From positions 1 to 64,000 of the forward strand of contig JABFGB010000006.1 in NCBI GenBank assembly GCA_013112715.1: a stretch of 64,000 bases of DNA. Direction: 5' to 3'. The stretch is from Chloroflexota bacterium (GTDB taxonomy: Bacteria; Chloroflexota; Anaerolineae; Aggregatilineales; J027). Below are positions 1-64,000 of this stretch, one piece after another (position 1 is the first letter of the stretch; every line of letters starts with the position of its first letter). The notes under the pieces were generated by a model that saw only the letters and a program-made list of their open reading frames with translations, made no database searches and was not told the origin of the DNA. Both the position numbers and the translations under genes were made by a program.

Positions 1-115
1 ACGGTCACCCCCGCCACCACGACGATCTCCACCGCCGCCGCCACGACGATCACCGCCGTAGCCACCACGACGATCTCCGCCACCGCCGCCACTACGACCA
101 CCCCCGCCGCCGATG
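1..115 (-). repeat. Tandem repeats encoding RGG/GDRRGG tail of PNPase
   Basis: Imperfect GGC/CGT-rich units of roughly 18-24 bases, in frame with pnp. Read on the minus strand they give repeated G-D-R-R-G-G with one Y interruption, preceded by a GGGGGRSGGGGG stretch. RGG tracts are known RNA-binding low-complexity segments. The array is cut by the window start, so copy number is unknown. Confidence 0.85.
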
Positions 116-2301
116 CCCCGGTCATTTTGACGGGCCTCTTCGAGTGTCCAGCCTTCAAGGACAGCTTGACGGCTGAGGCGTACCTTGCCAGAACCCCGGT
201 CAATATCTGTGACCATGACCATGATTTCATCACCGACATGGAATTCATCGCGGATACGTTCGACGCGCATATCGGAAAGTTGGCTGATGTGAACCATGCC
301 ATCCGTGCCGGGCAGGAATTCAACCCATGCGCCATAATCTTCGATGCGGGTGATCTTGCCGGTGTAAATCCGTCCGGGTTCGGGTTCCTCAATCAACCCC
401 AAAATCATGTCGCGGGCACGTTCGGCTCCGGCGGCGTCTACGCTGGCAATGGAGACCAACCCGTCTTCAGCAATTTCAATCACTGTGTTGGTTGCTTCTT
501 GAATACTGCGCACGGTCTTGCCGCCTTGCCCAATGACCGCACCAATGCTGTCCACATTGATCTTGAGGGTAAGGATACGCGGGGCATAGGGGCTGAGTTC
601 GGCGCGAGGTTCGGGAATGACACTTTCGATTAGATCAAGAATTTCGAGGCGGGCGTCCAAAGCCTGTGAAAGGGCGCGTGCCATGACGTCGTGCGGAACC
701 CCGCTGATTTTGATGTCCATTTGCAGGGCGGTAATCCCCATACGAGTCCCAGCGACCTTGAAGTCCATATCCCCGAGATGGTCTTCCATGCCCTGAATAT
801 CGGTTAGGACGAAATATTGGTCACCATCTTGGATGAGACCCATCGCAATACCCGCCACCGGACGCTTAATCGGAACACCCGCATCCATCAGGGCCAATGT
901 AGAAGCACACACTGACCCCATACTGGTGCTGCCATTGGAGGACATGACTTCACTGACCACGCGCACGGTGTAGGGGAATTCTTCTTCGGAGGGGATGATC
1001 ACACGCAGGGCGTTTTCTGCCAGCGCCCCATGTCCAATCTCACGGCGCTTTGGCCCACGCAGCGGGTTTGCTTCACCCGTAGAATAGGGCGGGAAGTTGT
1101 AATGGTGCATGAAGCGTTTGTTATCTTCGGGGTGCAGACCATCCAACAATTGGGAATCTCGCGAAGTCCCCAGCGTGCAGATACTCAAGACTTGGGTTTG
1201 ACCACGCTTGAACAAACCCGACCCATGTACACGCGGCAGCAGGTTGACTTCGGCGGCCAGCGGACGGACTTCAGTTAAAGAGCGACCATCGGGTCGAACA
1301 CCTTCTTGGGCAATACGACGGCGCACTTCCGTTTTGACCGCTTCAGAAATATAGGCGCGAATTTCAGAGGCTGAGGTGGCGGGTTTTTCACTCGGTTCAT
1401 CCTCTTCAGCCAACACCAGACCCCGATCATCGTCGTCGAGCAAATCCGCAACTACTCGCTCCTCAAGATCGCCGAGGGCGTCATTGCGTTCGCCTTTTTC
1501 AACGCGAGTTGCAATAATTTCGGCAATGTCTTGACCCACACGGGCCATCACCCGATCCCGCAAGGTTGCATCTTTTTCGACGGAGGTGAATTCGCGTTTG
1601 GGTTTGCCAACTGCTGCTTGCATTTCTTTTTGCAGGGCAATGACGGGCTGCATACTTTCGTGCGCCAAACGCAGCGCTTCCAACATGGTGTCTTCGGGAA
1701 CTTCATTGGCAGCACATTCGACCATCAAAATGGCCTCGGCTGTACCGGCCACCCGTAGATCAAGGGCACTATGTTCCATTTCTGGAATGGATGGGTTAAC
1801 GACCAACTGCCCGTTAATCAGGCCAACACGCGCACCTGCAATTGGGCCATTCCAAGGAATGTCGCTGATGGTGAGGGCGGTACTGGCGGCAATGATGCTC
1901 AACATATCTACATCTACAACCTGATCGTGGGCCAGCGACATCACGATCACTTGTACTTCGTTGTGCAAGTCTTTGGGGAACAAGGGACGCAGAGGGCGGT
2001 CTGTCACACGTGAAATCAGAATGCTGCGTTCACTCGGACGACCTTCGCGGCGCAGGAAAGAACCGGGAATGCGCCCAACCGCATAGAGGCGCTCTTCGTA
2101 ATCTACGCTCAATGGCAGAAAATCAATGCCTTCACGAGCATTCGCACTCATCGTTGCCGTGCAAAAAAGAACCGTGTCACCCATCTGGGCCACGACCGCT
2201 GCCCCGGCTTGTTCCGCGAGCTTACCTGTTTTTAAAATGATTTCTTTATCGCCGATGTACGTTGAAAAAACTTTGTCGGCTGGCATTACACTATGAACCA
2301 T
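1..2301 (-). CDS. pnp: Polynucleotide phosphorylase, 3' end beyond window
   Basis: 3'-5' exoribonuclease that phosphorolyses RNA to nucleoside diphosphates; a trimeric core enzyme of RNA turnover. The reverse strand is open for 767 codons from ATG at 2301 to the window edge with no stop. The visible order fits the family: first RNase PH domain (starts MVHSVMPADKVFSTYIGD; GRIPGSFLRREGRPSE is the family signature), an all-helical linker, a second RNase PH domain (EVRPLAAEV, GSGLFKRGQTQ), then KH (VIGQGGKTVRSIQE) and S1 (GRIYTGKITRIEDYGAWVE). The S1 domain is followed by an unusual Gly/Arg tail with repeated GDRRGG units that is still running at base 1. It lies directly downstream of rpsO, the classic rpsO-pnp order. 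Identity is certain; the final length is unknown. Confidence 0.98.
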   Translation of the reverse strand, partial: MVHSVMPADKVFSTYIGDKEIILKTGKLAEQAGAAVVAQMGDTVLFCTATMSANAREGIDFLPLSVDYEERLYAVGRIPGSFLRREGRPSERSILISRVTDRPLRPLFPKDLHNEVQVIVMSLAHDQVVDVDMLSIIAASTALTISDIPWNGPIAGARVGLINGQLVVNPSIPEMEHSALDLRVAGTAEAILMVECAANEVPEDTMLEALRLAHESMQPVIALQKEMQAAVGKPKREFTSVEKDATLRDRVMARVGQDIAEIIATRVEKGERNDALGDLEERVVADLLDDDDRGLVLAEEDEPSEKPATSASEIRAYISEAVKTEVRRRIAQEGVRPDGRSLTEVRPLAAEVNLLPRVHGSGLFKRGQTQVLSICTLGTSRDSQLLDGLHPEDNKRFMHHYNFPPYSTGEANPLRGPKRREIGHGALAENALRVIIPSEEEFPYTVRVVSEVMSSNGSTSMGSVCASTLALMDAGVPIKRPVAGIAMGLIQDGDQYFVLTDIQGMEDHLGDMDFKVAGTRMGITALQMDIKISGVPHDVMARALSQALDARLEILDLIESVIPEPRAELSPYAPRILTLKINVDSIGAVIGQGGKTVRSIQEATNTVIEIAEDGLVSIASVDAAGAERARDMILGLIEEPEPGRIYTGKITRIEDYGAWVEFLPGTDGMVHISQLSDMRVERIRDEFHVGDEIMVMVTDIDRGSGKVRLSRQAVLEGWTLEEARQNDRGIGGGGGRSGGGGGDRRGGYGGDRRGGGGGDRRGGGGDR

Positions 2302-2367
2302 AACGTTTTTATCAGTTCCTCCTCAACGGAACATTTCTCGCGCTGCCTATCATAGGCAAATCAGCTT

Positions 2368-2373
2368 ATTATA
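2368..2373 (-). promoter_or_regulatory. Possible pnp -10 element
   Basis: A perfect TATAAT on the minus strand lies about 67 bases before the pnp ATG. No good -35 is seen at 16-18 bases upstream, so this is tentative. The pnp ribosome binding site is the AGGAGGA stretch just before the ATG (2313-2321 region). Confidence 0.35.
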
Positions 2374-2383
2374 ACGCAAACAA

Positions 2384-2417
2384 GCGCACGAAACCCCACA
2401 GCACCGGGGGCGTGCGC
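2384..2417 (-). terminator. Hairpin between rpsO and pnp
   Basis: Inverted repeat GCGCACG (2384-2390) / CGTGCGC (2411-2417) with an inner CCCC/GGGG pairing (2394-2397 with 2406-2409). On the minus strand it follows rpsO and is followed by the weakly T-rich TTGTTTG. It could be a leaky rpsO terminator or a processing hairpin; the rpsO-pnp spacer of E. coli contains both. The stronger T run (2422-2427) lies on the other side, but no plus-strand gene ends there. Confidence 0.4.
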
Positions 2418-2456
2418 CCGATTTTTTGAAGTATGGCGAAAATCCAATGGGTTGGA

Positions 2457-2726
2457 TTAGCGACGCAGATTTAACCGTTGGAGAATTTCCGTATAGGCGT
2501 CCGCGTTTTTATTCTTCAAATACTTCAATAAACGACGACGCTGCCCTACCATTTGGAGCAGACCACGACGGCTGTGTTCATCGTTTTTGTGGACTTTTAG
2601 ATGTTCGGTCAGATATTCGATGCGGCTGGTCAAGAGGGCGATTTGTACCTGTGGAGAACCCGTATCGCCTTCGTGGGTCGCAAAACTTTGAATGATAGAC
2701 TGCTTGTTGTCTTTAGTAAGCGCCAT
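2457..2726 (-). CDS. rpsO: 30S ribosomal protein S15
   Basis: Small-subunit primary rRNA-binding protein that binds the central domain of 16S rRNA. The 89-residue product matches the usual S15 length and carries the family signature regions [29 protein letters not shown] and the basic stretch [11 protein letters not shown]. The start is taken at ATG 2726 (MALTKDNK), preceded by AAGGAA; the open frame runs further upstream to 2849, but that part has no S15 similarity. It lies upstream of pnp on the same strand and is divergent from fabI. Confidence 0.97.
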
Positions 2727-2847
2727 GATCTCGTTAAATTCCTTAATCAAACACCCGCTCAAGGCAGCAGGCTGATTTTCGATTGATTCCATCCTGATAA
2801 TTAGAAGGCTTGCTATAGATAAAAACCCGCTCAGGAATGTGGTCGGC

Positions 2848-2899
2848 ATTATAGCAGAGGCCTTTTGGGTTGTGTAGGGTTGGTTAAGGTGGGTACAAT
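2848..2899. promoter_or_regulatory. Divergent promoter region of rpsO and fabI
   Basis: On the minus strand a perfect TATAAT (2853-2848) lies about 120 bases before rpsO, without a convincing -35. On the plus strand TTGTGT (2870-2875), 18 bases, TACAAT (2894-2899) could serve fabI, leaving a leader of about 65 bases. Both are read from sequence only. Confidence 0.4.
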
Positions 2900-2972
2900 C
2901 AGCGTGACTTTTTTGTGCCGTCGCTGTTATTCTTGTAGAAAACCACTTACTTTTGCAGACATGGAGGCAAGC

Positions 2973-3761
2973 ATGGGCCTATTGGAGGGCAAAGTCGCCC
3001 TTGTTTTTGGGGTAGCGAATAAAAATTCAATCGCATGGGGGATTACCCAAGCCTTTCATCGGGAAGGCGCGAAGCTGGGCCTGAGCTATGCAGGGGAGGC
3101 GTTAGAAAGGCGTGTGGTTCCGCTTGCCGAAACTTTAGGGGTAGATTTTGTTGTGCAGTGCAATGTCAACAGCGACGAAGAACTCGACGCGACGTTTGCC
3201 AAAATTAAAGAGCGTTTTGGTCGTGTTGATGTGCTGGTACACTCGATTGCCTATGCCACACGCGAGGACTTGGATGGGTTATTTGTAGATACTTCCCGTC
3301 AAGGATTTATCACTGCACTGGAAACATCCGCCTACAGTTTGGTGGCGCTGACCAAACGTGCTGTGCCGTTGATGCCAGACGGCGGCAGTGTCATGACGTT
3401 GAGCTACTATGGGGCGGAAAAAGTGCTGCCGCATTACAACGTTATGGGGGTGGCAAAGTCGGCATTGGAATCCAGCGTGCGCTACCTTGCTGCTGATCTT
3501 GGCCCCAAGAAAATCCGCGTTAATGCCATCAGTGCTGGACCAATCAAGACTCTCTCGGCTGCTGGGATCGCAGGGTTCCGTAAAATGTATCGGCTGGCGG
3601 AGGATGTTGCCCCGCTGCGTGAATTGGTTTCGCAGGATGATGTGGGGGATGTCGCGGCGTGGTTGGGTTCAAGTCTCAGCCGTATGGTCACGGGCGAAAC
3701 GATTTATGTAGACGCCGGGTTGAGCATTCTCGGTATGCCGATGACCGAAGAAGATTTGTAG
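2973..3761 (+). CDS. fabI: Enoyl-[acyl-carrier-protein] reductase, FabI type
   Basis: NADH-dependent reduction of the enoyl-ACP double bond, the last step of each fatty acid elongation cycle. It is a short-chain dehydrogenase fold of 262 residues, the normal FabI length. The N-terminal cofactor loop has the FabI form [12 protein letters not shown], and the catalytic Tyr-x6-Lys is YNVMGVAK (Tyr155, Lys162, nearly the E. coli numbering), with the SYYGAEKV tyrosine ahead of it. The start is ATG 2973, because GGAGG at 2963-2967 sits 5 bases upstream; the open frame begins earlier, at 2865. It stands alone, with its own terminator, divergent from rpsO. Confidence 0.95.
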
Positions 3762-3776
3762 GGGAATTTTTTGTGG

Positions 3777-3809
3777 GCGTAAATCTAAATTGGTTTACGC
3801 TCTTTTTTG
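3777..3809 (+). terminator. Rho-independent terminator of fabI
   Basis: Stem GCGTAAA (3777-3783) / TTTACGC (3794-3800), 10-base loop, then TCTTTTTT. It lies 15 bases after the fabI stop and just before the convergent TIR gene. Confidence 0.85.
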
Positions 3810-3812
3810 TAA

Positions 3813-4496
3813 TCATCCTGAATATCTTTGTTTTACTAGACTATTCAAAATAATTTCATAAGCATCTTCTTCTATGAGTTTGTGATTTTTCAATATTCTC
3901 GCAAAGTGCATTGCTTCACTAGGGTTACTGAAGAAATTTATTATCACTTGAATAAATTTTTCAGTATCTTCGGAAAGAGTTTTGGGCAGCTTTTGAAGTT
4001 CTATAGTGGTGAGTTGGCTTAGAGAGTCGAAATATTTGGTTAAACTATCAGAAATGATAGCTTCACTTGGATTTAAATTACTTGCCATTTTTAAAAAGTC
4101 GATTAAGGTTTCTAGGCTCTCTTTCTTATTAAGTTCTACGCCCTGATAATCAGATAGAGGGCTGGGAAATTTATCTATATTATATCGGCATGGAATAAGA
4201 CGTTTCTTTTTGTTTTCGGCATCAAGCCACGCGGCACCTGCTTCAAATAATACCCAGTCTCTGGAAGCACTTTTAGGTGTAATAATGACTAAAACTACTT
4301 GAGCTTTATCTAAAGCATCTCGTATTTCATCCCTCCATTTGACTCCTGCGAGTAGCGGATTTCCACTGGTATTAAAGATCTCAAAAGCCTCAGAAAATAT
4401 TTCATCAACTAAATGATGTACAATATCCACTAAGGGCTTGTCCTCATGAAGATGACTTATAAAAAGAGGGATTTTGGTTCGAAGGTTATTGGTCAT
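3813..4496 (-). CDS. TIR-domain protein, probable NADase effector
   Basis: 227 residues. The N-terminal ~130 residues read as a bacterial TIR domain: strand A with the Ser motif (IPLFISHLHEDK, 9-20), a BB-loop-like stretch around NTSGNPLLAG (42-51), strand VVLVIITP, then SASRDWVLFEAGAAW. The last holds the W-x3-E arrangement with Trp81 and Glu85, the expected catalytic glutamate of NAD-cleaving TIRs. The C-terminal ~95 residues are helical and unrecognised. It is the last gene of an A+T-rich operon and overlaps the upstream gene by 11 bases without a clear ribosome binding site, so translation is probably coupled. By family knowledge such TIR proteins hydrolyse NAD+ or make a nucleotide signal in antiviral abortive infection; that role is inferred here, not shown. 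Confidence 0.75.
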   Translation of the reverse strand: MTNNLRTKIPLFISHLHEDKPLVDIVHHLVDEIFSEAFEIFNTSGNPLLAGVKWRDEIRDALDKAQVVLVIITPKSASRDWVLFEAGAAWLDAENKKKRLIPCRYNIDKFPSPLSDYQGVELNKKESLETLIDFLKMASNLNPSEAIISDSLTKYFDSLSQLTTIELQKLPKTLSEDTEKFIQVIINFFSNPSEAMHFARILKNHKLIEEDAYEIILNSLVKQRYSG

Positions 4497-5004
4497 CGTC
4501 TAGAGCACTCAATAAAAAGTAAATAAGTCCATCCAATTCTATTAAAGACTCCATAAAGCGATTTCCGAACTCTGTAATTCCCCCCATTGTTTCAAATCGT
4601 CCTACACGGAGTTCCATTGTATCAGGAAGATTATCGATAATCGGAAGAGTTATATCGGGAGATCCTGAAACAATCCAGTTAAATTCTTCAAAAGCCTCAA
4701 TCCCTGAACTAAAAATCCTCAAAATTTTCTCCATAAAGCTTTCTAAATCCGAAGTATTTAATCCAAATATCTTTCCTTCAAACTTAGCTTGTAGCTTGGT
4801 ATTATCAGGGTAAACATTGAGATCAACTAGCAATTTGTGCTCAATATTATCAATAATATACGGTACCTCTATACACATATAGAAATACTCTTGCTCGGCA
4901 TCTTGGACACATTCGCCAGCTATAGTTGGTATTTCTTGAATGATCTGGCAAAGCTTAAGCAGGTAGACATTATTGCACGTTACCGAGCAATCCTGACCCA
5001 ACAT
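4486..5004 (-). CDS. Hypothetical protein in TIR operon
   Basis: 172 residues, acidic, unrecognised. It has alternating strand-like segments in the first half (CIEVPYIIDN, KLLVDLNVYPD) and a helical C-terminus ending LLSALDDDQ. Two in-frame ATGs exist, at 5010 and 5004. The second is preferred because GGAG lies 8 bases before it and only 2 before the first. The ATG at 5010 overlaps the stop of the upstream 87-residue gene as ATGA, so coupling is likely either way. Codon usage is A/T-rich like the rest of this operon and unlike fabI or pnp. It could be a sensor or immunity partner of the TIR protein; nothing in the sequence proves this. Confidence 0.7.
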   Translation of the reverse strand: MLGQDCSVTCNNVYLLKLCQIIQEIPTIAGECVQDAEQEYFYMCIEVPYIIDNIEHKLLVDLNVYPDNTKLQAKFEGKIFGLNTSDLESFMEKILRIFSSGIEAFEEFNWIVSGSPDITLPIIDNLPDTMELRVGRFETMGGITEFGNRFMESLIELDGLIYFLLSALDDDQ

Positions 5005-5006
5005 GA

Positions 5007-5270
5007 TCATATCTCCGCATATCTTATGATAATGCCTTTTGAACTCATTTTCTTTACAAAACTCTGGTCGGATGATCCGGCAATCCTTAACTGTTCCCTC
5101 TCGGCGGAACCTTGAGAGGACTTAATTCTTCGAATTTCACCAGCGATTCGCTGACGTTCTAAGATGAGTTCTCGACGTCTAGCCACGGTTGGTTTACTAA
5201 AGTACAACTCATGGCTGTGGCGTTTGAACTCGCCATGCAAATCGCTCAATTTACGGGCTTCGTTTGTCAC
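5007..5270 (-). CDS. Small basic hypothetical protein in TIR operon
   Basis: 87 residues, rich in Arg, Lys and Glu, with a likely helical or coiled segment (RRRELILERQRIAGEIRRIK, about 31-50). It is unrecognised. The start is GTG at 5270, overlapping the previous stop as GTGA, with GGAGAAG 7 bases upstream; this supports it as a real, coupled gene despite its small size. The high charge would fit nucleic-acid or partner binding, which is inference only. Confidence 0.6.
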   Translation of the reverse strand: MTNEARKLSDLHGEFKRHSHELYFSKPTVARRRELILERQRIAGEIRRIKSSQGSAEREQLRIAGSSDQSFVKKMSSKGIIIRYAEI

Positions 5271-5485
5271 TTTTTTCTTCTCCGGTCAGCAAATTTGAAA
5301 AGATGATTACCTAAAAGGAATTTATTTATAACTTCCCTCTCTTCATCTGTTAATGCCTCTTTTATTTTGGCATAAGTCTCTAAGGAACTAGCATTTTGAG
5401 TATCTTCATAAAAGATTGCAATTTCTTCAATAATACACTTTTGAGGAATGCTAACTTCATCTAACTTAGTGTAAAGCCGACACAC
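5267..5485 (-). CDS. Small hypothetical ORF, probably a frameshifted C-terminal part
   Basis: 72 residues from GTG 5485, ending in a basic tail (DRRRKK). No good ribosome binding site precedes this GTG. The reading frame is in fact open much further upstream, to a TAA at 5593-5591, with no ATG, GTG or TTG in the extra stretch (SDTIKFIIPFRI...ERLKIGVFWDDTV). The extended frame is therefore best explained as the continuation of the 326-residue gene after a -1 shift at the A9 run at 5584-5592. Either it is translated as a fusion of about 430 residues, or the upstream gene is broken by an indel. The family is unrecognised. Confidence 0.5.
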   Translation of the reverse strand: MCRLYTKLDEVSIPQKCIIEEIAIFYEDTQNASSLETYAKIKEALTDEEREVINKFLLGNHLFKFADRRRKK

Positions 5486-5571
5486 AGTATCATCCCAAAA
5501 TACACCGATTTTTAGTCTCTCATCTATATTAGCTTTTGAGGAGTTTATTATTCTGAAGGGAATGATGAACT

Positions 5572-6552
5572 TTATGGTGTCACTTTTTTTTTAACAGCAT
5601 CTAAATAGTTCTTTTCACCCTCTTGTACGGAGAATGCAATAGAATCTTGAGGATCGAAAAAATGTCGAAATGCTGACCCATCATTCGGGTATTCATTGCC
5701 AATTATTTTATTAAGAAGTATTATTAACCTGATGCAAGAAAAAGCCCATACGTAGTGAATTCTGGACTTTTGAGGAATGTTTAGCACATCTTGAAATTTA
5801 TCAACTCCTGTTGTAATTAATAAACTATGTATACCCGGATATTTTTCTGAGTTCTGGTCATAAAGAGCCATCCGAACATCGGACAAAAATAATCTTATGT
5901 GTTCAAGCTGCTCAGAACTTAGGGCAGTTTTAGTAGGATATGCGATTAATATAAAACTCCAGTCGTCAAAAGTAATAAGTCGTGTAAATTGAGCTAAATC
6001 ATGATCGTTAAATTGGTCTTTGAGGTCATCCACATCAATTAATTGAAAGATCTGAATATTATGTTTAGCGAATGCTAGTCTGAACGCACGCACCAAACCT
6101 GTAATTAGCTGAGTATCAGAGTCTATCAAAAACCATCTCAAAAAGTCCGATAAATTTAATGATCCACCTAATGCTGCTAGAGGGGTTTTTACATTTCCAT
6201 ATGAGGTTTCTAGTTCCTGAAATATCGCATCCATTAAACGAGGGCATAAGGTTATATCTTTGGGTATATATCCTCTGTTTAATGGCGTGGTAGTTTGGGA
6301 AATTGCATAGCCATCAACCAAAAGCTCATTTATGTATTCTTCCAAATTTGACTTTAAGCTCTGTCCAATGAGTTTTTCAAGAGTATCACGATTAATTATT
6401 GGATTATAATCTTGCAATAACCAACAGTAGCAAAGTATATTTCTACGAAGATAGGTAAGATGAGAGCGGGAATGACGTGGTGTACTCTCAATTACATGTA
6501 CAATATGTCTTATATGATCTTGGGCATTTTCAAGAGTTTTTGAGCATGGCAT
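5572..6552 (-). CDS. Hypothetical protein, first gene of TIR operon
   Basis: 326 residues, unrecognised. The N-terminal third is helical and contains a stretch that could be a winged helix (NRDTLEKLIGQSLKSN then YINELLVDGYAI, about 54-85). The rest is mixed alpha/beta, with a hydrophobic segment WAFSCIRLIILLNKII near residues 269-284. The start is ATG 6552, with GGGGA 9 bases upstream and a perfect TATAAT at 6594-6589. It ends DAVKKKVTP at a TAA straight after nine A, where a -1 shift would carry it on for about 105 more residues. The A+T-rich codon usage contrasts with the sigma factor gene just upstream. Confidence 0.65.
   Translation of the reverse strand: MPCSKTLENAQDHIRHIVHVIESTPRHSRSHLTYLRRNILCYCWLLQDYNPIINRDTLEKLIGQSLKSNLEEYINELLVDGYAISQTTTPLNRGYIPKDITLCPRLMDAIFQELETSYGNVKTPLAALGGSLNLSDFLRWFLIDSDTQLITGLVRAFRLAFAKHNIQIFQLIDVDDLKDQFNDHDLAQFTRLITFDDWSFILIAYPTKTALSSEQLEHIRLFLSDVRMALYDQNSEKYPGIHSLLITTGVDKFQDVLNIPQKSRIHYVWAFSCIRLIILLNKIIGNEYPNDGSAFRHFFDPQDSIAFSVQEGEKNYLDAVKKKVTP
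5584..5592 (-). other. A9 slippery run, candidate -1 frameshift site
   Basis: On the minus strand the 326-residue gene reads GTT AAA AAA AAA GTG ACA CCA TAA. Slipping back one base on the A run gives AGT GAC ACC ATA and opens the frame that continues without stop to 5267. Homopolymer A runs of this length are known sites of both -1 ribosomal frameshifting and transcriptional slippage. A sequencing or assembly indel (7 or 10 A) would look the same. Confidence 0.5.
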
Positions 6553-6588
6553 GAGAGATAATCCCCAGCTTTTGATACCACATCAATC

Positions 6589-6594
6589 ATTATA
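6589..6594 (-). promoter_or_regulatory. -10 element of TIR operon
   Basis: A perfect TATAAT on the minus strand, 37 bases before the first ATG of the operon, with no strong -35. The 103-base gap to the upstream sigma gene has no obvious terminator, so read-through from the sigma gene is also possible. Confidence 0.4.
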
Positions 6595-6655
6595 ACCCAA
6601 AATCCATTCCCTGAATCTTTTACTGGTAAATTCTGACAGAAAACTGATACATCTG

Positions 6656-7513
6656 CTATTGCAATCGCCCCAATTTTTCTGGATTGACCACAAAACGCAC
6701 GGCTTGGATTTGTGAATCGCCCACATCTACGGACATGACGCCCACGAGTTTACCCGCATCATCTCGAACCAGTACCGAGGGCCAGCCATTGATTTCAGCG
6801 ATCTCTGCCCCGTACTGTTCGCGCCCTTGAATCGCCAATAGCACCCTAGCCACTTTGTCGCGGTTGTAAATCGGCAGACGCGCCGCTTGAACCACCCCAC
6901 CGCCATCTGACCAAAGGGTGACATTTTCGGCGAGGACATCCATCAATTCGTCTAAATCACCCGAACCAACGGCCTGCATAAATTTGAGTAAAATGCGCTC
7001 ATGTTCTTCCTTGCTCGTTTTGAAACGCGGACGGTTAGCGGCGAGATGCTGTTTAGCACGATGGAATAATTGACGACAGGCGGCCTCTTCTTTACCGACG
7101 ATTTGCGAGATTTCATCATAGCCGTAATCAAAAACCTCGCGCAGCAAAAACACCGCCCGCTCGATGGGGGTTAGATTTTCTAGCAACATCAAAAAAGCCA
7201 TCGAAATAGACTCATGCTGGGTTACGATATGGAGCGGATCGAGGGTTGCCGCGTTGTCTAAGTGGGTTGGCAAGGGTTCTGGCAGCCACGGGCCATAGTA
7301 GGTTTCGCGTTTTTCTTGGGCGGATTTTAGACGGTCAAGGCACAGGCGGGTAATGACGGTGGTCAAAAAGGGCTTCATGGACTGGACACTTTCGGCAGTG
7401 GCTTGATAGCGCAGATAGGTTTCCTGCACCATATCTTCGGCCTCCATGACACTGCCCAACATGCGATAGGCAATTGAAAAAAGCAGCGGACGATAACTTT
7501 CAAATGTGTCCAT
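6656..7513 (-). CDS. ECF41-type RNA polymerase sigma factor with SnoaL-like C-terminus
   Basis: 285 residues. Sigma region 2 (YRPLLFSIAYRMLGS, AEDMVQETYLRY) and region 4 (LTPIERAVFLLREVFDYGYDEI, then LFHRAKQHL) are followed by a ~115-residue extension of the NTF2/SnoaL type. Three hallmarks of the ECF41 group are present: WLPEP in the linker, DGGG in the extension and NPEKL near the C-terminus. In this family the extension acts in place of a separate anti-sigma factor and modulates core binding. The usual neighbour (a carboxymuconolactone decarboxylase, oxidoreductase or epimerase) is absent. An ECF41-like promoter lies 40 bases upstream, implying self-activation. Confidence 0.93.
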   Translation of the reverse strand: MDTFESYRPLLFSIAYRMLGSVMEAEDMVQETYLRYQATAESVQSMKPFLTTVITRLCLDRLKSAQEKRETYYGPWLPEPLPTHLDNAATLDPLHIVTQHESISMAFLMLLENLTPIERAVFLLREVFDYGYDEISQIVGKEEAACRQLFHRAKQHLAANRPRFKTSKEEHERILLKFMQAVGSGDLDELMDVLAENVTLWSDGGGVVQAARLPIYNRDKVARVLLAIQGREQYGAEIAEINGWPSVLVRDDAGKLVGVMSVDVGDSQIQAVRFVVNPEKLGRLQ

Positions 7514-7552
7514 GACAATGACCCTCGGATGATTTTTCTCATTATAATATGG

Positions 7553-7579
7553 GACGATTGAGAAATGAGAGGTGTGACA
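7553..7579 (-). promoter_or_regulatory. ECF41 autoregulatory promoter
   Basis: On the minus strand TGTCACA (7579-7573), 16 bases, then CGTC (7556-7553), followed 40 bases later by the ATG of the ECF41 sigma gene. The TGTCACA/CGTC pair is the published target motif of ECF41 sigma factors, so the site fits its gene. A sigma-70-like TATAAT also occurs at 7547-7542. Confidence 0.75.
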
Positions 7580-7686
7580 ACGTTGGTGTCTTGCCGCACT
7601 TTATTTTCGGTGGTATATTGATAACGGCGTAGTTTGGTAACATAGTGTGTGCCAATCGCAATTGTAGGTTTTATCTTCTAGCAAAT

Positions 7687-7716
7687 TTGACATTACCCCT
7701 GAATTTCAACTATTAT
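7687..7716 (+). promoter_or_regulatory. Sigma-70 type promoter of the Roadblock gene
   Basis: Perfect -35 TTGACA (7687-7692), 18-base spacer, -10 TATTAT (7711-7716). It leaves a leader of about 50 bases before ATG 7774. Confidence 0.65.
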
Positions 7717-7773
7717 CACCAGACGTTAGGCGCACTCGTCTGGGATGGCAGCACTTGAAAGGAGCGCTTGGAG

Positions 7774-8145
7774 ATGGCGAAATCGCGGACTGAATTGATG
7801 GTGGATCGTCTGCGCGACCTCGCATCGGGTACACCGGATATTGAAGCATCGGCAGTCGTCAGCGTAGACGGCTTGATTATGGCCTCAGCGCTGCCCGCAG
7901 GTGTCGAGGAAGATCGTGTATCGGCGATGTCGGCGGCCCTACTGGCACTGGGCGAACGTATCGCTAGTGAACTAGGGCGTGGCTCTTTGGAGCGCGTGTT
8001 TGTTCAAGGCGACAAGGGCTATGTAATGCTGAGTGCGGTAGGTGAAGAAGCCGTGTTGACGATTCTGGTTCGCGCCAATGCTCGTCTCGGCCTCATCTTT
8101 TTGGATATGCGCCGTGCGGCGGATGACTTGAAGAGTCTAGTTTAG
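7774..8145 (+). CDS. Roadblock/LC7 domain protein
   Basis: 123 residues forming one Roadblock/LC7 domain: helix VDRLRDLASGTPDIE, strand SAVVSVDGLIMASAL, helix VSAMSAALLALGERIASEL, then VFVQGDKGYVMLSAVG and AVLTILVRANARLGLIFLDM. In bacteria this fold is typically a dimeric regulator or partner of MglA-like small GTPases; no GTPase gene is next to it here, so the partner is unknown. The start is ATG 7774, with AAAGGAG 9 bases upstream; a TTG at 7768 would sit too close to that site. It is a single-gene unit with its own promoter and terminator. Confidence 0.88.
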   Translation: MAKSRTELMVDRLRDLASGTPDIEASAVVSVDGLIMASALPAGVEEDRVSAMSAALLALGERIASELGRGSLERVFVQGDKGYVMLSAVGEEAVLTILVRANARLGLIFLDMRRAADDLKSLV

Positions 8146-8240
8146 TGGTTTTTTGCGAGTGAACTTATTTTCCGCACCACAGTTACAACGAGTCCGCCAA
8201 GAGAACACTCTACATAACGGGCGGTTCATTTAAGCACCAG

Positions 8241-8276
8241 CGGGGAGCAACCAAAATGCTCCCCGTTGTTCTTTTT
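8241..8276 (+). terminator. Rho-independent terminator after Roadblock gene
   Basis: Perfect stem CGGGGAGCA (8241-8249) / TGCTCCCCG (8257-8265), loop ACCAAAA, then TTGTTCTTTTT. Confidence 0.9.
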
Positions 8277-8307
8277 ATAATAGGTCAACTAAGTGAAGGA
8301 GTTCTGA

Positions 8308-9966
<1,659 letters not shown>

Positions 9967-9982
9967 GGGGGTAAATCGAGCG

Positions 9983-10189
9983 ATGGATCAATGGCTGGAA
10001 AAATTTTGGGGGGAGGTGTTGAGCCGTGACCCCCAACGCATTTTGGCGGCAATGGACAGCCTTGAAGATGACCAAGAACGTGAGGCGATTATCGCCCATT
10101 TGCGACGCATGGCGACGGAAGAGGGTTGGGCCGAACCACAGCGCATTTCCGCCGAGTCTGCTTTAACGGCACTTGGCATAGATTCCTGA
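9983..10189 (+). CDS. Small hypothetical protein downstream of pyrG
   Basis: 68 residues, acidic, all helical by appearance (MDQWLEKFWGEVLSRDPQ, REAIIAHLRRMATEEGW). It is unrecognised. A GGGGGGT ribosome binding site lies 10 bases before the ATG, composition is like pyrG, and a strong terminator follows, so it is a credible gene co-transcribed with pyrG. Confidence 0.7.
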   Translation: MDQWLEKFWGEVLSRDPQRILAAMDSLEDDQEREAIIAHLRRMATEEGWAEPQRISAESALTALGIDS

Positions 10190-10212
10190 AATGTTTTTTC
10201 TGTTGCCAAGCT

Positions 10213-10241
10213 AAAGAGGTCAGAACCAAGACCTCTTTTTT
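10213..10241 (+). terminator. Rho-independent terminator of pyrG unit
   Basis: Stem AAAGAGGTC (10213-10221) / GACCTCTTT (10230-10238), 8-base loop, followed by further T to 10241. Confidence 0.9.
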
Positions 10242-10262
10242 AGTACCCTATATATATCTTCC

Positions 10263-10565
10263 CTATTCTTTATCTGTTGGTTCAGGAAAGGTATCAAAAG
10301 CTGATAAATCACCATTCAATAGCATTTGTACTTTCTCCTTTTGCTCAAATATTCTTTTCACCCGTTGAATGTAAAACAGCATATCGAATGGCGCACTTGG
10401 CAGGCGTTCTTCATATTCGTCATCCGTCAAGCCATCATGCCTTATGAATTGATATAAGACCTGCCATTCGCAAATCTCCAAAAAAGTTCTGATTATGGGG
10501 TCATCCACCGAGACAATGAGGCTCTTAGCAGCCTGCGTGTTAGTGAGTAAATCGGATATCTTCAT
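10263..10565 (-). CDS. Hypothetical protein, paralogue of next gene
   Basis: 100 residues, unrecognised. The core DDEYEERLPSAPFDMLFYI then VKRIFEQKEKV aligns with DEEYQEQLPEKPLDMLFYI and MEKLFSQKENV in the neighbour at 10600-10878, so the two arose by tandem duplication. Both also share an N-terminal helix-like segment and a short acidic tail. It lies 34 bases downstream of that paralogue on the same strand. The patch is A+T-rich compared with pyrG and the thiolase. Confidence 0.7.
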   Translation of the reverse strand: MKISDLLTNTQAAKSLIVSVDDPIIRTFLEICEWQVLYQFIRHDGLTDDEYEERLPSAPFDMLFYIQRVKRIFEQKEKVQMLLNGDLSAFDTFPEPTDKE

Positions 10566-10599
10566 TTATGTTCGTCCATCTCTACCACAACTATTCTAT

Positions 10600-10878
10600 T
10601 TAGTACGGGAAATCTTTGATATTTTCCCCGGCTAAACCTAAACGCACGTTCTCTTTTTGAGAAAACAGCTTTTCCATCAACTTGATATAGAACAGCATAT
10701 CCAAAGGTTTTTCAGGGAGTTGCTCCTGATATTCTTCATCACTCATTCCCGGTAGTTTCACAAACTGCATCATGGCAAGACCATGAGCGAACTCGACTAA
10801 CTGTTTAACAACAGGGCCGGTGATCGTCTGCGAATACTCGTAAGCTTTGTCGGTGTTTACCAAAAGATTGATTTCCAT
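10600..10878 (-). CDS. Hypothetical protein, paralogue of previous gene
   Basis: 92 residues, unrecognised. It shares the D/E-rich EY..QLP..P.DMLFYI core with the gene at 10263-10565 (see there). The start at ATG 10878 has a strong AGGAGG site 4-5 bases upstream. It is probably in one transcript with the 119-residue gene at 10929-11288, from which it is separated by 50 bases. Confidence 0.7.
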   Translation of the reverse strand: MEINLLVNTDKAYEYSQTITGPVVKQLVEFAHGLAMMQFVKLPGMSDEEYQEQLPEKPLDMLFYIKLMEKLFSQKENVRLGLAGENIKDFPY

Positions 10879-10928
10879 GCTGCCTCCTATAGATTATAAA
10901 TTTGATTGCCTACGCAAAACTCCACATT

Positions 10929-11288
10929 TCAAAGTGTTCCCCATCCGCTACCTCCACACACATCACATACTTCACTTCCACTTATTCCAGTACCAAAACA
11001 GTTGGTGCATTGGAAAGTAAAAATATGTAAGCGAAACCCATTTTCATTGTCTTTCAAAAGAACTGCGAGAAAAGGGTCAGGTACATATACAAAGATTTTT
11101 GCAACACCCTCTGTAACTAGAGGTTGAGATAGCTTTAGATTCTTGGATCTAATCGGTTGAACAAGACTTGCTCGATCAAATTCCTCAGTCAAATATCCAG
11201 AGTACGTTTTGAGAAAGGTCTCAACAGAAATTTTGTCATTAGGCCATTGCATAAGGATTTTCATCAGAACATCGCTTGGGTTTTGCAT
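10929..11288 (-). CDS. Hypothetical protein with DnaJ-like zinc knuckle
   Basis: 119 residues from ATG 11288, chosen because AGGAG sits 9 bases upstream; a TTG at 11309 is the outer limit of the frame. The last ~28 residues hold two Cys pairs with glycines, CTNCFGTG and CDVCGGSG, the CxxCxGxG form of DnaJ-type zinc knuckles, so one Zn2+ is probably bound. The rest is unrecognised. It is first in a three-gene A+T-rich unit with the two paralogous small genes; function unknown. Confidence 0.7.
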   Translation of the reverse strand: MQNPSDVLMKILMQWPNDKISVETFLKTYSGYLTEEFDRASLVQPIRSKNLKLSQPLVTEGVAKIFVYVPDPFLAVLLKDNENGFRLHIFTFQCTNCFGTGISGSEVCDVCGGSGWGTL

Positions 11289-11340
11289 TGTTTTCCACTC
11301 CTGAGACAATTTCTAAATTAATTTTAGTGCAAGTAAAAAA

Positions 11341-11369
11341 TTGAATGGTGATTTGATTCGCGTTATACT
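11341..11369 (+). promoter_or_regulatory. Sigma-70 type promoter of thiolase gene
   Basis: TTGAAT (11341-11346), 17-base spacer, TATACT (11364-11369); leader about 40 bases to ATG 11416. Confidence 0.65.
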
Positions 11370-11415
11370 CAGACCTTATCACTATTGAGCAGGAAGTTTG
11401 GGAGAAAAATACATT

Positions 11416-12597
11416 ATGCGCGAAGCTGTTATTGTTGCTGCATCTCGCACCGCCGTTGGGAAATCTAAACGCGGCACGACCCGCAATTTACGTTCTGATG
11501 ATATGGCGGCGGCGGTTATTCAGGATTTGATGGCCCAGACAGAGGGTAGGCTTGACCCGATGCTGATTGACGATGTGATTATCGGCTGTGCCATGCCAGA
11601 GGGGGCACAGGGCCTAAATTTTGCTCGCAGTATCGGCATTTTGTCGGGCTTGCCTGTCGAAGTCCCGGCCCAAACGGTCAATCGGTTTTGTTCCAGCGGG
11701 CTGCAAACCATCGCGTTGGCGGCGGAACGCATTATTGCTAATGGCGCGGATGTAATTATCGCAGGTGGGGCGGAAACCATGAGTCTTGTCCCGATGACGG
11801 GCTTCCGCATCAGCCCCAACCCCACATTGGCAGTTGAAGGCCCTGAAGTGTATATGAATATGGGGCTGACGGCTGAACAGGTGTCGGTGGAATTTGGAGT
11901 CTCGCGTGAAGATCAAGATGCTTTCGCGCTCCGCAGTCACCAACGGGCCGCCGCCGCAATTGATGCTGGGAAATTCAAATCGCAGATTGTGCCATTGGAA
12001 ATTATTGAGACCGAATATATCAAAGGCGAACGAGTGGAACGGGCCATCCAATTTGACACCGATGAACACCTACGCCGCGATACTACGCTTGAAGGACTGG
12101 CAAAATTAAAGCCCGTTTTCAAAGATGGGGGTACGGTCACGGCGGGTAATTCATCTCCTCTTAGTGATGGGGCGGCGGGCGTGATTATCATGGAAGCCAG
12201 CACTGCCGCCAAGTTAGGCCTCAAACCATTGGCCCGCTTTGTTGGGTTTAATGTGGCCGGGGTACGCCCTGAAATTATGGGCGTTGGGCCAATCCGTGCC
12301 ATTCCACGTTTACTAGAACGCACCGGATTACAACTGGCCGATATTGATGTGATTGAACTCAATGAGGCGTTCGCGGCACAAGCATTGGCGGTCATCCGTG
12401 AAGTTGAACTCGACCCGGAGCGTGTCAATGTCAACGGCGGGGCCATTGCATTGGGGCATCCATTAGGCTGTACAGGCGCGAAATTGACTGTCCAGTTAAT
12501 CCACGAAATGAAACACCGCAACAGCAAATATGGCATGGTGACCATGTGCATTGGCGGTGGTCAAGGCGCGGCTGGGATTTTTGAGAATTTGAATTAA
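11416..12597 (+). CDS. Acetyl-CoA acyltransferase (thiolase)
   Basis: Reversible thiolytic cleavage or Claisen condensation of acyl-CoA, for fatty-acid beta-oxidation or acetoacetyl-CoA formation. 393 residues, the usual length. All catalytic elements are present: nucleophile Cys92 in NRFCSSGLQ, His348 in GGAIALGHPLGCTGA and Cys378 in CIGGGQGAA, plus NEAFAAQ. ATG 11416 follows GGGAG; a TTG at 11398 is the frame limit. Sequence alone does not separate a degradative (FadA-like) from a biosynthetic (AtoB/PhaA-like) role, and no fadB or phaB neighbour helps. It is a single-gene unit with its own promoter. Confidence 0.93.
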   Translation: MREAVIVAASRTAVGKSKRGTTRNLRSDDMAAAVIQDLMAQTEGRLDPMLIDDVIIGCAMPEGAQGLNFARSIGILSGLPVEVPAQTVNRFCSSGLQTIALAAERIIANGADVIIAGGAETMSLVPMTGFRISPNPTLAVEGPEVYMNMGLTAEQVSVEFGVSREDQDAFALRSHQRAAAAIDAGKFKSQIVPLEIIETEYIKGERVERAIQFDTDEHLRRDTTLEGLAKLKPVFKDGGTVTAGNSSPLSDGAAGVIIMEASTAAKLGLKPLARFVGFNVAGVRPEIMGVGPIRAIPRLLERTGLQLADIDVIELNEAFAAQALAVIREVELDPERVNVNGGAIALGHPLGCTGAKLTVQLIHEMKHRNSKYGMVTMCIGGGQGAAGIFENLN

Positions 12598-12622
12598 TCC
12601 CAGTTCTTCTAACATCGAAATC

Positions 12623-12654
12623 AAAAAACGTGGCTCAACCAAGCTGCGTTTTTT
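12623..12654. terminator. Bidirectional terminator between convergent genes
   Basis: AAAAAACG..GCT (12623-12633) pairs with AGC..CGTTTTTT (12642-12654), with one TG/TG mismatch and loop CAACCA. The A and T flanks make it usable from both the thiolase (+) and the SH3-like gene (-). Confidence 0.75.
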
Positions 12655-12656
12655 GT

Positions 12657-13292
12657 TTAGAATTCAATCTCGGCGGATGTTGGTGGAGCCGCAGGAGTCG
12701 TCGGTGAGGGCGTAAATGTCTCCGTATTGGCAGGGGAGGCAATCGGCGTTTGGGTGTAACGCGGTGTGGGGGTCAGCGTAATCGTTGGCAGAGGCGTAAA
12801 GGTGCGGGTGGGACGTGCTGTTGGATAACGCGCTTCGAGTACCGATTCGTGCATGTAGCCATAGTCGGGGAAGGCGTCGTTGGGGGTCAAGTTCACTACA
12901 AACCATTCATCCGGCGCGTCGGCGTTCGGGAATTCCGCTGGATTGGCCCGCCCATAGACGCAAACTTCCCCCTCGTAACGCACGATGGTCTTACCTCGGC
13001 AACTAAATTCGGGACACTCACGCACATTAGCCGATGTGACATTCACAAAAAAGATTTGGCACGGAGGTAAGGGGGTATAACTGGGAAAGATAATCAAGGT
13101 AGGCCGATTTTCAGCGGTGCTGGTGGCATGTGCTTGCTCGGTCGCTTCGGCAATCGTTTTGCGCCCGCCCTCTTCCAAAAAATTCACCAAGCCCGTCCAC
13201 AGCATGTAGCCACCGAACACAAGGATAGCGGCAATCAGCATCACGGTAATGGGGGCGGGGCCTCGGTTGCGACCATAGGAATACTTGCTCAT
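12657..13292 (-). CDS. Membrane-anchored SH3-like protein with Thr/Pro tail
   Basis: 211 residues. A short basic cytoplasmic start (SKYSYGRNRG), one membrane span (ITVMLIAAILVFGGYMLW), then an exported part. A bacterial SH3-like domain follows at about 80-160 (VTSANVRECPEFSCRGKT, then EGEVCVYGR, DEWFVVN, YGYMHESVL; the ANVR..P motif is typical). The C-terminal ~50 residues are a Thr/Pro repeat tail (FTPLPTITLTPTP), a wall-spanning spacer style common in Chloroflexota. The start is ATG 13292 with AAGGA close by; the frame is open to 13355. A cell-envelope role is likely; the ligand is unknown. Confidence 0.8.
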   Translation of the reverse strand: MSKYSYGRNRGPAPITVMLIAAILVFGGYMLWTGLVNFLEEGGRKTIAEATEQAHATSTAENRPTLIIFPSYTPLPPCQIFFVNVTSANVRECPEFSCRGKTIVRYEGEVCVYGRANPAEFPNADAPDEWFVVNLTPNDAFPDYGYMHESVLEARYPTARPTRTFTPLPTITLTPTPRYTQTPIASPANTETFTPSPTTPAAPPTSAEIEF

Positions 13293-13364
13293 ATTCCTTA
13301 TTTTAACCGCCGACTTGCCAAAATGCTTGATATATTCCTGACAATTCCCTGACAATCAAGCGAA

Positions 13365-14483
13365 TTATTTCAATCTTAACAAACGATAGGCATGGACAGG
13401 TTCACTTTTTCCGGCAAGGTGCAAAGAACTTAATGCCTGCACTTCGACATAATCCCTTACCTGTTGGTAGGTGCTTTCGGTGATGACGATATGCCCGCCC
13501 TGTGCCTGCTGCTGCAATCGACTGGCGGTGTTGACCGTATCGCCGATGACGGTATAGCTCATCAAGCGTTGTGAGCCAACATTGCCTACCGCCGCTTCGC
13601 CCGTGTGGATGCCGATGCCGAGTCCCAGATTTTTGATGCTGGGGGCGGTGAGGCTTCGCTGCAACTCAGCAAAGACCTGCTGCATTTCGACGGCCATCCG
13701 CACGGCGTTAATGGCATCATATTCGCTGGCGACGGGCGCACCAAAAAAGCCCATGATTTCGTCGCCAACATATTTATCGAGTGTGCCACGATATTTAAAG
13801 ACGATAGGTGTTAGTTCCGAAAAAATGCGATTTAAGACGGACACCACTTGTTTGGCGGGTTGGGCTTCTGCAAAAGAGGTGAAGCCACGAATATCGGCAA
13901 AAAACACCGTAATCATGCGTGATTCACCCCCGAGTTGGAGATGGCGGTCAGGGTCGGACAAGATGACCTCGGTGATGTCTTCATTGACGTAACGATTGAG
14001 CACTTTGCGCAGCAGGGCATTACGGCTTTCAACTTCGTCGTGTAGTCGTCGTATGCGCAAAAGCGACTTGACCTGCGTCATCATAATGAGTGAATTAAAG
14101 GGCTTGGTCAAAAAAGCATCCGCCCCAGCCTCAATCGCCTTGAGTTTGTCGGGGTCGGCTTCGAGCGCAGTCACAACCATGACAGGTGTGAGGCGGGTCA
14201 AGGGGTCACTTTTGAGGCGGGAGCACAATTCATAGCCATTCATCCCCGGCATATTGACATCCAAAATGACCAGTGAAGGGACTTCTTGCGCGGCAATTTC
14301 GAGCGCCTTAACTCCGCTGTTGGCCGTTAATACCCGATACCCGGCGGTTTGCAGATAGGCCTCAATGACTTCGCGGTTCATCCAATCATCATCTACCACC
14401 AAAATATACTCATCACGGAAGGCAGGGACTTCGGTAGTCGAATACTTTATTTCCGAGGAACGGGGTGTAGATGCCAGATTCAT
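13365..14483 (-). CDS. Response regulator fused to class III adenylate cyclase
   Basis: 372 residues. Receiver domain at about 25-145, with acidic pocket VVDDD, phospho-acceptor Asp75 in LVILDVNMPG and Lys in LTKPF. A coiled linker of about 30 residues is followed by a class III cyclase domain: metal Asp in FFADIRGF, LDKYVGDEIMGFFG, and GDTVNTASRL. The Lys in LDKYVGD and Thr in GDTVN favour ATP over GTP, so cAMP is the expected product. No histidine kinase is adjacent. ATG 14483 is preferred over the upstream ATG at 14531 because the latter would overlap the T tail of the sdh terminator and lacks a ribosome binding site. Confidence 0.92.
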   Translation of the reverse strand: MNLASTPRSSEIKYSTTEVPAFRDEYILVVDDDWMNREVIEAYLQTAGYRVLTANSGVKALEIAAQEVPSLVILDVNMPGMNGYELCSRLKSDPLTRLTPVMVVTALEADPDKLKAIEAGADAFLTKPFNSLIMMTQVKSLLRIRRLHDEVESRNALLRKVLNRYVNEDITEVILSDPDRHLQLGGESRMITVFFADIRGFTSFAEAQPAKQVVSVLNRIFSELTPIVFKYRGTLDKYVGDEIMGFFGAPVASEYDAINAVRMAVEMQQVFAELQRSLTAPSIKNLGLGIGIHTGEAAVGNVGSQRLMSYTVIGDTVNTASRLQQQAQGGHIVITESTYQQVRDYVEVQALSSLHLAGKSEPVHAYRLLRLK

Positions 14484-14530
14484 GAACACTACCCTGATAA
14501 AATTTCTATAATTATCGGTCATCCATCTCA

Positions 14531-14580
14531 TTGTAAATAAAAACGACCTAGCAGCGCGAATCTTGCACTGACTAGGTCGT
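14531..14580 (-). terminator. Rho-independent terminator of sdh operon
   Basis: Stem ACGACCTAG (14543-14551) / CTAGGTCGT (14572-14580), with a 20-base loop. On the minus strand the stem is followed by TTTTATTTACA. It lies about 30 bases after the sdhB stop. Confidence 0.85.
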
Positions 14581-14608
14581 CAATTGTTAGAACCTCTTCG
14601 GATTTAGC

Positions 14609-15328
14609 CTAGCGACCATTCCGCTGAATGGCTAACTTTACTTCCCCAATAGCGCGAGTGACTTCGATTTCACGCGGGCAGGCCGGGGTACAGTTAAAGA
14701 TGGTGCGGCAGCGCCACACACCCGATTCCTCGGACAAGATATTGAGGCGTTCTTGGGTTGCCCCATCGCGGCTGTCGAAGATAAACCGATGGGCATTCAC
14801 AATCGCAGCAGGACCAACATATTCACCACTGGCCCAAAAACTGGGGCAACTGGTTGTGCAGCAGGCGCACAAAATGCACTTGGTCGTGTCATCGAAACGG
14901 GCACGATCTTCCGGGCTTTGACGACGCTCACGACCATCACCGGGGCGCGGCGTGGCGGGCATGAAATAGGGCATGACGGCACGATAATGATCGAAGAAGG
15001 GTTCAAAATCTACAACCAAATCTTTGACCACTGGTAGGCCCAAAATCGGCTCGACCTGAACCTGTCCGCCATCTTTCAAATCTAGGGTCTTGACCAGCAC
15101 CTTACAGGCCAGTTTGTTAACCCCATTGATACGCATAGCGTCAGAACCACAGACCCCGTGCGCACATGATCGACGCAGGGTCAATGTGCCGTCTTGCTCC
15201 CATTTGACGCGGTGCAGCAGTTCCAAAATGCGGTCAGTGGGTTCAACGTTATCAAGGGTATATTCGCCCCAATAGGGTTTTTTGTCTACTTCCGGGTTAA
15301 ACCGCCGGATACGGAATTTGACTTTCAT
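14609..15328 (-). CDS. sdhB: Succinate dehydrogenase / fumarate reductase iron-sulfur subunit
   Basis: Passes electrons from the SdhA flavin to the quinone site. 239 residues. The [2Fe-2S] site CAHGVCGSD...C has Asp in place of the third Cys, as also in E. coli SdhB. The [4Fe-4S] site is CILCACCTTSCP. The C-terminal C..IFNCTPACPREIEVTRA completes the [3Fe-4S] ligands. It is the last gene of sdhCD-A-B, 29 bases after sdhA. Confidence 0.96.
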   Translation of the reverse strand: MKVKFRIRRFNPEVDKKPYWGEYTLDNVEPTDRILELLHRVKWEQDGTLTLRRSCAHGVCGSDAMRINGVNKLACKVLVKTLDLKDGGQVQVEPILGLPVVKDLVVDFEPFFDHYRAVMPYFMPATPRPGDGRERRQSPEDRARFDDTTKCILCACCTTSCPSFWASGEYVGPAAIVNAHRFIFDSRDGATQERLNILSEESGVWRCRTIFNCTPACPREIEVTRAIGEVKLAIQRNGR

Positions 15329-15357
15329 GAACGGTTCTGCTCCTAGATTCCCTATAG

Positions 15358-17145
15358 TTAGTAGACGCGCTCGGCAGGTTGATAACCCAATGAAAGGTCA
15401 ACCGCACGGTCATGAGCAATACGAATGCCACCTTTTTCGGGATAGGCCATTGTGTGTACCAAGAAATTCACATCATCACGTTTGGGATAATCTTCGCGGC
15501 TGTGGCCCCCGCGACTTTCCTTACGTTCTATTGCGCTGAGGGTGGTGATTTCGGCCAAGTCCAACATACAACCGAGTTCCCACGCTTCCAACAGGTCAGT
15601 ATTGAAGCGCATCCCACGATCCTCAATGGCTAGGTCGTTTTGATAGCGGGATTTCAACTCGCGGACGGTATCCAATGCTTTTTGGAGTCCGGGGGCTTCA
15701 CGGAACACACTGACGTGATCCATCATCACCTTTTGCATTTCTTGGCGGATCGTGTACGGTTTGGTCTTGCCGGAACTCTTGCGAATCCGTTCAATTTCGG
15801 CGACGATCTTCCCAGCTGGATCGGCTGGCAGTGGCACAAAATCGGCCTGACGCGCATAGTCGGCCATTGCCTTACCCGCCTTACGACCAAACACAATCAG
15901 GTCGGTTAGGCTATTGGTCCCCAGACGATTCGCTCCATGTACGCTGACGCAGGCGACTTCACCCGCTGCATAGAGGCCGGGAACAACTGTGCCGGCACCC
16001 GTACTGATAACCTCAGCGTCCAGATTAGTTGGGATGCCTCCCATGCCATAGTGGGCCGTCGGTTGAATTGGGATGGGTGATTTAGTGGGGTCAATACCGA
16101 GATAGGTATGGCAGAAATCGGTGATGTCGGGCAGTTTTGACAGGATATAATCTGCATCTACTCGACGATCTTCGCCAGCTTCGGCTAAATAGCGGTTGAC
16201 GGTTTCGGGCCGCACATCCAAATGGACATAACGTTTGCCGCCGATACCCCGCCCAGCTTGCACTTCCAAGTATATCGAACGGGCCACCACGTCACGGCTG
16301 GCGAGGTCTTTGATGGTCGGTGCGTAGCGTTCCATAAAACGTTCGCCCTTGTCATTAATCAAAACGCCGCCTTCGCCACGCACGGCCTCGGTAATCAACA
16401 AGCCAACCGGATAAAGGCCGGTGGGGTGGAATTGGAAGAATTCCATATCTTGCAGAGGTAGTCCTGCACGCCAAACCAATGCGGGGCCATCACCTGTGAG
16501 GCTGTGAGCGTTGCTGGTCGTTTCCCAAAGGCGACCCCAACCCCCGGTTGCAAAACAGATGGCCTTCGCATGGAAGACGTGAATTGCGCCATCATCAATA
16601 CAAACCGCCGCTACCCCACAGACCTTGCCATCATTGGTAATGAGGTCAATGGCCTGATATTCATCAAAAAACGTAACTTTTTCCTTGATGCAGTTTTGAT
16701 AGAGGGTCTGCAAAATCATATGCCCGGTGCGGTCAGCGGCGTGGCAGGCACGACGGACAGGTTTTTTTGTTTGATTGTTGGTGTGACCACCAAAACGACG
16801 CTGCGAGATTGTGCCATCGGGGTTGCGGTCAAAGGGCAGCCCCATCAGTTCCAATTCGATAACGGCATCAATCGCTTCACGGGCCAGTGTTTCGGCAGCA
16901 TTTTGATCGGTGAGATAGTCGCCACCCTTGATGGTATCAAAGGCGTGCCATTCCCAATGGTCTTCATCGAGATTCGCCAGTGCTGCGCCGATACCCCCCT
17001 GCGCGGTTCCGGTATGGCTGCGGGTGGGATAGAGTTTACTGATGACGGCGGTTTTGGCTCCGCGACTAGCATAGAGGGCTGCCATCATCCCTGCGCCGCC
17101 TGCACCAATGACGACCACATCAAATTGATGGGTTTTGACATCCAT
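15358..17145 (-). CDS. sdhA: Succinate dehydrogenase / fumarate reductase flavoprotein subunit
   Basis: Oxidises succinate to fumarate with covalently bound FAD. 595 residues, normal length. The dinucleotide site is [17 protein letters not shown], and the flavin-linking His is in [15 protein letters not shown] and substrate-domain motifs include [36 protein letters not shown] and [10 protein letters not shown] good AAGGAG precedes ATG 17145. It lies between the fused anchor gene and sdhB. Confidence 0.97.
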
Positions 17146-17190
17146 AACCTTCTATAACTCCTTTAGGTATGCTCTACCGTTAAACCAAAT

Positions 17191-18222
17191 TCAGCCCCCA
17201 AATGGGGTTGTTGGTCGCTGGCTAAATGTTTCGAGGCTGTCTTTCGCAATGCTATAAGCGGTTTCATCTACACCAGCTAACAGTGCGGCAAAGCCGAGAA
17301 TAATGAGCGCGGCGGCCCCAAATGCAATCGCCCAGTTGAGTGCTCGCTTAATCACGCGGTCATGGGCGTAATCGTTCACTACATATCGCAGGCCGTTGAA
17401 ACCGTGTATGACGACCAATGCCAAGAGTGCTCCGTCGTAAATACGCCAAATCGCAATTCCAGCTACCAGATAGTCCCAGCGGCGGCCTACAAATTCAACC
17501 GCGCGTCCACTGTCATTTACCAAATTGGTACCGACGACAGTATGACCCACCGTTGTAATATCAAACACGCCTTGAATGAGGTGAATCATCAACAGGTGTC
17601 CAAAAACCAATGGCACAATCAATACACCGGAGAGGCGCATAAAACGCCACATCCACGCATCAAATTGGCTGGGGCGGCGGTTAGGTTTGACGGGATTGCG
17701 GGTCTCCCCCGTAACAAGCGCATAGGCCAATGACAGCAGCAGCGCCGCCGCCAAAATCACGACGAAGCCGAGCAAGAATTGCGCTTGGGTTTCAATGATT
17801 TCGCTAATCGTTACAAAATCGGGATTAGTGTCGTAATAATCCAATACGTGCCCGAACATCAGGCCAAACACAGGAATCAGCAGCACAATGGTTGAGGCCA
17901 AGACAATCATGGCGGCTTTTTGCTGGAGATGCCACCATTCTGGTCTAAAGTCAAAAATGACGATGCGGAGACCATTGAGGGCGTGATATACAACGGCAGC
18001 CGTAAGCGCGAATTCACCTAGCGTGAAAATAGGGCTTTGATATTCGGCAATGGCTTTCGCATATAGGCTTGGATAGAAGGCGGCCCACGAGGTGTCAATG
18101 ACGTGGAGAACCAAAAACAACAGAACTCCTAACCCTGAGACGCGGTGCAAAACCCAGCTCCACTGACCGAGTTTGCCTTTGTAGCGGAGGGTTTCTGTAA
18201 TAGTTGTAACCAGAGTTGCCAT
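17191..18222 (-). CDS. Fused SdhC-SdhD membrane anchor, cytochrome b subunit
   Basis: 343 residues in one frame covering both anchor subunits. The first half reads as SdhC: HRVSGLGVLLFLVLHVID with the heme/quinone region, then YHALNGLRIVIFDF. A middle linker (~155-205) leads to a second half that reads as another anchor unit: FMRLSGVLIVPLVFGHLLMI, then IHGFNGLRYVVNDY. About seven hydrophobic segments are visible. The two halves resemble each other (RLSG...H; FNGLRYVV/LNGLRIVI), as expected for SdhC and SdhD homologues joined. It is the first gene of the operon, with a clear promoter about 70 bases upstream. Confidence 0.88.
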   Translation of the reverse strand: MATLVTTITETLRYKGKLGQWSWVLHRVSGLGVLLFLVLHVIDTSWAAFYPSLYAKAIAEYQSPIFTLGEFALTAAVVYHALNGLRIVIFDFRPEWWHLQQKAAMIVLASTIVLLIPVFGLMFGHVLDYYDTNPDFVTISEIIETQAQFLLGFVVILAAALLLSLAYALVTGETRNPVKPNRRPSQFDAWMWRFMRLSGVLIVPLVFGHLLMIHLIQGVFDITTVGHTVVGTNLVNDSGRAVEFVGRRWDYLVAGIAIWRIYDGALLALVVIHGFNGLRYVVNDYAHDRVIKRALNWAIAFGAAALIILGFAALLAGVDETAYSIAKDSLETFSQRPTTPFGG

Positions 18223-18291
18223 GCGGCAAATTCCTCGCTGTTGTAAGCGTTAGAATTAAAGATTAGTTTGAAAGTAGAAAGATGCTAACTC

Positions 18292-18320
18292 AGTATAGCG
18301 CCCCAAGAACGGCTTTGCAA
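18292..18320 (-). promoter_or_regulatory. Promoter of sdh operon
   Basis: Minus strand TTGCAA (18320-18315), 17-base spacer, TATACT (18297-18292), about 70 bases before the SdhC-SdhD ATG. Confidence 0.65.
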
Positions 18321-18333
18321 AATATACCGATGA

Positions 18334-18361
18334 TTGAAAATAAGCAAGTTGGCGGTAAAAT
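18334..18361 (+). promoter_or_regulatory. Promoter of the 104-residue gene
   Basis: TTGAAA (18334-18339), 16-base spacer, TAAAAT (18356-18361). It diverges from the sdh promoter, the -35 elements being about 14 bases apart. Confidence 0.45.
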
Positions 18362-18372
18362 AAGAAAAAGTG

Positions 18373-18387
18373 TTCGGATCATCCGAA
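18373..18387. promoter_or_regulatory. Palindromic operator candidate
   Basis: Perfect 7-1-7 inverted repeat TTCGGAT-C-ATCCGAA placed in the start of the transcript from the plus-strand promoter and just before the ribosome binding site (CAGGAG, 18394-18399). Its position fits a repressor site; the regulator is unknown. Confidence 0.4.
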
Positions 18388-18408
18388 ACGGTTCAGGAGT
18401 AGTTGCTG

Positions 18409-18723
18409 ATGACGGGTGTTCATTCTAATCACAATGCAGCATATGACTTATTGGCACAGGGATTCATTACCGCTATTGAAAGTTATGAGCGGGGCGAAAT
18501 CAACAGTCGCGGGTTGGTACAGTTAGCCCAGCAGATTTCGACCCCCGAAGAAGTAGACCAGATGGGTGATGAACTCCTAAGTCATACATTTTGGGCCATG
18601 CGCCATTTGGTTCAACGTCCAGCTTGTTGGGCACCGACCCCCGCCGAATTGCGCTATTTACTGCGCTGCCTGCGTGGGGAGGAAGTATTTAGCCTCGAAA
18701 TTGCCGAAAGTTTCCGTCAATAG
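18409..18723 (+). CDS. Hypothetical protein
   Basis: 104 residues, helical, unrecognised (AYDLLAQGFITAIESYERGE, MGDELLSHTFWAMRHLVQRP). ATG 18409 is chosen because CAGGAG lies 9 bases upstream; a TTG at 18403 is the frame limit. It is followed after 9 bases by the YbaK-type deacylase gene, so the two are probably co-transcribed. Confidence 0.7.
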   Translation: MTGVHSNHNAAYDLLAQGFITAIESYERGEINSRGLVQLAQQISTPEEVDQMGDELLSHTFWAMRHLVQRPACWAPTPAELRYLLRCLRGEEVFSLEIAESFRQ

Positions 18724-18732
18724 GCGCGTCGC

Positions 18733-19230
18733 ATGTCGTCCAAAAAACTTAATTCCATGCGTTTCCTCGAGCAGCAGAAAATCCCCTATGAGGTGTTCGA
18801 GTATGATGATAGTCGCCACAGTGCCGGTGAGGTAGCCGACCTGATTGGTGCTTCCGCCGATGAGGTCTATAAAACATTGGTTGTCATGCCGGAAGACGCG
18901 GGTAACAAAAAGCCGCTGTTGGTATTGTTGAGCGCTCCCCAATCCCTCGATCTGAAAAAATTAGCCCGTGCCACAGGCTATAAAAAAGTGCGGATGGCGG
19001 CGCATGATGAAGCCGAAAAATTGACCGGATTAAAAGTCGGTGGCATTTCATCGCTGGCCCTAACCCACAAAAACTGGCCCGTCTACATTGACCAACGTGC
19101 TACACAACTAACCCATATTTATATGAGTGCCGGACAGCGGGGCCTGAATTTACGTGTGCCTGTGGCAGATTTTATGAAGGTACTCAAAGTGACGGTGGTA
19201 GATTGTGCGGAGGAATCGGGCAATGGCTGA
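18733..19230 (+). CDS. YbaK/EbsC-type aminoacyl-tRNA deacylase
   Basis: 165 residues, the whole YbaK/ProX editing-domain fold. Such proteins hydrolyse mischarged tRNA, typically Cys-tRNA(Pro), in trans. The family layout is clear: N-terminal RFLEQQKIPYEVFEY, the HSAGEVADLIG motif, the conserved Lys in DEVYKTLVV and the GGISSLAL loop with a nearby ATQLTHIYMSAGQRG. The stop overlaps the start of the next gene by 8 bases. Confidence 0.9.
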   Translation: MSSKKLNSMRFLEQQKIPYEVFEYDDSRHSAGEVADLIGASADEVYKTLVVMPEDAGNKKPLLVLLSAPQSLDLKKLARATGYKKVRMAAHDEAEKLTGLKVGGISSLALTHKNWPVYIDQRATQLTHIYMSAGQRGLNLRVPVADFMKVLKVTVVDCAEESGNG

Positions 19231-19843
19231 AAAAACAACCTTCGACAATGTAGTGGCAACCGATGTCACCTTTGAAGATTATTTAGCACATTACGCGGCT
19301 GACTATTATGAATGGTCAGATGGGATGGTTATTAAAATGTCTCCGATTCATGATCGGCATGATGAACTTACGCGCTTTTTAGCCATCTTTTTTGAGTCGT
19401 ATTTTGAACAGAAGCCTATTGGGATTGTACGCCAGCAGCCATTTGTCATGAAAATGCCAGCGATACGGGTCGCCAGAGAGCCTGATTTACAAATCATCCT
19501 GCAAACCAATCCACATCCCTACACCCCAACTTTTATGAATGGGCCAGCCGATATTGTCATCGAAGTGGTATCACCGGAGAGTGTCGAACGCGATTACGAA
19601 GATAAACTTAAGGAATATCAAAAGGGCGGCGTACCTGAATATTGGATTTTTGACCCGATGCAGTTTACCAGTCGTTTTTACCTGTTGGTGGATGGTAAAT
19701 ATCAATTACAGGATGTGACCGAAAATTATCATACCCCTCGCCTGCCCAAATTGGTGTTGCATATCCCAATACTATGGGAGCGCCCTTTACCCGGCCCACT
19801 AGCAACCGCGCTGAAAATTCAGGAGATGCTGGCGGCTGAATAA
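19223..19843 (+). CDS. Uma2-family (DUF820) restriction-endonuclease-fold protein
   Basis: 206 residues. It has the PD-(D/E)xK-like core of the Uma2 family: AREPDLQIIL followed by DIVIEVVSPESVERDY and a Lys-Tyr helix KLKEYQKGGVPEYWIFDP. Such proteins are abundant in Cyanobacteria and Chloroflexota, often in many copies; their substrate is not established. The start is ATG 19223, with CGGAGGA 8 bases upstream, inside the end of the previous gene. Confidence 0.87.
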   Translation: MAEKTTFDNVVATDVTFEDYLAHYAADYYEWSDGMVIKMSPIHDRHDELTRFLAIFFESYFEQKPIGIVRQQPFVMKMPAIRVAREPDLQIILQTNPHPYTPTFMNGPADIVIEVVSPESVERDYEDKLKEYQKGGVPEYWIFDPMQFTSRFYLLVDGKYQLQDVTENYHTPRLPKLVLHIPILWERPLPGPLATALKIQEMLAAE

Positions 19844-19848
19844 TCGGC

Positions 19849-20364
19849 CTACCATCCTAACTCTTGCTGCAACTGCTCGATGGTGTGGTAAATAATAGGG
19901 CATAACCCCACTCCACCTAAAATTTCCTCAATCGTCCAGCGAAAATCCGGTGTAAAAACAGGATACATGCGACAACTTTCGGGCCGATGTTCATAGACAC
20001 TGCATAATTTACCCTTCAAAAATTGACAGGGCTTGTGTCGAAAAACACCCCACTCCCCATTTTCATCGGCACGGTCACGGTCAACCGTGTCGTTTAATAA
20101 TCGCTCCAACGGGATAAATGAACCAGCGGCAAGGCGTTCGGCATCGGATTCGGTTAAATAGACATCCAGCGAACGGCAGCAGTTAGCGCACTGCTTACAA
20201 TCAATCGCAGCAATAATCGGGGCGGCAATTTTTTCGACAAGGGCATCCAATTCAGCATCGGTGCGTTCGTCCAATTCGACAAAATAGCGGAAGGCGTCGT
20301 AATCGTCAGCACGATTGATGGCTTCGGCGGCGATAAAGGCTAGGTCAATTGGTAGTAGAATCAT
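19849..20364 (-). CDS. YkgJ-family cysteine cluster protein
   Basis: 171 residues. The Cys pattern CKQCANCCRSL (about 60-70), followed by KPCQFLKGKLCSVYEHRPESC, is the CxxCxxCC...C..C..RP..C signature of the YkgJ/UPF0153 family, proposed to bind zinc or an iron-sulfur centre. The biochemical role is unknown. It starts 6 bases after the stop of the upstream gene, so it is part of a three-gene minus-strand unit. Confidence 0.85.
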   Translation of the reverse strand: MILLPIDLAFIAAEAINRADDYDAFRYFVELDERTDAELDALVEKIAAPIIAAIDCKQCANCCRSLDVYLTESDAERLAAGSFIPLERLLNDTVDRDRADENGEWGVFRHKPCQFLKGKLCSVYEHRPESCRMYPVFTPDFRWTIEEILGGVGLCPIIYHTIEQLQQELGW

Positions 20365-20370
20365 GATCTG

Positions 20371-21153
20371 TCAGATGTAACCTTGCCATTCATCTGGATC
20401 ATAGCTGTCAAAAATAACGGCATCAAATAGACAGGGCAGCACTCCAACCTGCTCGCATAAATTTAGCAAAATGCCTGAAACAAATCGGTAGTATTTTTCA
20501 TCACTCAAAAAGTCTGTAGATAACGGCAAAGCTCCGAAATCGATATTTTTGTGGAGCCACTTGATGACTCTCCCATCCAATACAAAAACGAAGCGAGTTA
20601 GTCCAAGATATTGCCAAAAATTTCTAGATTGTTTAGGCCCAATTCCTCTGTAGTTAGCTGACATATACTCAGCAGCTTCTTGTTCCAATGCGAGGTGTCC
20701 AATTTCAGGTGTTGTCCTCCGTTGGTCAGACAGAGCGTTAGCGAAGTATTTGAGACGAGACCATCCCCCTGCCTCCAAAGTTGAGAAATTCTCATAGGTC
20801 TCATCAGCTATTCGATTGTAGAAGCGGATACCTCCAAAATCTGACAACTCCTTTTTGACCAATTCAGGAATGTTTTCTGATTGCCGAATTTTAGGAAGCG
20901 ATAACCTGAAAGGGATTGATAATAAAAATCTGGGAACAGGATCGTTTGGCCCTGAAGGTTGTTGTGTTGTCAAGAGGCACATCATCATGGCAAACCAGAG
21001 TTCCTCTTCTGAAATCAGAGGTGGTTCACCCTCAATATTTCGCTGTATTCGCTCGATAACAAGTCGTCGTCCAAGCTGTTTTCTTTCAGAAACAATATCA
21101 GATATTTTCTGAATATCTATGGGGTCGAAAGAATAACTGATTTTCAGGGGCAT
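20371..21153 (-). CDS. Hypothetical protein, possible HhH DNA glycosylase fold
   Basis: 260 residues, unrecognised as a whole. The stretch YRGIGPKQSRNFWQYLG (about 170-186) followed by RFVFVLDGRVIKWL resembles the hairpin-helix-hairpin plus downstream Asp of HhH-GPD glycosylases: Gly-x-Gly-x-Lys, then a buried strand with VLD in the place of the catalytic V-D. The N-terminal half is helical. Codon usage is more A/T-rich than the flanking genes, hinting at transfer. It follows the 495-residue membrane protein gene by 14 bases. Family assignment is a guess. Confidence 0.45.
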   Translation of the reverse strand: MPLKISYSFDPIDIQKISDIVSERKQLGRRLVIERIQRNIEGEPPLISEEELWFAMMMCLLTTQQPSGPNDPVPRFLLSIPFRLSLPKIRQSENIPELVKKELSDFGGIRFYNRIADETYENFSTLEAGGWSRLKYFANALSDQRRTTPEIGHLALEQEAAEYMSANYRGIGPKQSRNFWQYLGLTRFVFVLDGRVIKWLHKNIDFGALPLSTDFLSDEKYYRFVSGILLNLCEQVGVLPCLFDAVIFDSYDPDEWQGYI

Positions 21154-21167
21154 CCTGTGGCTCCCAG

Positions 21168-22655
21168 TTATGAAATACGCTCAAAAATAACCGCCAAATC
21201 ATCCTCGTGAACCAGACGCCACTCGTTGGGCTTTTCCCTCAGTAGAGTGGCAAGGGCACTGGTTTTATCCACGACTACCAAGCGAATATCATATTTGTCC
21301 AGCGGTTTGCGCCATTCTTTGGTACCGAGCGTGGCGCGGAAATAATCTTTGAGGAATGAGTCGTCATATAAATCGGTGCGACCATCCACAAAAACGGGTA
21401 TATCCGGCACAGCAAAAATGAAATAGCCACCCCAGTTATATTCGTTAAATATCGGCCCCGCTGGATTATTTTCGCGCAGATATTCAGCGGCTTCGACGGG
21501 TAAAAATTCCTCCTGATTTTCTTTGACCTCTTGCGTGGTCAGCGTCGAGCCGATTTTGGCAAGCGCCGCAAACAGCACCACAATCAGCAAAATCCAATTG
21601 AGGCGCACTTGACTGGCAGTGGGTTGGCGGGAAGGGGTTAATTGCCAATTGCGTTCGTTCAGCCACGCATCTACTTGGCGCGACAGAACGGGGGTGGCAA
21701 TCACAGCAAAAACAGCGATGTTGCGCGAGGCCCATAAAGCCAATAATGCTGTGCCAGCAGTCAGGGCGAGATCACTCCATGCCAGACGATGGCGGGTGCG
21801 GCTGCCAAACACAATCACCGCCGCCAACAAGATCAAAAAGGGCCATGCCTGCACCATTTTGAAATCAGGCGAACGCCATTCTTGGATGAATAAATTTAAG
21901 GTTTGGATGCCAGCCGTGCGGAACGGATACCAAATCATCTGTGGCCCATAGGGATTGAGGCTGAGGGCGAAAATGCTGATTAAGGTGATGAGGCCGATTT
22001 TTTGTAGGCGCTTCCAGTTGACAGCCTGTTCATCATTTTTGTCCAAAAGATTGCCGACAGCTTCACCCCCCAAAAAGCCGAATAAATAAATGAACCCGAT
22101 GGCAAACCCCGCGTGTAAATTCGCCCATAAAATCATCATGACTGGAATGAGCCAGAGACGATCTATCTGCTTGTATTTGTAGAGGTAAAGCAAATATAGC
22201 ACAACGGTACTCAACAAAAATGAGAACATCTGCGGGCGGGGTGTCCAGAAAATCGCGGCGGTGGCGGCTCCAATCACCAAAATAAACATCTTGCTGTAGA
22301 CATTGCCCGCACACATGCGATAAATTAGCGCCATGCCTGCTGTTGCCAGAATCGCGGTGAACAGGGCCAAGCCAATTGTGCCAGTGTCGGCGGGGTCGCC
22401 ATTGCCACCTGTTAGCTTGTATGAGCCATAAAGCGCAATTTGGGCCAGCCAACTCTGATCAATCCAATCCGCGCCACGCAAGGTATGGGAAAATTCGTCG
22501 CGGGCCGGGATTTTGCCCTCGTCCAAAATCGTCTTGCCGCTGCGGAGATGCCACCATGTATCGGTATCGAGCGGGACACGTACCGCCATTGCAAACAGGA
22601 GAATGAACAAAATCCACACGGCAAGTCGTTCGATGGTCAAGGGGCGAAATGGCAC
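21168..22655 (-). CDS. Polytopic membrane protein, glycosyltransferase-like
   Basis: 495 residues with about ten hydrophobic segments, starting at GTG 22655 with AAAGGAG 9 bases upstream. The first outer loop has VPLDTDTWWHLRSGKTILDE, a D-T-D-WWHLR motif typical of a large uncharacterised membrane family in Chloroflexota that resembles GT-C glycosyltransferases by topology. The C-terminal ~110 residues are soluble, with PIFNEYNWGGYFIF and PVFVDGRTDLY. A role in envelope glycan assembly is possible but not shown. Confidence 0.7.
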   Translation of the reverse strand: MPFRPLTIERLAVWILFILLFAMAVRVPLDTDTWWHLRSGKTILDEGKIPARDEFSHTLRGADWIDQSWLAQIALYGSYKLTGGNGDPADTGTIGLALFTAILATAGMALIYRMCAGNVYSKMFILVIGAATAAIFWTPRPQMFSFLLSTVVLYLLYLYKYKQIDRLWLIPVMMILWANLHAGFAIGFIYLFGFLGGEAVGNLLDKNDEQAVNWKRLQKIGLITLISIFALSLNPYGPQMIWYPFRTAGIQTLNLFIQEWRSPDFKMVQAWPFLILLAAVIVFGSRTRHRLAWSDLALTAGTALLALWASRNIAVFAVIATPVLSRQVDAWLNERNWQLTPSRQPTASQVRLNWILLIVVLFAALAKIGSTLTTQEVKENQEEFLPVEAAEYLRENNPAGPIFNEYNWGGYFIFAVPDIPVFVDGRTDLYDDSFLKDYFRATLGTKEWRKPLDKYDIRLVVVDKTSALATLLREKPNEWRLVHEDDLAVIFERIS

Positions 22656-22720
22656 AGGCAGACACTCCTTTGGTCTAAAAACTCTTTCCTATGCTACTCG
22701 AATTAACCGGAAAAGGCCAT

Positions 22721-22749
22721 TTACGAAGCATTGCCGAGAATGATATGAT
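22721..22749 (+). promoter_or_regulatory. Promoter of HEAT-repeat gene
   Basis: TTACGA (22721-22726), 17-base spacer, TATGAT (22744-22749); leader about 40 bases, with GGAGAT before ATG 22794. Confidence 0.45.
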
Positions 22750-22793
22750 TGCGGGTCACTGCTCCCCAAAATTAAGAATTGGAGATTTAAACA

Positions 22794-23453
22794 ATGGCTG
22801 AAACTTCTACTCGCTGGCGTGAGGCGCTGGCGGATAATAACCACCCGCTTTATAAGGCGGCATGGCTTGTTTTTACGGATCGTATTTCAACCGAAATGGC
22901 CTTTGAACATTTGAAGGATGCCCAAGAGACCGTTGTGCCGTTTTTAAATGAAATTCTCGCGGATGATAGCCTATTTGACAACGATTCGCCCGGCAAAGGG
23001 ATCGCCCCTGCCAATGCTGTCCGTCTGTTGGGGGAATATCAGGCACGTGAGGCCTTCCCCAAGATTTTAGAACTGTATGCAGACTCAACTAGCCCGGCCA
23101 TGCGAAGTGCAAGTGTCTATGCGGTTAATAAATTCGGGCCAGAAGTATTGGATCAGATCATCGAATGGGCAGGCGAAGATGGAACACGACGACCCAAAGC
23201 GGCTGCCTTGATCGTTGAAATTGGGGTGGGCAATGAGAAAGCCTTTGAAACCCTGCTAGGTTGGATTGACCCCGAAGTCAGTGGCCTCGAATATTATGCC
23301 CGCTATCTGACCAAGATTAATCCCGAAGCCGCCATTACCGCCCTAGAGAAACTTTCGAAGGATACGCGGTTTCATGGGGATGTACGTCGCCGCTTCAAAG
23401 ACCGCATCAAAGAAGCGCAGCAGGCACTTAGGGCTGCACAACCGACCAGCTAG
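22794..23453 (+). CDS. HEAT-repeat protein
   Basis: 219 residues of helical pairs of HEAT/PBS type (ANAVRLLGEYQAREAFPKIL, MRSASVYAVNKFGPEVLDQI, PKAAALIVEIGVGNEKAFET). These form an alpha solenoid used for protein contacts. No catalytic domain is seen, and the partner is unknown. It is a single gene with its own promoter and terminator. Confidence 0.8.
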   Translation: MAETSTRWREALADNNHPLYKAAWLVFTDRISTEMAFEHLKDAQETVVPFLNEILADDSLFDNDSPGKGIAPANAVRLLGEYQAREAFPKILELYADSTSPAMRSASVYAVNKFGPEVLDQIIEWAGEDGTRRPKAAALIVEIGVGNEKAFETLLGWIDPEVSGLEYYARYLTKINPEAAITALEKLSKDTRFHGDVRRRFKDRIKEAQQALRAAQPTS

Positions 23454-23458
23454 TTACG

Positions 23459-23490
23459 AAAAGGGCGGGCGATCATTCACCTGCCCTTTT
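23459..23490. terminator. Bidirectional terminator
   Basis: AAAAGGGC (23459-23466) pairs with GCCCTTTT (23483-23490), with an inner GG/CC. T tracts on either strand suit both the HEAT gene (+) and the O-antigen-ligase gene (-). Confidence 0.8.
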
Positions 23491-23493
23491 TAT

Positions 23494-26028
23494 TTATGGG
23501 TTCAGCCTGTCACGAGCCATTTGGATATAGGGGTCTTGTTCCAAGATGGCTTCATATACATCATTTGGATCGGTATCGGGGTCATCGTCAGCGGCATAAC
23601 GCTCGGCTAACAAGAACCACCCCGCGTAATAATCCGTATTGCGACCAATCACGGGTAGTTGGGGCAAATAATCGAACGCGCCGGGTCGCAAAAACGTCAC
23701 TTGGGCAAAATACTCGACCTGTCCTCGCACCTGCACGCTGTCGGCCAACTGCTGATTAAATAACTCATCATCGAGGGGAACATCCTCACGGTCAAGTTTT
23801 ATCAACGCCAAGATATAATAGGCATGGGCGGCATCGGCAGGTGAAACAAACAAGGCTTTTTGGGCATCCGCTTTGGCTTCATCCACATTACCTAAGCGAT
23901 AATTCGCCTCAGCCCGACCCACATAAGCTCTGGCGAGTATGCCATCGAATTCAATCGCTCGGCTAAACCACTGAATGGCTTCTTCATACGCTTGCTGACT
24001 CAGCGCATATTCCCCCATCGCATTGAGTTCTTTGGGATCAGTTGAGTTTTCCGCTTGACTGACTGTCATAGAGGGTCGCTGGAAGCCTCGATTGGCCGCC
24101 ATCAAAAATTGATTGGTGGTAGTGGTCTGGCGATAAAACACACTTAGGGCTGAACTGCGGGCCGTATATTGTTGACCCTGATCCCAAAAGGCGGACTGGG
24201 TGATCTGAGCATCCAATCGTAGGGCTTCTCGATACGAAGTCACAGCGGCGGTATCAAGTGGATTTTGTCCGGCAGCAAGGGCACGTTCTTCAATGACCTG
24301 CCCCAACAGCAGGTGATATTCAGCTTTGTAGGAATTATTGTCTATGGCGAGTTGGAGATGGTCGACGGCTTTTGGCAAGTTACCCTTTTGCCAGTACAAC
24401 GCGGCGAGATTGGCTTGAGCAATATCAAAGGTCGGGTAATCGGCGAGAGCCTCTTCATAGGCGAGGATAGCCTCATCCAGATACTGCTCTGGTTGATCTT
24501 CTGCCAGCAAACCCAACACATAGGCCACTTGGAAATCATAGAGACCCAATGCCGGATCAAGGTCACGGGCATTTTCGGCACGTTCGAGGGCGGCATCCAG
24601 ATCATCTTTTTGAATGGCGATGTTGCTGCGAAAGAATTCGGCGTTTGCCATATTGATTGGCACAAACCATACGGCATATAAAATTACCACACCAAGCGCA
24701 ACAGGCCGTAAATAACGGGTCGTCGAAGTGGGCGTCTGAATAGGAGCGGGGTTATCAGGGGTGTATTTTCCGGCAAAGGTATAGGCCGCTAAAATCAAAA
24801 TTGGTAAGACGGAGGTGGTCAATATAAACGCATCCACCATGTTATTGACCACCATGCCGATCATCGCGGCGAGAATCCCCTCAAGTCGGATGCGACGGGC
24901 AGGGTCAGCCGATTGCCATTCTTTACGCCATGCTTGTAGATAGGCCGCTGTAAGCCACAGCAAAATCAGCAGGCCGGGGATGCCTGTCTCTGAACTGACA
25001 TTCAGCAAGACATTATGGGCGGTTGCCAGTTGGTTATCATCAATCGAGGGGTCGCGGTATTCGCGCGAAACCGCCCCAAATTCACGCACCCCGAAGCCAG
25101 TCAGCGGGCGATCAACCGTCATCTCAATAGCACTGTTCCACATGTCCAAGCGGCCTTTGTCTTGGTCAATGACATTTGTGCCGCGCACCACGCTGGCAGC
25201 TACCAGTAGCAAAATCAGGCCCACTAGAAAACCACCAATCGCCAGCGGCATCACTAATTTGGGGGGATATTTGCTAGAGCGTGATGACCAGCGATAGAGC
25301 CAAAAAGTCGCTAGTGTGCCGCCGACTGCCAATGTCGCCAACCAGCCGCCACGTGACAGCGCCAAAATCTCAACACCGAGCAAACCCGCTGAGAGTGCCA
25401 TTAGGCCGATGCGATTGTCCCGTTGGGCAACGGTGAGTCCCCAGCAAAAGGTTATGGGTAAAACGAGCGCGACCCAATTACCCAGAACGGTGCTGTTATT
25501 GAGGGCTAGGGTCAGGCGATGAATATAGGGTGGAACGAGGCCTGCGCCATCAATCGTAATCCACCCCTGTGTGAATCCACCGAAGCCAAGACCAACATAC
25601 CATGAAATCATTTCGAGGGCGCTGACCAGCACAATCACCCCGCCTGTCAGGGCCAATGCCTCCATCACCCAGCGTTGGCGTCCACGTCGCATGAGGTCAA
25701 CCAACGCATAAAAGGTCATGAAATGCACCAAAAAGCGCCACAGCCCCTCCATGCTGACCCGTATATCCCGTGACAGCAGCGATGTAACAATCAACCACCC
25801 TGCTCCAACCGCAAGCGGCATATCAAGTGGTGTGTTGGGCCAAAGGCGACCCTTCCGAAGCGATGAAATCAACCACCATGCCAGTACACCTGTCACCACA
25901 ATTTCGAAGATGATGTTTAGGAAAAAATAGAAATCCGAATAATACGTGCCCCCTATGAGGCTGACATATAAAACGAGGATAATAACACCGAGACGTTGAA
26001 ATCGTTCGGAACGACTGGGGGTGGGCAT
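23494..26028 (-). CDS. O-antigen ligase-like (Wzy_C) protein with TPR domain
   Basis: 844 residues from ATG 26028. The first ~440 residues are about 12 membrane spans with the O-antigen ligase/polymerase region (SRGGWLATLAVGG, GRLDMWNSAIEMTVDRPLTG FG, then ATAHNVLLNVSSETGIPGLL). The R..G and H-N residues are those conserved in WaaL/Wzy-type enzymes that join polysaccharide chains at the outer side of the membrane. The C-terminal ~390 residues are TPR repeats (for example ALERAENARDLDPALGLYDF). It is the last gene of the six-gene envelope operon, 4 bases after the sugar transferase. Confidence 0.85.
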   Translation of the reverse strand: MPTPSRSERFQRLGVIILVLYVSLIGGTYYSDFYFFLNIIFEIVVTGVLAWWLISSLRKGRLWPNTPLDMPLAVGAGWLIVTSLLSRDIRVSMEGLWRFLVHFMTFYALVDLMRRGRQRWVMEALALTGGVIVLVSALEMISWYVGLGFGGFTQGWITIDGAGLVPPYIHRLTLALNNSTVLGNWVALVLPITFCWGLTVAQRDNRIGLMALSAGLLGVEILALSRGGWLATLAVGGTLATFWLYRWSSRSSKYPPKLVMPLAIGGFLVGLILLLVAASVVRGTNVIDQDKGRLDMWNSAIEMTVDRPLTGFGVREFGAVSREYRDPSIDDNQLATAHNVLLNVSSETGIPGLLILLWLTAAYLQAWRKEWQSADPARRIRLEGILAAMIGMVVNNMVDAFILTTSVLPILILAAYTFAGKYTPDNPAPIQTPTSTTRYLRPVALGVVILYAVWFVPINMANAEFFRSNIAIQKDDLDAALERAENARDLDPALGLYDFQVAYVLGLLAEDQPEQYLDEAILAYEEALADYPTFDIAQANLAALYWQKGNLPKAVDHLQLAIDNNSYKAEYHLLLGQVIEERALAAGQNPLDTAAVTSYREALRLDAQITQSAFWDQGQQYTARSSALSVFYRQTTTTNQFLMAANRGFQRPSMTVSQAENSTDPKELNAMGEYALSQQAYEEAIQWFSRAIEFDGILARAYVGRAEANYRLGNVDEAKADAQKALFVSPADAAHAYYILALIKLDREDVPLDDELFNQQLADSVQVRGQVEYFAQVTFLRPGAFDYLPQLPVIGRNTDYYAGWFLLAERYAADDDPDTDPNDVYEAILEQDPYIQMARDRLNP

Positions 26029-26032
26029 CGTG

Positions 26033-27460
26033 TTATGTCCCTGCAAATGAAAGCATTTTGCCAATAGTACGAATCATGATTTGTAAATCGAGCGCCAACG
26101 ATTGATGGCGAATGTAGTAAAGGTCGTATTGCAGCTTAATAAGGGCATCTTCCACACTGCTCCCATATGGATAGCGTACCTGTGCCCAGCCCGTCGCACC
26201 GGGTCGCACCAGATGGCGGGTGCGATAGAATGGGATTTCCTCCGATAGCTGTTCCACAAAAAAAGGCCGTTCGGGTCGCGGGCCGACCAGACTCATATCC
26301 CCTTTAAGGATATTGATAAACTGGGGAAGTTCATCTATGCGTGTTTTACGCATCATTTTGCCCATGCGGGTAACACGGGCATCATTTTTGTCCGCCCATT
26401 GAGGGCCTGCTTGTTCGGCGTCGGAGCGCATGGAACGCAGTTTGATGATTTTGAATAGCTTACCCCCCTTGCCCACCCGTTCTTGGGTATAAAAAATGCC
26501 GCCGGGGGATTCGAGCCGTATGGCAAGGGCGATGAAGGGCAGCATCAGCCCAAAACCCAGAAGGCCCACTAGCGAAAGGCCGATGTCCAGCAACCGCTTA
26601 ATCGGGATAAAGGGGTTAAAGATAGATTCGGGTTCCAGTGGTAGCACCACCACCCAATCATCCATGCCGACATGCTCAATCGGCACTCGTCCGGTAATTT
26701 GTTCATACAGCAGGGCCATCGGGACGATCGCTACACCCTGCTCATAACAATCCAGCACCCCCTGAAAGATCATACCGGGGAGTTGGCTGCCATAGGCCAA
26801 CACAATTTCGGAGACCCCCAACCGCTGGACGATGTTGGGCATGGGTTCGCCATCCACACCGTAGATTGGAAAACTCTCGCTTAGGGTATCGTCGGGATCG
26901 AAAGCTGCGACCAAGCCGACCACCTCGTATTCATCGGTAGCTTCTTCACGCAAGACTTTGATGATGGTGCGGGCAGCCCAGCCTGCTCCGACAATAAGGG
27001 CACGCCGCTGCAACCCAAACCGCCGTGCAAAAAATGACCACCAGATAGCCCGCCATAGTAAGATAAGGGCAAATGAGAGGACACTGTAATAGAGAATGAA
27101 CAAACGCGGCAGGGTGTCACGCGGTGAAAAAAAGAAAATAACCAGATAGACCATCAGCAATTGCAGTTCGATCAGTAGCAGGCGCCGAAAGCCATTCCAA
27201 AAATTGGCTGAAATCCGCAGATTATAAAAATCGCTGGCGCTGGCAAGGGTTTGATATAGCACCCATAGCACTGGAAACCACCAACTATTATTCAGCAAAA
27301 AATCGGCATTAAACTCAAGGCGGGCTTGGTCAACTTCTGACCAGATCGCCAACGCCCCAATCACCGATAGCAAAATGGCTATGGCATCACCGATTTTGAG
27401 TAGCGTACGGCGCTCTGAAATTTTGAGTTGCAGGGTGCTTGGACGAGTGGTACTTTCCAT
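26033..27460 (-). CDS. Polyprenyl-phosphate sugar phosphotransferase (WcaJ/WbaP type)
   Basis: 475 residues. Loads the first sugar-phosphate onto undecaprenyl phosphate, the initiating step of exopolysaccharide synthesis. Four N-terminal membrane spans are followed by a Rossmann-like domain (ALIVGAGWAARTIIKVL). The C-terminal catalytic domain has KRLLDIGLSLVGLL, YTQERVGKGGKLFKIIKLRS, the RIDELPQFINILKGDMSLVG motif and GPRPERP. The start is ATG 27460, with GGGATGA upstream. The sugar added cannot be told from sequence. Confidence 0.93.
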   Translation of the reverse strand: MESTTRPSTLQLKISERRTLLKIGDAIAILLSVIGALAIWSEVDQARLEFNADFLLNNSWWFPVLWVLYQTLASASDFYNLRISANFWNGFRRLLLIELQLLMVYLVIFFFSPRDTLPRLFILYYSVLSFALILLWRAIWWSFFARRFGLQRRALIVGAGWAARTIIKVLREEATDEYEVVGLVAAFDPDDTLSESFPIYGVDGEPMPNIVQRLGVSEIVLAYGSQLPGMIFQGVLDCYEQGVAIVPMALLYEQITGRVPIEHVGMDDWVVVLPLEPESIFNPFIPIKRLLDIGLSLVGLLGFGLMLPFIALAIRLESPGGIFYTQERVGKGGKLFKIIKLRSMRSDAEQAGPQWADKNDARVTRMGKMMRKTRIDELPQFINILKGDMSLVGPRPERPFFVEQLSEEIPFYRTRHLVRPGATGWAQVRYPYGSSVEDALIKLQYDLYYIRHQSLALDLQIMIRTIGKMLSFAGT

Positions 27461-27529
27461 CAATCATCCCATTTTACTGAAGTGGTTATTACCCATTATA
27501 GGCCATTCTCAAATTCGCACTTCCCACCC

Positions 27530-29848
27530 TCAATTTTCGGCAGGCATTCGGAATAACCCGATGGCAATCAGCACTAGACAAAGCACCACAGCCGCAAAGG
27601 TGACGATGACACCTGCTCCAAATCCATTAGGCCGATAACGCAATGTCACATCCGCGCCACCCGCCGGAATTTCAACGGCTTGAAAGGTCAGATTGGCTTG
27701 ATAGAGCGTCGTTTCTTCGCCATCTACCTCGACTTCCCAACCGGGATACCATGTACTAGTAAGCACCAGATAACCTGCTCCATCACTGGTCACTCGATAA
27801 CGGCGCTCATTGGGGCGCTCCGAAAGCACCTCAACTTCGGCTTTGGTGAAGGAGGTATCAGTGATCGGTTCAAAATCGGCGGCCTCGATAATCACGGTCT
27901 GTTCAGGCGACCAAGCGGGATTCAGCAGTTGTTGAACAGCCTCGTCCTGATTGTTGGTGGCTATGACATTTGGAACCATCCATGCTGTTCTGGGTTCGAT
28001 GGGCGCGACAAATTCCGTACCCTCGCCTTGCCACCCCTCCGGTTGAATTTCGCCGTAGGTTTGACCGACCCCGGCGGCCCATAATAATTTATCAGCATCC
28101 GGGCCAGCATCTTCGATCAACTCGACATAACGCACATGGGCAGCGGGTTGGAGGGGGTCAAAATTGTTGAATAGGGGGATGTCGTCCAGCATATTGAGGT
28201 TGGGCAGCAGCGAGGTGCGGGCCGACAGCCATCGTCGTTTGGCTACGCGGTAGTCGTCGAGGTCGAAATAATCATCAAATTTGACCTCCTCCTCGTAATC
28301 CTCGAACCAATACAATCGCCCAATGGGTTTGGAAACACTGAAATCACGCTGGTAAAAATCACGGGAGACGGCTGGATTGAGGCCAATGACCGACCAGATT
28401 AAATCGGCGGCGACAAACATCAAAACAGCGATTTGCCAGCGGGCCAATGAACTGCTGTTGATACCAGTAGGAGGCTGGGTTAGGGTTAAGATAGCGCTAC
28501 CGAAAACGGTGATGCCCAACACAATCATGGCGCGGGACAGGACTTGCAAAGCGTCGTTGTCAGGGGCTTGCAAAAAGGCCAGTGATAACAATGACACCAC
28601 CACAATGCCAGCACCCGCCGCCGCCGAAAGCCGTGTCCAGAAAATGACTCGTGGACTGCGTCCCCACCCATGTACACCAATCCCCGCCAAAATCGAGAGA
28701 CCAAAGGCGGGCCAGATTAACCAGCGCACGGGTTCGCGGAAATTATCAAAGGTGGGCACGTTGTCATAGAGGAAACGATAAAATGGCCCAAAGCGTCCGG
28801 TTGCCAAGATGAAGCCTGCCAAACTCAGCACCGGCCAAAAGGGTACGGAACGAAACACGGGATGATGTTTGAGCAATTTGCGACGTTGAAACCATCCAAT
28901 GATCGCCGCGATAGCTGCTATTAAGGGCAAGAAACCAATATAGGCGGTATCCTCAAAATAGACCCCGCGCCCTTTGGTCAGATACGACCCATCGGCAGGT
29001 GTGCCAAAAAAATGGGGGGTGAACATCGTAAAGATACGTGCCGGGGCATACGAAAGATTGGTGAGAACCTCATACTCTACTCCGCCTGACCGCTGGGATT
29101 CGCGCAGGAATTCTTGGGTCAATACAAGTTGAATAGCAGCGACCCCTAGCCCCAATAACAGCGCGATGCCACAAAAAACGAGGGATAGGAAGCGTAATTT
29201 GAGGGCGGCGGGACGCACGGGCCAGCGGGTGTACCACAACGCAAACAGGCCCAACCCAACAAGGCCGTACCATGTCGTTTGGGCATGACCCGCCAACAAT
29301 TGCATTCCGGTAATCAGCCCCATCAAGCCAATATCACGCAGATACCGCTGTTCTAGGATACGCAGGGTAATCCAAAACATCCAAGGAATCCATGCCGCCG
29401 CGTCGGTGGAGGGGAAAGAACCAAATCGCCCAATATAGTAATTGCCGAGCGCAAATGAGAGTACACTGATTCCCCGACCCAATGGTGAAAACCCCAAGCG
29501 GCCCGTAAATAACCACATGCCCAAGCCCGCCCAAAACACATGCAAAATGGCAATCAGCCCCATTGCATAATAATCGCTGAGGAAGAAATGCAGCCAGTTG
29601 GGGGGATAAAAAATGGCACTTTGATAATTGGCGATCAGGGGTGCGCCGCCGCCGACATAGGGATTCCAGAACGGTATCCGCCCCTCGCGGATTTCATCAA
29701 AAGCGAACTGTCGCCAAGGATAAAATTGCAGCGAGGGCAGTCCCCAAAACAAGGCCCGCCCAAAAATGAGGGGATAAAACAGCAGCACCGTTGCGATTGC
29801 CAGAATCGCAAGCGGCAGCCATTGGGTAATTTCACGTCGTTTCGTCAA
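27530..29848 (-). CDS. YfhO-family polytopic membrane protein, copy 2
   Basis: 772 residues with about 12-13 membrane spans. It has the YfhO-type beginning: after the first span FYPLIFGRALFWGLPSL, then an outer loop ...FPFWNPYVGGGAPLIANYQS-like sequence with NWLHFFL. A large outer beta-rich C-terminal domain (~500-740) and a final span follow. YfhO proteins are linked to glycosylation of envelope polymers in Gram-positives. The start is TTG 29848, overlapping the previous stop as TTGA, with GAGGT 6 bases upstream. It is a paralogue of the 31466-33529 gene. Confidence 0.78.
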   Translation of the reverse strand: MTKRREITQWLPLAILAIATVLLFYPLIFGRALFWGLPSLQFYPWRQFAFDEIREGRIPFWNPYVGGGAPLIANYQSAIFYPPNWLHFFLSDYYAMGLIAILHVFWAGLGMWLFTGRLGFSPLGRGISVLSFALGNYYIGRFGSFPSTDAAAWIPWMFWITLRILEQRYLRDIGLMGLITGMQLLAGHAQTTWYGLVGLGLFALWYTRWPVRPAALKLRFLSLVFCGIALLLGLGVAAIQLVLTQEFLRESQRSGGVEYEVLTNLSYAPARIFTMFTPHFFGTPADGSYLTKGRGVYFEDTAYIGFLPLIAAIAAIIGWFQRRKLLKHHPVFRSVPFWPVLSLAGFILATGRFGPFYRFLYDNVPTFDNFREPVRWLIWPAFGLSILAGIGVHGWGRSPRVIFWTRLSAAAGAGIVVVSLLSLAFLQAPDNDALQVLSRAMIVLGITVFGSAILTLTQPPTGINSSSLARWQIAVLMFVAADLIWSVIGLNPAVSRDFYQRDFSVSKPIGRLYWFEDYEEEVKFDDYFDLDDYRVAKRRWLSARTSLLPNLNMLDDIPLFNNFDPLQPAAHVRYVELIEDAGPDADKLLWAAGVGQTYGEIQPEGWQGEGTEFVAPIEPRTAWMVPNVIATNNQDEAVQQLLNPAWSPEQTVIIEAADFEPITDTSFTKAEVEVLSERPNERRYRVTSDGAGYLVLTSTWYPGWEVEVDGEETTLYQANLTFQAVEIPAGGADVTLRYRPNGFGAGVIVTFAAVVLCLVLIAIGLFRMPAEN

Positions 29849-31473
29849 GGCAAGACCTCATAAATTTGATAACCCGCCTTGTCATAAATCAGCCGTGTAT
29901 CAGCAGTCCACAGCGGCGGCGTATCATTCTCAGTTGCGGCCAATGCACGTTCGGTTGGGCCATAGAGAATATAACGAATTCCCACCGAACGATAAAGGGA
30001 TTGACGCTGCTCGGCGGTCATTTCATCGCCGAAAAAACGCTCGACTTCGCGTTTGCGGCGGTCAGAATAGATAGTCTCCGGGCCATGTCCCAAAAAGGGG
30101 CGCAAATGGGTATACACGGGCAGGGCATTGCCTGTTTCCATCGCGCCCAATACAACCGTTTCATTGGGTGTTTGTTTATCCAACCAGCGGAAGGCGTCTA
30201 GCTGTACCACTGGCTCGAATACGGGAGTGTCATGATTGAGGGCGCTGAAAAATGTGCCGATGAAAAATAACAAACTGCTCAGGGAGGTCAGCATAATGAC
30301 GGCTAACTTTGACCGCCGCCATTTTACAGGGTGCGCCCCGGCCCATAAGTTCAGGCCTGCCGCCGCCAATATTGCGAGTGGGATGAGTACCCCTTCCGCC
30401 AAACGCCGCTGCACGTTGATCGGTAGATAAACGAGAATGGGTGCAATTAGTACCCAGCCAATCAATAGCAGGGGGTGTAGTTCGTTGGGATAGCTGCGTT
30501 TCCATGCCCACTTTCCACCAATCCACGCCAGCAACCCCAAAATCAAATAGGCGAATAGGTATTGCAGCGGATTGGGGGATTCCAGTAAATTTTGTTTCGA
30601 CCATTGGGCAAAGGCCGGGTTGTCATTAAATGAAATCAGGAAATAGGCCAAGAATGGCAGCGTCACCCCAACCGCGACAGCACAGCGCAGGGCAAGTTGG
30701 ATGGGAAAGCGGCGGGTGCGTGCCCAAGCTGCTAACCCCCATGCGCCGAGTAGGGCGTCAATCAACACAAAATAGAAGGTGACAGATAGGCCTACTACCA
30801 ACCAGCATAATCCTGCTAACAGCGCCCACTTTACCCACGCCTGCCATTTTTCCAGTCTCAGCGATTTAAATAGAGCGATGAATCCAGCGAGCAGGGCGGT
30901 ACGGGCCAGTGCGATATGGGGCAGACCCAACAACACCAACCATGAAAAACCTTCTGGGATGTAAAATTCGGGGGGCAGGCTGCCTGTCAACACGACCAAC
31001 CACCCCAATCCGCCGCCGATGGTCGCAAAAATCAGAGCCAGAAATCGGGTGGAAGGGCCGCGTAAAAAGATGGCGATAAAGCGATAAGTGGTCAATATCA
31101 GCGCAAAATTGAAGATGACGCGCATGGCATGAAATACCCCGATCAATACTCCCGCCAGTGCCGGATCATTTTCCGCTATGAACAAGCCGATGGCCTGACC
31201 GGGGATGATATATGGGTAATAAAGCAGGCTTACGCTGTCATGTTTCTCAGGGGAGTAGAATAGGTAAAAATCCCAGATGCCCCTCGCCCCCAAGCGCATT
31301 TTGCCCAAGTAGGCATTGCCATCCTCAACGCCGAACAGCGATCCGCTAAACCGCCAATCGTCGCCTTGTCCCTGCCACGCGATGAGATAGGGTAGGACGG
31401 TCAGTGCAATCAATAGGATGGCATAGAGGCTGACACGACGCCATTCTTGTCGGGAGATAGGCGGGCTAGACAT
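29845..31473 (-). CDS. Polytopic membrane protein, paralogue of 33516-35186 product
   Basis: 542 residues with about 12 spans, unrecognised beyond a GT-C-like topology. The opening ISRQEWRRVSLYAILL...LPYL, the outer-loop motif FSGSLFGVEDGNAYLGKMRLG and the region YRFIAIFLR..TRFLALIFATIGGGLGW match equivalent stretches in the 556-residue gene, so these are paralogues. The C-terminal outer part includes WLDKQTPNETVVLGAMETG and a YILYGPTERAL stretch. ATG 31473 has GGGAG 11 bases upstream. Overlap with the following gene is 4 bases. Confidence 0.7.
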   Translation of the reverse strand: MSSPPISRQEWRRVSLYAILLIALTVLPYLIAWQGQGDDWRFSGSLFGVEDGNAYLGKMRLGARGIWDFYLFYSPEKHDSVSLLYYPYIIPGQAIGLFIAENDPALAGVLIGVFHAMRVIFNFALILTTYRFIAIFLRGPSTRFLALIFATIGGGLGWLVVLTGSLPPEFYIPEGFSWLVLLGLPHIALARTALLAGFIALFKSLRLEKWQAWVKWALLAGLCWLVVGLSVTFYFVLIDALLGAWGLAAWARTRRFPIQLALRCAVAVGVTLPFLAYFLISFNDNPAFAQWSKQNLLESPNPLQYLFAYLILGLLAWIGGKWAWKRSYPNELHPLLLIGWVLIAPILVYLPINVQRRLAEGVLIPLAILAAAGLNLWAGAHPVKWRRSKLAVIMLTSLSSLLFFIGTFFSALNHDTPVFEPVVQLDAFRWLDKQTPNETVVLGAMETGNALPVYTHLRPFLGHGPETIYSDRRKREVERFFGDEMTAEQRQSLYRSVGIRYILYGPTERALAATENDTPPLWTADTRLIYDKAGYQIYEVLP

Positions 31474-33529
31474 GGGGTGTTTTTCTCCCGATGAAAGCCA
31501 ACCCTATGAGGCCAATCAAGCCTATGCCGCTGACTGCTATGCTGATATATTGGGACTTGGGAGCATATTCATATTCCCCATCAGAGGATTTTTTCCAGTC
31601 GGGGGCATCGGCAAAGGCATGGATATTGGAGTTTGGCGGCGTAATAGAAACACGATTTGACCCGTGCCATGTCATCTGGACATCGGGTGCAATCAAGGTA
31701 TTGCGATACACATACACATCCCCAACCTTGCCAATTTGCTCCAATCCATCCGCCTGAATTTCAAAGGCCGATACGACATGGGTGACACGCCACTTGGCTA
31801 ATCCCTGCACATCTATCACGGCGTTTTGGTTGATGGTGGCAAGGTCATCCTCATCCGCGTCGTCGGGCAGATCAAAAGCGGGAATGGTCACACTGTAGCC
31901 TTTGGCTTTGACCCCTGTAATGCGTTCGGCTTCTTCGACGTAACTTTCCAATTGGAAAGGGTCAATACCGTCAAACTGCGGGATGCGCCAATAGGCCGCT
32001 GCTTGCTGGGGCAAGCTGTAACTTGGTGAGTAAACCCGTTCGACTCCATCTGCCTTAAGCATCTCGGCAAGCGGGCGATATTCGTCCAGCCATTCGCGGC
32101 GATTGCGCCATTCGACCATTGAGCGCCCCACCCACAAAATATCCATCAGTATCAGGAGCATAAAGGCGATTTGAAAGGTACGTATGGGGATTAAACGCCA
32201 TGCCCCCAATAAAATCAACCCGACACTCAGCGGCAGGGCAATCAAACCAATTAGAGCTTCCGTAGGGAGAGCTTCGGCAAGAGCAAACAGGCTACTGATC
32301 CAACACACCGCACTAAACCCCAGCGTGCCGACAGCGCTTAATCGAATCGCCCGTTTTTTCAACACGTCTGGGGAAATTTCACCCATCCATTGCAACCCCC
32401 ATCCCGCCATATAGGGCAAAATCAGGGCCACAATCAGCCATGCCCGCGCGGAAACGCGAAACCAGAGGAGGGAGGGGAAAAGTCGTACCGCAGATGTCCA
32501 CAGTAAGCTGTTTTGACCCATGCCCCACCACGCCGCGAGGATGATGGCAATTGCCCAAAAAGCCATTTGCCGGGGACGTACTATCAAGGCGGTGAAGGCC
32601 AATACAAAGACCCCTACGCCAACATACAGCATTTTTTCGGGGTCGGCTTCATGGTTGGCGATAATAAGGCTCAAAAATTCGCCCGCCTCGATACTCGAAA
32701 CGCCTGCTTCGGTTTCGCCAATACGATTACGCGAGAGATCGGAGGTTATGTCAATCAATGGCAACCATTGGACAGCAGTCAACAAAATCGCTAGGCCTCC
32801 CGCGACAACGGCCCATCCGACCATAGGACGCCAATTCTTTTCGGGCAAGCGGGTAATTAAATGAACCGCATAGACCAGCGCAAATAGATAGATATAGATT
32901 GCCAACCGGACATCGCTGAGAAAAATTAGGGCCGCGAAGATAGCCAGTAGAAAGCTGTTGCTGCGGTGTTGTTGGGGTTGATGAATCAATCGCCACACGA
33001 CCCAATACAGCCATGCCTGCCAGCTGACCGCGTACAATACATCCAGATGGCCTGCGCCAACTGCTGCCAATAATCGCGGGGCAACGACATAAGCAAAAGC
33101 CACCAATGCCGCCGGAATTTTTTCGAGGCCCGTTTGTCTGGCCCAAAGCCACGCGCCCGTACCCGCTATTATCAAGGTCATCCAAATGAGCAAATTGAGG
33201 CTGAGGGTCACGGGCAGGATGATGACCAACCACTGCGGCGGATACCATACCTTATTGAGGGGGTTCGCGGCAAAGGGCTGACCACTCATGATCTGATTGC
33301 GCCACAGCGGAAGGCTGCCATCTTCCCGAATGGATCGTTGTAAAAAGAGGGCATTGGGCCAATGGCTAGTTACGACGTCGGAAAATTTGGCGTCGGGGGT
33401 AAAAGGCATGGCATTAGGGCTAACACCCCTTGTTATCATAAAAACAGCGGTCAGCAGTGCTAACCCCCCGATCACCAGTGGAAGTATTCCCCATCGTTTT
33501 AGCATGACGGACTGTTTAACGTGGTTCAC
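31466..33529 (-). CDS. YfhO-family polytopic membrane protein, copy 1
   Basis: 687 residues with about 12 spans plus an outer C-terminal domain and a last span (YISIAVSGIGLIGLIGLAFIG). The YfhO-like outer loop is NQIMSGQPFAANPLNKVWYPP. The start is uncertain: GTG 33529 overlaps the previous gene by 14 bases, while ATG 33505 (MLKRWGILPL) begins 10 bases after that gene's stop. Neither has a clear ribosome binding site, so translational coupling is likely. It overlaps the next gene by 8 bases. Confidence 0.75.
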   Translation of the reverse strand: MNHVKQSVMLKRWGILPLVIGGLALLTAVFMITRGVSPNAMPFTPDAKFSDVVTSHWPNALFLQRSIREDGSLPLWRNQIMSGQPFAANPLNKVWYPPQWLVIILPVTLSLNLLIWMTLIIAGTGAWLWARQTGLEKIPAALVAFAYVVAPRLLAAVGAGHLDVLYAVSWQAWLYWVVWRLIHQPQQHRSNSFLLAIFAALIFLSDVRLAIYIYLFALVYAVHLITRLPEKNWRPMVGWAVVAGGLAILLTAVQWLPLIDITSDLSRNRIGETEAGVSSIEAGEFLSLIIANHEADPEKMLYVGVGVFVLAFTALIVRPRQMAFWAIAIILAAWWGMGQNSLLWTSAVRLFPSLLWFRVSARAWLIVALILPYMAGWGLQWMGEISPDVLKKRAIRLSAVGTLGFSAVCWISSLFALAEALPTEALIGLIALPLSVGLILLGAWRLIPIRTFQIAFMLLILMDILWVGRSMVEWRNRREWLDEYRPLAEMLKADGVERVYSPSYSLPQQAAAYWRIPQFDGIDPFQLESYVEEAERITGVKAKGYSVTIPAFDLPDDADEDDLATINQNAVIDVQGLAKWRVTHVVSAFEIQADGLEQIGKVGDVYVYRNTLIAPDVQMTWHGSNRVSITPPNSNIHAFADAPDWKKSSDGEYEYAPKSQYISIAVSGIGLIGLIGLAFIGRKTPHV

Positions 33530-35186
33530 GTAAGACGTACAGGGTCACATCCCCAAACTGCTCCGTCAGAGTGGCGCGGTCTTCGATCTTTTGGCGGCAT
33601 TCTTCCACGCCGGGTCGGATGGTTTCAGTTTTCTTGTCGAGCAGGCCCATTTCTTCTTCGCGTGGCCCCCACACAACATAATGGATGTTGAAATCCACCG
33701 CATCCGAGAATAGGGTGTCACAATCTTTACCCTCAAAAAAGTCTTTGACTTGGCGTTCGCGCAATTTGGCGGGCACGGTCTCATAGGGATGACCATAAAC
33801 CACTCGAACGCTGGCTTGGGCTGGAATCCACATGCCAATATCCGGGCTGCCGAGGACAACCTCATCTTCTCTGGCATTGATTTCAAGCCAATCAAAGACA
33901 TCCACATAATTTTTCTCAATGAGAATACCCGCGTCTGCACCGGCCTCTCGATTAGAGACAGCCCCAAACAGCGGAATAAATAAGACTATAAAATTACTGG
34001 GTATGAGGAACACAAACAGTAGAATAAGGGCCAATCGCTGGCGTTTAACAGGGATATGGGTCATCCAATAATCTTCGATGGCGCGGATGCAAAAATACAC
34101 CAATGGAATGATGAGGCCAATAAATAGACGGCGCTGCAAATTGAAGGGCATATAAACCAAGATGATATTGACGGTTAGCCACAACAGCATCAACTGGTCG
34201 CCATCGCGCTCGAATAGGCGGACGGCGCGTACAATGGCCGGGGTTGCCACCAGCAATAACAGACCAAACGCCATCAGCGTCAAAAACACATTCGGCGAAC
34301 GGGTGATGTTTTGTTCATTAAACTTACCCATCGTCTCGTTGAAATCAAACACGAGTAAATAGTAGAGCGCAAATGGAAAGGTCGGCAGCAAGACCATTGA
34401 ACTCCAACGTACCTCGTGCCAGGGAATGTCGCGCCGTTTGTAGGCTGTAATGAGGATAAGCAGCACCAATGCCCCGCCAAAACTGACCAGTGCAGGTGGC
34501 TGAACGATCGCAAGAATAATAGAATAGAGAATCGCGGCTAGTCCCCCATTTTCGACACTGGGGGCTTCGTTATAGCCGGGGCGAAATACTTGCAGAAAAA
34601 TCCCGGCCAATAATGCCAATAGGCCAATCGAAAGCGGGAAGTGCGGATTCACTAATGCAGCATAGAAAGGAAAGGCTTCCGGCACATTCAAATCTGGTGC
34701 AAGGGCCTTGTCATCAAAGAATAACACGACCCATCCTAATCCAGACGCTAAGGCGAGAAAAATGAAAAACAGGCGACGCGGACGCAAACGTTTCCATATA
34801 ACGGCCCCCAATTGATAGAGGGCGCTAAACATAAAAATGGAGGTGGCAACCCGTGCCAGATGAAAGACCACCACAATTGAAAGTCCGACGATGCGAGCAA
34901 TTTGACCTAGCAATAAATAAAAGGTAAATAATCCGGCCCGGTCATGGACTTCGGGCGTGTGCATAAGTTCAAACAACCAATAGCCGTCTAGCCCTTGACG
35001 GATTTTGGAAAAATAGGTTGCCCCATCTTGAGGGTTGGAGAGGACACCTAGAAATTGCCATTTATTGTCGGAAGCAATCGAAGCCCAAGCATAGGGCAGC
35101 AGCGCCAGCGTCACGAGAATACCCGCAAAGATTGCTACCCATCGCCATTCGTGGCGCGAAATGTCATCTTTCCTGAACGGCTGCAT
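33516..35186 (-). CDS. Polytopic membrane protein, first gene of envelope operon
   Basis: 556 residues with about 12 spans. It is a paralogue of the 29845-31473 product (shared HEWRWVAIFAGIL..LPY start, FLGVLSNPQDGATYFSKIRQG loop, RRLFFIFLALASGLGW). The outer C-terminal part ends VTLYVLREPR. It is the first gene of a six-gene minus-strand unit, with AAGGG before the ATG and a promoter about 60 bases upstream that overlaps the promoter of the divergent zinc-ribbon gene. Function is inferred only from context: export or modification of envelope glycans. Confidence 0.7.
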   Translation of the reverse strand: MQPFRKDDISRHEWRWVAIFAGILVTLALLPYAWASIASDNKWQFLGVLSNPQDGATYFSKIRQGLDGYWLFELMHTPEVHDRAGLFTFYLLLGQIARIVGLSIVVVFHLARVATSIFMFSALYQLGAVIWKRLRPRRLFFIFLALASGLGWVVLFFDDKALAPDLNVPEAFPFYAALVNPHFPLSIGLLALLAGIFLQVFRPGYNEAPSVENGGLAAILYSIILAIVQPPALVSFGGALVLLILITAYKRRDIPWHEVRWSSMVLLPTFPFALYYLLVFDFNETMGKFNEQNITRSPNVFLTLMAFGLLLLVATPAIVRAVRLFERDGDQLMLLWLTVNIILVYMPFNLQRRLFIGLIIPLVYFCIRAIEDYWMTHIPVKRQRLALILLFVFLIPSNFIVLFIPLFGAVSNREAGADAGILIEKNYVDVFDWLEINAREDEVVLGSPDIGMWIPAQASVRVVYGHPYETVPAKLRERQVKDFFEGKDCDTLFSDAVDFNIHYVVWGPREEEMGLLDKKTETIRPGVEECRQKIEDRATLTEQFGDVTLYVLREPR

Positions 35187-35221
35187 TTGTTTTTAACCCT
35201 TTTCTTCTGTGCCGTGCGCTT

Positions 35222-35272
35222 TTGGTCGCAGAATCCACCCTGTAGTATAATCAAGCCCATTCAAAATGCGAA
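35222..35272. promoter_or_regulatory. Overlapping divergent promoters
   Basis: Plus strand: TTGGTC (35222-35227), 18 bases, perfect TATAAT (35246-35251). Minus strand: TTCGCA (35272-35267), 17 bases, TATACT (35249-35244). The two -10 elements share four bases, so both promoters cannot be opened at once. Confidence 0.5.
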
Positions 35273-35286
35273 CTCTGGACATCAAG

Positions 35287-35991
35287 ATGCCTAACATACC
35301 CAACGCCTTGTATACCCTGCAAACTTATGAACTTGCAGTAGACCATGCCCGTACCCGGATTGCTGAGATTGAAGCCGCGCTGACGGGCGATGAAGACCTA
35401 AAATCTGCACAGTCGGCTCACGAAAACAGTGAGACAGCCGTGCAAGAGTGTCAAACCACTATAAAAAATCTTGAAGAAGATTTAAAACGGTTACAATTAA
35501 AAATTGCTGAGGTAAATGAATTGCTCTACGGCGGTTCCATTCGTAATCCCAAAGAACTGCAAGAACGCCAAGATGAACTTACTTCCCTCCAAAATCGGCA
35601 GTCTGATATAGATAGCCATATCCAAGAATTGACGGCAGATTTGGAGAAATTGCGGGCCAAGCATCGCAGCAACCAAGAGGCTTTAACGGTGGCTATCTCA
35701 CAGCGGGATAAAAACCATGCGGAGCTTATTATTGAACGCAATCAATTGGATACCCAGATCAAAACCAACCTCCGCAAACGCAAAGCCGCCCTCGAGGAAG
35801 TTCCCGAAACGATATACAAACAATATCAGGCCCTACGCAAGAAGAAACATGGGCAAGCCGTCGCTTTGATGCAAAATAGTCAGTGTAGTGCCTGTGGTAT
35901 TGAACAGACATGGTCACACGCCCAACATGTCCATGCCAATGAAGGTTTGATCTATTGTGAGGGATGTGGACGTATTTTAGTCAGCCGTTAG
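35287..35991 (+). CDS. Coiled-coil protein with C4 zinc ribbon (CT398-like)
   Basis: 234 residues. A long heptad-rich coiled coil (about 10-165, with many E/K/Q/L) is followed by a zinc ribbon with SQCSACGIEQTW and YCEGCGRIL, four Cys for one Zn2+. This is the layout of the CT398/zf-RING_7 family, whose role is unclear. ATG 35287 is preferred over 35266, which would leave only an 8-base leader from the predicted transcription start. It is the first gene of a six-gene plus-strand unit. Confidence 0.8.
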   Translation: MPNIPNALYTLQTYELAVDHARTRIAEIEAALTGDEDLKSAQSAHENSETAVQECQTTIKNLEEDLKRLQLKIAEVNELLYGGSIRNPKELQERQDELTSLQNRQSDIDSHIQELTADLEKLRAKHRSNQEALTVAISQRDKNHAELIIERNQLDTQIKTNLRKRKAALEEVPETIYKQYQALRKKKHGQAVALMQNSQCSACGIEQTWSHAQHVHANEGLIYCEGCGRILVSR

Positions 35992-36013
35992 AATTTTAAA
36001 GGGGGATGCTCCT

Positions 36014-38641
36014 ATGGATTTTGACCCAATTTCATATGGTCTCGGCTTTCTCTCAGCTTCGGGCATATCCCTTGGCCTGTGGCGTTATCGTGCCCATCTT
36101 GCCAATATGCAGGCCAGTGCCGAAGGGCAAGCCGAACGAGGCCGTGAATTTCTCAAGCGCACCGCTGATGCCCGCTATCTCACTGACTTGACCGTCTATT
36201 TGCAGCAGTATCACATCATGGGGAGTCAGGTGAATCTCTCCGACGTGCTGATTGAACCGCTGGTTTTGGCAGAGTCGAATCATGCGGTGTTAATGGAAGA
36301 AGATGAGGATGCGCTGGTCGGTGGGCCGACACGGGTCATCCCCCGTCCCCATGATTTTCCGGAACTTTATGCCCCCTTTAATCTGGAAACCATCCCATTA
36401 GCGGATTTGGTGGTGGGCGATCCCTATGTGGCGATTCTCGGTATCCCCGGCAGCGGCAAAAGCACGGCTCTCGCCACTTTGGGGTTGATGGCAGTTGGCG
36501 CAGTGGAATTCCAATCTGACCAAGAACGCTTGGATGAAGCGATTGAGACTCAATTTAAGGGCCTGTCGGATTCTGAGCGGGAACGTCGTCTGAAAGAATT
36601 TCAGGAAGCCCAAAAACGCGCCATTGAGCAACTGCGCATCCTGAAAAAATCGGAGACCGAAGGGACGGATGTTTTAAATCCCCCCAAAGCCGACCCGAAG
36701 AAATTCTTCCCAGTGTTTTTCCATATCGGCGACATTGACCTAGATTTGAATTTATACGGCATTGAGGTTGACCCCGCCGAGCCGATTATCCATGCCTTCC
36801 AGCAATATATGACATTGGTGACAGGGCAAGCCGCACCACCGGTGGTTTATCAACAATTGGGGCAAGGCAATTGTCTAGTGTTGATTGATGGCTTTGACGA
36901 TTTGTTCCCAGCCGATCTGCCTAAAGCCTATATGTGGCTACGCAATTTTATGGAAGCCTACGGGCACAATCGCATTATCATTACTGGCCCAGCGACGGGT
37001 TATGATCCTTTGTTGCAGTTGGGTTTCACTCCGACCTTTATCAAACCATGGTCGCCACGTGATGTCGAAAATTCGATTCAACGCTGGATTCAAATCTGGC
37101 CCTCACTCGTCGGCGCACGCGAAAGCCGCAATAAGAAAAAGGCCGGGGTTATCCAGATTGATGACAAGACCCGCACCCGTCTGTTAGCCGATAATCGCAA
37201 CCGCACCGCCCTCGAAATCACCCTCAAGACCTATGCAGCGTTGGCAGGTGAGGAACAAGAATTGGGACGGCGTGGCTGGTTTGAGCGATATGTGCGTAAT
37301 TTTATTCCTGCCGATGTCGCCCCGGCCCCATTAATCCTGCGAGAAATTGCGATGGTTATGCAGGATAAAGGGGTGCAGTTGAATGAAGCACAACTGACCT
37401 CGATTGCCAGTACCCATTTGATGGATGCCCAAGACAAGCCGATTACCAATATTGACCAATTTGTGAAGGGCATCATCAACAGCGAGTTGATGGTCAAACG
37501 GGCAGGTGATGCCTATGCTTTCCGTCATCCACTGATGATGGCCTATCTCGGCGGGGAACGGCTTATTCGAGATATGCGCCAGCGCTTGGCCGAAGTTGCG
37601 GCCCTCCCCAATTGGCAACAGTCGGTTGGATTTGCCGCTGCGGAATTGGATTTGACAACCGCCGTCTATCAAAAACTGTCAACTCCACCCGATTTATTGT
37701 TCTCCAATCTGTTTGCGGTAGTACGCTGGTTGCCCGATGCGGCGCCATCGGCGAGTTGGCGGGCTGAGATTTTGAAGCGATTGGGGGCGGCACTCTTGGC
37801 AGTCAGCCAATATCCGACCATCCGCGAACGGGCATTGGCGGCGTTGATTGCCTCCCGCGACAAAAATATCCTGTTTATTTTGCGACAGGCCATTCGCAAC
37901 GCTGACCCTGTGATTCGTAAACTGGCCTGTATTGGCATGGGGGCATTTGGCGATACCGATGCGCTTAAAGATTTGCGCCCGATGTTGGTAGATGATGATA
38001 CCGATGTCCAGTTGGCAGCAGGGCTGGCATTAGGCGCGATTGCCACCGATACGGCGTTGGAGTACATGGTTGAAGGCCTATTGCAAGGCGAAGAACCCCT
38101 GCGTCAAGCGGTGGCTGAGGCGTTGGCGGCTATTCCCGGTCATGGACATGATGTTTTGCGTGACGCGATTGACCACGACGACATGATGGTGCGACGGGCA
38201 GCCGCATTTGGTTTGGCCCGTATCCCCACCACGTGGGCATTGGTCGGGCTGTATCGGGCCATGTTGGAAGATGGGCAGTGGTATGTGCGCTCGGCAGCGG
38301 AACGGGCTTTTGCGATGGCCCGCGCTCCCGAACGAACTGGCCCACGTTCATTCCCCCGTATTGAGCAACTTTCGTGGCTGGCGACCTATGCGGCGGAAAT
38401 GGGCGAGGGTGTACCTGAAGGGGATAAGGCTCGTCAATTGGTGGTGCGTGCGCTGCAAGAGGCCCAACCCCCACGCCGTAAACGTGCTGCCTATACGTTG
38501 GGGCAAGTCGGCGGTTTGACTGGGATTAAACCCCTCTATCTGGCTTTAATGGACAAGGATGAGCGTGTGCGGACGGCGGCCTATGAAGCCCTCAGCATTG
38601 TGCAAATGCGGGCCTCTGCACCACTTCCCGGTTTGACCTAA
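36014..38641 (+). CDS. NACHT-like NTPase with C-terminal HEAT repeats
   Basis: 875 residues. The N-terminal hydrophobic segment (YGLGFLSASGISLGLWRY) suggests a membrane anchor. The NTPase module has Walker A GIPGSGKST (143-151) and Walker B LVLIDGFDDL (288-297), the acidic D-G-x-D-D/E pattern of NACHT STAND NTPases, and a helical half with FERYVRNFIP. From about residue 560 on come PBS/HEAT repeats (LKDLRPMLVDDDTDVQLAAG, VRRAAAFGLARIPT). GGGGGAT lies before ATG 36014, 22 bases after the zinc-ribbon gene. STAND proteins sense a signal and oligomerise; here the signal is unknown, and the neighbours do not point to antiphage defence. Confidence 0.8.
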   Translation: MDFDPISYGLGFLSASGISLGLWRYRAHLANMQASAEGQAERGREFLKRTADARYLTDLTVYLQQYHIMGSQVNLSDVLIEPLVLAESNHAVLMEEDEDALVGGPTRVIPRPHDFPELYAPFNLETIPLADLVVGDPYVAILGIPGSGKSTALATLGLMAVGAVEFQSDQERLDEAIETQFKGLSDSERERRLKEFQEAQKRAIEQLRILKKSETEGTDVLNPPKADPKKFFPVFFHIGDIDLDLNLYGIEVDPAEPIIHAFQQYMTLVTGQAAPPVVYQQLGQGNCLVLIDGFDDLFPADLPKAYMWLRNFMEAYGHNRIIITGPATGYDPLLQLGFTPTFIKPWSPRDVENSIQRWIQIWPSLVGARESRNKKKAGVIQIDDKTRTRLLADNRNRTALEITLKTYAALAGEEQELGRRGWFERYVRNFIPADVAPAPLILREIAMVMQDKGVQLNEAQLTSIASTHLMDAQDKPITNIDQFVKGIINSELMVKRAGDAYAFRHPLMMAYLGGERLIRDMRQRLAEVAALPNWQQSVGFAAAELDLTTAVYQKLSTPPDLLFSNLFAVVRWLPDAAPSASWRAEILKRLGAALLAVSQYPTIRERALAALIASRDKNILFILRQAIRNADPVIRKLACIGMGAFGDTDALKDLRPMLVDDDTDVQLAAGLALGAIATDTALEYMVEGLLQGEEPLRQAVAEALAAIPGHGHDVLRDAIDHDDMMVRRAAAFGLARIPTTWALVGLYRAMLEDGQWYVRSAAERAFAMARAPERTGPRSFPRIEQLSWLATYAAEMGEGVPEGDKARQLVVRALQEAQPPRRKRAAYTLGQVGGLTGIKPLYLALMDKDERVRTAAYEALSIVQMRASAPLPGLT

Positions 38642-38651
38642 AGGATCATCA

Positions 38652-39140
38652 ATGGCGTCTGACCCTGTTGTAAAACACCGCCGTGAGTTTCGGTATAAAA
38701 TTATCCTGCCGATTGCCCTGAGTGCATTGGGGATGATTTTGTTGCTGTTTGTGCTGCCGATTGTGTTGGTCTCGACGGATACGATTAGCGCGGGGCAAAT
38801 TTCCACCGTTGCCAGCATTATGCTGGTGATTTGTATACTCATTCCCCTCGTCCTTGTATTTCTAGCATTAGATGTGCTATTTATTATGTTGGCCTATGGC
38901 TCGGCCCAAATTCCGGCTAAAATCTATGGGCCGCTGCAATCGGTACGGCGCATCATACAGCGTGTTAGTGGCATTACCATCCGAGCAGCGGATAAAATCA
39001 ACCAGCCTATGTTAGCATTAAATGCGCGGGTGGCACGTTGGGAATATTTCATCGGTCACATGCTGGGGCTGTCCAAAAAGCCGCCGGAGAATCAACCACC
39101 CGAAACGGGTCAGGCTGCATCTAGTGGGGAAAAGAGATGA
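38652..39140 (+). CDS. Hypothetical membrane protein
   Basis: 162 residues. Two strong membrane spans near the N-terminus (IILPIALSALGMILLLFVL; VASIMLVICILIPLVLVFLA) are followed by an amphipathic helical part (IYGPLQSVRRIIQRVSG) and a Pro-rich end. It is unrecognised. AAGGA precedes the ATG by 7 bases. It overlaps the next gene as ATGA and may be a membrane partner of the NTPase encoded just upstream (inference). Confidence 0.75.
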   Translation: MASDPVVKHRREFRYKIILPIALSALGMILLLFVLPIVLVSTDTISAGQISTVASIMLVICILIPLVLVFLALDVLFIMLAYGSAQIPAKIYGPLQSVRRIIQRVSGITIRAADKINQPMLALNARVARWEYFIGHMLGLSKKPPENQPPETGQAASSGEKR

Positions 39141-39355
39141 GCAATAACAAGAAATCGAACGCAGATTTGTATATTCGGGGCAGCATCGCCGGGCTGATTA
39201 TTGGCCTTTTGGCGGCCTATTTTTATGCCAAAGCCGCCGACGAAAATGGCAATGATAAGGGCATCAGTTCCAGCGATTTTGTGAAACTCGGCTTGGCAAT
39301 TCTGGGTATTGTGCGCCAAGTGACCGAACTTGGCACTGGCCCCGGCAAGAAATAA
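39137..39355 (+). CDS. Small hypothetical membrane protein
   Basis: 72 residues with one span (GSIAGLIIGLLAAYFYAKAA), a short hydrophilic loop, then a helix (FVKLGLAILGIVRQVTEL). Start ATG 39137 overlaps the previous stop (ATGA), so translation is coupled. The arrangement resembles small YtxH-like envelope proteins, but the assignment is not firm. Confidence 0.7.
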   Translation: MSNNKKSNADLYIRGSIAGLIIGLLAAYFYAKAADENGNDKGISSSDFVKLGLAILGIVRQVTELGTGPGKK

Positions 39356-39380
39356 GCTATTGCAGGCAACTGCCCGCCGA

Positions 39381-40544
39381 ATGGCTCGCTTTCGTCCGCG
39401 AACGCTAACGTATGGAACATGGGCGCTGCGCTGTGGTGTCCTGTTCCTGCTCATCTATTTTTGGGCGGCCCCGCGCTATTACCCTCTGGACCCCGCCTCA
39501 AAAAAATCGGCTCCTTCTTTTCATTTAGACCCACCGCAGCAGGTTGAGACCACTGACCCGCGCGTGTGTGCCCATACCCGCTTAACCGATGAGGTAGAGG
39601 ATGCCAAGATTTTAGAAACCCTGCAGATGGTACGCGAAATGGGTGCCAGTTCGATTGTTGAGTTCCTGCCTTGGGCCTATGTCGAACGTGAACGGGGTCA
39701 TTACGAATGGTATCATCCTGATCGCATCATCGAATACGCTGAAAATCAGGGGCTTAAGGTGATTGCACGCATCGGTTTTGTACCGGGGTGGGCACGTCCA
39801 AGTGATACCCAGTCTACGCTCAATTATTTACCCGAAAGCGAATTCCCCAGTTTTGCCAACTATATTGGCGCATTTGCGGCCCGTTACAAAGGTCGGGTGG
39901 ATCAGATTATTATTTGGAACGAACCCAACCTCAATTTTGAATGGGGCGAACGTCCACCCGACCCCAAAGGCTATACCCGTCTGCTGAAAATGGCCTATGA
40001 AGCTGCCCATGCCGCTAACCCAAACGTGATGATTTTGAATGCCGCGCTTGCTCCGACCCTTGCACCCCCCGGTGGTATGAACGGCGGTTGGGATGATCTC
40101 GACTTCTTGGCCCGCATGTATGAAGCAGGTGCAAGGGATTATTTTGATGCGTTGGCGGTGCATACCTATGGGTTTACGTTTCCGCCCCAAGCCGACCCAG
40201 CACCTGATAGTCTCAATTTTCGGCGGATAGAACTGCTGCATGAGGTGATGGTGCAATATGGGGATGGCGATAAACCCGTCTATATCACTGAAACAGGCTG
40301 GAATGACCACCCGCGCTGGCTGTATGGCGTCCGTCCGGCCCTGCGAATTAATTACACGCTGGAAATGTTGGAGATGACCAAGCAGTATACATGGTTGAAA
40401 GGCATCTGCTTGTGGGTGTTTCGATTCCCTGCCCCCACCAATCGCTACCCTGATTATTTCACCTTTGTTTCACCCGATTTTGAACCCAAGCCGATCTATG
40501 ATGCGGTGCAAGCCTATGCGCGTGGATGGGAACAGCCCCAATGA
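39381..40544 (+). CDS. Membrane-anchored glycoside hydrolase, clan A (GH39/GH5-like)
   Basis: 387 residues. An N-terminal span (LRCGVLFLLIYFWAAP) is followed by a TIM-barrel domain from about residue 40. The acid/base Glu lies in IIIWNEPN and the nucleophile Glu in VYITETGWND, at the ends of strands 4 and 7 as in retaining clan GH-A enzymes; HTYGFTFPP and LWVFRFPAP line the site. The substrate is unknown; location on the outer side of the membrane suggests self or environmental polysaccharide. ATG 39381 is chosen because it clears the upstream stop; the frame is open to 39330. The stop overlaps the next ATG. Confidence 0.82.
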   Translation: MARFRPRTLTYGTWALRCGVLFLLIYFWAAPRYYPLDPASKKSAPSFHLDPPQQVETTDPRVCAHTRLTDEVEDAKILETLQMVREMGASSIVEFLPWAYVERERGHYEWYHPDRIIEYAENQGLKVIARIGFVPGWARPSDTQSTLNYLPESEFPSFANYIGAFAARYKGRVDQIIIWNEPNLNFEWGERPPDPKGYTRLLKMAYEAAHAANPNVMILNAALAPTLAPPGGMNGGWDDLDFLARMYEAGARDYFDALAVHTYGFTFPPQADPAPDSLNFRRIELLHEVMVQYGDGDKPVYITETGWNDHPRWLYGVRPALRINYTLEMLEMTKQYTWLKGICLWVFRFPAPTNRYPDYFTFVSPDFEPKPIYDAVQAYARGWEQPQ

Positions 40545-41362
40545 AACGCCGAATTCAATGGCTTTCGACTAAGCGTGCATTGGTGTCGGGGGTGGCCCTG
40601 CTCTCATTTTTAGTGGTGACTAGCAGCACGTGGGCGTTGGTACGCGGCGGCAATGGCCCAACCGATGCCACATGGGAACGTATCCACCGCGATGATACGT
40701 TGGTTGTTGGCATAGACCCCAGCTTTCCCCCCTTCGGCATTTTTGGCAAAGATCGCGTTGAGGGACTCGATGCGGATTTGGCGCAGGCCCTTGCCGAAAA
40801 AATGGGCGTGGCGCATGTGCGATTGGTGGTCTTGGGTTATGACGGCCTGTATGATACGCTGGCGCTTGGTTTTGTAGATGTGTTGATTTCAGCCCTGCAT
40901 CCCGAAGCGCGGCGCAAAGGTGTAGTTCTCTACACTAAGCCTTATTTTGATGCTGGGCAGGTATTTGTAGGTCATGCCGATACCCCCCTGCCCGAAGATT
41001 TGGACGGCTTGACCGGCGCAACGTTAGCGGTTGAATTGGGGTCAGAAGGCGACAGTCAGGCGCGACGGTGGTTAGAGGATTTTGAGCAACCGCCATTTGA
41101 ATTGCAACGTTTGATGGCCTCTGAAGATGCAATGCAAGCGATTTTGGAAGGTCAGGATTGGGCGTTGGTAGATGCGATCAGCGCTCGCCTGTTTGTCAAC
41201 GATCACCCTGAATTAGTCGTTAGTGCGCTACCCCTCATTTCCGACCCTTATGTAATGGCAGTGCGACGCAGTGATTGGCGACTCTATCTGGAACTCAACC
41301 AAGCCCTTGATGCCCTGCGACGGTCAGGTCAACTGGACGAAATCATTGCACGCTGGCTTTAA
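40541..41362 (+). CDS. Family 3 extracellular solute-binding protein
   Basis: 273 residues. One N-terminal hydrophobic segment (ALVSGVALLSFLVVTSSTWAL, signal or anchor) is followed by the SBP_bac_3 fold: LVVGIDPSFPPFGIFGKD, GLDADLAQALAEKMGV, DVLISALHPEARRKGVVLYT. This class binds amino acids or similar small polar ligands. No ABC permease or ATPase gene is nearby, so it may act as a sensor rather than in transport (inference). The start overlaps the previous stop as ATGA; its own TAA overlaps the convergent gmk stop within TTAA. Confidence 0.85.
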   Translation: MKRRIQWLSTKRALVSGVALLSFLVVTSSTWALVRGGNGPTDATWERIHRDDTLVVGIDPSFPPFGIFGKDRVEGLDADLAQALAEKMGVAHVRLVVLGYDGLYDTLALGFVDVLISALHPEARRKGVVLYTKPYFDAGQVFVGHADTPLPEDLDGLTGATLAVELGSEGDSQARRWLEDFEQPPFELQRLMASEDAMQAILEGQDWALVDAISARLFVNDHPELVVSALPLISDPYVMAVRRSDWRLYLELNQALDALRRSGQLDEIIARWL

Positions 41363-42378
41363 TCAGTTAGTGGCATGACCTCGGTCTGGGTCAAGATTTC
41401 CATGATATGGGCATCTAAATGTAGATTGGCGATAGGATTAAGCACCCATCCTTCTGGAAGCTCATGCAGTTCATGTGCCAAATGCAGCACGTAGATAAAA
41501 TTCGTCTCAATAGCAGTCGCTTTGCGTGTCACGCGAATCAATTGGGCTGGCTCAAATCCAATATCCACTTTGCGGGTCGGCGAATCGGGCCGAGTTGGAT
41601 AAATCTCCACCCCTAATTCGGCCCGCAGATGAGCTTGAATAGCTTCAAAAGGGAGTTTCTCGGCAGGTACTTTGATTTTGGGGAATTCGCCATGCTTTTG
41701 CAGCAGGCATCCATTTTGAACGACCAGCCCAGTGACGTACTGCTGAATGAGTGCCGGGTTCCACCCTATGGCAGCATCGGCGGCGAAACGGGTTTGGGCA
41801 TTTTTCTCACATTCGTCAGTGACAATCCCAATCATCTCTTGGATGCTAGCCTCAAGTTGGCCCTCTTGGTTCACAATCACATAGTCGTATTCATCGGCAA
41901 ATTCATGTTCAAATGCGGCCCTGCGCAGACGTGTATTCAATTCCTCGTCAGAGACATCCGAGCGTTTGCGCATTCGATTTGCCAATAGGTTTTTGTCGCC
42001 AGCCTCGATAAAAACCAAAACGACCTGATCACCAAATTCTTGCTTTAATTGCATCGCCCCTAAAACGTCTATATCGGCGATAAGCGGTTGGCCGTTGCGG
42101 ATGGCATCTTGGATGGTGGCACGCGGCACGCCATAGACACTGGCATCGTGGATAATTTGCCATTCGATCAAGGCTTTTTCGAGGATACGGCGGCGAAATT
42201 CGGCTGCGGAGAGGAACTCATGTTCACGTCCTTCTTGCTCATCGGCACGTGGAGGGCGCGTTGTGGCGGTGGGTAACTGCTTGAGGTGCGGCATCGCCTT
42301 TAGGACACCTCGCATGATTGTGTTTTTTCCAACACCCGCTGGGCCAGATAAGATAAACAATAATCCACAGGGCTGCAT
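41359..42378 (-). CDS. gmk: Guanylate kinase with extra C-terminal domain
   Basis: 339 residues; a normal guanylate kinase is about 200. The first ~190 residues are a Gmk domain that phosphorylates GMP to GDP: P-loop SGPAGVGKNT (11-20, with Asn in place of the usual Ser), TATTRPPRADEQEGREHEF for GMP binding, DIDVLGAMQ, and RMRKRSDVSDEELNTRL in the lid. After a helical linker, about 130 residues form an added domain (LIQQYVTGLVVQNGCLLQ, AIQAHLRAELGVEIYP) that looks like a NUDIX fold without an intact NUDIX box. No stop or start separates the parts. Confidence 0.88.
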   Translation of the reverse strand: MQPCGLLFILSGPAGVGKNTIMRGVLKAMPHLKQLPTATTRPPRADEQEGREHEFLSAAEFRRRILEKALIEWQIIHDASVYGVPRATIQDAIRNGQPLIADIDVLGAMQLKQEFGDQVVLVFIEAGDKNLLANRMRKRSDVSDEELNTRLRRAAFEHEFADEYDYVIVNQEGQLEASIQEMIGIVTDECEKNAQTRFAADAAIGWNPALIQQYVTGLVVQNGCLLQKHGEFPKIKVPAEKLPFEAIQAHLRAELGVEIYPTRPDSPTRKVDIGFEPAQLIRVTRKATAIETNFIYVLHLAHELHELPEGWVLNPIANLHLDAHIMEILTQTEVMPLTD

Positions 42379-42504
42379 GGGGGTTCAGGTTCCTCTTTCC
42401 AATCATCAATGGCTTACTGGCGGACTAGGTTAATCCCATTTTACCAGAGCGTCTATTAGGCGGCATGGTGTATTTGTCTGAAAACAGGTTTCATTTTCGT
42501 TACC

Positions 42505-42536
42505 TAAAAAAATAGGCCGCTGTGACACGGCCTATT
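42505..42536 (-). terminator. Rho-independent terminator of the giant pilin-like gene
   Basis: Stem AATAGGCCG (42511-42519) / CGGCCTATT (42528-42536), 8-base loop, followed on the minus strand by a T run (42512-42505). It lies 25 bases after the stop at 42561. Confidence 0.88.
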
Positions 42537-42560
42537 GCAAGAATTAAGGTTGGGTGAGCA

Positions 42561-45500
42561 TCAGTCTACGATACTGATGTTGTCAATGAACCACCCGTCG
42601 TCCACTTGAGCGTCTAACATGGCATCCAAACGGAAGCGGATGGTGATATTACTGCCAGCGAACGAGGTCAGGTCAACGGTACGCTGTGTCCATGCCGGGT
42701 TATCGGTGGCACGGCGATAGACCTCCGTCCATGTAAACCCTTCATCGGTCGAGACTTCGATGATGGTGTAGTCAATCAAATCCAGCGATACACTGTCTTG
42801 CCAGATGAGGGCTGGGTTGACCGTACCTGCCAAACTCACTTGGCCTTCCAACGTTACGCTGGTGTCGGTCAAATCCTCATAGTCAACTGGCGTACCACCC
42901 GGGCGGTTGCTGGGTGGGCTGTCATGGAAGACCAAGCTGCCCGTGTAGAGACCCAGTTGGAAGAGCGCACTTCCGGTATTTTCATAGTAGTCAACCGTGA
43001 TGGTGTTCGCCCCGGCGGGGAATGTGTAGCTGAAACTGTAGAAGGTAGACGGGTCAAGGTTGGACCCGCTATTACAGCTTGTCCAATAGGCGGCAGGACT
43101 AATGAGAGTTACTGGCCCTGTACCGTTCTGATTCGTGACTTGGAAAGCGTCGCTTCGATAACCCATGATCTGATATGTCGTCGGATAGTCGAGTTGGATC
43201 GTCATCTGGAAGCGTGCCCCCCATGTGTCGCCAGCGTTGATGCCAACCCCGGCGGGATAGTTGGTGCCCCAGTTGAAGTCCAAACGATCTGGATAGGTGG
43301 TCGTGGTCGTGGCCGTGCCGAGGTTGGCACTCGCTGAACAGACACCCGTCACATTGTTGTACCAGCGGGCGAGCCATGGGCCGGGGCCGATTAGCGAACC
43401 CGTTGAGAACTCCTGACGGAAGTTCACTTGGATACGTGCCATCCCGGTGTTTTCAACATATTGAATTCTGAGTACGTGATCACCAGCAGGGAAAAGGCGT
43501 GTCACGGTAGTGGTTGAGCCGCCGGAGCAGCCCCAGTTATTGACAAAGCGGACACCGTTGTCGTACATTCGGATACCGTCATCGGCAAAATAGCTGATGA
43601 TCAGTGTCGTATCTACCGGGAAATTCACGGTGCGCGTGAACTCAATGGCGAATAGGTCGGTGGTGGGTGATACATAGGCTGGCCCGGAGTTGTTGCTCCA
43701 GTCGAACGCGATTTGACCACCCGCAACCGGATAGGTCCCGCGATTGGTCGAACCCGATGGCAACGAGTTGACATTCAGATTCGGGAATGAGCAGGTGGCA
43801 CTGGTTGGGAAACGTTGGATGTAGGTTGCGTCCCATGTGCCCGGCCCCAAGGCATCGGTGTCATTGCCACTGCCAATGCTGCGCGGTTCCAGTACGGTTC
43901 CCCAGTTGTGATCGTACACCCAGTCGCCGGGAGAGAGAGTTTCCATCGTCTCAAGATAGGGGTCGGCGGTGTATTGGGTTTCGATGCCATTACGATCCAC
44001 CACTGAGATGTCATCAAGATACCAACCATCGTCGGGGGTACTCCCGGCAAGCGCGTCCAAGCGGAAACGGATACGGATGATCTGGTTGATGTAAGGAACC
44101 AGATTGACCTGTTGACGTACCCAACCCCGATTGGTACTGCTCAAGCGGGTGGTTGGCCCCAATGTTTGGGTAGATGTCCAGCCAATGGGCTGCCAACCCG
44201 TTTGCGGAACGCCTTGATTATTGACTCGCATATACTCAACCACTACACGGTCATTGGTACCCATCTCGTAGTGTTCCCAATAGTACAGGGTTGGCTCAAC
44301 TGTGCCTGTAAGATTAATGTTGTAGCGCAGTTCAATGATGGGGTTCGTGTCCGTCGTGTAATTGCCCGCAGGACTTTCGGTAATCGCCGCCACGCCACTG
44401 TGGTGGTCATTGGTCGAGACTGCCCAACTACCCCCTACATACCAGTTGTTGAGGTTGCCTTCAAAGTCGTCGGCAAATGGCAGGTTGATGGTTAAGTCGG
44501 TGCTGGCCTCACGAATGCAGATGTCATCAAGATACCAGCCATCACGAACGTCGGAATTGACACGTGCATCCAAACGGAAGCGGAGACGCAGGTCGGTTTG
44601 CCCAATCCATGGCGAAAGTTCAATCACATCGCGCTGCCAACTGTACATATAATTGAAGTTCGGCGAATAGTGAATATCCCAGCGCGGTAGAGTGGTTTGT
44701 CCATTCGTGAACGACCAAAGATTCGTGTTCGTCCAGTTCGCGCCACCGTCGGTCGAGACTTCGACATGAATCGCATCGCCCACGCCGATTTCCCAGCGGT
44801 GCCAGAATTCTAAGACAGGACGGACAACGGTTGGGAAGCCGCTCGGTGGTGGATTGCTGAGATCAATGTTCGGGATCAATTCAAGCGTGCTATCACTGTT
44901 TGGCGCGTAGTTGCCAGCAGGGCTGTCAGTCCATGCCTGAGTCCCCGCATGGGAAGTGCTGTTGGTGACGCCCCAATTGCCGCCTGCGATCCAGTTCCCG
45001 CCACCCGCTTCAACATTGTCGCACCAGTTTGGACGGATGCTCCCGCTGGGCCGATTGCGGATTTGGAAGTCGTCTACGTACCAGCCATCGGCTTCCGCAC
45101 TGTTGTTACTTTGGATACGGAACCGTAAGTAGATACGGCTGCGGCGTGCAGCATCATTCACGACATCGGCGGGAATGGGCACAACGATTTGACTGTAGGC
45201 CATTTGCGTCTGATTTTGCGCCAGATAGGTTGCCGTTCCATTCGGCGTAATCATGCGCCAAGTGGTGCGGTCATGCGAAATTTCCAGATAAATCGCATCC
45301 CCGGAGGCAAGATCGTAGCTGTGCCAGAAAGCGAACTGTGGTTCGTCCAGTACAGCCGTGCTGAGATCAATACGCCCGTCCAGTTCCAAAATGTTGTTAT
45401 TGCTGGGGGCGTAGGGTCCCGCTTCGCTGTCGGTCCAGCCGGTGGGCGAGCTGTGGGGATTTTCAGAGGATAGTGTCCAGCCACCGCGATTCACCCAGTT

Positions 45501-46973
45501 GAGATCGTTATCCATCGCATCCGAGAAACCAAGCGTGTAGACAGTTTCAATCCGGTTGTCTACGGTGATGTCATCCAAATACCAGCCATCCGCATTAGTG
45601 GCGGAAGAATCGGTAATTAGGATAAACCGGATTTCAATATACTGACCTCGGAAGTCTTGGGTTGCCCCCAGATCGTCCGTAAAGTTCGCAAGGTCAAAAC
45701 TTTGACGATTATACGTTGGGGAAGCTGTTGGCCCAGTATGTACAGTACGATCATACCAGCGCCCTAGATTGGCGCTGCCGGCCACGCTGACAACCGCACG
45801 GTCATATTGGCCGAGGTCGAAAGCGTCCGAGAATTCCAAGAAGGGATTGTTGATGCCCTGTAGTGTCAGGTTGATACGACCACGATAGCGCAAAATACAG
45901 TTTTGACCACTGGTATAGGTGGTATTGATGGGCGGGCTGTCATGCCAAGCGGTGGGTGGTGAGTTGGGTAGCCAAGTGACCAACGACCAGTTGCAGTCAG
46001 CCGTATTGCCCGATTGGCCGGATTTAAACAAGCTGACTTCGAGCATCGCGCCGCTGCCTGTGTCACGGTGTTGAATCACAATTGGCACCGAACGGGTAGA
46101 AGGATTGACCCAATTGACCTCGACATAGTTCGTCCCCGTTGGGCTGTAGTTCCAGTCTTGGCCGTTAACCAGTTGTGTGCTTCCGTCCACAAAAATACGT
46201 ACCCCATCGTCGCGGCGATAGCGGAAGGTATAGGCACCTTGGGCAAGCATGACGGAGTTTGAAAACCGCGAACAGAAGTCGGTACTGACACCAGCCGCAG
46301 GTGAACTACCAGTCGTAGTCCAATAGGCATGGGTCGCACGCGGGAATTGAATCAGTTGTTCCTGCGTCGTGGTCGTCGGAGCCGTTGTATAGCTGCCATC
46401 CGTCGCGCTGAAAATGTTCCCGTTGTTACAGGTAGACAAATTCCACCATTGGGCATTCCATGGCGCTAGGTTCGGATCGGTAAAAACATCTGCGAAATCG
46501 GTTTGCCAGTTGTTAGGATCAGTAGCTGTATCCTTCCATGGGGCATCCCGATCTTGGTCTTGCGGTGTGGTGGTTGGTCCGGCGGTTGCCCCACTAGGTA
46601 ACGGTGTAAATGTATAGGTCGCAGTCGCATTAGGGGCGCTGGTGGGTGGCAAACCCGGATTATTCTGCGGGGCGGGTGTGTTGGTGATGAGATCAACATC
46701 AGCCGGGGTGTAGGAGGCCACCGCAGTGACCAGATTCCAAAATTCATTTGCTTCCAATGGGTCTTGCGGAGTTGTAGTTTGACCCAACAGATCATAAACC
46801 GTTCGGCTAAACACGTTGCCAATCGCTGGCCCCGTGATGGTCAAAATGGCGATAAGGCCAATAAAGGCCAACGCCAAAATCATCACGTATTCAAGCAGCG
46901 CCTGACCACGTAGTTTGCCCCCACGTTTGGAAGTGGGTGTTTTTCTGACCTGTTTGGCTTGATGATCGGACAT
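42561..46973 (-). CDS. Giant surface protein with type IVb pilin-like N-terminus, PA14 and jelly-roll repeats
   Basis: 1470 residues. A basic leader (KRGGKLRG) is followed by QALLEYVMILALAFIGLIAI. Gly23 followed by Gln-Ala-Leu-Leu-Glu-Tyr puts Glu at +5 and Tyr at +6 of a prepilin peptidase site, as in Flp/Tad pilins. After a Thr/Pro linker comes a PA14-like domain (YTFRYRRDDGVRIFVDG, about 240-320). Four MAM or immune-inhibitor-A-like jelly rolls follow, then two more PA14-like units and a last jelly roll. Each jelly roll ends in DGW[YF]xD[DN], five copies in all. It is secreted and probably fibre- or surface-attached; carbohydrate or adhesion binding is likely. GAGAGGA precedes the ATG. Confidence 0.8.
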   Translation of the reverse strand: MSDHQAKQVRKTPTSKRGGKLRGQALLEYVMILALAFIGLIAILTITGPAIGNVFSRTVYDLLGQTTTPQDPLEANEFWNLVTAVASYTPADVDLITNTPAPQNNPGLPPTSAPNATATYTFTPLPSGATAGPTTTPQDQDRDAPWKDTATDPNNWQTDFADVFTDPNLAPWNAQWWNLSTCNNGNIFSATDGSYTTAPTTTTQEQLIQFPRATHAYWTTTGSSPAAGVSTDFCSRFSNSVMLAQGAYTFRYRRDDGVRIFVDGSTQLVNGQDWNYSPTGTNYVEVNWVNPSTRSVPIVIQHRDTGSGAMLEVSLFKSGQSGNTADCNWSLVTWLPNSPPTAWHDSPPINTTYTSGQNCILRYRGRINLTLQGINNPFLEFSDAFDLGQYDRAVVSVAGSANLGRWYDRTVHTGPTASPTYNRQSFDLANFTDDLGATQDFRGQYIEIRFILITDSSATNADGWYLDDITVDNRIETVYTLGFSDAMDNDLNWVNRGGWTLSSENPHSSPTGWTDSEAGPYAPSNNNILELDGRIDLSTAVLDEPQFAFWHSYDLASGDAIYLEISHDRTTWRMITPNGTATYLAQNQTQMAYSQIVVPIPADVVNDAARRSRIYLRFRIQSNNSAEADGWYVDDFQIRNRPSGSIRPNWCDNVEAGGGNWIAGGNWGVTNSTSHAGTQAWTDSPAGNYAPNSDSTLELIPNIDLSNPPPSGFPTVVRPVLEFWHRWEIGVGDAIHVEVSTDGGANWTNTNLWSFTNGQTTLPRWDIHYSPNFNYMYSWQRDVIELSPWIGQTDLRLRFRLDARVNSDVRDGWYLDDICIREASTDLTINLPFADDFEGNLNNWYVGGSWAVSTNDHHSGVAAITESPAGNYTTDTNPIIELRYNINLTGTVEPTLYYWEHYEMGTNDRVVVEYMRVNNQGVPQTGWQPIGWTSTQTLGPTTRLSSTNRGWVRQQVNLVPYINQIIRIRFRLDALAGSTPDDGWYLDDISVVDRNGIETQYTADPYLETMETLSPGDWVYDHNWGTVLEPRSIGSGNDTDALGPGTWDATYIQRFPTSATCSFPNLNVNSLPSGSTNRGTYPVAGGQIAFDWSNNSGPAYVSPTTDLFAIEFTRTVNFPVDTTLIISYFADDGIRMYDNGVRFVNNWGCSGGSTTTVTRLFPAGDHVLRIQYVENTGMARIQVNFRQEFSTGSLIGPGPWLARWYNNVTGVCSASANLGTATTTTTYPDRLDFNWGTNYPAGVGINAGDTWGARFQMTIQLDYPTTYQIMGYRSDAFQVTNQNGTGPVTLISPAAYWTSCNSGSNLDPSTFYSFSYTFPAGANTITVDYYENTGSALFQLGLYTGSLVFHDSPPSNRPGGTPVDYEDLTDTSVTLEGQVSLAGTVNPALIWQDSVSLDLIDYTIIEVSTDEGFTWTEVYRRATDNPAWTQRTVDLTSFAGSNITIRFRLDAMLDAQVDDGWFIDNISIVD

Positions 46974-47351
46974 AATCCGTTATCCTCTCCTAAGCCTACC
47001 TAAATGACATTAAACAGATAGGATGTTTTTGCATGAACGTTTTTGCTTAGGCTAAGTCCCTAATCGCTGAATTGCTTCGAGATAGCACACAAGCATAGGG
47101 GTTGAAAAAATCTTCTAACCACCTGTCTTAATGTTACCTGACTACCCGGCAAATAATCGCTCATATTTGTAGAAAATTTGTCGGAAGTCCTTGACAAAAA
47201 GGCCTGACAAAAGGCCGCTACAACATAGCCGCTTCACACTTTTGCAAGGCGTGTAGGGTGTGTTAGCCTAGAGACTGTAGGTACGATTGCACCCACAGAA
47301 TTAGCTTAGTTCAAATTGAATTTGGGGGCAATCTATTTAGGAGGCAAATCA
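46974..47351. other. Gene-free spacer between giant pilin-like gene and folD
   Basis: About 378 bases without a credible ORF; it must hold the divergent promoters of both neighbours. Visible pieces are a short palindrome CTTAGGCTAAG near 47047, two AAAAGGCC copies around 47197-47214, a 13-base palindrome CAAATTGAATTTG (47312-47324) just before the folD ribosome binding site, and a TTGACA at 47191 with no -10 at the right distance. No riboswitch or RNA gene could be recognised. Confidence 0.5.
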
Positions 47352-48239
47352 ATGGCAACTCTTATTGATGGTAAAGCCGTCGCGGATCGTTTGCATCATC
47401 AAACAGCCGAGGCAGTTGAAAAAATGGGTAAGGAGCATGGCATCCGACCCGGTTTGGCGGCAGTTTTGGTAGGGGAAAACCCCGCTTCGCAGACCTATGT
47501 GCGGATGAAACGTAAGGCCTGTGCCGAGGTAGGGATTGAATCGTTCGGTTACGAATTACCCGCCAGTATCACCCAAGCTGAATTAGAAAATGTGGTGCGT
47601 GATCTGAATGCCGACCCGCGTGTACATGGTATTTTGGTACAACTGCCCCTACCCGATCATCTCGATTCTGAAGCGGTTTTGAGCCTAATTAGTATCGAAA
47701 AAGACGTGGACGGCTTTCATCCACTGAATATCGGACGGTTGGCGATGAAAGGCCGTGAACCGCTCTTTATGCCCTGTACGCCGCACGGTTGTATGGTGCT
47801 GCTGGAGGATGTTGGGGTCAAATTTGATGGCGCGAACGCGGTCGTGTTAGGACGCAGCAATATTGTTGGGATGCCCGCCGCGCTGATGCTGGTTAAACGT
47901 AATGCTACTGTTACCATCGCCCACAGCCGCACCCGTGATTTACCCGGTATCTGCCGCCAAGCCGATATTTTGATTGCGGCGGTGGGTCGGGCCGAAATGG
48001 TCAAGGGCGATTGGGTTAAACCCGGCGCGACGGTAATTGATGTCGGCGTCAATCGTGTGGATGACCCCACCAGCAAAAAGGGTTATAAGCTGGTTGGGGA
48101 TGTGGCCTTTGATGAAGCCAAAGAGGTGGCCGGCGCGATTACCCCCGTCCCCGGTGGCGTTGGCCCGATGACGATTGCCATGCTACTCAAAAATACCCTC
48201 AGCGGCGCAGAGTTGATGCTGGCGAAAACAGTCAAATAG
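47352..48239 (+). CDS. folD: Bifunctional methylenetetrahydrofolate dehydrogenase / cyclohydrolase
   Basis: Interconverts methylene-, methenyl- and formyl-tetrahydrofolate with NADP(H). 295 residues, normal length. The active-site Lys lies in [10 protein letters not shown]. Other signatures are [19 protein letters not shown], the cofactor motif [14 protein letters not shown] and the C-terminal [13 protein letters not shown]. The start is ATG 47352, with AGGAGG 8 bases upstream; the frame extends to 47316. It is a single-gene unit. Confidence 0.97.
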
Positions 48240-48329
48240 GGTAATATCCCGCCGGATATAGGTAGACCCCACGAAGGAAGGTGTGCTTTCTATACTGGCG
48301 CGAATATCACTCTGTTTGGGAAAATTATT

Positions 48330-48992
48330 GTGCGATTTGGTGAGGGGCATGAACACCTGATGCGTCAGGCGGTTGCCGATTTTGAGACGCAAGGTGGAAA
48401 AATGCCCCCCGATGTTCAATTGGATTGGTTGATTTTGGGAAATGTCCGCACGGATATTCCCAACATTCAGGCCGATAAACGTGTATCCGCTTGGGACATC
48501 ATCGTCATGGCGGTGCGTGGGGCATCCTGTAAATATGGCGATCACCCCTCCCATGCCATGCGCTGCCGCAAACAAAAAGTCGCCGAGGCCTTTCCGCTTT
48601 TGCGTGAAACGATCAAACGCGGCTTCGCCAAAGGCTGTGATAGTAGTTTGTCGTGGGAAGAACGCTCCCTCGCGTTTGGCAGTGCCTTGCATACCCTCCA
48701 AGATAGTTATTGCATTGCCCACGCTGGACGGGTAGACAATGCCGTCCCAACCTCACCCATCATTGCCATGTACACCTATCCTAGCAAGCAGCACCCGATT
48801 ACCACCCAGCGCGATAATGTCTGGCAAGATGAAGGACAGACGGCCTTTAAACCTGAAGCCGCCGCCGCGATTACCGCTACCGTTGCCGCCTTCCATATTT
48901 TTGCCAGCCAGTCGGTAGATGAAATTGACGCATTTTTAGATCGCTATGTGACGTTTCGGGAGGATATTGCCGAAACTTTGAATCCAACCTGA
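48330..48992 (+). CDS. Zinc-dependent phospholipase C/P1 nuclease-like protein
   Basis: 220 residues from GTG 48330. His-rich helices fit the zinc-hydrolase fold shared by phospholipase C and S1/P1 nuclease: GEGHEHLMRQAV at the start, LILGNVRTDIPN with the conserved Asp, and ALHTLQDSYCIAHAGR, the H-x3-D-x5-H helix. No signal peptide is visible, which is unusual because the known enzymes are secreted. The substrate is unknown. It sits 90 bases after folD. Confidence 0.6.
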   Translation: MRFGEGHEHLMRQAVADFETQGGKMPPDVQLDWLILGNVRTDIPNIQADKRVSAWDIIVMAVRGASCKYGDHPSHAMRCRKQKVAEAFPLLRETIKRGFAKGCDSSLSWEERSLAFGSALHTLQDSYCIAHAGRVDNAVPTSPIIAMYTYPSKQHPITTQRDNVWQDEGQTAFKPEAAAAITATVAAFHIFASQSVDEIDAFLDRYVTFREDIAETLNPT

Positions 48993-49144
48993 TCATGTCC
49001 CTAGATGGCTTCTGTTAGACGATTTAGCGACTGGCCCCCGCCGTTTGGTTTCGTATTGCATGTTTTGGACGATAATAAAATCAAGAGCAAGATTTATTAC
49101 TTAAAATTGGGAAATTAGCAGACTCAACTTAAGGAGGGCCTATC

Positions 49145-50110
49145 ATGAAAAAGAGGGCCTTAATCTTGGTGGGGGTACTCATCTCAGTTCTTGTGGCATG
49201 TGCAACAGGAGGCAGCGATACCAGCGAAGAGTCATCCATTTCTGATTCATCACGCCCCAATTCTGCGATTGTCGGCAATGAGCAACCACCAAGCGTTGAC
49301 GAACCTGTTGCCTTTACCAATGCAGATACAACAGGCGAGCAACCCTCAGAATTGCAGCAGCAAAATCGCTTGGTGATCAAAGATGCCTCCATCACTATGC
49401 AAGTGGAAGACGCTGAAGCGACGATGGAAAGTATTATGGGGTTGGCTGAAGGCGGTGGGGGATGGATAGTCAATTCATCCACGAATCAATATGCCGCTTG
49501 GAATGGCGCTTTGCTGACGCAAGGCAATATAACCTTTCGTATACCATCTGAACGTTTTAATGAGACCCTAAATCAGGTACGCCAACTTGGGCTTGAGGTT
49601 ATTTCCCAACAAATCTCCGGGCAAGATGTAACTTCTGAATATACCGATATTCAAAGCCAGATTCGTAATCTACAGGTCGCTGAAGCTCAGTTACAAGAGA
49701 TTATGGATTCAACGAGCACTGTCACCGATGTGTTGACTGTCCATAATCGGCTCATTGAAGTTCGTGGGCAAATTGAGACATTACAGGGGCGCTCCAATTA
49801 TCTTGAACAAGCATCGGCCTTTTCAACCATCACCGCTACCTTAGTCCCCGTTGAACCGAAAAGACCGGATAACGAGTCGAAATCTAGAGTTGACCAAAAC
49901 GATAATTGGAATCCAAGCAAGACGGCAGAAAAGGCATTTGATGTTCTTGTGACGGGCCTTCAAATAAGTGCAGACGCCGTTATATGGATGGTGATTTGCG
50001 GGTTACCGTTCGCGGTTTTTGGGGTGCCAGCATGGTTTGGATATCGGCGTTATCAACGGAGAAGAAATATCAGGACAACGGTTTTGTCTAACCCTGCCGA
50101 CAGCGAATAA
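49145..50110 (+). CDS. DUF4349-type lipoprotein
   Basis: 321 residues. Lipoprotein signal ending LVAC (Cys19), an acidic Ser-rich linker, then the DUF4349 domain: LVIKDASITMQVEDAEATME, GNITFRIPSERFNETLNQVR, and a coiled segment (DIQSQIRNLQVAEAQLQEIM). A C-terminal membrane span (VIWMVICGLPFAVFGVPAWF) and a basic tail follow. Function of the family is unknown; it is anchored at both ends of the domain. AAGGAGG lies before ATG 49145. Confidence 0.88.
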   Translation: MKKRALILVGVLISVLVACATGGSDTSEESSISDSSRPNSAIVGNEQPPSVDEPVAFTNADTTGEQPSELQQQNRLVIKDASITMQVEDAEATMESIMGLAEGGGGWIVNSSTNQYAAWNGALLTQGNITFRIPSERFNETLNQVRQLGLEVISQQISGQDVTSEYTDIQSQIRNLQVAEAQLQEIMDSTSTVTDVLTVHNRLIEVRGQIETLQGRSNYLEQASAFSTITATLVPVEPKRPDNESKSRVDQNDNWNPSKTAEKAFDVLVTGLQISADAVIWMVICGLPFAVFGVPAWFGYRRYQRRRNIRTTVLSNPADSE

Positions 50111-50188
50111 ATTGCTCCATTAGAATCCAAATGTTAAACTCCCCGCCGACTAATTAATCGTATAAAACCACTTGGCGGGGAGCAATTT
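50109..50188 (+). promoter_or_regulatory. Leader hairpins covering the amidohydrolase ribosome binding site
   Basis: The Shine-Dalgarno GGGGAG (50177-50182) is the 3' side of a perfect 9-bp stem CTCCCCGCC (50139-50147) / GGCGGGGAG (50174-50182). A second upstream arm AAATTGCTCC (50109-50118) is perfectly complementary to GGAGCAATTT (50179-50188), which runs up to the ATG. The two pairings share 50179-50182, so they are alternatives or can stack in part. No T run follows. It could control translation. Confidence 0.5.
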
Positions 50189-51550
50189 ATGCCGACCCTT
50201 CTCGTTAAAAATATTCACACCCTTGTGACGATGGATGTCACCCGCCGCGAAATCCCCAACGGCGCGATTCTAGTGCGCGATAACGTGATCGAGCAGGTGG
50301 GTACAACCGCCGAACTTCCCTCGACTGCTGACGAGGTGCTGGATATGAAAGGCCATCATGTTGTCATACCGGGGTTGGTGAATACCCATCATCATCTTTA
50401 TCAAAGCCTGACCCGCGTTATCCCATTGGGCCAAAATTATGAATTATTTGACTGGCTGAAAACCCTATATCCGATTTGGAAAGGGTTGCATCCCAAAGCC
50501 ATCAAGGTCAGTACCCAAATTGGTCTAGCAGAATTGATGTTGTCTGGTTGCACCACCGCCAGCGATCACCTCTATATATATCCCAATGGCTGCACGCTTG
50601 ATGACCAAATTGAATCGGCTCAAGCCATCGGGATGCGCTTTCATGCCAGTCGTGGCAGCATGAGCGTTGGGGAGAGTCAAGGTGGGCTGCCGCCAGATTC
50701 GGTGGTCGAAAAAGAGCCGTTTATCCTCAAAGACTCACAGCGCTTGATTGAGACCTATCACGATCCCAAGCGTTATGCCATGCTGCGGATTACCCTTGCG
50801 CCATGCTCGCCCTTCACAGTCTCGGTAGATTTGATGCGGGAATCGGCAAAAATGGCCCGCAGTTATCCCGCCGTCCGCCTCCATACCCATCTCGCTGAAA
50901 CTAAGCCAGATGTTGCCTACAGTATCGAAAAATTTGGCCTTGCCCCCGGTGATTATGCCGAAGAAGTTGGGTGGGTTGGCGAAGATACATGGCACGCGCA
51001 TTGTGTCCATCTCAGCGACGACGCCATTGAAAAATTTGGGCGCACGGGGACGGGGGTGGCCCACTGCCCGACCAGCAATCTACGTCTCGGTAGCAATATC
51101 GCACGGGTACGCAAAATGCTAACACACGGGGTCCCAGTTGGGTTGGGGGTAGATGGTTCGGCCTCCAATGACAGTGGGCATCTGTTGGCTGAAGCACGGA
51201 TGGCAATGTTGAGCGCACGGGCAGGCGGTGATCCGGCGGGTCTGACGGCACGCGAGGCGCTGGAATTAGGCACACTTGGCGGGGCGCGGGTCTTGGGTCG
51301 TGACGACATCGGCAGCATTGCACCGGGCATGGCGGCGGATTTTATCGCCATCAATGTCAACACTGTCGCGTTTGCTGGGGCACATCATGATATTGTTGCT
51401 GCGGTAGTGTTCTGCACCCCTGCCACTGTGGATTACAGTGTTATCAACGGGCGGGTGGTCATCCGCGAAGGCCACATTACCACATTGGAAATTGAACCCG
51501 TCATTGAACGGCACAATCAAATCGCACGAGCGTTGTTCAACGGCGAATGA
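50189..51550 (+). CDS. Amidohydrolase, 8-oxoguanine deaminase / AtzB-TrzN-like
   Basis: 453 residues of the metal-dependent amidohydrolase superfamily: HxH in NTHHHLYQSL, then RLHTHLAETKPDVAY, WHAHCVHLSDDAI and the metal Asp in GVDGSASND. The Q-S-L after the HxH motif and GVDGSASND are typical of the 8-oxoguanine deaminase and hydroxyatrazine aminohydrolase branch, which deaminates purine-like or triazine rings. The exact substrate cannot be fixed by reading. It is cytoplasmic, with no signal peptide. Upstream leader structure is described separately. Confidence 0.85.
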   Translation: MPTLLVKNIHTLVTMDVTRREIPNGAILVRDNVIEQVGTTAELPSTADEVLDMKGHHVVIPGLVNTHHHLYQSLTRVIPLGQNYELFDWLKTLYPIWKGLHPKAIKVSTQIGLAELMLSGCTTASDHLYIYPNGCTLDDQIESAQAIGMRFHASRGSMSVGESQGGLPPDSVVEKEPFILKDSQRLIETYHDPKRYAMLRITLAPCSPFTVSVDLMRESAKMARSYPAVRLHTHLAETKPDVAYSIEKFGLAPGDYAEEVGWVGEDTWHAHCVHLSDDAIEKFGRTGTGVAHCPTSNLRLGSNIARVRKMLTHGVPVGLGVDGSASNDSGHLLAEARMAMLSARAGGDPAGLTAREALELGTLGGARVLGRDDIGSIAPGMAADFIAINVNTVAFAGAHHDIVAAVVFCTPATVDYSVINGRVVIREGHITTLEIEPVIERHNQIARALFNGE

Positions 51551-51659
51551 TTTTTAAGTAAATCGGGAGTGGCGGAAATCATTTGATGTTTTTTTCGCCC
51601 CCCATATGTTAGAATTTGCCCCGCGTTAATTTTTGCGCGAACCTTAAGTTTATGTAATG

Positions 51660-51688
51660 TTGTCAAGCCGTTGACCCTGCGTTATACT
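51660..51688 (+). promoter_or_regulatory. Promoter of nuo operon
   Basis: TTGTCA (51660-51665), 17-base spacer, TATACT (51683-51688). The leader to nuoA is about 87 bases. Confidence 0.6.
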
Positions 51689-51781
51689 TTCGCGCTGTAA
51701 TTCACAAACGCTTATTCACGGCATTATTAAAATTCGCTTTACACATGCAAACCAAGTGTTTGGCAGTGGAGAACGTGTCGC

Positions 51782-52141
51782 ATGGAACTAAATCAGTGGG
51801 CCTTTGTCGGAGCATTCCTTTCAATTGCATGGTTGCTCCCGCTTGCGCCAATCATTATGAACTACGTCATCGCACCCAAACGCGCTAATCGCATCAAGAA
51901 TGATGTGTACGAGTGCGGGATCGAGACCGTAGGCGACACATGGGGACAAATCAAAGTGCAATATTATTTGTACGCGATTATTTTCCTTGTGTTTGACGTG
52001 GAAATGATTTTCTTGTTTCCATGGGCAGTGGCCTACGCCAAATTAGACTTTTTCTCCTATATGGCCGGGGCAATTTTTATTCTGCTGTTGGTCGAAGGTC
52101 TAGCCTATGCGTGGAAAAAGGGCGCGTTGGAGTGGTCATAG
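51782..52141 (+). CDS. nuoA: NADH-quinone oxidoreductase subunit A
   Basis: Membrane subunit at the junction of the peripheral and membrane arms of complex I. 119 residues with three spans. The conserved loop YECGIETVGDTWGQIKVQYY contains the Cys of the quinone-site loop, and FDVEMIFLFPWA is the family signature. GGAG precedes ATG 51782 by 10 bases. It opens the operon; unusually, nuoB, C and D do not follow. Confidence 0.96.
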   Translation: MELNQWAFVGAFLSIAWLLPLAPIIMNYVIAPKRANRIKNDVYECGIETVGDTWGQIKVQYYLYAIIFLVFDVEMIFLFPWAVAYAKLDFFSYMAGAIFILLLVEGLAYAWKKGALEWS

Positions 52142-52214
52142 AGGTACAGGAAATACTCACCGCAAATCGGCTGCACAGGCCGATATTTTGTGTGTAGATC
52201 GGGAGTAACGAACT

Positions 52215-53438
52215 ATGTATTATGTGAGTGAGCTTTTAAAAGATGCTGGCCTGAGCGACGGCCTAGCCAATACGCTGGGGATTTATATCAGCGTGATTTT
52301 GCTGGCGACGGTGTTCTTGCTGCTGCCCATTTTCACTATCTGGGTTGAACGTAAAGTGGCGGCCCGTTTCCAAAACCGCGTGGGGCCAAACCGCGTGGGG
52401 CCGTTTGGCTTGCTGCAATCCATCCCTGACGTAGTGAAATTGCTAGGCAAAGAATTGATTTTCCCCCGCAATGTTGATCGTATCCCCTATATGGTGTCTC
52501 CTGTCTTGATGGTCATGTCGGTGGTCATGACGGTGGCCGTTGCGCCGCTTGGCCCCAATATTATCGGGACCGACCTTTCCATTGGGGCGCTCTACTTTGT
52601 GGCGATTAGCTCCCTTGCGACGATCGGCGTGGTTATGGCGGGTTGGGGCAGCAATAACAAATATGCGCTGTTGGGGGCTTTCCGCACAGTCGCTCAATTG
52701 ATTAGTTATGAAATCCCGCTGGTCTTTACCCTGCTCATTCCGGTCATGCTGGCGGGCACGATGAGTATGCAGAAGATTGTGGATTTTCAGGGCGATAATT
52801 ATTGGGTGTTTTTCTATGCCCCGGCTGCATTCTTCATCTTTGTGTTGAGCAACCTCGGTGAAGTAGGCCGTTCGCCCTTTGACCTGATTGAAGCGGAATC
52901 TGAACTCGTGGCCGGGTTCATGATTGAATACAGCGGTATGGCCTTTGCAATGTTCTATCTGGCCGAATTTTTGCACGCTTTCTTGATTGGCGTGTTTGCC
53001 GCAACGCTGTTTATGGGTGGCTGGCAAGGGCCGTTTGTCCAAGACGTACCTGCACTGGGCATTCTCTATCTGACGGCGAAGGCATTTTTCATCTACTTCT
53101 TGACGATGTGGGTGCGTTTGACCCTACCGCGCTTCCGTATTGACCAGATGATGGCCTTCAACTGGAAGTTCCTTGTCCCCGTCTCCATCGTCCATCTCTT
53201 GATTACGGGTTTCTTTTGGAAAGTGCTGCCAGAGCCGGATGTGACAGGCAATTTCATTGAACGGTTGTGGTATGGTGCGCCGCGAATGCTGGTCATGTTT
53301 GTTGTAAGCGCCCTCCTATTGGGCTATTCACTACGGATGCTGCGGAACGCGATTTTGCGAGTGCGGGAAGAAACCACCGCCAAATTACGTGAGGCCTATC
53401 CAACGGCCCATCCGACTACCGCCCCCGCCGGGGATTAA
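52215..53438 (+). CDS. nuoH: NADH-quinone oxidoreductase subunit H
   Basis: Quinone-chamber subunit; 407 residues, about eight spans. Signatures are ERKVAARFQNRVGPNRVGPF, the GWGSNNKYALLGAFRTVAQLISYE loop and RSPFDLIEAESELVAGFMIEYSG with the charged E channel. It follows nuoA directly, where nuoB-G would lie in the E. coli order. The C-terminus has an extra hydrophilic tail (about 25 residues, ending PTTAPAGD). Confidence 0.97.
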   Translation: MYYVSELLKDAGLSDGLANTLGIYISVILLATVFLLLPIFTIWVERKVAARFQNRVGPNRVGPFGLLQSIPDVVKLLGKELIFPRNVDRIPYMVSPVLMVMSVVMTVAVAPLGPNIIGTDLSIGALYFVAISSLATIGVVMAGWGSNNKYALLGAFRTVAQLISYEIPLVFTLLIPVMLAGTMSMQKIVDFQGDNYWVFFYAPAAFFIFVLSNLGEVGRSPFDLIEAESELVAGFMIEYSGMAFAMFYLAEFLHAFLIGVFAATLFMGGWQGPFVQDVPALGILYLTAKAFFIYFLTMWVRLTLPRFRIDQMMAFNWKFLVPVSIVHLLITGFFWKVLPEPDVTGNFIERLWYGAPRMLVMFVVSALLLGYSLRMLRNAILRVREETTAKLREAYPTAHPTTAPAGD

Positions 53439-53469
53439 TTTTTCGTGACTTGTTGAGAGGATTTTGCAC

Positions 53470-54087
53470 ATGGAAATTACATGGCAAACAATAGCCTTTG
53501 CTGCTTTCGCGGTGATGACACTTGGCGGCGGGTTGATGGTGGTTCTCAGCCGTAATCTGTGGCACTCCGCACTGTTTTTGATGTTGAGCCTTTTTGGGAC
53601 ATCCGGCCTGTTTGTGCTGTTGGTCGCGCCTTTCCTCGCTGCGGTACAGGTGTTGGTTTACATTGGTGCGATTGCTATTTTGGTTTTGTTCGCTATCATG
53701 TTGACCCGCCGAATGATGGGCTTGGAAGAAACCCAAAATACCCAGTGGCCTGCTGCGGCTGCGGTGGCGTTGGTACTGTTTCTCATTCTGTTTGTTACCG
53801 TCTCACCGCTAGTAGATGAACAATGGTTCAAAGATATTTTGGGTGGTGATAAGAAGGATGGTTTGGGGCAACGCATTAGCACATTGAATGCTGACCTGCC
53901 TGTTGATCCCGATGCCAAAGACAGCGGGGTGGTCGCCAATGAAGACCTGAATATTGTAACGGTTGAGGCCATTGGTGAGGCCCTCGTCACCCGCGACGGG
54001 TTTGTGCTGCCATTTGAATTGGCCTCTATTTTGCTGACAGCGGCGCTCATCGGGGCGATTGTGGTTGCCCGCGAAGACGAAGCCTGA
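53470..54087 (+). CDS. nuoJ: NADH-quinone oxidoreductase subunit J
   Basis: 205 residues, five spans; the pi-bulge helix region LVAPFLAAVQVLVYIGAIAILVLF is clear. The start is ATG 53470, with GAGAGGA 8 bases upstream; the TTG at 53464 is only the frame limit. A ~50-residue hydrophilic loop (DEQWFKDILGGDKKDG...NIVTVEA) lies before the last span, longer than in E. coli NuoJ. nuoI, normally just upstream, is absent. Confidence 0.95.
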   Translation: MEITWQTIAFAAFAVMTLGGGLMVVLSRNLWHSALFLMLSLFGTSGLFVLLVAPFLAAVQVLVYIGAIAILVLFAIMLTRRMMGLEETQNTQWPAAAAVALVLFLILFVTVSPLVDEQWFKDILGGDKKDGLGQRISTLNADLPVDPDAKDSGVVANEDLNIVTVEAIGEALVTRDGFVLPFELASILLTAALIGAIVVAREDEA

Positions 54088-54106
54088 TTTTTTAGGAGCA
54101 GAAATT

Positions 54107-54415
54107 ATGGTTCCGTTGTGGTTCTATCTAGTGGTATCGGCGGCGCTGTTTGCGATTGGTGCGTATGGCGCACTGGCACGGCGTAACGCGATTGCCATTG
54201 TGATGTCGGTTGAGTTGATGCTGAACGCGGCCAATATCAATCTGGTAGCCTTTTGGCGCTATCTCAATCCCTTTGAAATTAATGGGCAAATCTTCGCGGC
54301 GTTTGTGTTTATCGTCGCCGCCGCAGAAGCCGCCGTCGGTCTGGCACTGATTATCGCAATCTACCGCAGCCGCCAGACGGTCATTGTTGAAGACGTTAAC
54401 ATGCTGAAGTGGTAG
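54107..54415 (+). CDS. nuoK: NADH-quinone oxidoreductase subunit K
   Basis: 102 residues, three spans, matching the usual ~100. The two membrane glutamates of the proton path are present: Glu36 in VMSVELMLNAANINLVAF and Glu74 in VAAAEAAVGLALI. ATG 54107 follows AGGAG; the open frame starts earlier, inside nuoJ. Confidence 0.97.
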   Translation: MVPLWFYLVVSAALFAIGAYGALARRNAIAIVMSVELMLNAANINLVAFWRYLNPFEINGQIFAAFVFIVAAAEAAVGLALIIAIYRSRQTVIVEDVNMLKW

Positions 54416-54468
54416 ACCCGTCGCAGCGGATTTAGATATTCTGCCGCGCACTAGTCTGGAGAACACGT

Positions 54469-56982
54469 ATGGATGTAAATTGGCTAGACGCAAATTATCT
54501 GCCGTGGCTCATCCCGGTGCCGCCGCTAATTAGCTTTATGCTGATTATTTTGTTTACCGGGCGCAATAAAGTTTTCAGTCATTCCATCGCGGTGGGTTCG
54601 GTGGTGTTGTCCTTCTTGATGGCCTTTGGCGTTTTCCTAAAAGCCACTGGTACGGATGATTTTGGCTTTCACGAAACCACCCTGCGGATTTTTGGGGACG
54701 ACATCACATGGATGGATGTTGGCCTCAGTGAGTTCAAGATGGGTGTGGCGGTTGATCCCCTGACCGCCGTAATGCTGTTCATGGTGCCAATTGCCATGCT
54801 CATGATCTTCATCTACAGCGTTGGCTACATGGGCGCCTATCCAGATGACGACCCCCACAAAATTCGCTATTCCCGCTTCTTCGCCTATCTGAGCCTGTTC
54901 GCGGGTGGGATGTTGACGCTGGTGGTGGCGGATAACCTGCTGCTGATGTTTATGGGCTGGGAAATTATGGGGTTATGCTCCTACCTGCTCATCGGCTTCC
55001 TTTTTGAAAAGAAGAGCGCCCAGCAAGCAGCCGTCAAAGCCTTTATGACCACCCGCATCGCCGACGTGCTGATGCTGGTCGGGATTGGTTATCTGTACGC
55101 CGAAGCAGGCACGCTCAGGTTCCATGAGATATTTTTTGCCAACAATGCGGAAATCATAGAACGACTCGGCAATGCCGATCAGACTGGGTATCTCGGCCTA
55201 AGCGCCGCGTCGATTATCGGCCTGCTGCTGGTCATCGGGACCATCGGTAAATCCGCCCAATTCCCACTGCACGCTTGGCTGCCGGACGCGATGGAAGGGC
55301 CGACCCCTGTTTCTGCCATGATTCATGCGGCAGCAATGGTGTCGGCTGGTGTCTATGCCGTTATCCGCGTGTTCCCCCTCTTGGAAGCAGGCGGCAATCC
55401 CCATCACGCCGAATACACCGCCCCACTCATTTTGATGGGGGTGATCGGTTCGGTAACAGCCCTCGGCGCGGCGATTTTGGGTGTCGGTCAAAATGACATC
55501 AAGCGTGTGCTGGCCTATTCCACGATTTCACAGCTTGGGTTTATGGTGGCGGCGCTCGGCATTGGTGCTTACGTCGCGGCGGCCTTCCACCTGATTACCC
55601 ACGCATTTTTTAAGGCCCTTTTGTTCATGAGTTCCGGTGCGGTCATTCACGCAATGGAGCATGGCGAACATGCCGTCGAACACGGGCACGGTCACGATGA
55701 ACATGACGAACACCACGCCCATCATGACGAACATGCCCACGATGAACACGGGCACGGTCATGGCAGCTATACATGGGCCGACCTGAACGCAAAAATCGAA
55801 CACGGCATTGAAGCAGGCCATCTGCAACCCGGCGAACGTACCCCGTATGGTGCGGATTATGTTGGGCCAAATGGCGAACTCCCCGATGATGCCGAATGGA
55901 AAACCAGTATTCCACAGGGCTTGAAACCCGATTTTGTGGCAAAACCCAATAACATTGCTTTGATGGGTGGCCTACGTCATAAAATTCCCGTGACCGCCTA
56001 TGCGATGTTGGCTGGATCAGCCAGCCTAGTCGGTTTTCCGTTGATTACGGCGGGGTTCTGGTCAAAAGATGAGATCATTGCTGATGCGATGACCTTTATC
56101 ACCAATAGTGGTCAATTTGAAGGTCATTCCCCATGGTTGCATATGTTGGTGTTCGTTTCGCTAGTTATCGCCGCAACCTTTACCGCCTTCTACACCACCC
56201 GCATGTGGTTATTGACCTTCTGGGGTAAGCCACGTAGCCCAATGGCGGAACATGCCACCCTGATGAATCATGTTGACCCTGAAGAGCTTGCCCAAGCCCA
56301 AACTTCGCTCAAGAAATTCTGGTTGCAATATAGCAACAGTGCCTTGATGCAAGGGCCGCTGGTGGTTTTGGCCTTCTTTGCGATTTTTGCGGGTTTTGTC
56401 GGAATTCATGGCGATTTCCCAGTGTTGGAATGGTTTACAGGTAGCCATAATTTCTTCCATGAATTTGTCGGCGCATCCCTGCTGCATGAGCCAGCAACAA
56501 TCCCCTTTAAGATATGGCCTGTGCTCGTGTCGGTCTTAGCTTTCAGCATCGGCGCGGGTTTTGCATACCTTAAATATAGCGTGCCACGCGACAGCTACGA
56601 AAAAGACCCTGTGCAAAACATTGTCGGCGATCCAGTTTGGCAGGCGCTCAAGGATCGTTTCGGCTTCGATACACTCTATCTGGCGACTTTCTATCGAGGC
56701 TTTGAATGGTTCGGACGCCGGGTTTCCTATAGGGCCATTGATAAAGAGACGATTGATGGCATTCTTGAAACCATCGCGGTGATCTTCAACAACATCGGCG
56801 AGGCCATTAAACGCTTCAACCACGTGATTATTGACGGGGTGGGCGATGGCATTCCACAATTCATCGGACTGAGCGGACGCTGGTTCCGCAATCTACAAAG
56901 CGGGCGCGTCCAGCAATATCTGCTCTTCACAGCAGTCATGCTGCTCGCAATCGGTCTGTTTTTCGTATTGCGGGTACTCTAA
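54469..56982 (+). CDS. nuoL: NADH-quinone oxidoreductase subunit L, with His-rich insert
   Basis: Proton-pumping antiporter-like subunit; 837 residues against about 610-660 usually. Core motifs are normal: MGWEIMGLCSYLLIGF, GKSAQFPLHAWLPDAMEGPTP, HAAAMVSAGVYAV, and THAFFKALLFMSSGAVIHAM. After that helix an insert of about 105 residues begins with a His/Asp/Glu-rich stretch (about 396-433, 15 His in 38 residues), followed by a soluble part before LMGGLRHKIPVTAYAMLAGS resumes. The C-terminal lateral-helix region is also long. The insert lies in a membrane-external loop and may bind metal; see finding. Confidence 0.95.
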   Translation: MDVNWLDANYLPWLIPVPPLISFMLIILFTGRNKVFSHSIAVGSVVLSFLMAFGVFLKATGTDDFGFHETTLRIFGDDITWMDVGLSEFKMGVAVDPLTAVMLFMVPIAMLMIFIYSVGYMGAYPDDDPHKIRYSRFFAYLSLFAGGMLTLVVADNLLLMFMGWEIMGLCSYLLIGFLFEKKSAQQAAVKAFMTTRIADVLMLVGIGYLYAEAGTLRFHEIFFANNAEIIERLGNADQTGYLGLSAASIIGLLLVIGTIGKSAQFPLHAWLPDAMEGPTPVSAMIHAAAMVSAGVYAVIRVFPLLEAGGNPHHAEYTAPLILMGVIGSVTALGAAILGVGQNDIKRVLAYSTISQLGFMVAALGIGAYVAAAFHLITHAFFKALLFMSSGAVIHAMEHGEHAVEHGHGHDEHDEHHAHHDEHAHDEHGHGHGSYTWADLNAKIEHGIEAGHLQPGERTPYGADYVGPNGELPDDAEWKTSIPQGLKPDFVAKPNNIALMGGLRHKIPVTAYAMLAGSASLVGFPLITAGFWSKDEIIADAMTFITNSGQFEGHSPWLHMLVFVSLVIAATFTAFYTTRMWLLTFWGKPRSPMAEHATLMNHVDPEELAQAQTSLKKFWLQYSNSALMQGPLVVLAFFAIFAGFVGIHGDFPVLEWFTGSHNFFHEFVGASLLHEPATIPFKIWPVLVSVLAFSIGAGFAYLKYSVPRDSYEKDPVQNIVGDPVWQALKDRFGFDTLYLATFYRGFEWFGRRVSYRAIDKETIDGILETIAVIFNNIGEAIKRFNHVIIDGVGDGIPQFIGLSGRWFRNLQSGRVQQYLLFTAVMLLAIGLFFVLRVL

Positions 56983-57001
56983 GAAGGAGACTTGAACTCC
57001 A

Positions 57002-58861
57002 ATGGGAAGTTTCATCTCAAATGTTCTTAATTTCTTGATTCTATGGCCTGCGATTGGCGCGATTGTGGTGGCCCTGCTGCCCAGCAATCAACCCAATTTA
57101 GCACGCTGGGTCGCACTGGGGATGAGTATTCCTTCGCTGATTATCTCCATCGGCCTGTTTTATGCGATCATGAATGGCGATCCAACAGCGAGTGGCTATC
57201 ATCTGGAATACGTCAGCGAATGGTTCCCTGAAATCGGCGCGAACTGGCATGTGGGGGTAGATGGCATCTCGGTGACGATGGTGCTGCTGACCGCCCTACT
57301 CACCCCGATTGCCCTGTTGATTGCGTTTGAACACACTGAGAATACAAAAGCCATCCTTGCGCTAATCCTGTTCCTGCAAATGGGCTTGGTCGGCGTATTC
57401 GTGGCGCTTGATATGGTGCTGTTCTTCCTGTTCTGGGAAATCGGCCTTGTCCCGATGTACTTCATCATCAACCAATGGGGTGGCGCGAATCGCAAGTACG
57501 CCTCAATGAAGTTCTTCATCTATACGATGGCCGGCTCACTCGGTTTGCTGTTAGCCATCCAATTGATTGGCTTCACGGTTGGTGATGTCAAAGGCTTGAA
57601 TGGCCCGACCTTTGATATCCAAACATGGCACGAAGTTTGGCCCCAGATTGGGCGTGAGACGAACCTCCCGGGCGAAAATCCGGGCGAGATTTTGGGTGTC
57701 AGTTATAAGACGGTGAAATATTATGCTTTTATCGGTTTCTTGATTGCTTTTGCGATCAAGATTCCGGTCTGGCCCTTCCATACATGGCTGCCCGATGCCC
57801 ATACTGAAGCCCCAACCGCTGGATCAATGCTGCTGGCGGGTGTCTTGCTGAAATTAGGGGCGTATGGGTTTATCCGCTTGGTGATCCCCCTATTCCCAGA
57901 AGAAATTGCCAGTCCGCGAGTTCCTACTATCCCCATTTTAGAGATTCAAATAGAAGGACTGACATTTACTTTTGCACAAGTACTAGCTCTATTAGGCATG
58001 TTGGGGATTGTCATGGGGGCGTTCTCGGCATGGGCACAGGACGACCTCAAGAAACTGGTCGCTTATTCCTCTGTTAATCACATGGGTTTTGTGGTGATGG
58101 GTATTGCGGTGATGGGTGTTTGGTACAGTGTCATGTGGGCGCAATCCCCCGATGTCAATGACCCCGTGCTGGCGCTCCAAATGGCGGGTCAGGGATTAGA
58201 GGATGAGGACATCGCCAAGTATCGAGACCAAACCCAACTCCAAGCGGCGACTATTGACGAGCTTACCAGTGATGACCAAAAGGCATTGGCCCAAGTCAAA
58301 TTGGACGCTGAACTCGACATGGATGAAAATATGCAAACCGCCAACGTTGCTTTAAACGGCGCGGTGCTGCAAATGTTTAATCATGGTCTCAGCGCGGCTG
58401 CCATGTTCTTGTTGGTCGGGGCGCTCTATCATAAGGCGCATACTCGTGACCTGCGGCGTTTCGGCGGTCTGTGGCACATTGTCCCGGTGTTTGGCGGCTT
58501 GTTCGTCTTCACCAGCATGGCGAGTCTCGGCCTGCCCGGTTTGAATGGCTTTACCAGCGAGTGGATGATTGTTTCCGGCGCATTCCCGTACTTTGAGGTG
58601 ATGGTACTGATTAGCACGATTGGTCTGCTGCTGACAGGTGCGTATATCCTCAAAGGGATTCAGAAGGTGCTGCAAGGCCCACCGAATCCGGACTGGATTG
58701 AATATCACGAACATCACCACAGCTTGGAAATCTCATACCGTGAAACGATTGCCATTGCACCACTGGTCGCGTTGATGTTGATTACAGGGCTGTATCCGAA
58801 CTGGATTTTGCCTGTCATTAACGAGCGCGTCTATCATATCTTCTCGGTATTTATTCGGTAA
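57002..58861 (+). CDS. nuoM: NADH-quinone oxidoreductase subunit M, first copy
   Basis: 619 residues, 14 spans expected. The family core is present: LFWEIGLVPMYFIINQWGG with the Glu of helix 5, AIKIPVWPFHTWLPDAHTEAPT, and DDLKKLVAYSSVNHMGFV. An insert of about 70-75 mostly hydrophilic residues (around 382-455, DEDIAKYRDQTQLQAATIDE...) lies between GIAVMG and NGAVLQMFNHGLSAAAMF, where the second copy has only a few residues. GGAGACTT lies upstream of ATG 57002. Confidence 0.95.
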   Translation: MGSFISNVLNFLILWPAIGAIVVALLPSNQPNLARWVALGMSIPSLIISIGLFYAIMNGDPTASGYHLEYVSEWFPEIGANWHVGVDGISVTMVLLTALLTPIALLIAFEHTENTKAILALILFLQMGLVGVFVALDMVLFFLFWEIGLVPMYFIINQWGGANRKYASMKFFIYTMAGSLGLLLAIQLIGFTVGDVKGLNGPTFDIQTWHEVWPQIGRETNLPGENPGEILGVSYKTVKYYAFIGFLIAFAIKIPVWPFHTWLPDAHTEAPTAGSMLLAGVLLKLGAYGFIRLVIPLFPEEIASPRVPTIPILEIQIEGLTFTFAQVLALLGMLGIVMGAFSAWAQDDLKKLVAYSSVNHMGFVVMGIAVMGVWYSVMWAQSPDVNDPVLALQMAGQGLEDEDIAKYRDQTQLQAATIDELTSDDQKALAQVKLDAELDMDENMQTANVALNGAVLQMFNHGLSAAAMFLLVGALYHKAHTRDLRRFGGLWHIVPVFGGLFVFTSMASLGLPGLNGFTSEWMIVSGAFPYFEVMVLISTIGLLLTGAYILKGIQKVLQGPPNPDWIEYHEHHHSLEISYRETIAIAPLVALMLITGLYPNWILPVINERVYHIFSVFIR

Positions 58862-58894
58862 TCAGCCGGCTGGCTAAAATAGGAGTTTATTTTG

Positions 58895-60574
58895 ATGGAA
58901 ACTCAGTTCAGCGGCATTCTTACAGGCATTTTGGCCTTTCCCTTTGTCGCCGCGATCATCATTCTGTTTATTAACAAAGAGCAGAAAGATGTGATTCGTA
59001 CCATCGCGGCCTTCGCTACCGGAGCAAGTTTGATTCTGGCAGCGCTGGTCTTTTTCACCTATGACACCGAAGCGGCCCGAACTGCGAATGCTGGTCTCAT
59101 TGACAGTGGCAGTGGGTTGCTGACCTTCCAATTTGTGGATAAGGTGACATGGATTAAGGAACTCGGCGTCAGTTATCAATTGGGCGTGGATGGTTTGGCG
59201 GTCCCGATGGTGCTGCTGACGGGTCTCGCCAGTTTCGCCGGGGTGCTGATTTCATGGGGCATCGAAGACCGGGTACGCGAATTTATGGCGTTTTTCCTGC
59301 TCTTGGTCGCCGGGGTATACGGTGTATTTATGTCCACCGACCTCTTCCTGCTGCTATTCTTCTATGAACTCGCCATCTTCCCGATGTACTTCCTGATCGC
59401 TGGTTGGGGCTGGGTCGAACTGCGCGAATACGCCTCCATGAAACTGACCCTGTACATCTTGATCGGGTCGGTGATTGCATTGGTCGGCATTTTGGTGCTG
59501 TATTTCGAGGCCGGGGCATTCTTCACCGAACATCCCGAACTCCAACCTGCCACCTCTGAGACTGCCTACAGCTTCGATTTCAACCATATCCAGTATGCGG
59601 CTCAACAGGGTGCATTTAATGAGGCCAATTATCTCGGCTTGGGTGACGGGGTGACGATTGCCCGCTTCTGGTTCCCCTTCATTTTCTTGGGGTTCGCGGT
59701 GCTGGCTGGTATCTTCCCCTTCCATAACTGGTCACCCGATGGTCACGTGGCCGCGCCAACCGCTGTTTCGATGATTCACGCGGGGGTGTTGATGAAATTA
59801 GGCGCATTGACCGCCATTCGCTTAGGCGTTCAATTGCTGCCTGATGGAGCGCGTGTCCATCTCCCTTGGATCATCTTCCTTGCGCTGGTCAATGTGGTGT
59901 ATGGCGCGTTTATCGCCTTCCGCCAGCGTGACTTCAAATACGTCATCGGGTTTAGCTCGGTGTCGCACATGGGGTTGGTTAGCTTGGGTGTGGCGACGAT
60001 GAACACGACGGGTATGACGGGTGCGGGCCTGCAAATGTTCTCACATGGTGTGATGACGGCCCTCTTCTTCTCCTGCGTCGGTATGGTCTATGACCGAGCG
60101 CATACCCGCGACATTCCCAGTTTGGGCGGGTTTATCAAGAAGATGCCGCTGGTCGCAATCGCCTTCATTATCGGCGGTTTGGTCAGCATGGGTATGCCGG
60201 GTCTAAGTGGGTTCGTCGCCGAATTCCCCATCTTTGTGGGCGTCTGGCGAGGCATTCCGCAGGCCATTATTGACGCATCCCCAACCAAATTGACCGAAGG
60301 TGGTGCGAACTACTACGGATTTATCGGCGTCGCGGCGGCCCTCGGCATTATTCTAACTGCGGCCTATGTGTTGCGTGTTGTGGGGCAGGTTTTCTTTGGC
60401 GAGTTCGACGAAGAAAAATTCCCCGACATCCCCCCCATTCGAATTCAGGATCGCGTAGCAATTTATATGCTAACGGCGTGGCTGATTGTTTTGGGCGTAT
60501 ATCCGAAGCTCATGTCGGATATGATCGAAAGCGCCGTCCAGCCGGTAGTCGGGTTACTGACCGGCAGCAAGTAA
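58895..60574 (+). CDS. nuoM: NADH-quinone oxidoreductase subunit M, second copy
   Basis: 560 residues. A second, divergent NuoM: LLFFYELAIFPMYFLIAGWG, GIFPFHNWSPDGHVAAPTAV, RDFKYVIGFSSVSHMGLV, LQMFSHGVMTALFFSCVGMV. It is clearly NuoM/ND4-type rather than NuoL. ATG 58895 has AGGAG 9 bases upstream. Paired with the 57002-58861 copy it gives four antiporter-like subunits (L, M, M2, N) instead of three. Confidence 0.93.
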   Translation: METQFSGILTGILAFPFVAAIIILFINKEQKDVIRTIAAFATGASLILAALVFFTYDTEAARTANAGLIDSGSGLLTFQFVDKVTWIKELGVSYQLGVDGLAVPMVLLTGLASFAGVLISWGIEDRVREFMAFFLLLVAGVYGVFMSTDLFLLLFFYELAIFPMYFLIAGWGWVELREYASMKLTLYILIGSVIALVGILVLYFEAGAFFTEHPELQPATSETAYSFDFNHIQYAAQQGAFNEANYLGLGDGVTIARFWFPFIFLGFAVLAGIFPFHNWSPDGHVAAPTAVSMIHAGVLMKLGALTAIRLGVQLLPDGARVHLPWIIFLALVNVVYGAFIAFRQRDFKYVIGFSSVSHMGLVSLGVATMNTTGMTGAGLQMFSHGVMTALFFSCVGMVYDRAHTRDIPSLGGFIKKMPLVAIAFIIGGLVSMGMPGLSGFVAEFPIFVGVWRGIPQAIIDASPTKLTEGGANYYGFIGVAAALGIILTAAYVLRVVGQVFFGEFDEEKFPDIPPIRIQDRVAIYMLTAWLIVLGVYPKLMSDMIESAVQPVVGLLTGSK

Positions 60575-60590
60575 TTAGGAGAGCGTAACT

Positions 60591-62162
60591 GTGCCTGAAT
60601 TGATGCAGTTTAATACTGACGATACACGTGGTTTTCTGGCAATTTTGCCGGAAATCTTGATGACCCTCTTGGTACTGATTGTCATCTACATGGACTTGTT
60701 TTTGCCTCCCAGCCGCCGCAAGAGTGTTGGATATATGGCGGGGGTTGGGATGTTGGTCATTGGGGGTCTGGCTTGGCTGCTCGTGCCTGCCGATGGTCTA
60801 AAAGTTTCCGAACAACTTGTGTTGGGCGGGATGGTTCGCAGCGACGACCTTGCCAAAATCTTTAAGGTGATGGTTGCATTGGTGGGTGGTCTAACCTGCC
60901 TGATGGGGATGGGCGACATCCGCCTGCGCTACAAAGGCGAGTTCTATGCCTTGATTATCATTGCCACGATGGGGGCCAGTCTGTTAAGCAGTGCCGCCGA
61001 CTTGGTGATGGTGTTCATCTCCCTAGAAACCCTGTCCATCAGCCTGTATGTGCTGTCGGGTTTTGTACGCCGTCCGGAGACGCCCAATCCAACCGAAGAA
61101 GCCTTTGCCAGCCGTAGCGCCGAAAGTGGGATGAAATATTTCTTGTTTGGCGCGTTCACTTCGGCTTTCTTGCTCTATGGCCTTAGCCTGCTCTATGGTT
61201 TTTCGGGTGGTCACACCAATATTTACCGAATTGGACAAGCGTTAGCGGCCAGTGACCAAGATACAGCTCCGATTATTTTGGCGCTCATGATGGTCGCTGT
61301 GGGCTTCGGCTTCAAGATTAGCGCCGTGCCGTTCCACTTCTGGACACCCGATGTGTACGAAGGTTCACCCACCCCGGTGACATCTTTCATTTCGGTGGTT
61401 TCCAAAGCGGCCAGTTTTGCGGTCTTGACCCGTTTCCTGTTGGCGGTTTTCCCACCAGAGCAATTGATTAGTGTTCCGCTTGATCAATATAAAGAACTCA
61501 GCGAAATCTGGGTGCAGTTGTTCTCGATTCTCGCCGTCATCACCATGACCCTCGGCAACATTGTCGCCCTGAGCCAACGTAATATTAAACGCCTGATTGC
61601 TTATAGCTCAATTGCCCAAGCGGGATATACCTTGATGGGTGTCGCGGCGATTGCCACTACCAAATCCGGTGATGGCGCGGCGGCGGTAGCGTACTATATG
61701 TTCATGTACGTCTTTACCAATACCCTATTCTTTGCCTGCCTCATCCTGTTTACCAGTGCCACAGGCTCAGAAACCATCGCGGATATGGCAGGTCTCAGCC
61801 GTCGCAATCCTTGGGTGGCGATGGGTATCACCATCGCTCTGCTCTCACTGGCGGGGATTCCACCCACAGCGGGATTCGTTGGCAAGTTCTTGCTGTTCCG
61901 CGCCGCTGTGGATTCTGGCCTAACATGGCTGGCCGTGTTTGGTGTTCTGAACGCGATCATCGGTCTTTACTACTATCTGGTGGTCATCAAAGTGATCTAT
62001 GTTGACCGCAGCCCGGATGAGGAGAAACCGATTGATCTGCCCGCTCCTTATGGGTTTGTGATGGCTGCCAGCACCGTCGCAGTCGTCTTGCTTGGCACGT
62101 TTCTAATTGGCCCGATTGTCAATTGGGCATCCGAAGCCGGACTCGACTTGTTCCGTCTGTAA
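60591..62162 (+). CDS. nuoN: NADH-quinone oxidoreductase subunit N
   Basis: 523 residues, the third type of antiporter-like subunit. MVFISLETLSISLYVLSGFVR, KYFLFGAFTSAFLLYGLSLLYG, FKISAVPFHFWTPDVYEGSPTP and RNIKRLIAYSSIAQAGYTLMG are NuoN signatures. It starts at GTG 60591, with AGGAG 9 bases upstream. It is the last gene before the operon terminator. Confidence 0.97.
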   Translation: MPELMQFNTDDTRGFLAILPEILMTLLVLIVIYMDLFLPPSRRKSVGYMAGVGMLVIGGLAWLLVPADGLKVSEQLVLGGMVRSDDLAKIFKVMVALVGGLTCLMGMGDIRLRYKGEFYALIIIATMGASLLSSAADLVMVFISLETLSISLYVLSGFVRRPETPNPTEEAFASRSAESGMKYFLFGAFTSAFLLYGLSLLYGFSGGHTNIYRIGQALAASDQDTAPIILALMMVAVGFGFKISAVPFHFWTPDVYEGSPTPVTSFISVVSKAASFAVLTRFLLAVFPPEQLISVPLDQYKELSEIWVQLFSILAVITMTLGNIVALSQRNIKRLIAYSSIAQAGYTLMGVAAIATTKSGDGAAAVAYYMFMYVFTNTLFFACLILFTSATGSETIADMAGLSRRNPWVAMGITIALLSLAGIPPTAGFVGKFLLFRAAVDSGLTWLAVFGVLNAIIGLYYYLVVIKVIYVDRSPDEEKPIDLPAPYGFVMAASTVAVVLLGTFLIGPIVNWASEAGLDLFRL

Positions 62163-62184
62163 ACCCAACGATTACGCTCTCCAC

Positions 62185-62217
62185 GCCCTGCTTCTGACTT
62201 AGAGGCGGGGCTTTTTT
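62185..62217 (+). terminator. Rho-independent terminator of nuo operon
   Basis: Eleven-bp stem GCCCTGCTTCT (62185-62195) / AGAGGCGGGGC (62201-62211) with two G-T pairs, 5-base loop, then six T. A TATAAT at 62221-62226 just after could be the -10 of the following gene, but no -35 is clear. Confidence 0.88.
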
Positions 62218-62262
62218 GTTTATAATTTAGGGGAGGTGAATCACCAGAGAGGGTTATATGAG

Positions 62263-63534
62263 ATGGCATATCGAAAAATGATGCTGGTCAGCCTTATATG
62301 CTTGATGCTGGGGAGTATCTTTTCCGCTAGAGGGGTTGTGGCGCAATCCGAAGACGAAAATTTACCCCCTGTCGCTTGGCTTGAATTGAATCAAGAGGGC
62401 AGCACATTACGGCTTTTCCAATTGGAAACGGGCGTATCAATAGTCGCAAATGAAGAAATTCGATGTGCGGCTTTTTCCCCGCAGCAGACCCATATCACCT
62501 ATTTAACCTCCAACGCAGTAGCGGTGATGCGATTAAGTGACCATGCAACCATTATCAACATGCTTGTGGATGGCCTCACGCGGCCCGATTTGCATCTTTT
62601 TATTGGTGGTCGGGCCTGTCCCATCTGGCTGGGTGAAACCTCCCTCGTTTTCTCAACTGTAGACTTTGCCGAGCCGTATGGAATGCCCGCCTACAATCTT
62701 TTTCATTTGAACATCAATACCACCGAATTGACCGAAGTCCTACCTTTTGGCGAAGGTGGCGCGATTGCCCCAAGCCCGAATCGTCGATACTTAGTCATCT
62801 TGAGACCCGGTGAATATTCCGATTCCAATAAACCCGGCGAGATAAGCATTGTGGATTCGACCACCTTCCAACCCGTCAGTGATGGTTTTGAGTTTCCGGC
62901 GGTTGCAACCGCCGCCGAATATTTGTGGGTTCCCACGATTTTTTGGAAGGAGGATAGCACTGGTTTTGCATTCGGTCTCCCTGACCCCGATCTAATCTAT
63001 AATCTTGAGCAGACGCCGCCTTCGAGTATTTGTTATATGACCCCAGATGCCCAGCCTGCTCGCTGCCAAGAATACGCTTTTGAGTTTTGGGGGATGCCTG
63101 TTTTTAATGACCAACTGACACGGGTTGCCTATGCTCAACGTTCGGGGTCGGGGGTGAACGAAGAGTCCCATCTGGTCTACGGTGGATTTTCGCTAGAGTC
63201 ACCCCAAGAATTATCAGAAATCCTGTTTTCTACGACAAGTGGGATGCCAATTTTGTGGGTGGACGAGGATAATTTGTTGTTTAAGGAATATGCTTTACCC
63301 GATTTAAACGTTGCCGATTTAACAACAGGCGAAGTACAGCAATGGCCCGGTGAACATTCAGGGGTTGAACAGCCCGTCATCGCATTGCAGCCACTCAGCG
63401 ATGGTTTATATGTGCTGGCGGCGGGTGACTATCGTGAACCCCATACGATTGGCTTCTACAATGCAGCGGATGGGACGTTTACAAAACTGGCGGAGGTGGA
63501 TAGCCTCAGCACGATTGTTTTTGCTGACCGCTGA
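62263..63534 (+). CDS. Exported beta-propeller-like hypothetical protein
   Basis: 423 residues. Signal peptide KMMLVSLICLMLGSIFSARGVVAQS, then strand-rich repeats resembling TolB/WD40-like blades (CAAFSPQQTHITYLTS, IAPSPNRRYLVIL, TRVAYAQRSGS). No catalytic motif is seen. The start at ATG 62263 is chosen because it puts the signal peptide at the N-terminus; the frame begins at GTG 62236. It is probably an envelope protein, with unknown ligand. Confidence 0.7.
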   Translation: MAYRKMMLVSLICLMLGSIFSARGVVAQSEDENLPPVAWLELNQEGSTLRLFQLETGVSIVANEEIRCAAFSPQQTHITYLTSNAVAVMRLSDHATIINMLVDGLTRPDLHLFIGGRACPIWLGETSLVFSTVDFAEPYGMPAYNLFHLNINTTELTEVLPFGEGGAIAPSPNRRYLVILRPGEYSDSNKPGEISIVDSTTFQPVSDGFEFPAVATAAEYLWVPTIFWKEDSTGFAFGLPDPDLIYNLEQTPPSSICYMTPDAQPARCQEYAFEFWGMPVFNDQLTRVAYAQRSGSGVNEESHLVYGGFSLESPQELSEILFSTTSGMPILWVDEDNLLFKEYALPDLNVADLTTGEVQQWPGEHSGVEQPVIALQPLSDGLYVLAAGDYREPHTIGFYNAADGTFTKLAEVDSLSTIVFADR

Positions 63535-63597
63535 ATACTATGGCAGCATCGTATATCAGCGGTATACTGAGGAGGTAATCAAACGAGACAAATATCT

Positions 63598-64000
63598 ATG
63601 ACCCAACAAACATCCCGCCCTTCCAATCTCCCATCCTTTTCACATCAAGACCAGCCCATGTATGGTTGGGCGCTGGACAGTCACAAACGCCCTGTCCCGA
63701 TTTCGTTGGCGGGGCGTGGCGCACAGGGTTATACCTGCCCGATTTGTAACGGCCCAATGATCGCCAAAAAAGGCGACATCAAACAGCATCATTTTGCCCA
63801 TGAATTCGAGAGCCTGCCGGAATGCACCCCCGAAAATGTCGCCAAAAAAATCGCGGGCACATGGCTGGTATTGGAATTGGGTGAACACATGGCCCGCAAA
63901 AAACCCTTCCCTCTCCAATGGCAGATGTATGGTGAGAGCTACCGTGTCAATCTTTTAAAGGATGTCACTGCCATTCAAGAGCATATCGAGTTTGGCAAAA
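63598..64000 (+). CDS. CoiA-like competence/nuclease family protein, 3' end beyond window
   Basis: 134 codons visible and open to the window edge. Near residues 46-70 the sequence YTCPICNGPMIAKKGDIKQHHFAHE matches the N-terminal zinc-finger and HFAH motif of CoiA-like proteins, described in competence and as a restriction-endonuclease-fold family; in this entry it is split as YTCPICNGPMIAKKG then IKQHHFAHE. The best ribosome binding site, GGAGG at 63571-63575, is 22 bases from ATG 63598, which is too far, so the start is uncertain. Confidence 0.6.
   Translation, partial: MTQQTSRPSNLPSFSHQDQPMYGWALDSHKRPVPISLAGRGAQGYTCPICNGPMIAKKGDIKQHHFAHEFESLPECTPENVAKKIAGTWLVLELGEHMARKKPFPLQWQMYGESYRVNLLKDVTAIQEHIEFGK

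Follow-up and report, generated by a model that had tools for sequence, protein, structure and literature searches.

A giant Flp-type pilin protein with a PA14/MAM array is a probable modular minor pilin of the Tad pili of Anaerolineae

We observed that a single gene in the window, the 64,000-nt stretch of DNA that we analysed, encodes a giant protein with a predicted mass of 160 kDa (Table 1). Directly after Gly23 stands the motif Q-A-L-L-E-Y, which places Glu at +5 and Tyr at +6, and the prepilin peptidase site is predicted to be G23^Q24. The initial annotation had described a frame of 1470 residues with Gly23, Glu+5, Tyr+6 and one helix, and all of these were seen in the reading frame and in the structure model. 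Gly-1, Gln+1, Glu+5 and Tyr+6 were present in 28/28 giant homologues, in an alignment that was drawn from motif-bearing frames. As backing for this alignment, loci were also picked by similarity over residues 1-660 instead of by motif. In this second set the leader was present in Anaerolineae frames with a complete start. Of the leaderless frames, L122, L134 and L149 were fragments ending at a contig end, L131 was the second part of a split gene, and others belonged to different lineages, such as L154 (SAR202) and L159, which came from an unplaced Chloroflexi and had a Sec-like start. Non-Chloroflexota MAM proteins of the same scan had no leader, and many carried a Sec-like signal at the start.

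Table 1 Features of the giant gene, the modules of its product and its neighbours, given as positions in the window.
Feature	Position	Strand	Remarks
Giant modular Flp-type pilin/adhesin ORF, 1470 aa	42561..46973	-	ATG start; orthologues across the order
Shine-Dalgarno-like AGGAGAGGA	46983..46991	-	9 nt upstream of the giant-gene ATG
Basic leader, residues 1-23, Gly23 last	46905..46973	-	Sequence variable, Gly-1 invariant
Flp pilin module, residues 24-63, single long helix	46785..46904	-	HHalign to own 48-aa Flp; model helix
Linker, residues 64-142	46548..46784	-	Conserved EFWxxVTAVASYTP, then Thr/Pro-rich low-confidence stretch
MAM-1 first part, residues 143-168	46470..46547	-	Meprin MAM match
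PA14-1, residues 169-322, nested in MAM-1	46008..46469	-	D255-D256; 6m8m match
MAM-1 second part, residues 323-475	45549..46007	-	GWYLDD 463
MAM-2, residues 476-642	45048..45548	-	Reelin repeat matches up to 640; GWYVDD 630
MAM-3, residues 643-822	44508..45047	-	PF20773 best stretch 733-844; GWYLDD 812
MAM-4, residues 823-995	43989..44507	-	38% identity with MAM-3; GWYLDD 983
MAM-5 first part, residues 996-1043	43845..43988	-	MAM fold match
PA14-2, residues 1044-1192, nested in MAM-5	43398..43844	-	D1131-D1132; PF07691 best stretch 1087-1184
PA14-3, residues 1193-1346, nested in MAM-5	42936..43397	-	6qe7 match 45..346
MAM-5 second part, residues 1347-1470	42564..42935	-	GWFIDN 1460
folD, divergent neighbour marking the conserved locus	47316..48239	+	Orthologue in 22 fetched loci around relatives' giants
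Guanylate-kinase-domain gene, downstream, second synteny marker	41359..42378	-	PF00625 93.3 bits; 17 relatives' loci

A Flp-pilin processing site had been proposed for this protein, and such a site is present; the likeness, however, goes beyond the signal. HHalign aligned the giant with the genome's own 48-aa Flp (99%, E 2.2e-18, 43 columns), and the alignment covers nearly the whole length of the genome's own small Flps. The structure model contains one long helix at residues 25-63. Profile comparison thus confirmed a complete Flp-type pilin module at the N-terminus. The helix scored 104 against the own Flp, compared to a maximum of 66 for shuffled sequences, and 0/5000 shuffles reached the observed score, so the Flp likeness is not due to chance. 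Conservation within the protein is also highest in the helix: identity to relatives in other genera is 51-73% for the helix and 23-47% for the modules, and the leader falls to 9-36% outside the genus. Between the giant and its counterpart in G002, residues 23-63 differ by 0 nonsynonymous and 10 synonymous codons, and the helix was shown, as judged from sequence comparison, to be under purifying selection. The giant was not matched by the Pfam Flp model PF04964 at E <= 1; the small Flps of this genome likewise score under its cut-off (31.2 and 25.5 vs 32.2). Neither Pfam nor NCBIfam searches named the giant's Flp module, and the sole NCBIfam match, which scored far under the cut-off, concerned the MAM region of a model for an M36 peptidase. 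An ordinary Flp is small and single-helical with no further domain. Because the giant has 1470 aa and eight extra domains, we did not file it as an ordinary Flp pilin.

According to the structure model, the remainder of the protein is an array of five MAM/reelin-like jelly rolls and three PA14 domains, some of them nested. The initial annotation had counted three PA14-like and five MAM-like modules; Pfam scores, structure prediction and fold comparison support both kinds of module, with PA14 folds at about 169-322, 1043-1191 and about 1200-1345. The MAM closing motif that the annotation had noted was located as five GW[YF]xD[DN] endings, at 463, 630, 812, 983 and 1460. Pfam scored PA14 (PF07691) at 53.1 bits (cut-off 24) and InhA-like_MAM (PF20773) at 53.7 bits (cut-off 26.9). 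MAM-1 matched meprin MAM with Z 15.8 and rmsd 2.5, in a match that spans 143..474 with only ~148 residues aligned; MAM-5 matched the same fold with Z 14.3 and rmsd 2.8 (143 aligned, spanning model 4..471). The fold and the closing DGWYxDD motif are shared with InhA-like_MAM PF20773, meprin and reelin, but the giant's set differs from these in being a non-catalytic tandem array broken by PA14 insertions. The PA14 fold is common to the sugar-binding PA14 domain of an RTX adhesin (6m8m; Marinomonas MpAFP) at Z 12.9-13.5: Z 12.9, rmsd 2.6 and 138 aligned for PA14-1, and Z 13.5, rmsd 2.8 and 140 aligned over model 44-192 for PA14-2. RTX adhesins reach the surface by RTX type I secretion, which differs from the route that we propose below for the giant. 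Glycan binding by PA14-1 and PA14-2 is plausible, since these two of the three modules retain the Asp-Asp pair found in PA14 domains whose sugar binding is Ca2+-dependent. PA14-3 has S1274-D1275 in place of this motif and is largely missing in other families, with only ~31/150 positions aligned in most relatives.

Matches to the giant were found in 98/154 genomes of the order, in which it is an order-wide orthologue, and its site next to folD is fixed in four families. In one further family (G013, G020) the same array stands on a PF07811 TadE N-terminal module (46-47 bits), and this variant adjoins PF13400 or TadE-like genes. The swap of a Flp for a TadE module ties the array to Tad independently. 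A phmmer search with the own CpaB, TadA, TadB, TadC, TadE and TadG found no tad genes near relatives' giants in stretches of <=20 kb; TadE/TadG-like neighbours were seen only with the TadE-linked variant. Among 61 relatives, all giant-bearing genomes were TadC-positive and 0/4 TadC-negative genomes had a giant. Co-occurrence inside the order is a weak test, because there are only four TadC-negative genomes and all come from one family. In genus g31, the two genomes tested have no TadC, and the listed genomes other than G519 have no giant. Some Tad-positive genomes of family f3 also have none, which makes the giant at most an accessory.

The initial annotation had reported no tad genes nearby. 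This holds for the 64,000-nt window, where we found none, but a cpaB-tadZ-tadA-tadB-tadC cluster starts 89 kb further on along the same contig. The genome also encodes five small Flps, TadE, a TadG with vWA and an intact A24 prepilin peptidase, in which the two Asp motifs can be read. The lack of a Tad system or prepilin peptidase, named at the outset as grounds for rejecting the pilin reading, is thus not what the genome shows. A search with PF00263 found no secretin (RcpA/CpaC of diderm Tad systems) in the genome, which agrees with a report that Chloroflexota lack canonical outer-membrane markers (PMC13319060). In its own genus the giant gene does not adjoin tad genes, an observation that speaks against a minor-pilin role.

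Taken as a whole, the protein is probably a modular Tad (type IVc) minor pilin that displays a giant adhesin. It combines an N-terminal pilin module, the Flp module, with a functional one, the PA14 and MAM domains that exceed their Pfam cut-offs. The basic leader would direct the protein to the membrane, where the A24 peptidase would cut it after Gly23. The freed helix could then be handled by TadA/TadB/TadC as a small Flp is and enter the pilus, with Glu+5 and Tyr+6 possibly forming inter-subunit hydrogen bonds like those made by these residues in the Caulobacter Tad pilus (PMC11067988). Because the Flp C-terminus faces outward in the Caulobacter filament, the ~1400-residue array would be displayed outside it, where it may work as an adhesin. 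Since a secretin was not found, passage of the folded array need not be limited by an outer-membrane pore. A position at the pilus tip or as a rare subunit appears likeliest, given the bulk of the protein and the place of modular pilins at tips in other systems. The minor tip pilin first suggested for this gene is partly supported, by Flp homology, the presence of Tad genes and the TadE swap.

Alternatively, the protein could be a plain membrane-anchored adhesin whose Flp-derived N-terminus is retained as a signal-anchor and never enters a filament. We judge this unlikely. A single N-terminal hydrophobic helix is enough for anchoring and the gene lies apart from the tad genes in its own genus, but an anchor needs neither an invariant Glu+5 in the helix and Tyr+6 across families nor a helix more conserved than the exposed modules, and this reading leaves unexplained why one family has TadE, a different class of Tad pilin, in place of Flp. 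The invariant Gly-1, Glu+5 and Tyr+6 and the conservation of the helix above the rest argue against a plain anchor. Still less probable is a protein that is peptidase-processed and Tad-exported and then released, or that forms a short pseudopilin stub, instead of being a lasting subunit; identical sequence features would be required, but the match to the major-pilin class covers a full-length pilin module, and no sequence feature points to release. Ranked last, and highly improbable, is assembly by the archaellum-like operon on contig C28, the genome's second type-IV-filament machine, with its own prepilin peptidase, TadA/FlaI-type ATPase and FlaJ-type protein: its pilin begins GQSALETAII, whereas the giant has EY and the Flp ending GPAIGNVFS, and the near-equal numbers of genomes with the Flp leader profile and TadC in the phylum sample (247 vs 245 of 400) also speak against it.

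As a minor pilin, the giant can be compared to several known systems. It shares the leader, the G^xxxxEY site, the whole helix and the GPAIGNVFS end with the small Flp pilins (type IVb/IVc, Tad major), but these are ~50-80 residues long and carry no other domain (PMC12075869). A 160-kDa subunit far exceeds known Flp subunits, an observation that counts against the minor-pilin reading. In Streptococcus sanguinis PilB/PilC a functional module is likewise grafted onto a pilin module, and PA14 is among the modules listed for modular type IV pilins (PMC8179133). Those pilins carry an IPR012902 (class III signal) module in contrast to the Flp-type module seen here, and the most extreme one in that study has 860 residues, compared to 1470 and a partly nested eight-domain array. 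TadG/CpaL and the Kil complexes, proposed at the pilus tip, are also large Tad-linked pilins exposing C-terminal domains (PMC12607857, PMC12075869), so that modular Tad tips are already published or proposed. These are of TadE/F/G type with vWA or other domains, whereas the giant is of the Flp class with its gene at folD. That a Flp-class single-helix subunit encoded by one order-wide gene, and not a TadE/F/G complex, bears the Tad tip adhesin as a 160-kDa glycan-binding grapple is a tentative proposal that we regard as possible but doubtful. We found no description of a giant Flp pilin in the literature searched, outside of which lay most subscription journals.

With a conserved fusion of Flp to this giant array, the modular-pilin principle would reach the smallest pilin type and far larger cargo; how a Tad machine copes with a 160-kDa subunit is a question that follows from it. 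These data suggest that thin, hair-like pili of these Anaerolineae bear a very large adhesin. The giant is also a concrete candidate adhesin for bacteria that are proposed to give the flocs and granules of wastewater reactors their structure (PMC9942424). Tad pili are widespread in the phylum, with TadC in 245 of the 400 sampled genomes, and the giant may bear on their specificity. Should the tentative Flp-class tip-adhesin proposal be true, Tad pili would be equipped here in a distinct way, and the giant would be a candidate for what glues Chloroflexota flocs and granules together.

We observed that the giant's reading frame, preceded 9 nt upstream of its ATG by a Shine-Dalgarno-like AGGAGAGGA, has a leader closing with Gly23 followed by QALLEY and carries five closing GW[YF]xD[DN] motifs, in agreement with the pilin processing site and five DGW[YF]xD[DN] endings of the initial annotation. 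Its genome has genes for five small Flps: four encode 48 aa (two on contig C9, one each on C2 and C40; identical or ~2 residues apart), and the fifth, on C2, encodes 51 aa. From Gly23, the giant aligns without gaps to its own 48-aa Flp (21/40 identities), and the helix scores 104, compared to a mean of 33 and maximum of 66 for shuffled helices (5000 trials). When the N-terminal alignment of the giants was compared with the 48-aa Flp by HHalign, the match had 99% probability (E 2.2e-18) and extended over 43 columns, covering almost the entire small pilin. Judged from its sequence, the giant starts with a complete Flp pilin. The Pfam Flp model did not match the giant; since the genome's small Flps also fall under its cut-off, this model is uninformative here.

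Coordinates of the giant and of Tad-related features in its genome (C, contigs; L, fetched stretches outside the window)
Feature	Position	Strand	Remarks
Giant ORF	42561-46973	minus	1470 aa, ATG start
CpaB, TadZ, TadA, TadB, TadC	C6:135,987-142,098		giant's contig, 89 kb away
Second large Tad pilin	L043:2-1852 (C36)		TadE module + at least 550 further residues; >617 aa, runs off contig
A24 peptidase paralogue	L046:6555-7370 (C4)		GxGD motif is GWGN; adjoins large NTPase-like gene
48-aa flp genes (four)	L103:4922-5374, L104:8481-8624, L105:4120-4263		three genome places

Across 28 homologues, drawn from several of the order's families, Gly-1, Gln+1, Glu+5 and Tyr+6 never vary. A plain membrane anchor would have no use for them, which argues against that reading. 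The corresponding Glu and Tyr of the Caulobacter Tad pilin join inter-subunit hydrogen bonds in the pilus, where the C-terminus of the pilin is directed outward (PMC11067988). Identity to homologues from other genera is 51-73% in the pilin helix, 23-47% in the modules and 9-36% in the leader. The G002 orthologue is 80% identical over residues 1-660, and residues 23-63 differ by 10 synonymous and 0 nonsynonymous codons.

A genome lacking a Tad system or a prepilin peptidase would have spoken against a pilin; our search found both. The earlier statement that no tad genes lie nearby has to be qualified, as a tad cluster, whose TadZ bears a receiver domain, lies on the giant's contig. C36 encodes TadE (320 aa) and a vWA-domain TadG (688 aa), adjoined by the second large pilin. 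Three A24 peptidases are present (C18, C28, C4). The C18 enzyme has both Asp motifs and is likely the TadV-type prepilin peptidase; its N-terminus is extended by a region that matches GH18 weakly (L045:4600-5934; 22.2 bits, under cut-off). The C4 paralogue is, from its motif, probably catalytically dead. The C28 peptidase sits within an archaellum-like operon (L044:567-10681) with an archaellin-like GQSALETAIILI protein and FlaI-/FlaJ-type proteins; an archaellum has already been reported from one Chloroflexota member (PMC13319060). No secretin was found in the genome.

Next, we assessed distribution. A profile of the N-terminal 660 residues matched 98/154 genomes of the order and 45/61 genera (E <= 1e-20), mostly in frames of 1000-2000 aa. 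In 22 stretches of relatives, representing four families, the giant has a folD orthologue as its neighbour on the opposite strand, and in 17 of them a guanylate-kinase-domain gene follows. Flp-leader frames in relatives form two main size classes, ~50-125 and ~785-2480 aa, with few between; outside the order, those among the matches listed are mostly <200 aa (maximum 522). In a phylum sample, 247/400 genomes have the leader profile and 245/400 TadC. Elsewhere in the class, a hand count of the genomes listed gave 36 with both, 2 with leader only, 0 with TadC only and 15 with neither. The giant is absent from all 4 TadC-negative genomes among 61 relatives. Genus g31 has an orthologue in one genome (G519:C15:210617-212866); its other genomes among those listed have none, and two members tested lack TadC. 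Named neighbours are Anaerolineae MAGs (e.g. CFX5, DTUCFX7), and one more distant match is labelled Aggregatilineales.

In family f5, the same array occurs in proteins of ~1760 (G013) and ~1860 aa (G020) whose N-terminus is a TadE module instead of Flp (PF07811, 46.4 and 47.5 bits). A PF13400 Tad-domain gene lies close to the G013 gene with a broken TadE-like start between, and the G020 gene is immediately preceded by one for a 157-aa TadE-like pilin. This links the array to Tad independently: unless the Tad machine handles it, there is no easy explanation for one cargo being carried by two classes of Tad pilin. Those MAM proteins that the same scan found in other phyla have no such leader, and many carry a Sec-like signal; the pilin graft is thus specific.

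PA14 and InhA-like MAM score well over Pfam cut-offs. AlphaFold2 models (mean pLDDT 74 and 72) bore out the annotated helix, placing it at 25-63, and the PA14/MAM folds, with a disordered Thr/Pro-rich linker before the jelly rolls; MAM-3 and MAM-4 are assigned by sequence. In fold comparisons, one MAM match reaches from 143 to 474 but aligns only ~148 residues, with a PA14 fold at 168-324 inside the gap, and the C-terminal MAM (1003-1470, ~143 aligned) is split by two PA14 domains. The modelled PA14s are therefore placed as inserts within MAM-1 and MAM-5. An Asp-Asp pair is retained in PA14-1 and PA14-2; in PA14-3 it reads Ser-Asp, and most relatives largely lack this domain. The ten cysteines lie two by two within modules (182/234, 327/359, 651/819, 1061/1149, 1212/1300), as expected for an exported protein.

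Together, homology, invariance, genomic co-presence, synteny and the TadE variant make it fairly probable that the giant is a Tad-handled modular pilin. It would be cleaved at G23^Q24 and its Flp module inserted by TadA/B/C, displaying the array outward, perhaps as a tip or rare subunit, where it may serve adhesion. Modular pilins are already known as a kind, and the giant would be a further variant: adhesive ones are established in Streptococcus sanguinis (PMC8179133), and proposals exist for tip-borne modules in Tad systems (TadG/CpaL and Kil tips; PMC12607857, PMC12075869). The most extreme surveyed case has 860 residues and belongs to another pilin class (PMC8179133), in contrast to the far longer Flp-class giant. 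The window also encodes an 875-aa protein (36014-38641) with an NTP-binding region, HEAT repeats and a weak NACHT match.

Follow-up and report, generated by a model that had tools for sequence, protein, structure and literature searches.

A promoter-embedded hairpin predicted to shield an 8-oxoguanine deaminase gene from read-through translation

Introduction

In T4 gene e and in I-TevI, long RNAs hide the start site of the gene, and a promoter placed in the 5' strand of the hairpin yields an open RNA, with a 100-fold effect reported for gene e; the same device is also reported for I-TevII, I-TevIII, T4 segB and Aeh1 mobE in the available text of PMC3014915 and PMC2988022. We treat the T4 gene e type as a mechanism class and not as a homology family. 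A related arrangement occurs in the transposase leaders of IS10 and IS50, mobile elements whose start site is masked solely on transcripts coming in from outside and whose hairpin arms derive from the terminal repeat of the element.

Compact genomes pack their genes head to tail, so that an independently controlled gene needs protection from the transcription of its neighbour. A literature search recognised no bacterial chromosomal example of such a hairpin, although examples may exist in print; the available text of PMC8450116 and PMC5793797 does not describe the promoter-embedded hairpin mechanism. Here we analyse a leader in the window, the whole 64,000-nucleotide stretch under study, which belongs to a 5.55 Mb genome; the closest named assemblies to this genome are from Chloroflexi/Anaerolineae.

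Results

The leader lies between a DUF4349 gene and a gene whose product, scoring above the curated NF006055 cut-off, is by this measure an 8-oxoguanine deaminase, which bears out the name in the initial annotation (Table 1). The gene order is folD (a name assigned from its sequence), a 220-aa gene, DUF4349, the leader, the deaminase gene with its ATG at 50189, and then NADH dehydrogenase subunit-like genes; the 220-aa gene matches Zn-dependent phospholipase C below threshold (20.6 bits, cut-off 26.8). In several Anaerolineae, folD precedes the deaminase gene. Among close relatives, the slot directly before the deaminase gene (48993-50188 in the window; L038-L041) varies in content, holding DUF4349, a DinB-like gene, an opposite-strand ORF or nothing.

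Table 1. Coordinates of the deaminase leader and the genes on either side of it in the window
Feature	Position	Strand	Remarks
DUF4349 gene	49145..50110	+	ORF; PF14257, 145.9 bits (cut-off 27.7); co-directional, possible source of read-through RNA
Outer left arm AAATTGCTCC	50109..50118	+	Complementary to 50179-50188; overlaps the predicted -35
Predicted -35 TTGCTC (TTGCCC in L041)	50112..50117	+	Spacing of the promoter class; 3/6 consensus letters
Predicted extended -10 TGTTAAACT (TGTTACACT in L041)	50132..50140	+	Class match; RNA start near 50147 predicted from spacing
Inner left arm CTCCCCGCC	50139..50147	+	Shares bases with the end of the -10; also overlaps the predicted RNA start
Inner right arm GGCGGGGAG	50174..50182	+	Holds the Shine-Dalgarno; 9/9 pairs kept in L041
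8-oxoguanine deaminase gene, 453 aa	50189..51550	+	NF006055, 684.4 bits (cut-off 532); PF01979

The Shine-Dalgarno is carried by a stretch that runs up to the ATG (GGCGGGGAGCAATTT, 50174-50188). The initial annotation had described two segments complementary to overlapping parts of this stretch, one of them starting in the preceding stop codon, and had proposed that they form alternative stems which both bury the ribosome binding site. The complementary segments are confirmed, the outer arm does begin within the TAA stop of DUF4349 (50108-50110), and the Shine-Dalgarno is indeed buried, with a pairing of 0.99 in the computed fold of the long RNA. Read from the sequence, the inner complement can be extended to CTCCCCGCCGA/TTGGCGGGGAG, giving 11 pairs with one G-U, and the outer one is perfect over 12 nt (50107-50118 with 50179-50190). 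In the minimum-energy fold, the inner stem coexists with most of the outer stem, indicating that they do not represent two mutually exclusive states; in this model, the stems mostly nest, compete over a few bases only and are not clean alternatives.

The RNA of the window leader folds with a z-score of -3.33, and 1 of 200 shuffles folds equally well. In a sample of 559 Shine-Dalgarno-bearing gene starts drawn from 864 kb of this genome, a simple stem score places the inner stem second, and the cost of opening the region from the Shine-Dalgarno to the AUG, 20.0 kcal/mol, ranks fifth (median 7.2, sd 3.4). The stem is thus not chance-like, and start-site hairpins of this strength are rare in the genome (about 1% of gene starts have a comparable opening cost) but not unique. 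A search of the genome with the leader found just one copy, the other matches being 14-24 nt long, and a repeat element was rejected for this reason; an integron attC-like site (GTTAAAC near 50134) was set aside by eye. The top stem score among the 559 gene starts belongs to a different locus (L146 near 7100-7175; G000:C2:127100-127175), where two attenuator-like hairpins in tandem, with a possible 14-bp long-range alternative pairing, accompany a T run just before an ATG; a search of this locus found no Rfam family at threshold.

The deaminase gene is present in the four other genus members searched, at 94-98% protein identity, and a homologous leader is found only in G002 (L012/L041), being absent from three of the five genus members. 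The gene upstream of the homologous leader resembles the DinB superfamily, and its end, at L041:2912, is separated from the arm by 16 nt. In G001 and G003 (L039, L040) the deaminase gene closely follows the 220-aa gene without this leader, G004 (L038) has an ORF on the opposite strand ahead of the deaminase gene, and the DUF4349 gene is absent at the corresponding place in all of G001-G004. Translational coupling to DUF4349, suggested in the initial annotation on the grounds that a ribosome finishing that gene would cover the first arm, is therefore unlikely, both because the upstream gene differs in G002 and because a ribosome stopping at 50110 would, given its footprint, fall short of 50139.

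Between the window and L041, all inner-stem pairs are kept, one of them by a double change from G-C to A-U, and the loop of L041 is 7 nt shorter. Sliding the inner-stem partner by 1-3 columns lowers the pairing to 44-67%, and a shuffle control of the double change, uninformative with two sequences, gave 248/500. In the outer stem, 2 of 10 pairs are broken in L041, one pair becomes G-U, 18 of 20 cells are kept and no double change is found. Compensatory change, named by the initial annotation as the check on its leader, is hence seen in one pair of the inner stem and is missing from the outer stem, which speaks against a switch between alternative stems.

Of the five genomes, G002 stands furthest apart, with about 83% DNA identity over five genes versus 90-92% among the rest; since this most distant member is the other carrier, the leader may go back far in the genus and have disappeared from three members, or it may have been transferred horizontally. 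A tree of the five members, rooted on the distant L042 (represented by its deaminase gene only), has supports of 29-51, so that the argument on age relies on the pairwise distances. A covariance model (R1), built from just the two sequences and searched with stricter filters against 154 genomes of the order, returned 2 matches, both already known, and none in the other 152 genomes.

These comparisons bear on the alternative that the hairpin has no regulatory role and arose by chance or as a terminator-like structure behind the upstream gene. In the window genome and in G002 alike, the gene ahead of the hairpin points in the same direction, the rarity of comparable opening costs still leaves about 1% of gene starts with one, and three relatives lack the leader altogether. 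Against a neutral origin, the pairing persists between the most diverged genomes sampled from the genus, no T run follows the stem and a terminator scan, which allows loops of 3-8 nt only, did not list the hairpin. As an intrinsic terminator the structure fails, having a loop of 22-26 nt and CAATTTATG after the stem instead of a T run. We regard the absence of any role as unlikely.

A different role for the left arms is suggested by the DNA in which they lie. The promoter predicted in the window and in L041 reads TTGC(T/C)C, 17 nt, TA(A/C)ACT with a preceding TG. The longest unchanged block between the two leaders, AGAATCCAAATGTTA, adjoins the left arm, is ungapped and lies outside the loop; the region 50122-50138 as a whole is nearly identical and ungapped, whereas the loop carries a 7-nt gap. 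Of 102 distinct deaminase leaders, 18 carry the class TTG-N3-N13..15-TGnTAnACT in the sense direction (16 of 100 once the window and L041 are set aside) and none in antisense, with 0.065 expected by shuffling; orthologous leaders often show TTGACA, 17 nt, TG(C/T)TA(A/C)ACT. The extended -10 alone is found in 21 of the 102 leaders in sense and in 2 in antisense (1.19 shuffled, 1 read backwards), and a looser promoter pattern, counted without a shuffle control and partly in genomes already included above, in 22 of 30 leaders from two class families. Ahead of genes in the window genome at large, the extended -10 by itself shows just a modest excess (12 in sense and 8 in antisense against 5.5 shuffled); combined with TTG at the right distance, it gives 4 sense and 1 antisense against 0.1 shuffled.

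The promoter class thus recurs, and its putative member at 50112-50140 overlies the arm but is weak at its -35. A promoter scan of the window did not list it and listed instead CCGACA-18-TAGAAT (50097-50126), the RNA of which would include the left arm. If the promoter at 50112-50140 is real, its RNA starts near 50147 and the arm at 50139-50147 is promoter DNA; with the left arms inside the predicted promoter, the deaminase gene's own RNA should be devoid of them. At 51660-51688, a promoter-like TTGTCA-17-TATACT, likewise of the TAnACT type, precedes the NADH dehydrogenase-like genes. In other deaminase leaders (L096-L099, L104, L105 and many of L181-L209), a repressor-operator-like palindrome TTGTC(A/T)GACAA, presumably GntR-like, lies beside the promoter; the window leader has no such palindrome.

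The conserved block also enters into a second alternative, a switch acting on the main transcript in response to a ligand, to temperature or through translational coupling, in which the two stems would alternate as the initial annotation had proposed. Strict conservation of the block between the arms could mark a binding site, the stable burial of the Shine-Dalgarno and the double change in the inner stem would be expected of such an element, and the upstream promoter-like site could provide a transcript that includes the left arm. The block, however, fits the spacing of the promoter, the outer stem is not fully kept in L041 and the upstream gene is not conserved. The initial annotation had noted no resemblance to the purine riboswitch consensus, and an Rfam search of 49900-50400 agrees, finding neither a purine riboswitch nor any other family at gathering score; the sole match listed was SAM-SAH on the opposite strand (11.5 bits versus 40, E 6.7), and L041 gave no family at threshold. 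A switch appears distinctly unlikely. Least probable is a DNA operator at which a dimeric repressor would recognise two copies of CTCCCC(G/A)CC, one at the -10 and one at the Shine-Dalgarno: the left half does overlie the -10 to +1 region, and a protein site, too, would be expected to change symmetrically in its two halves, but the half-sites are spaced by 35 bp in the window and by 28 bp in L041, spacings that do not differ by a full turn of the helix, and 864 kb of the window genome contain 12 half-sites, of which 10 lie inside genes and 2 are the window palindrome read on both strands, leaving none elsewhere between genes, so that the operator of a regulon fails on both recurrence upstream of other genes and spacing.

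Loss of the left arms has a large computed effect on the start site. Opening the region from the Shine-Dalgarno to the AUG costs 18.3 kcal/mol on read-through RNA of the window and 9.0 on RNA starting at 50147; for L041 the costs are 19.4 on the long RNA and 10.1 kcal/mol on the own RNA. The own-RNA values are near the usual range of the genome, and the Shine-Dalgarno is still predicted to be paired on these RNAs, more weakly, with a mean of 0.96 in the window, where early codons take part, and 0.70 in L041. In the 46 promoter-bearing leaders among 123 deaminase leaders, the long-minus-own difference has a median of 0.3 kcal/mol, and the largest values are 11.7 (L089), 9.5 (window), 9.3 (L012, the G002 leader) and 6.4 (L100). 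Within its own genome, the window gene ranks second among the 98 genes that match a loose promoter definition; when all 559 genes are cut at -42 regardless of promoter, it comes fifth; four other genes therefore lose as much or more on cutting at -42, by chance or by design. Third among the 98 is a gene at L167 (near 19790-19870; G000:C13, gene start 39869), in which CATTTGAGGC in the promoter-like spacer pairs with GCCTCAGATG covering the start codon, a geometry resembling that of the window leader.

L089 and L100 are Longilinea assemblies in which 112 nt separate the end of folD from the ATG of the deaminase gene; they are close relatives without a clear Shine-Dalgarno and are counted as one case. 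An arm in the spacer between -35 and -10, TTTCAGGAGT in L089 and TTTCAGGGGT in L100, pairs just before the ATG with 16 and 11 pairs, respectively (L089:2880-3003; L100:2870-3003), the longer arm of L100 touching the last base of the -35. The shared part keeps 10 of 10 pairs with one double change, for which the shuffle control is equally uninformative (253/500). This arm would be absent from the own RNA and is unlike the window arm in sequence, which suggests that the same solution arose twice at the deaminase gene, in the window genus and in Longilinea. Among the leaders from the two class families, the relatives of Longilinea do not share the arrangement.

Discussion

Our preferred reading, to which we assign a probability of about 55%, is that a promoter-embedded hairpin silences read-through RNA and that the deaminase gene is served by its own predicted promoter. 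The DNA of this promoter, from the -35 to the extended -10, would encode the 5' half of the hairpin. An RNA reading through from DUF4349 would contain both halves, fold and support poor translation of the deaminase, whereas RNA from the gene's own promoter, starting near 50147, would lack the left arm and have a start site that is far cheaper to open. Because one half of the hairpin sits inside the predicted promoter, the Shine-Dalgarno would be hidden only on messages derived from the neighbour. In this way, the hairpin would tie deaminase output to its own promoter and shield it from neighbouring transcription. The predicted anatomy is that of T4 gene e and I-TevI, and we therefore prefer protection from read-through to the three alternatives of a switch, an operator and a chance hairpin; by this analogy, the read-through hairpin of the purine deaminase gene would be an instance of a mechanism already known from phages.

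If protection from read-through is correct, the leader represents a cheap chromosomal solution that requires neither a terminator nor a regulator protein, as one stretch of DNA serves both within the promoter and as half of the hairpin, and promoter-embedded hairpins can be scanned for computationally. A buried Shine-Dalgarno then need not mean a riboswitch when the other half of the hairpin precedes the true RNA start. A broader reading, which we advance only tentatively, is that start-site hairpins embedded in promoters, acting to silence read-through RNA, have evolved repeatedly in bacterial metabolic genes that follow unrelated operons, and at least twice in the deaminase gene, in this genus and in Longilinea. 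The T4 gene e device would then have a counterpart that recurs on bacterial chromosomes.

Like purine and 8-oxoguanine riboswitches, the window leader is a structured leader before a purine-related gene; unlike them, it scores below every Rfam gathering threshold. In contrast to IS10 and IS50, no mobile element was recognised at the leader, which is single copy. Compared with T4 gene e and I-TevI, where a phage late promoter is used and the device times expression, the window has a predicted housekeeping-type promoter and a metabolic gene; its leader has no sequence relation to the phage leaders and is known here from sequence alone. What the window is predicted to share with T4 gene e and I-TevI is the arrangement itself, a Shine-Dalgarno or AUG buried on the long RNA and an own-promoter RNA that lacks the 5' strand.
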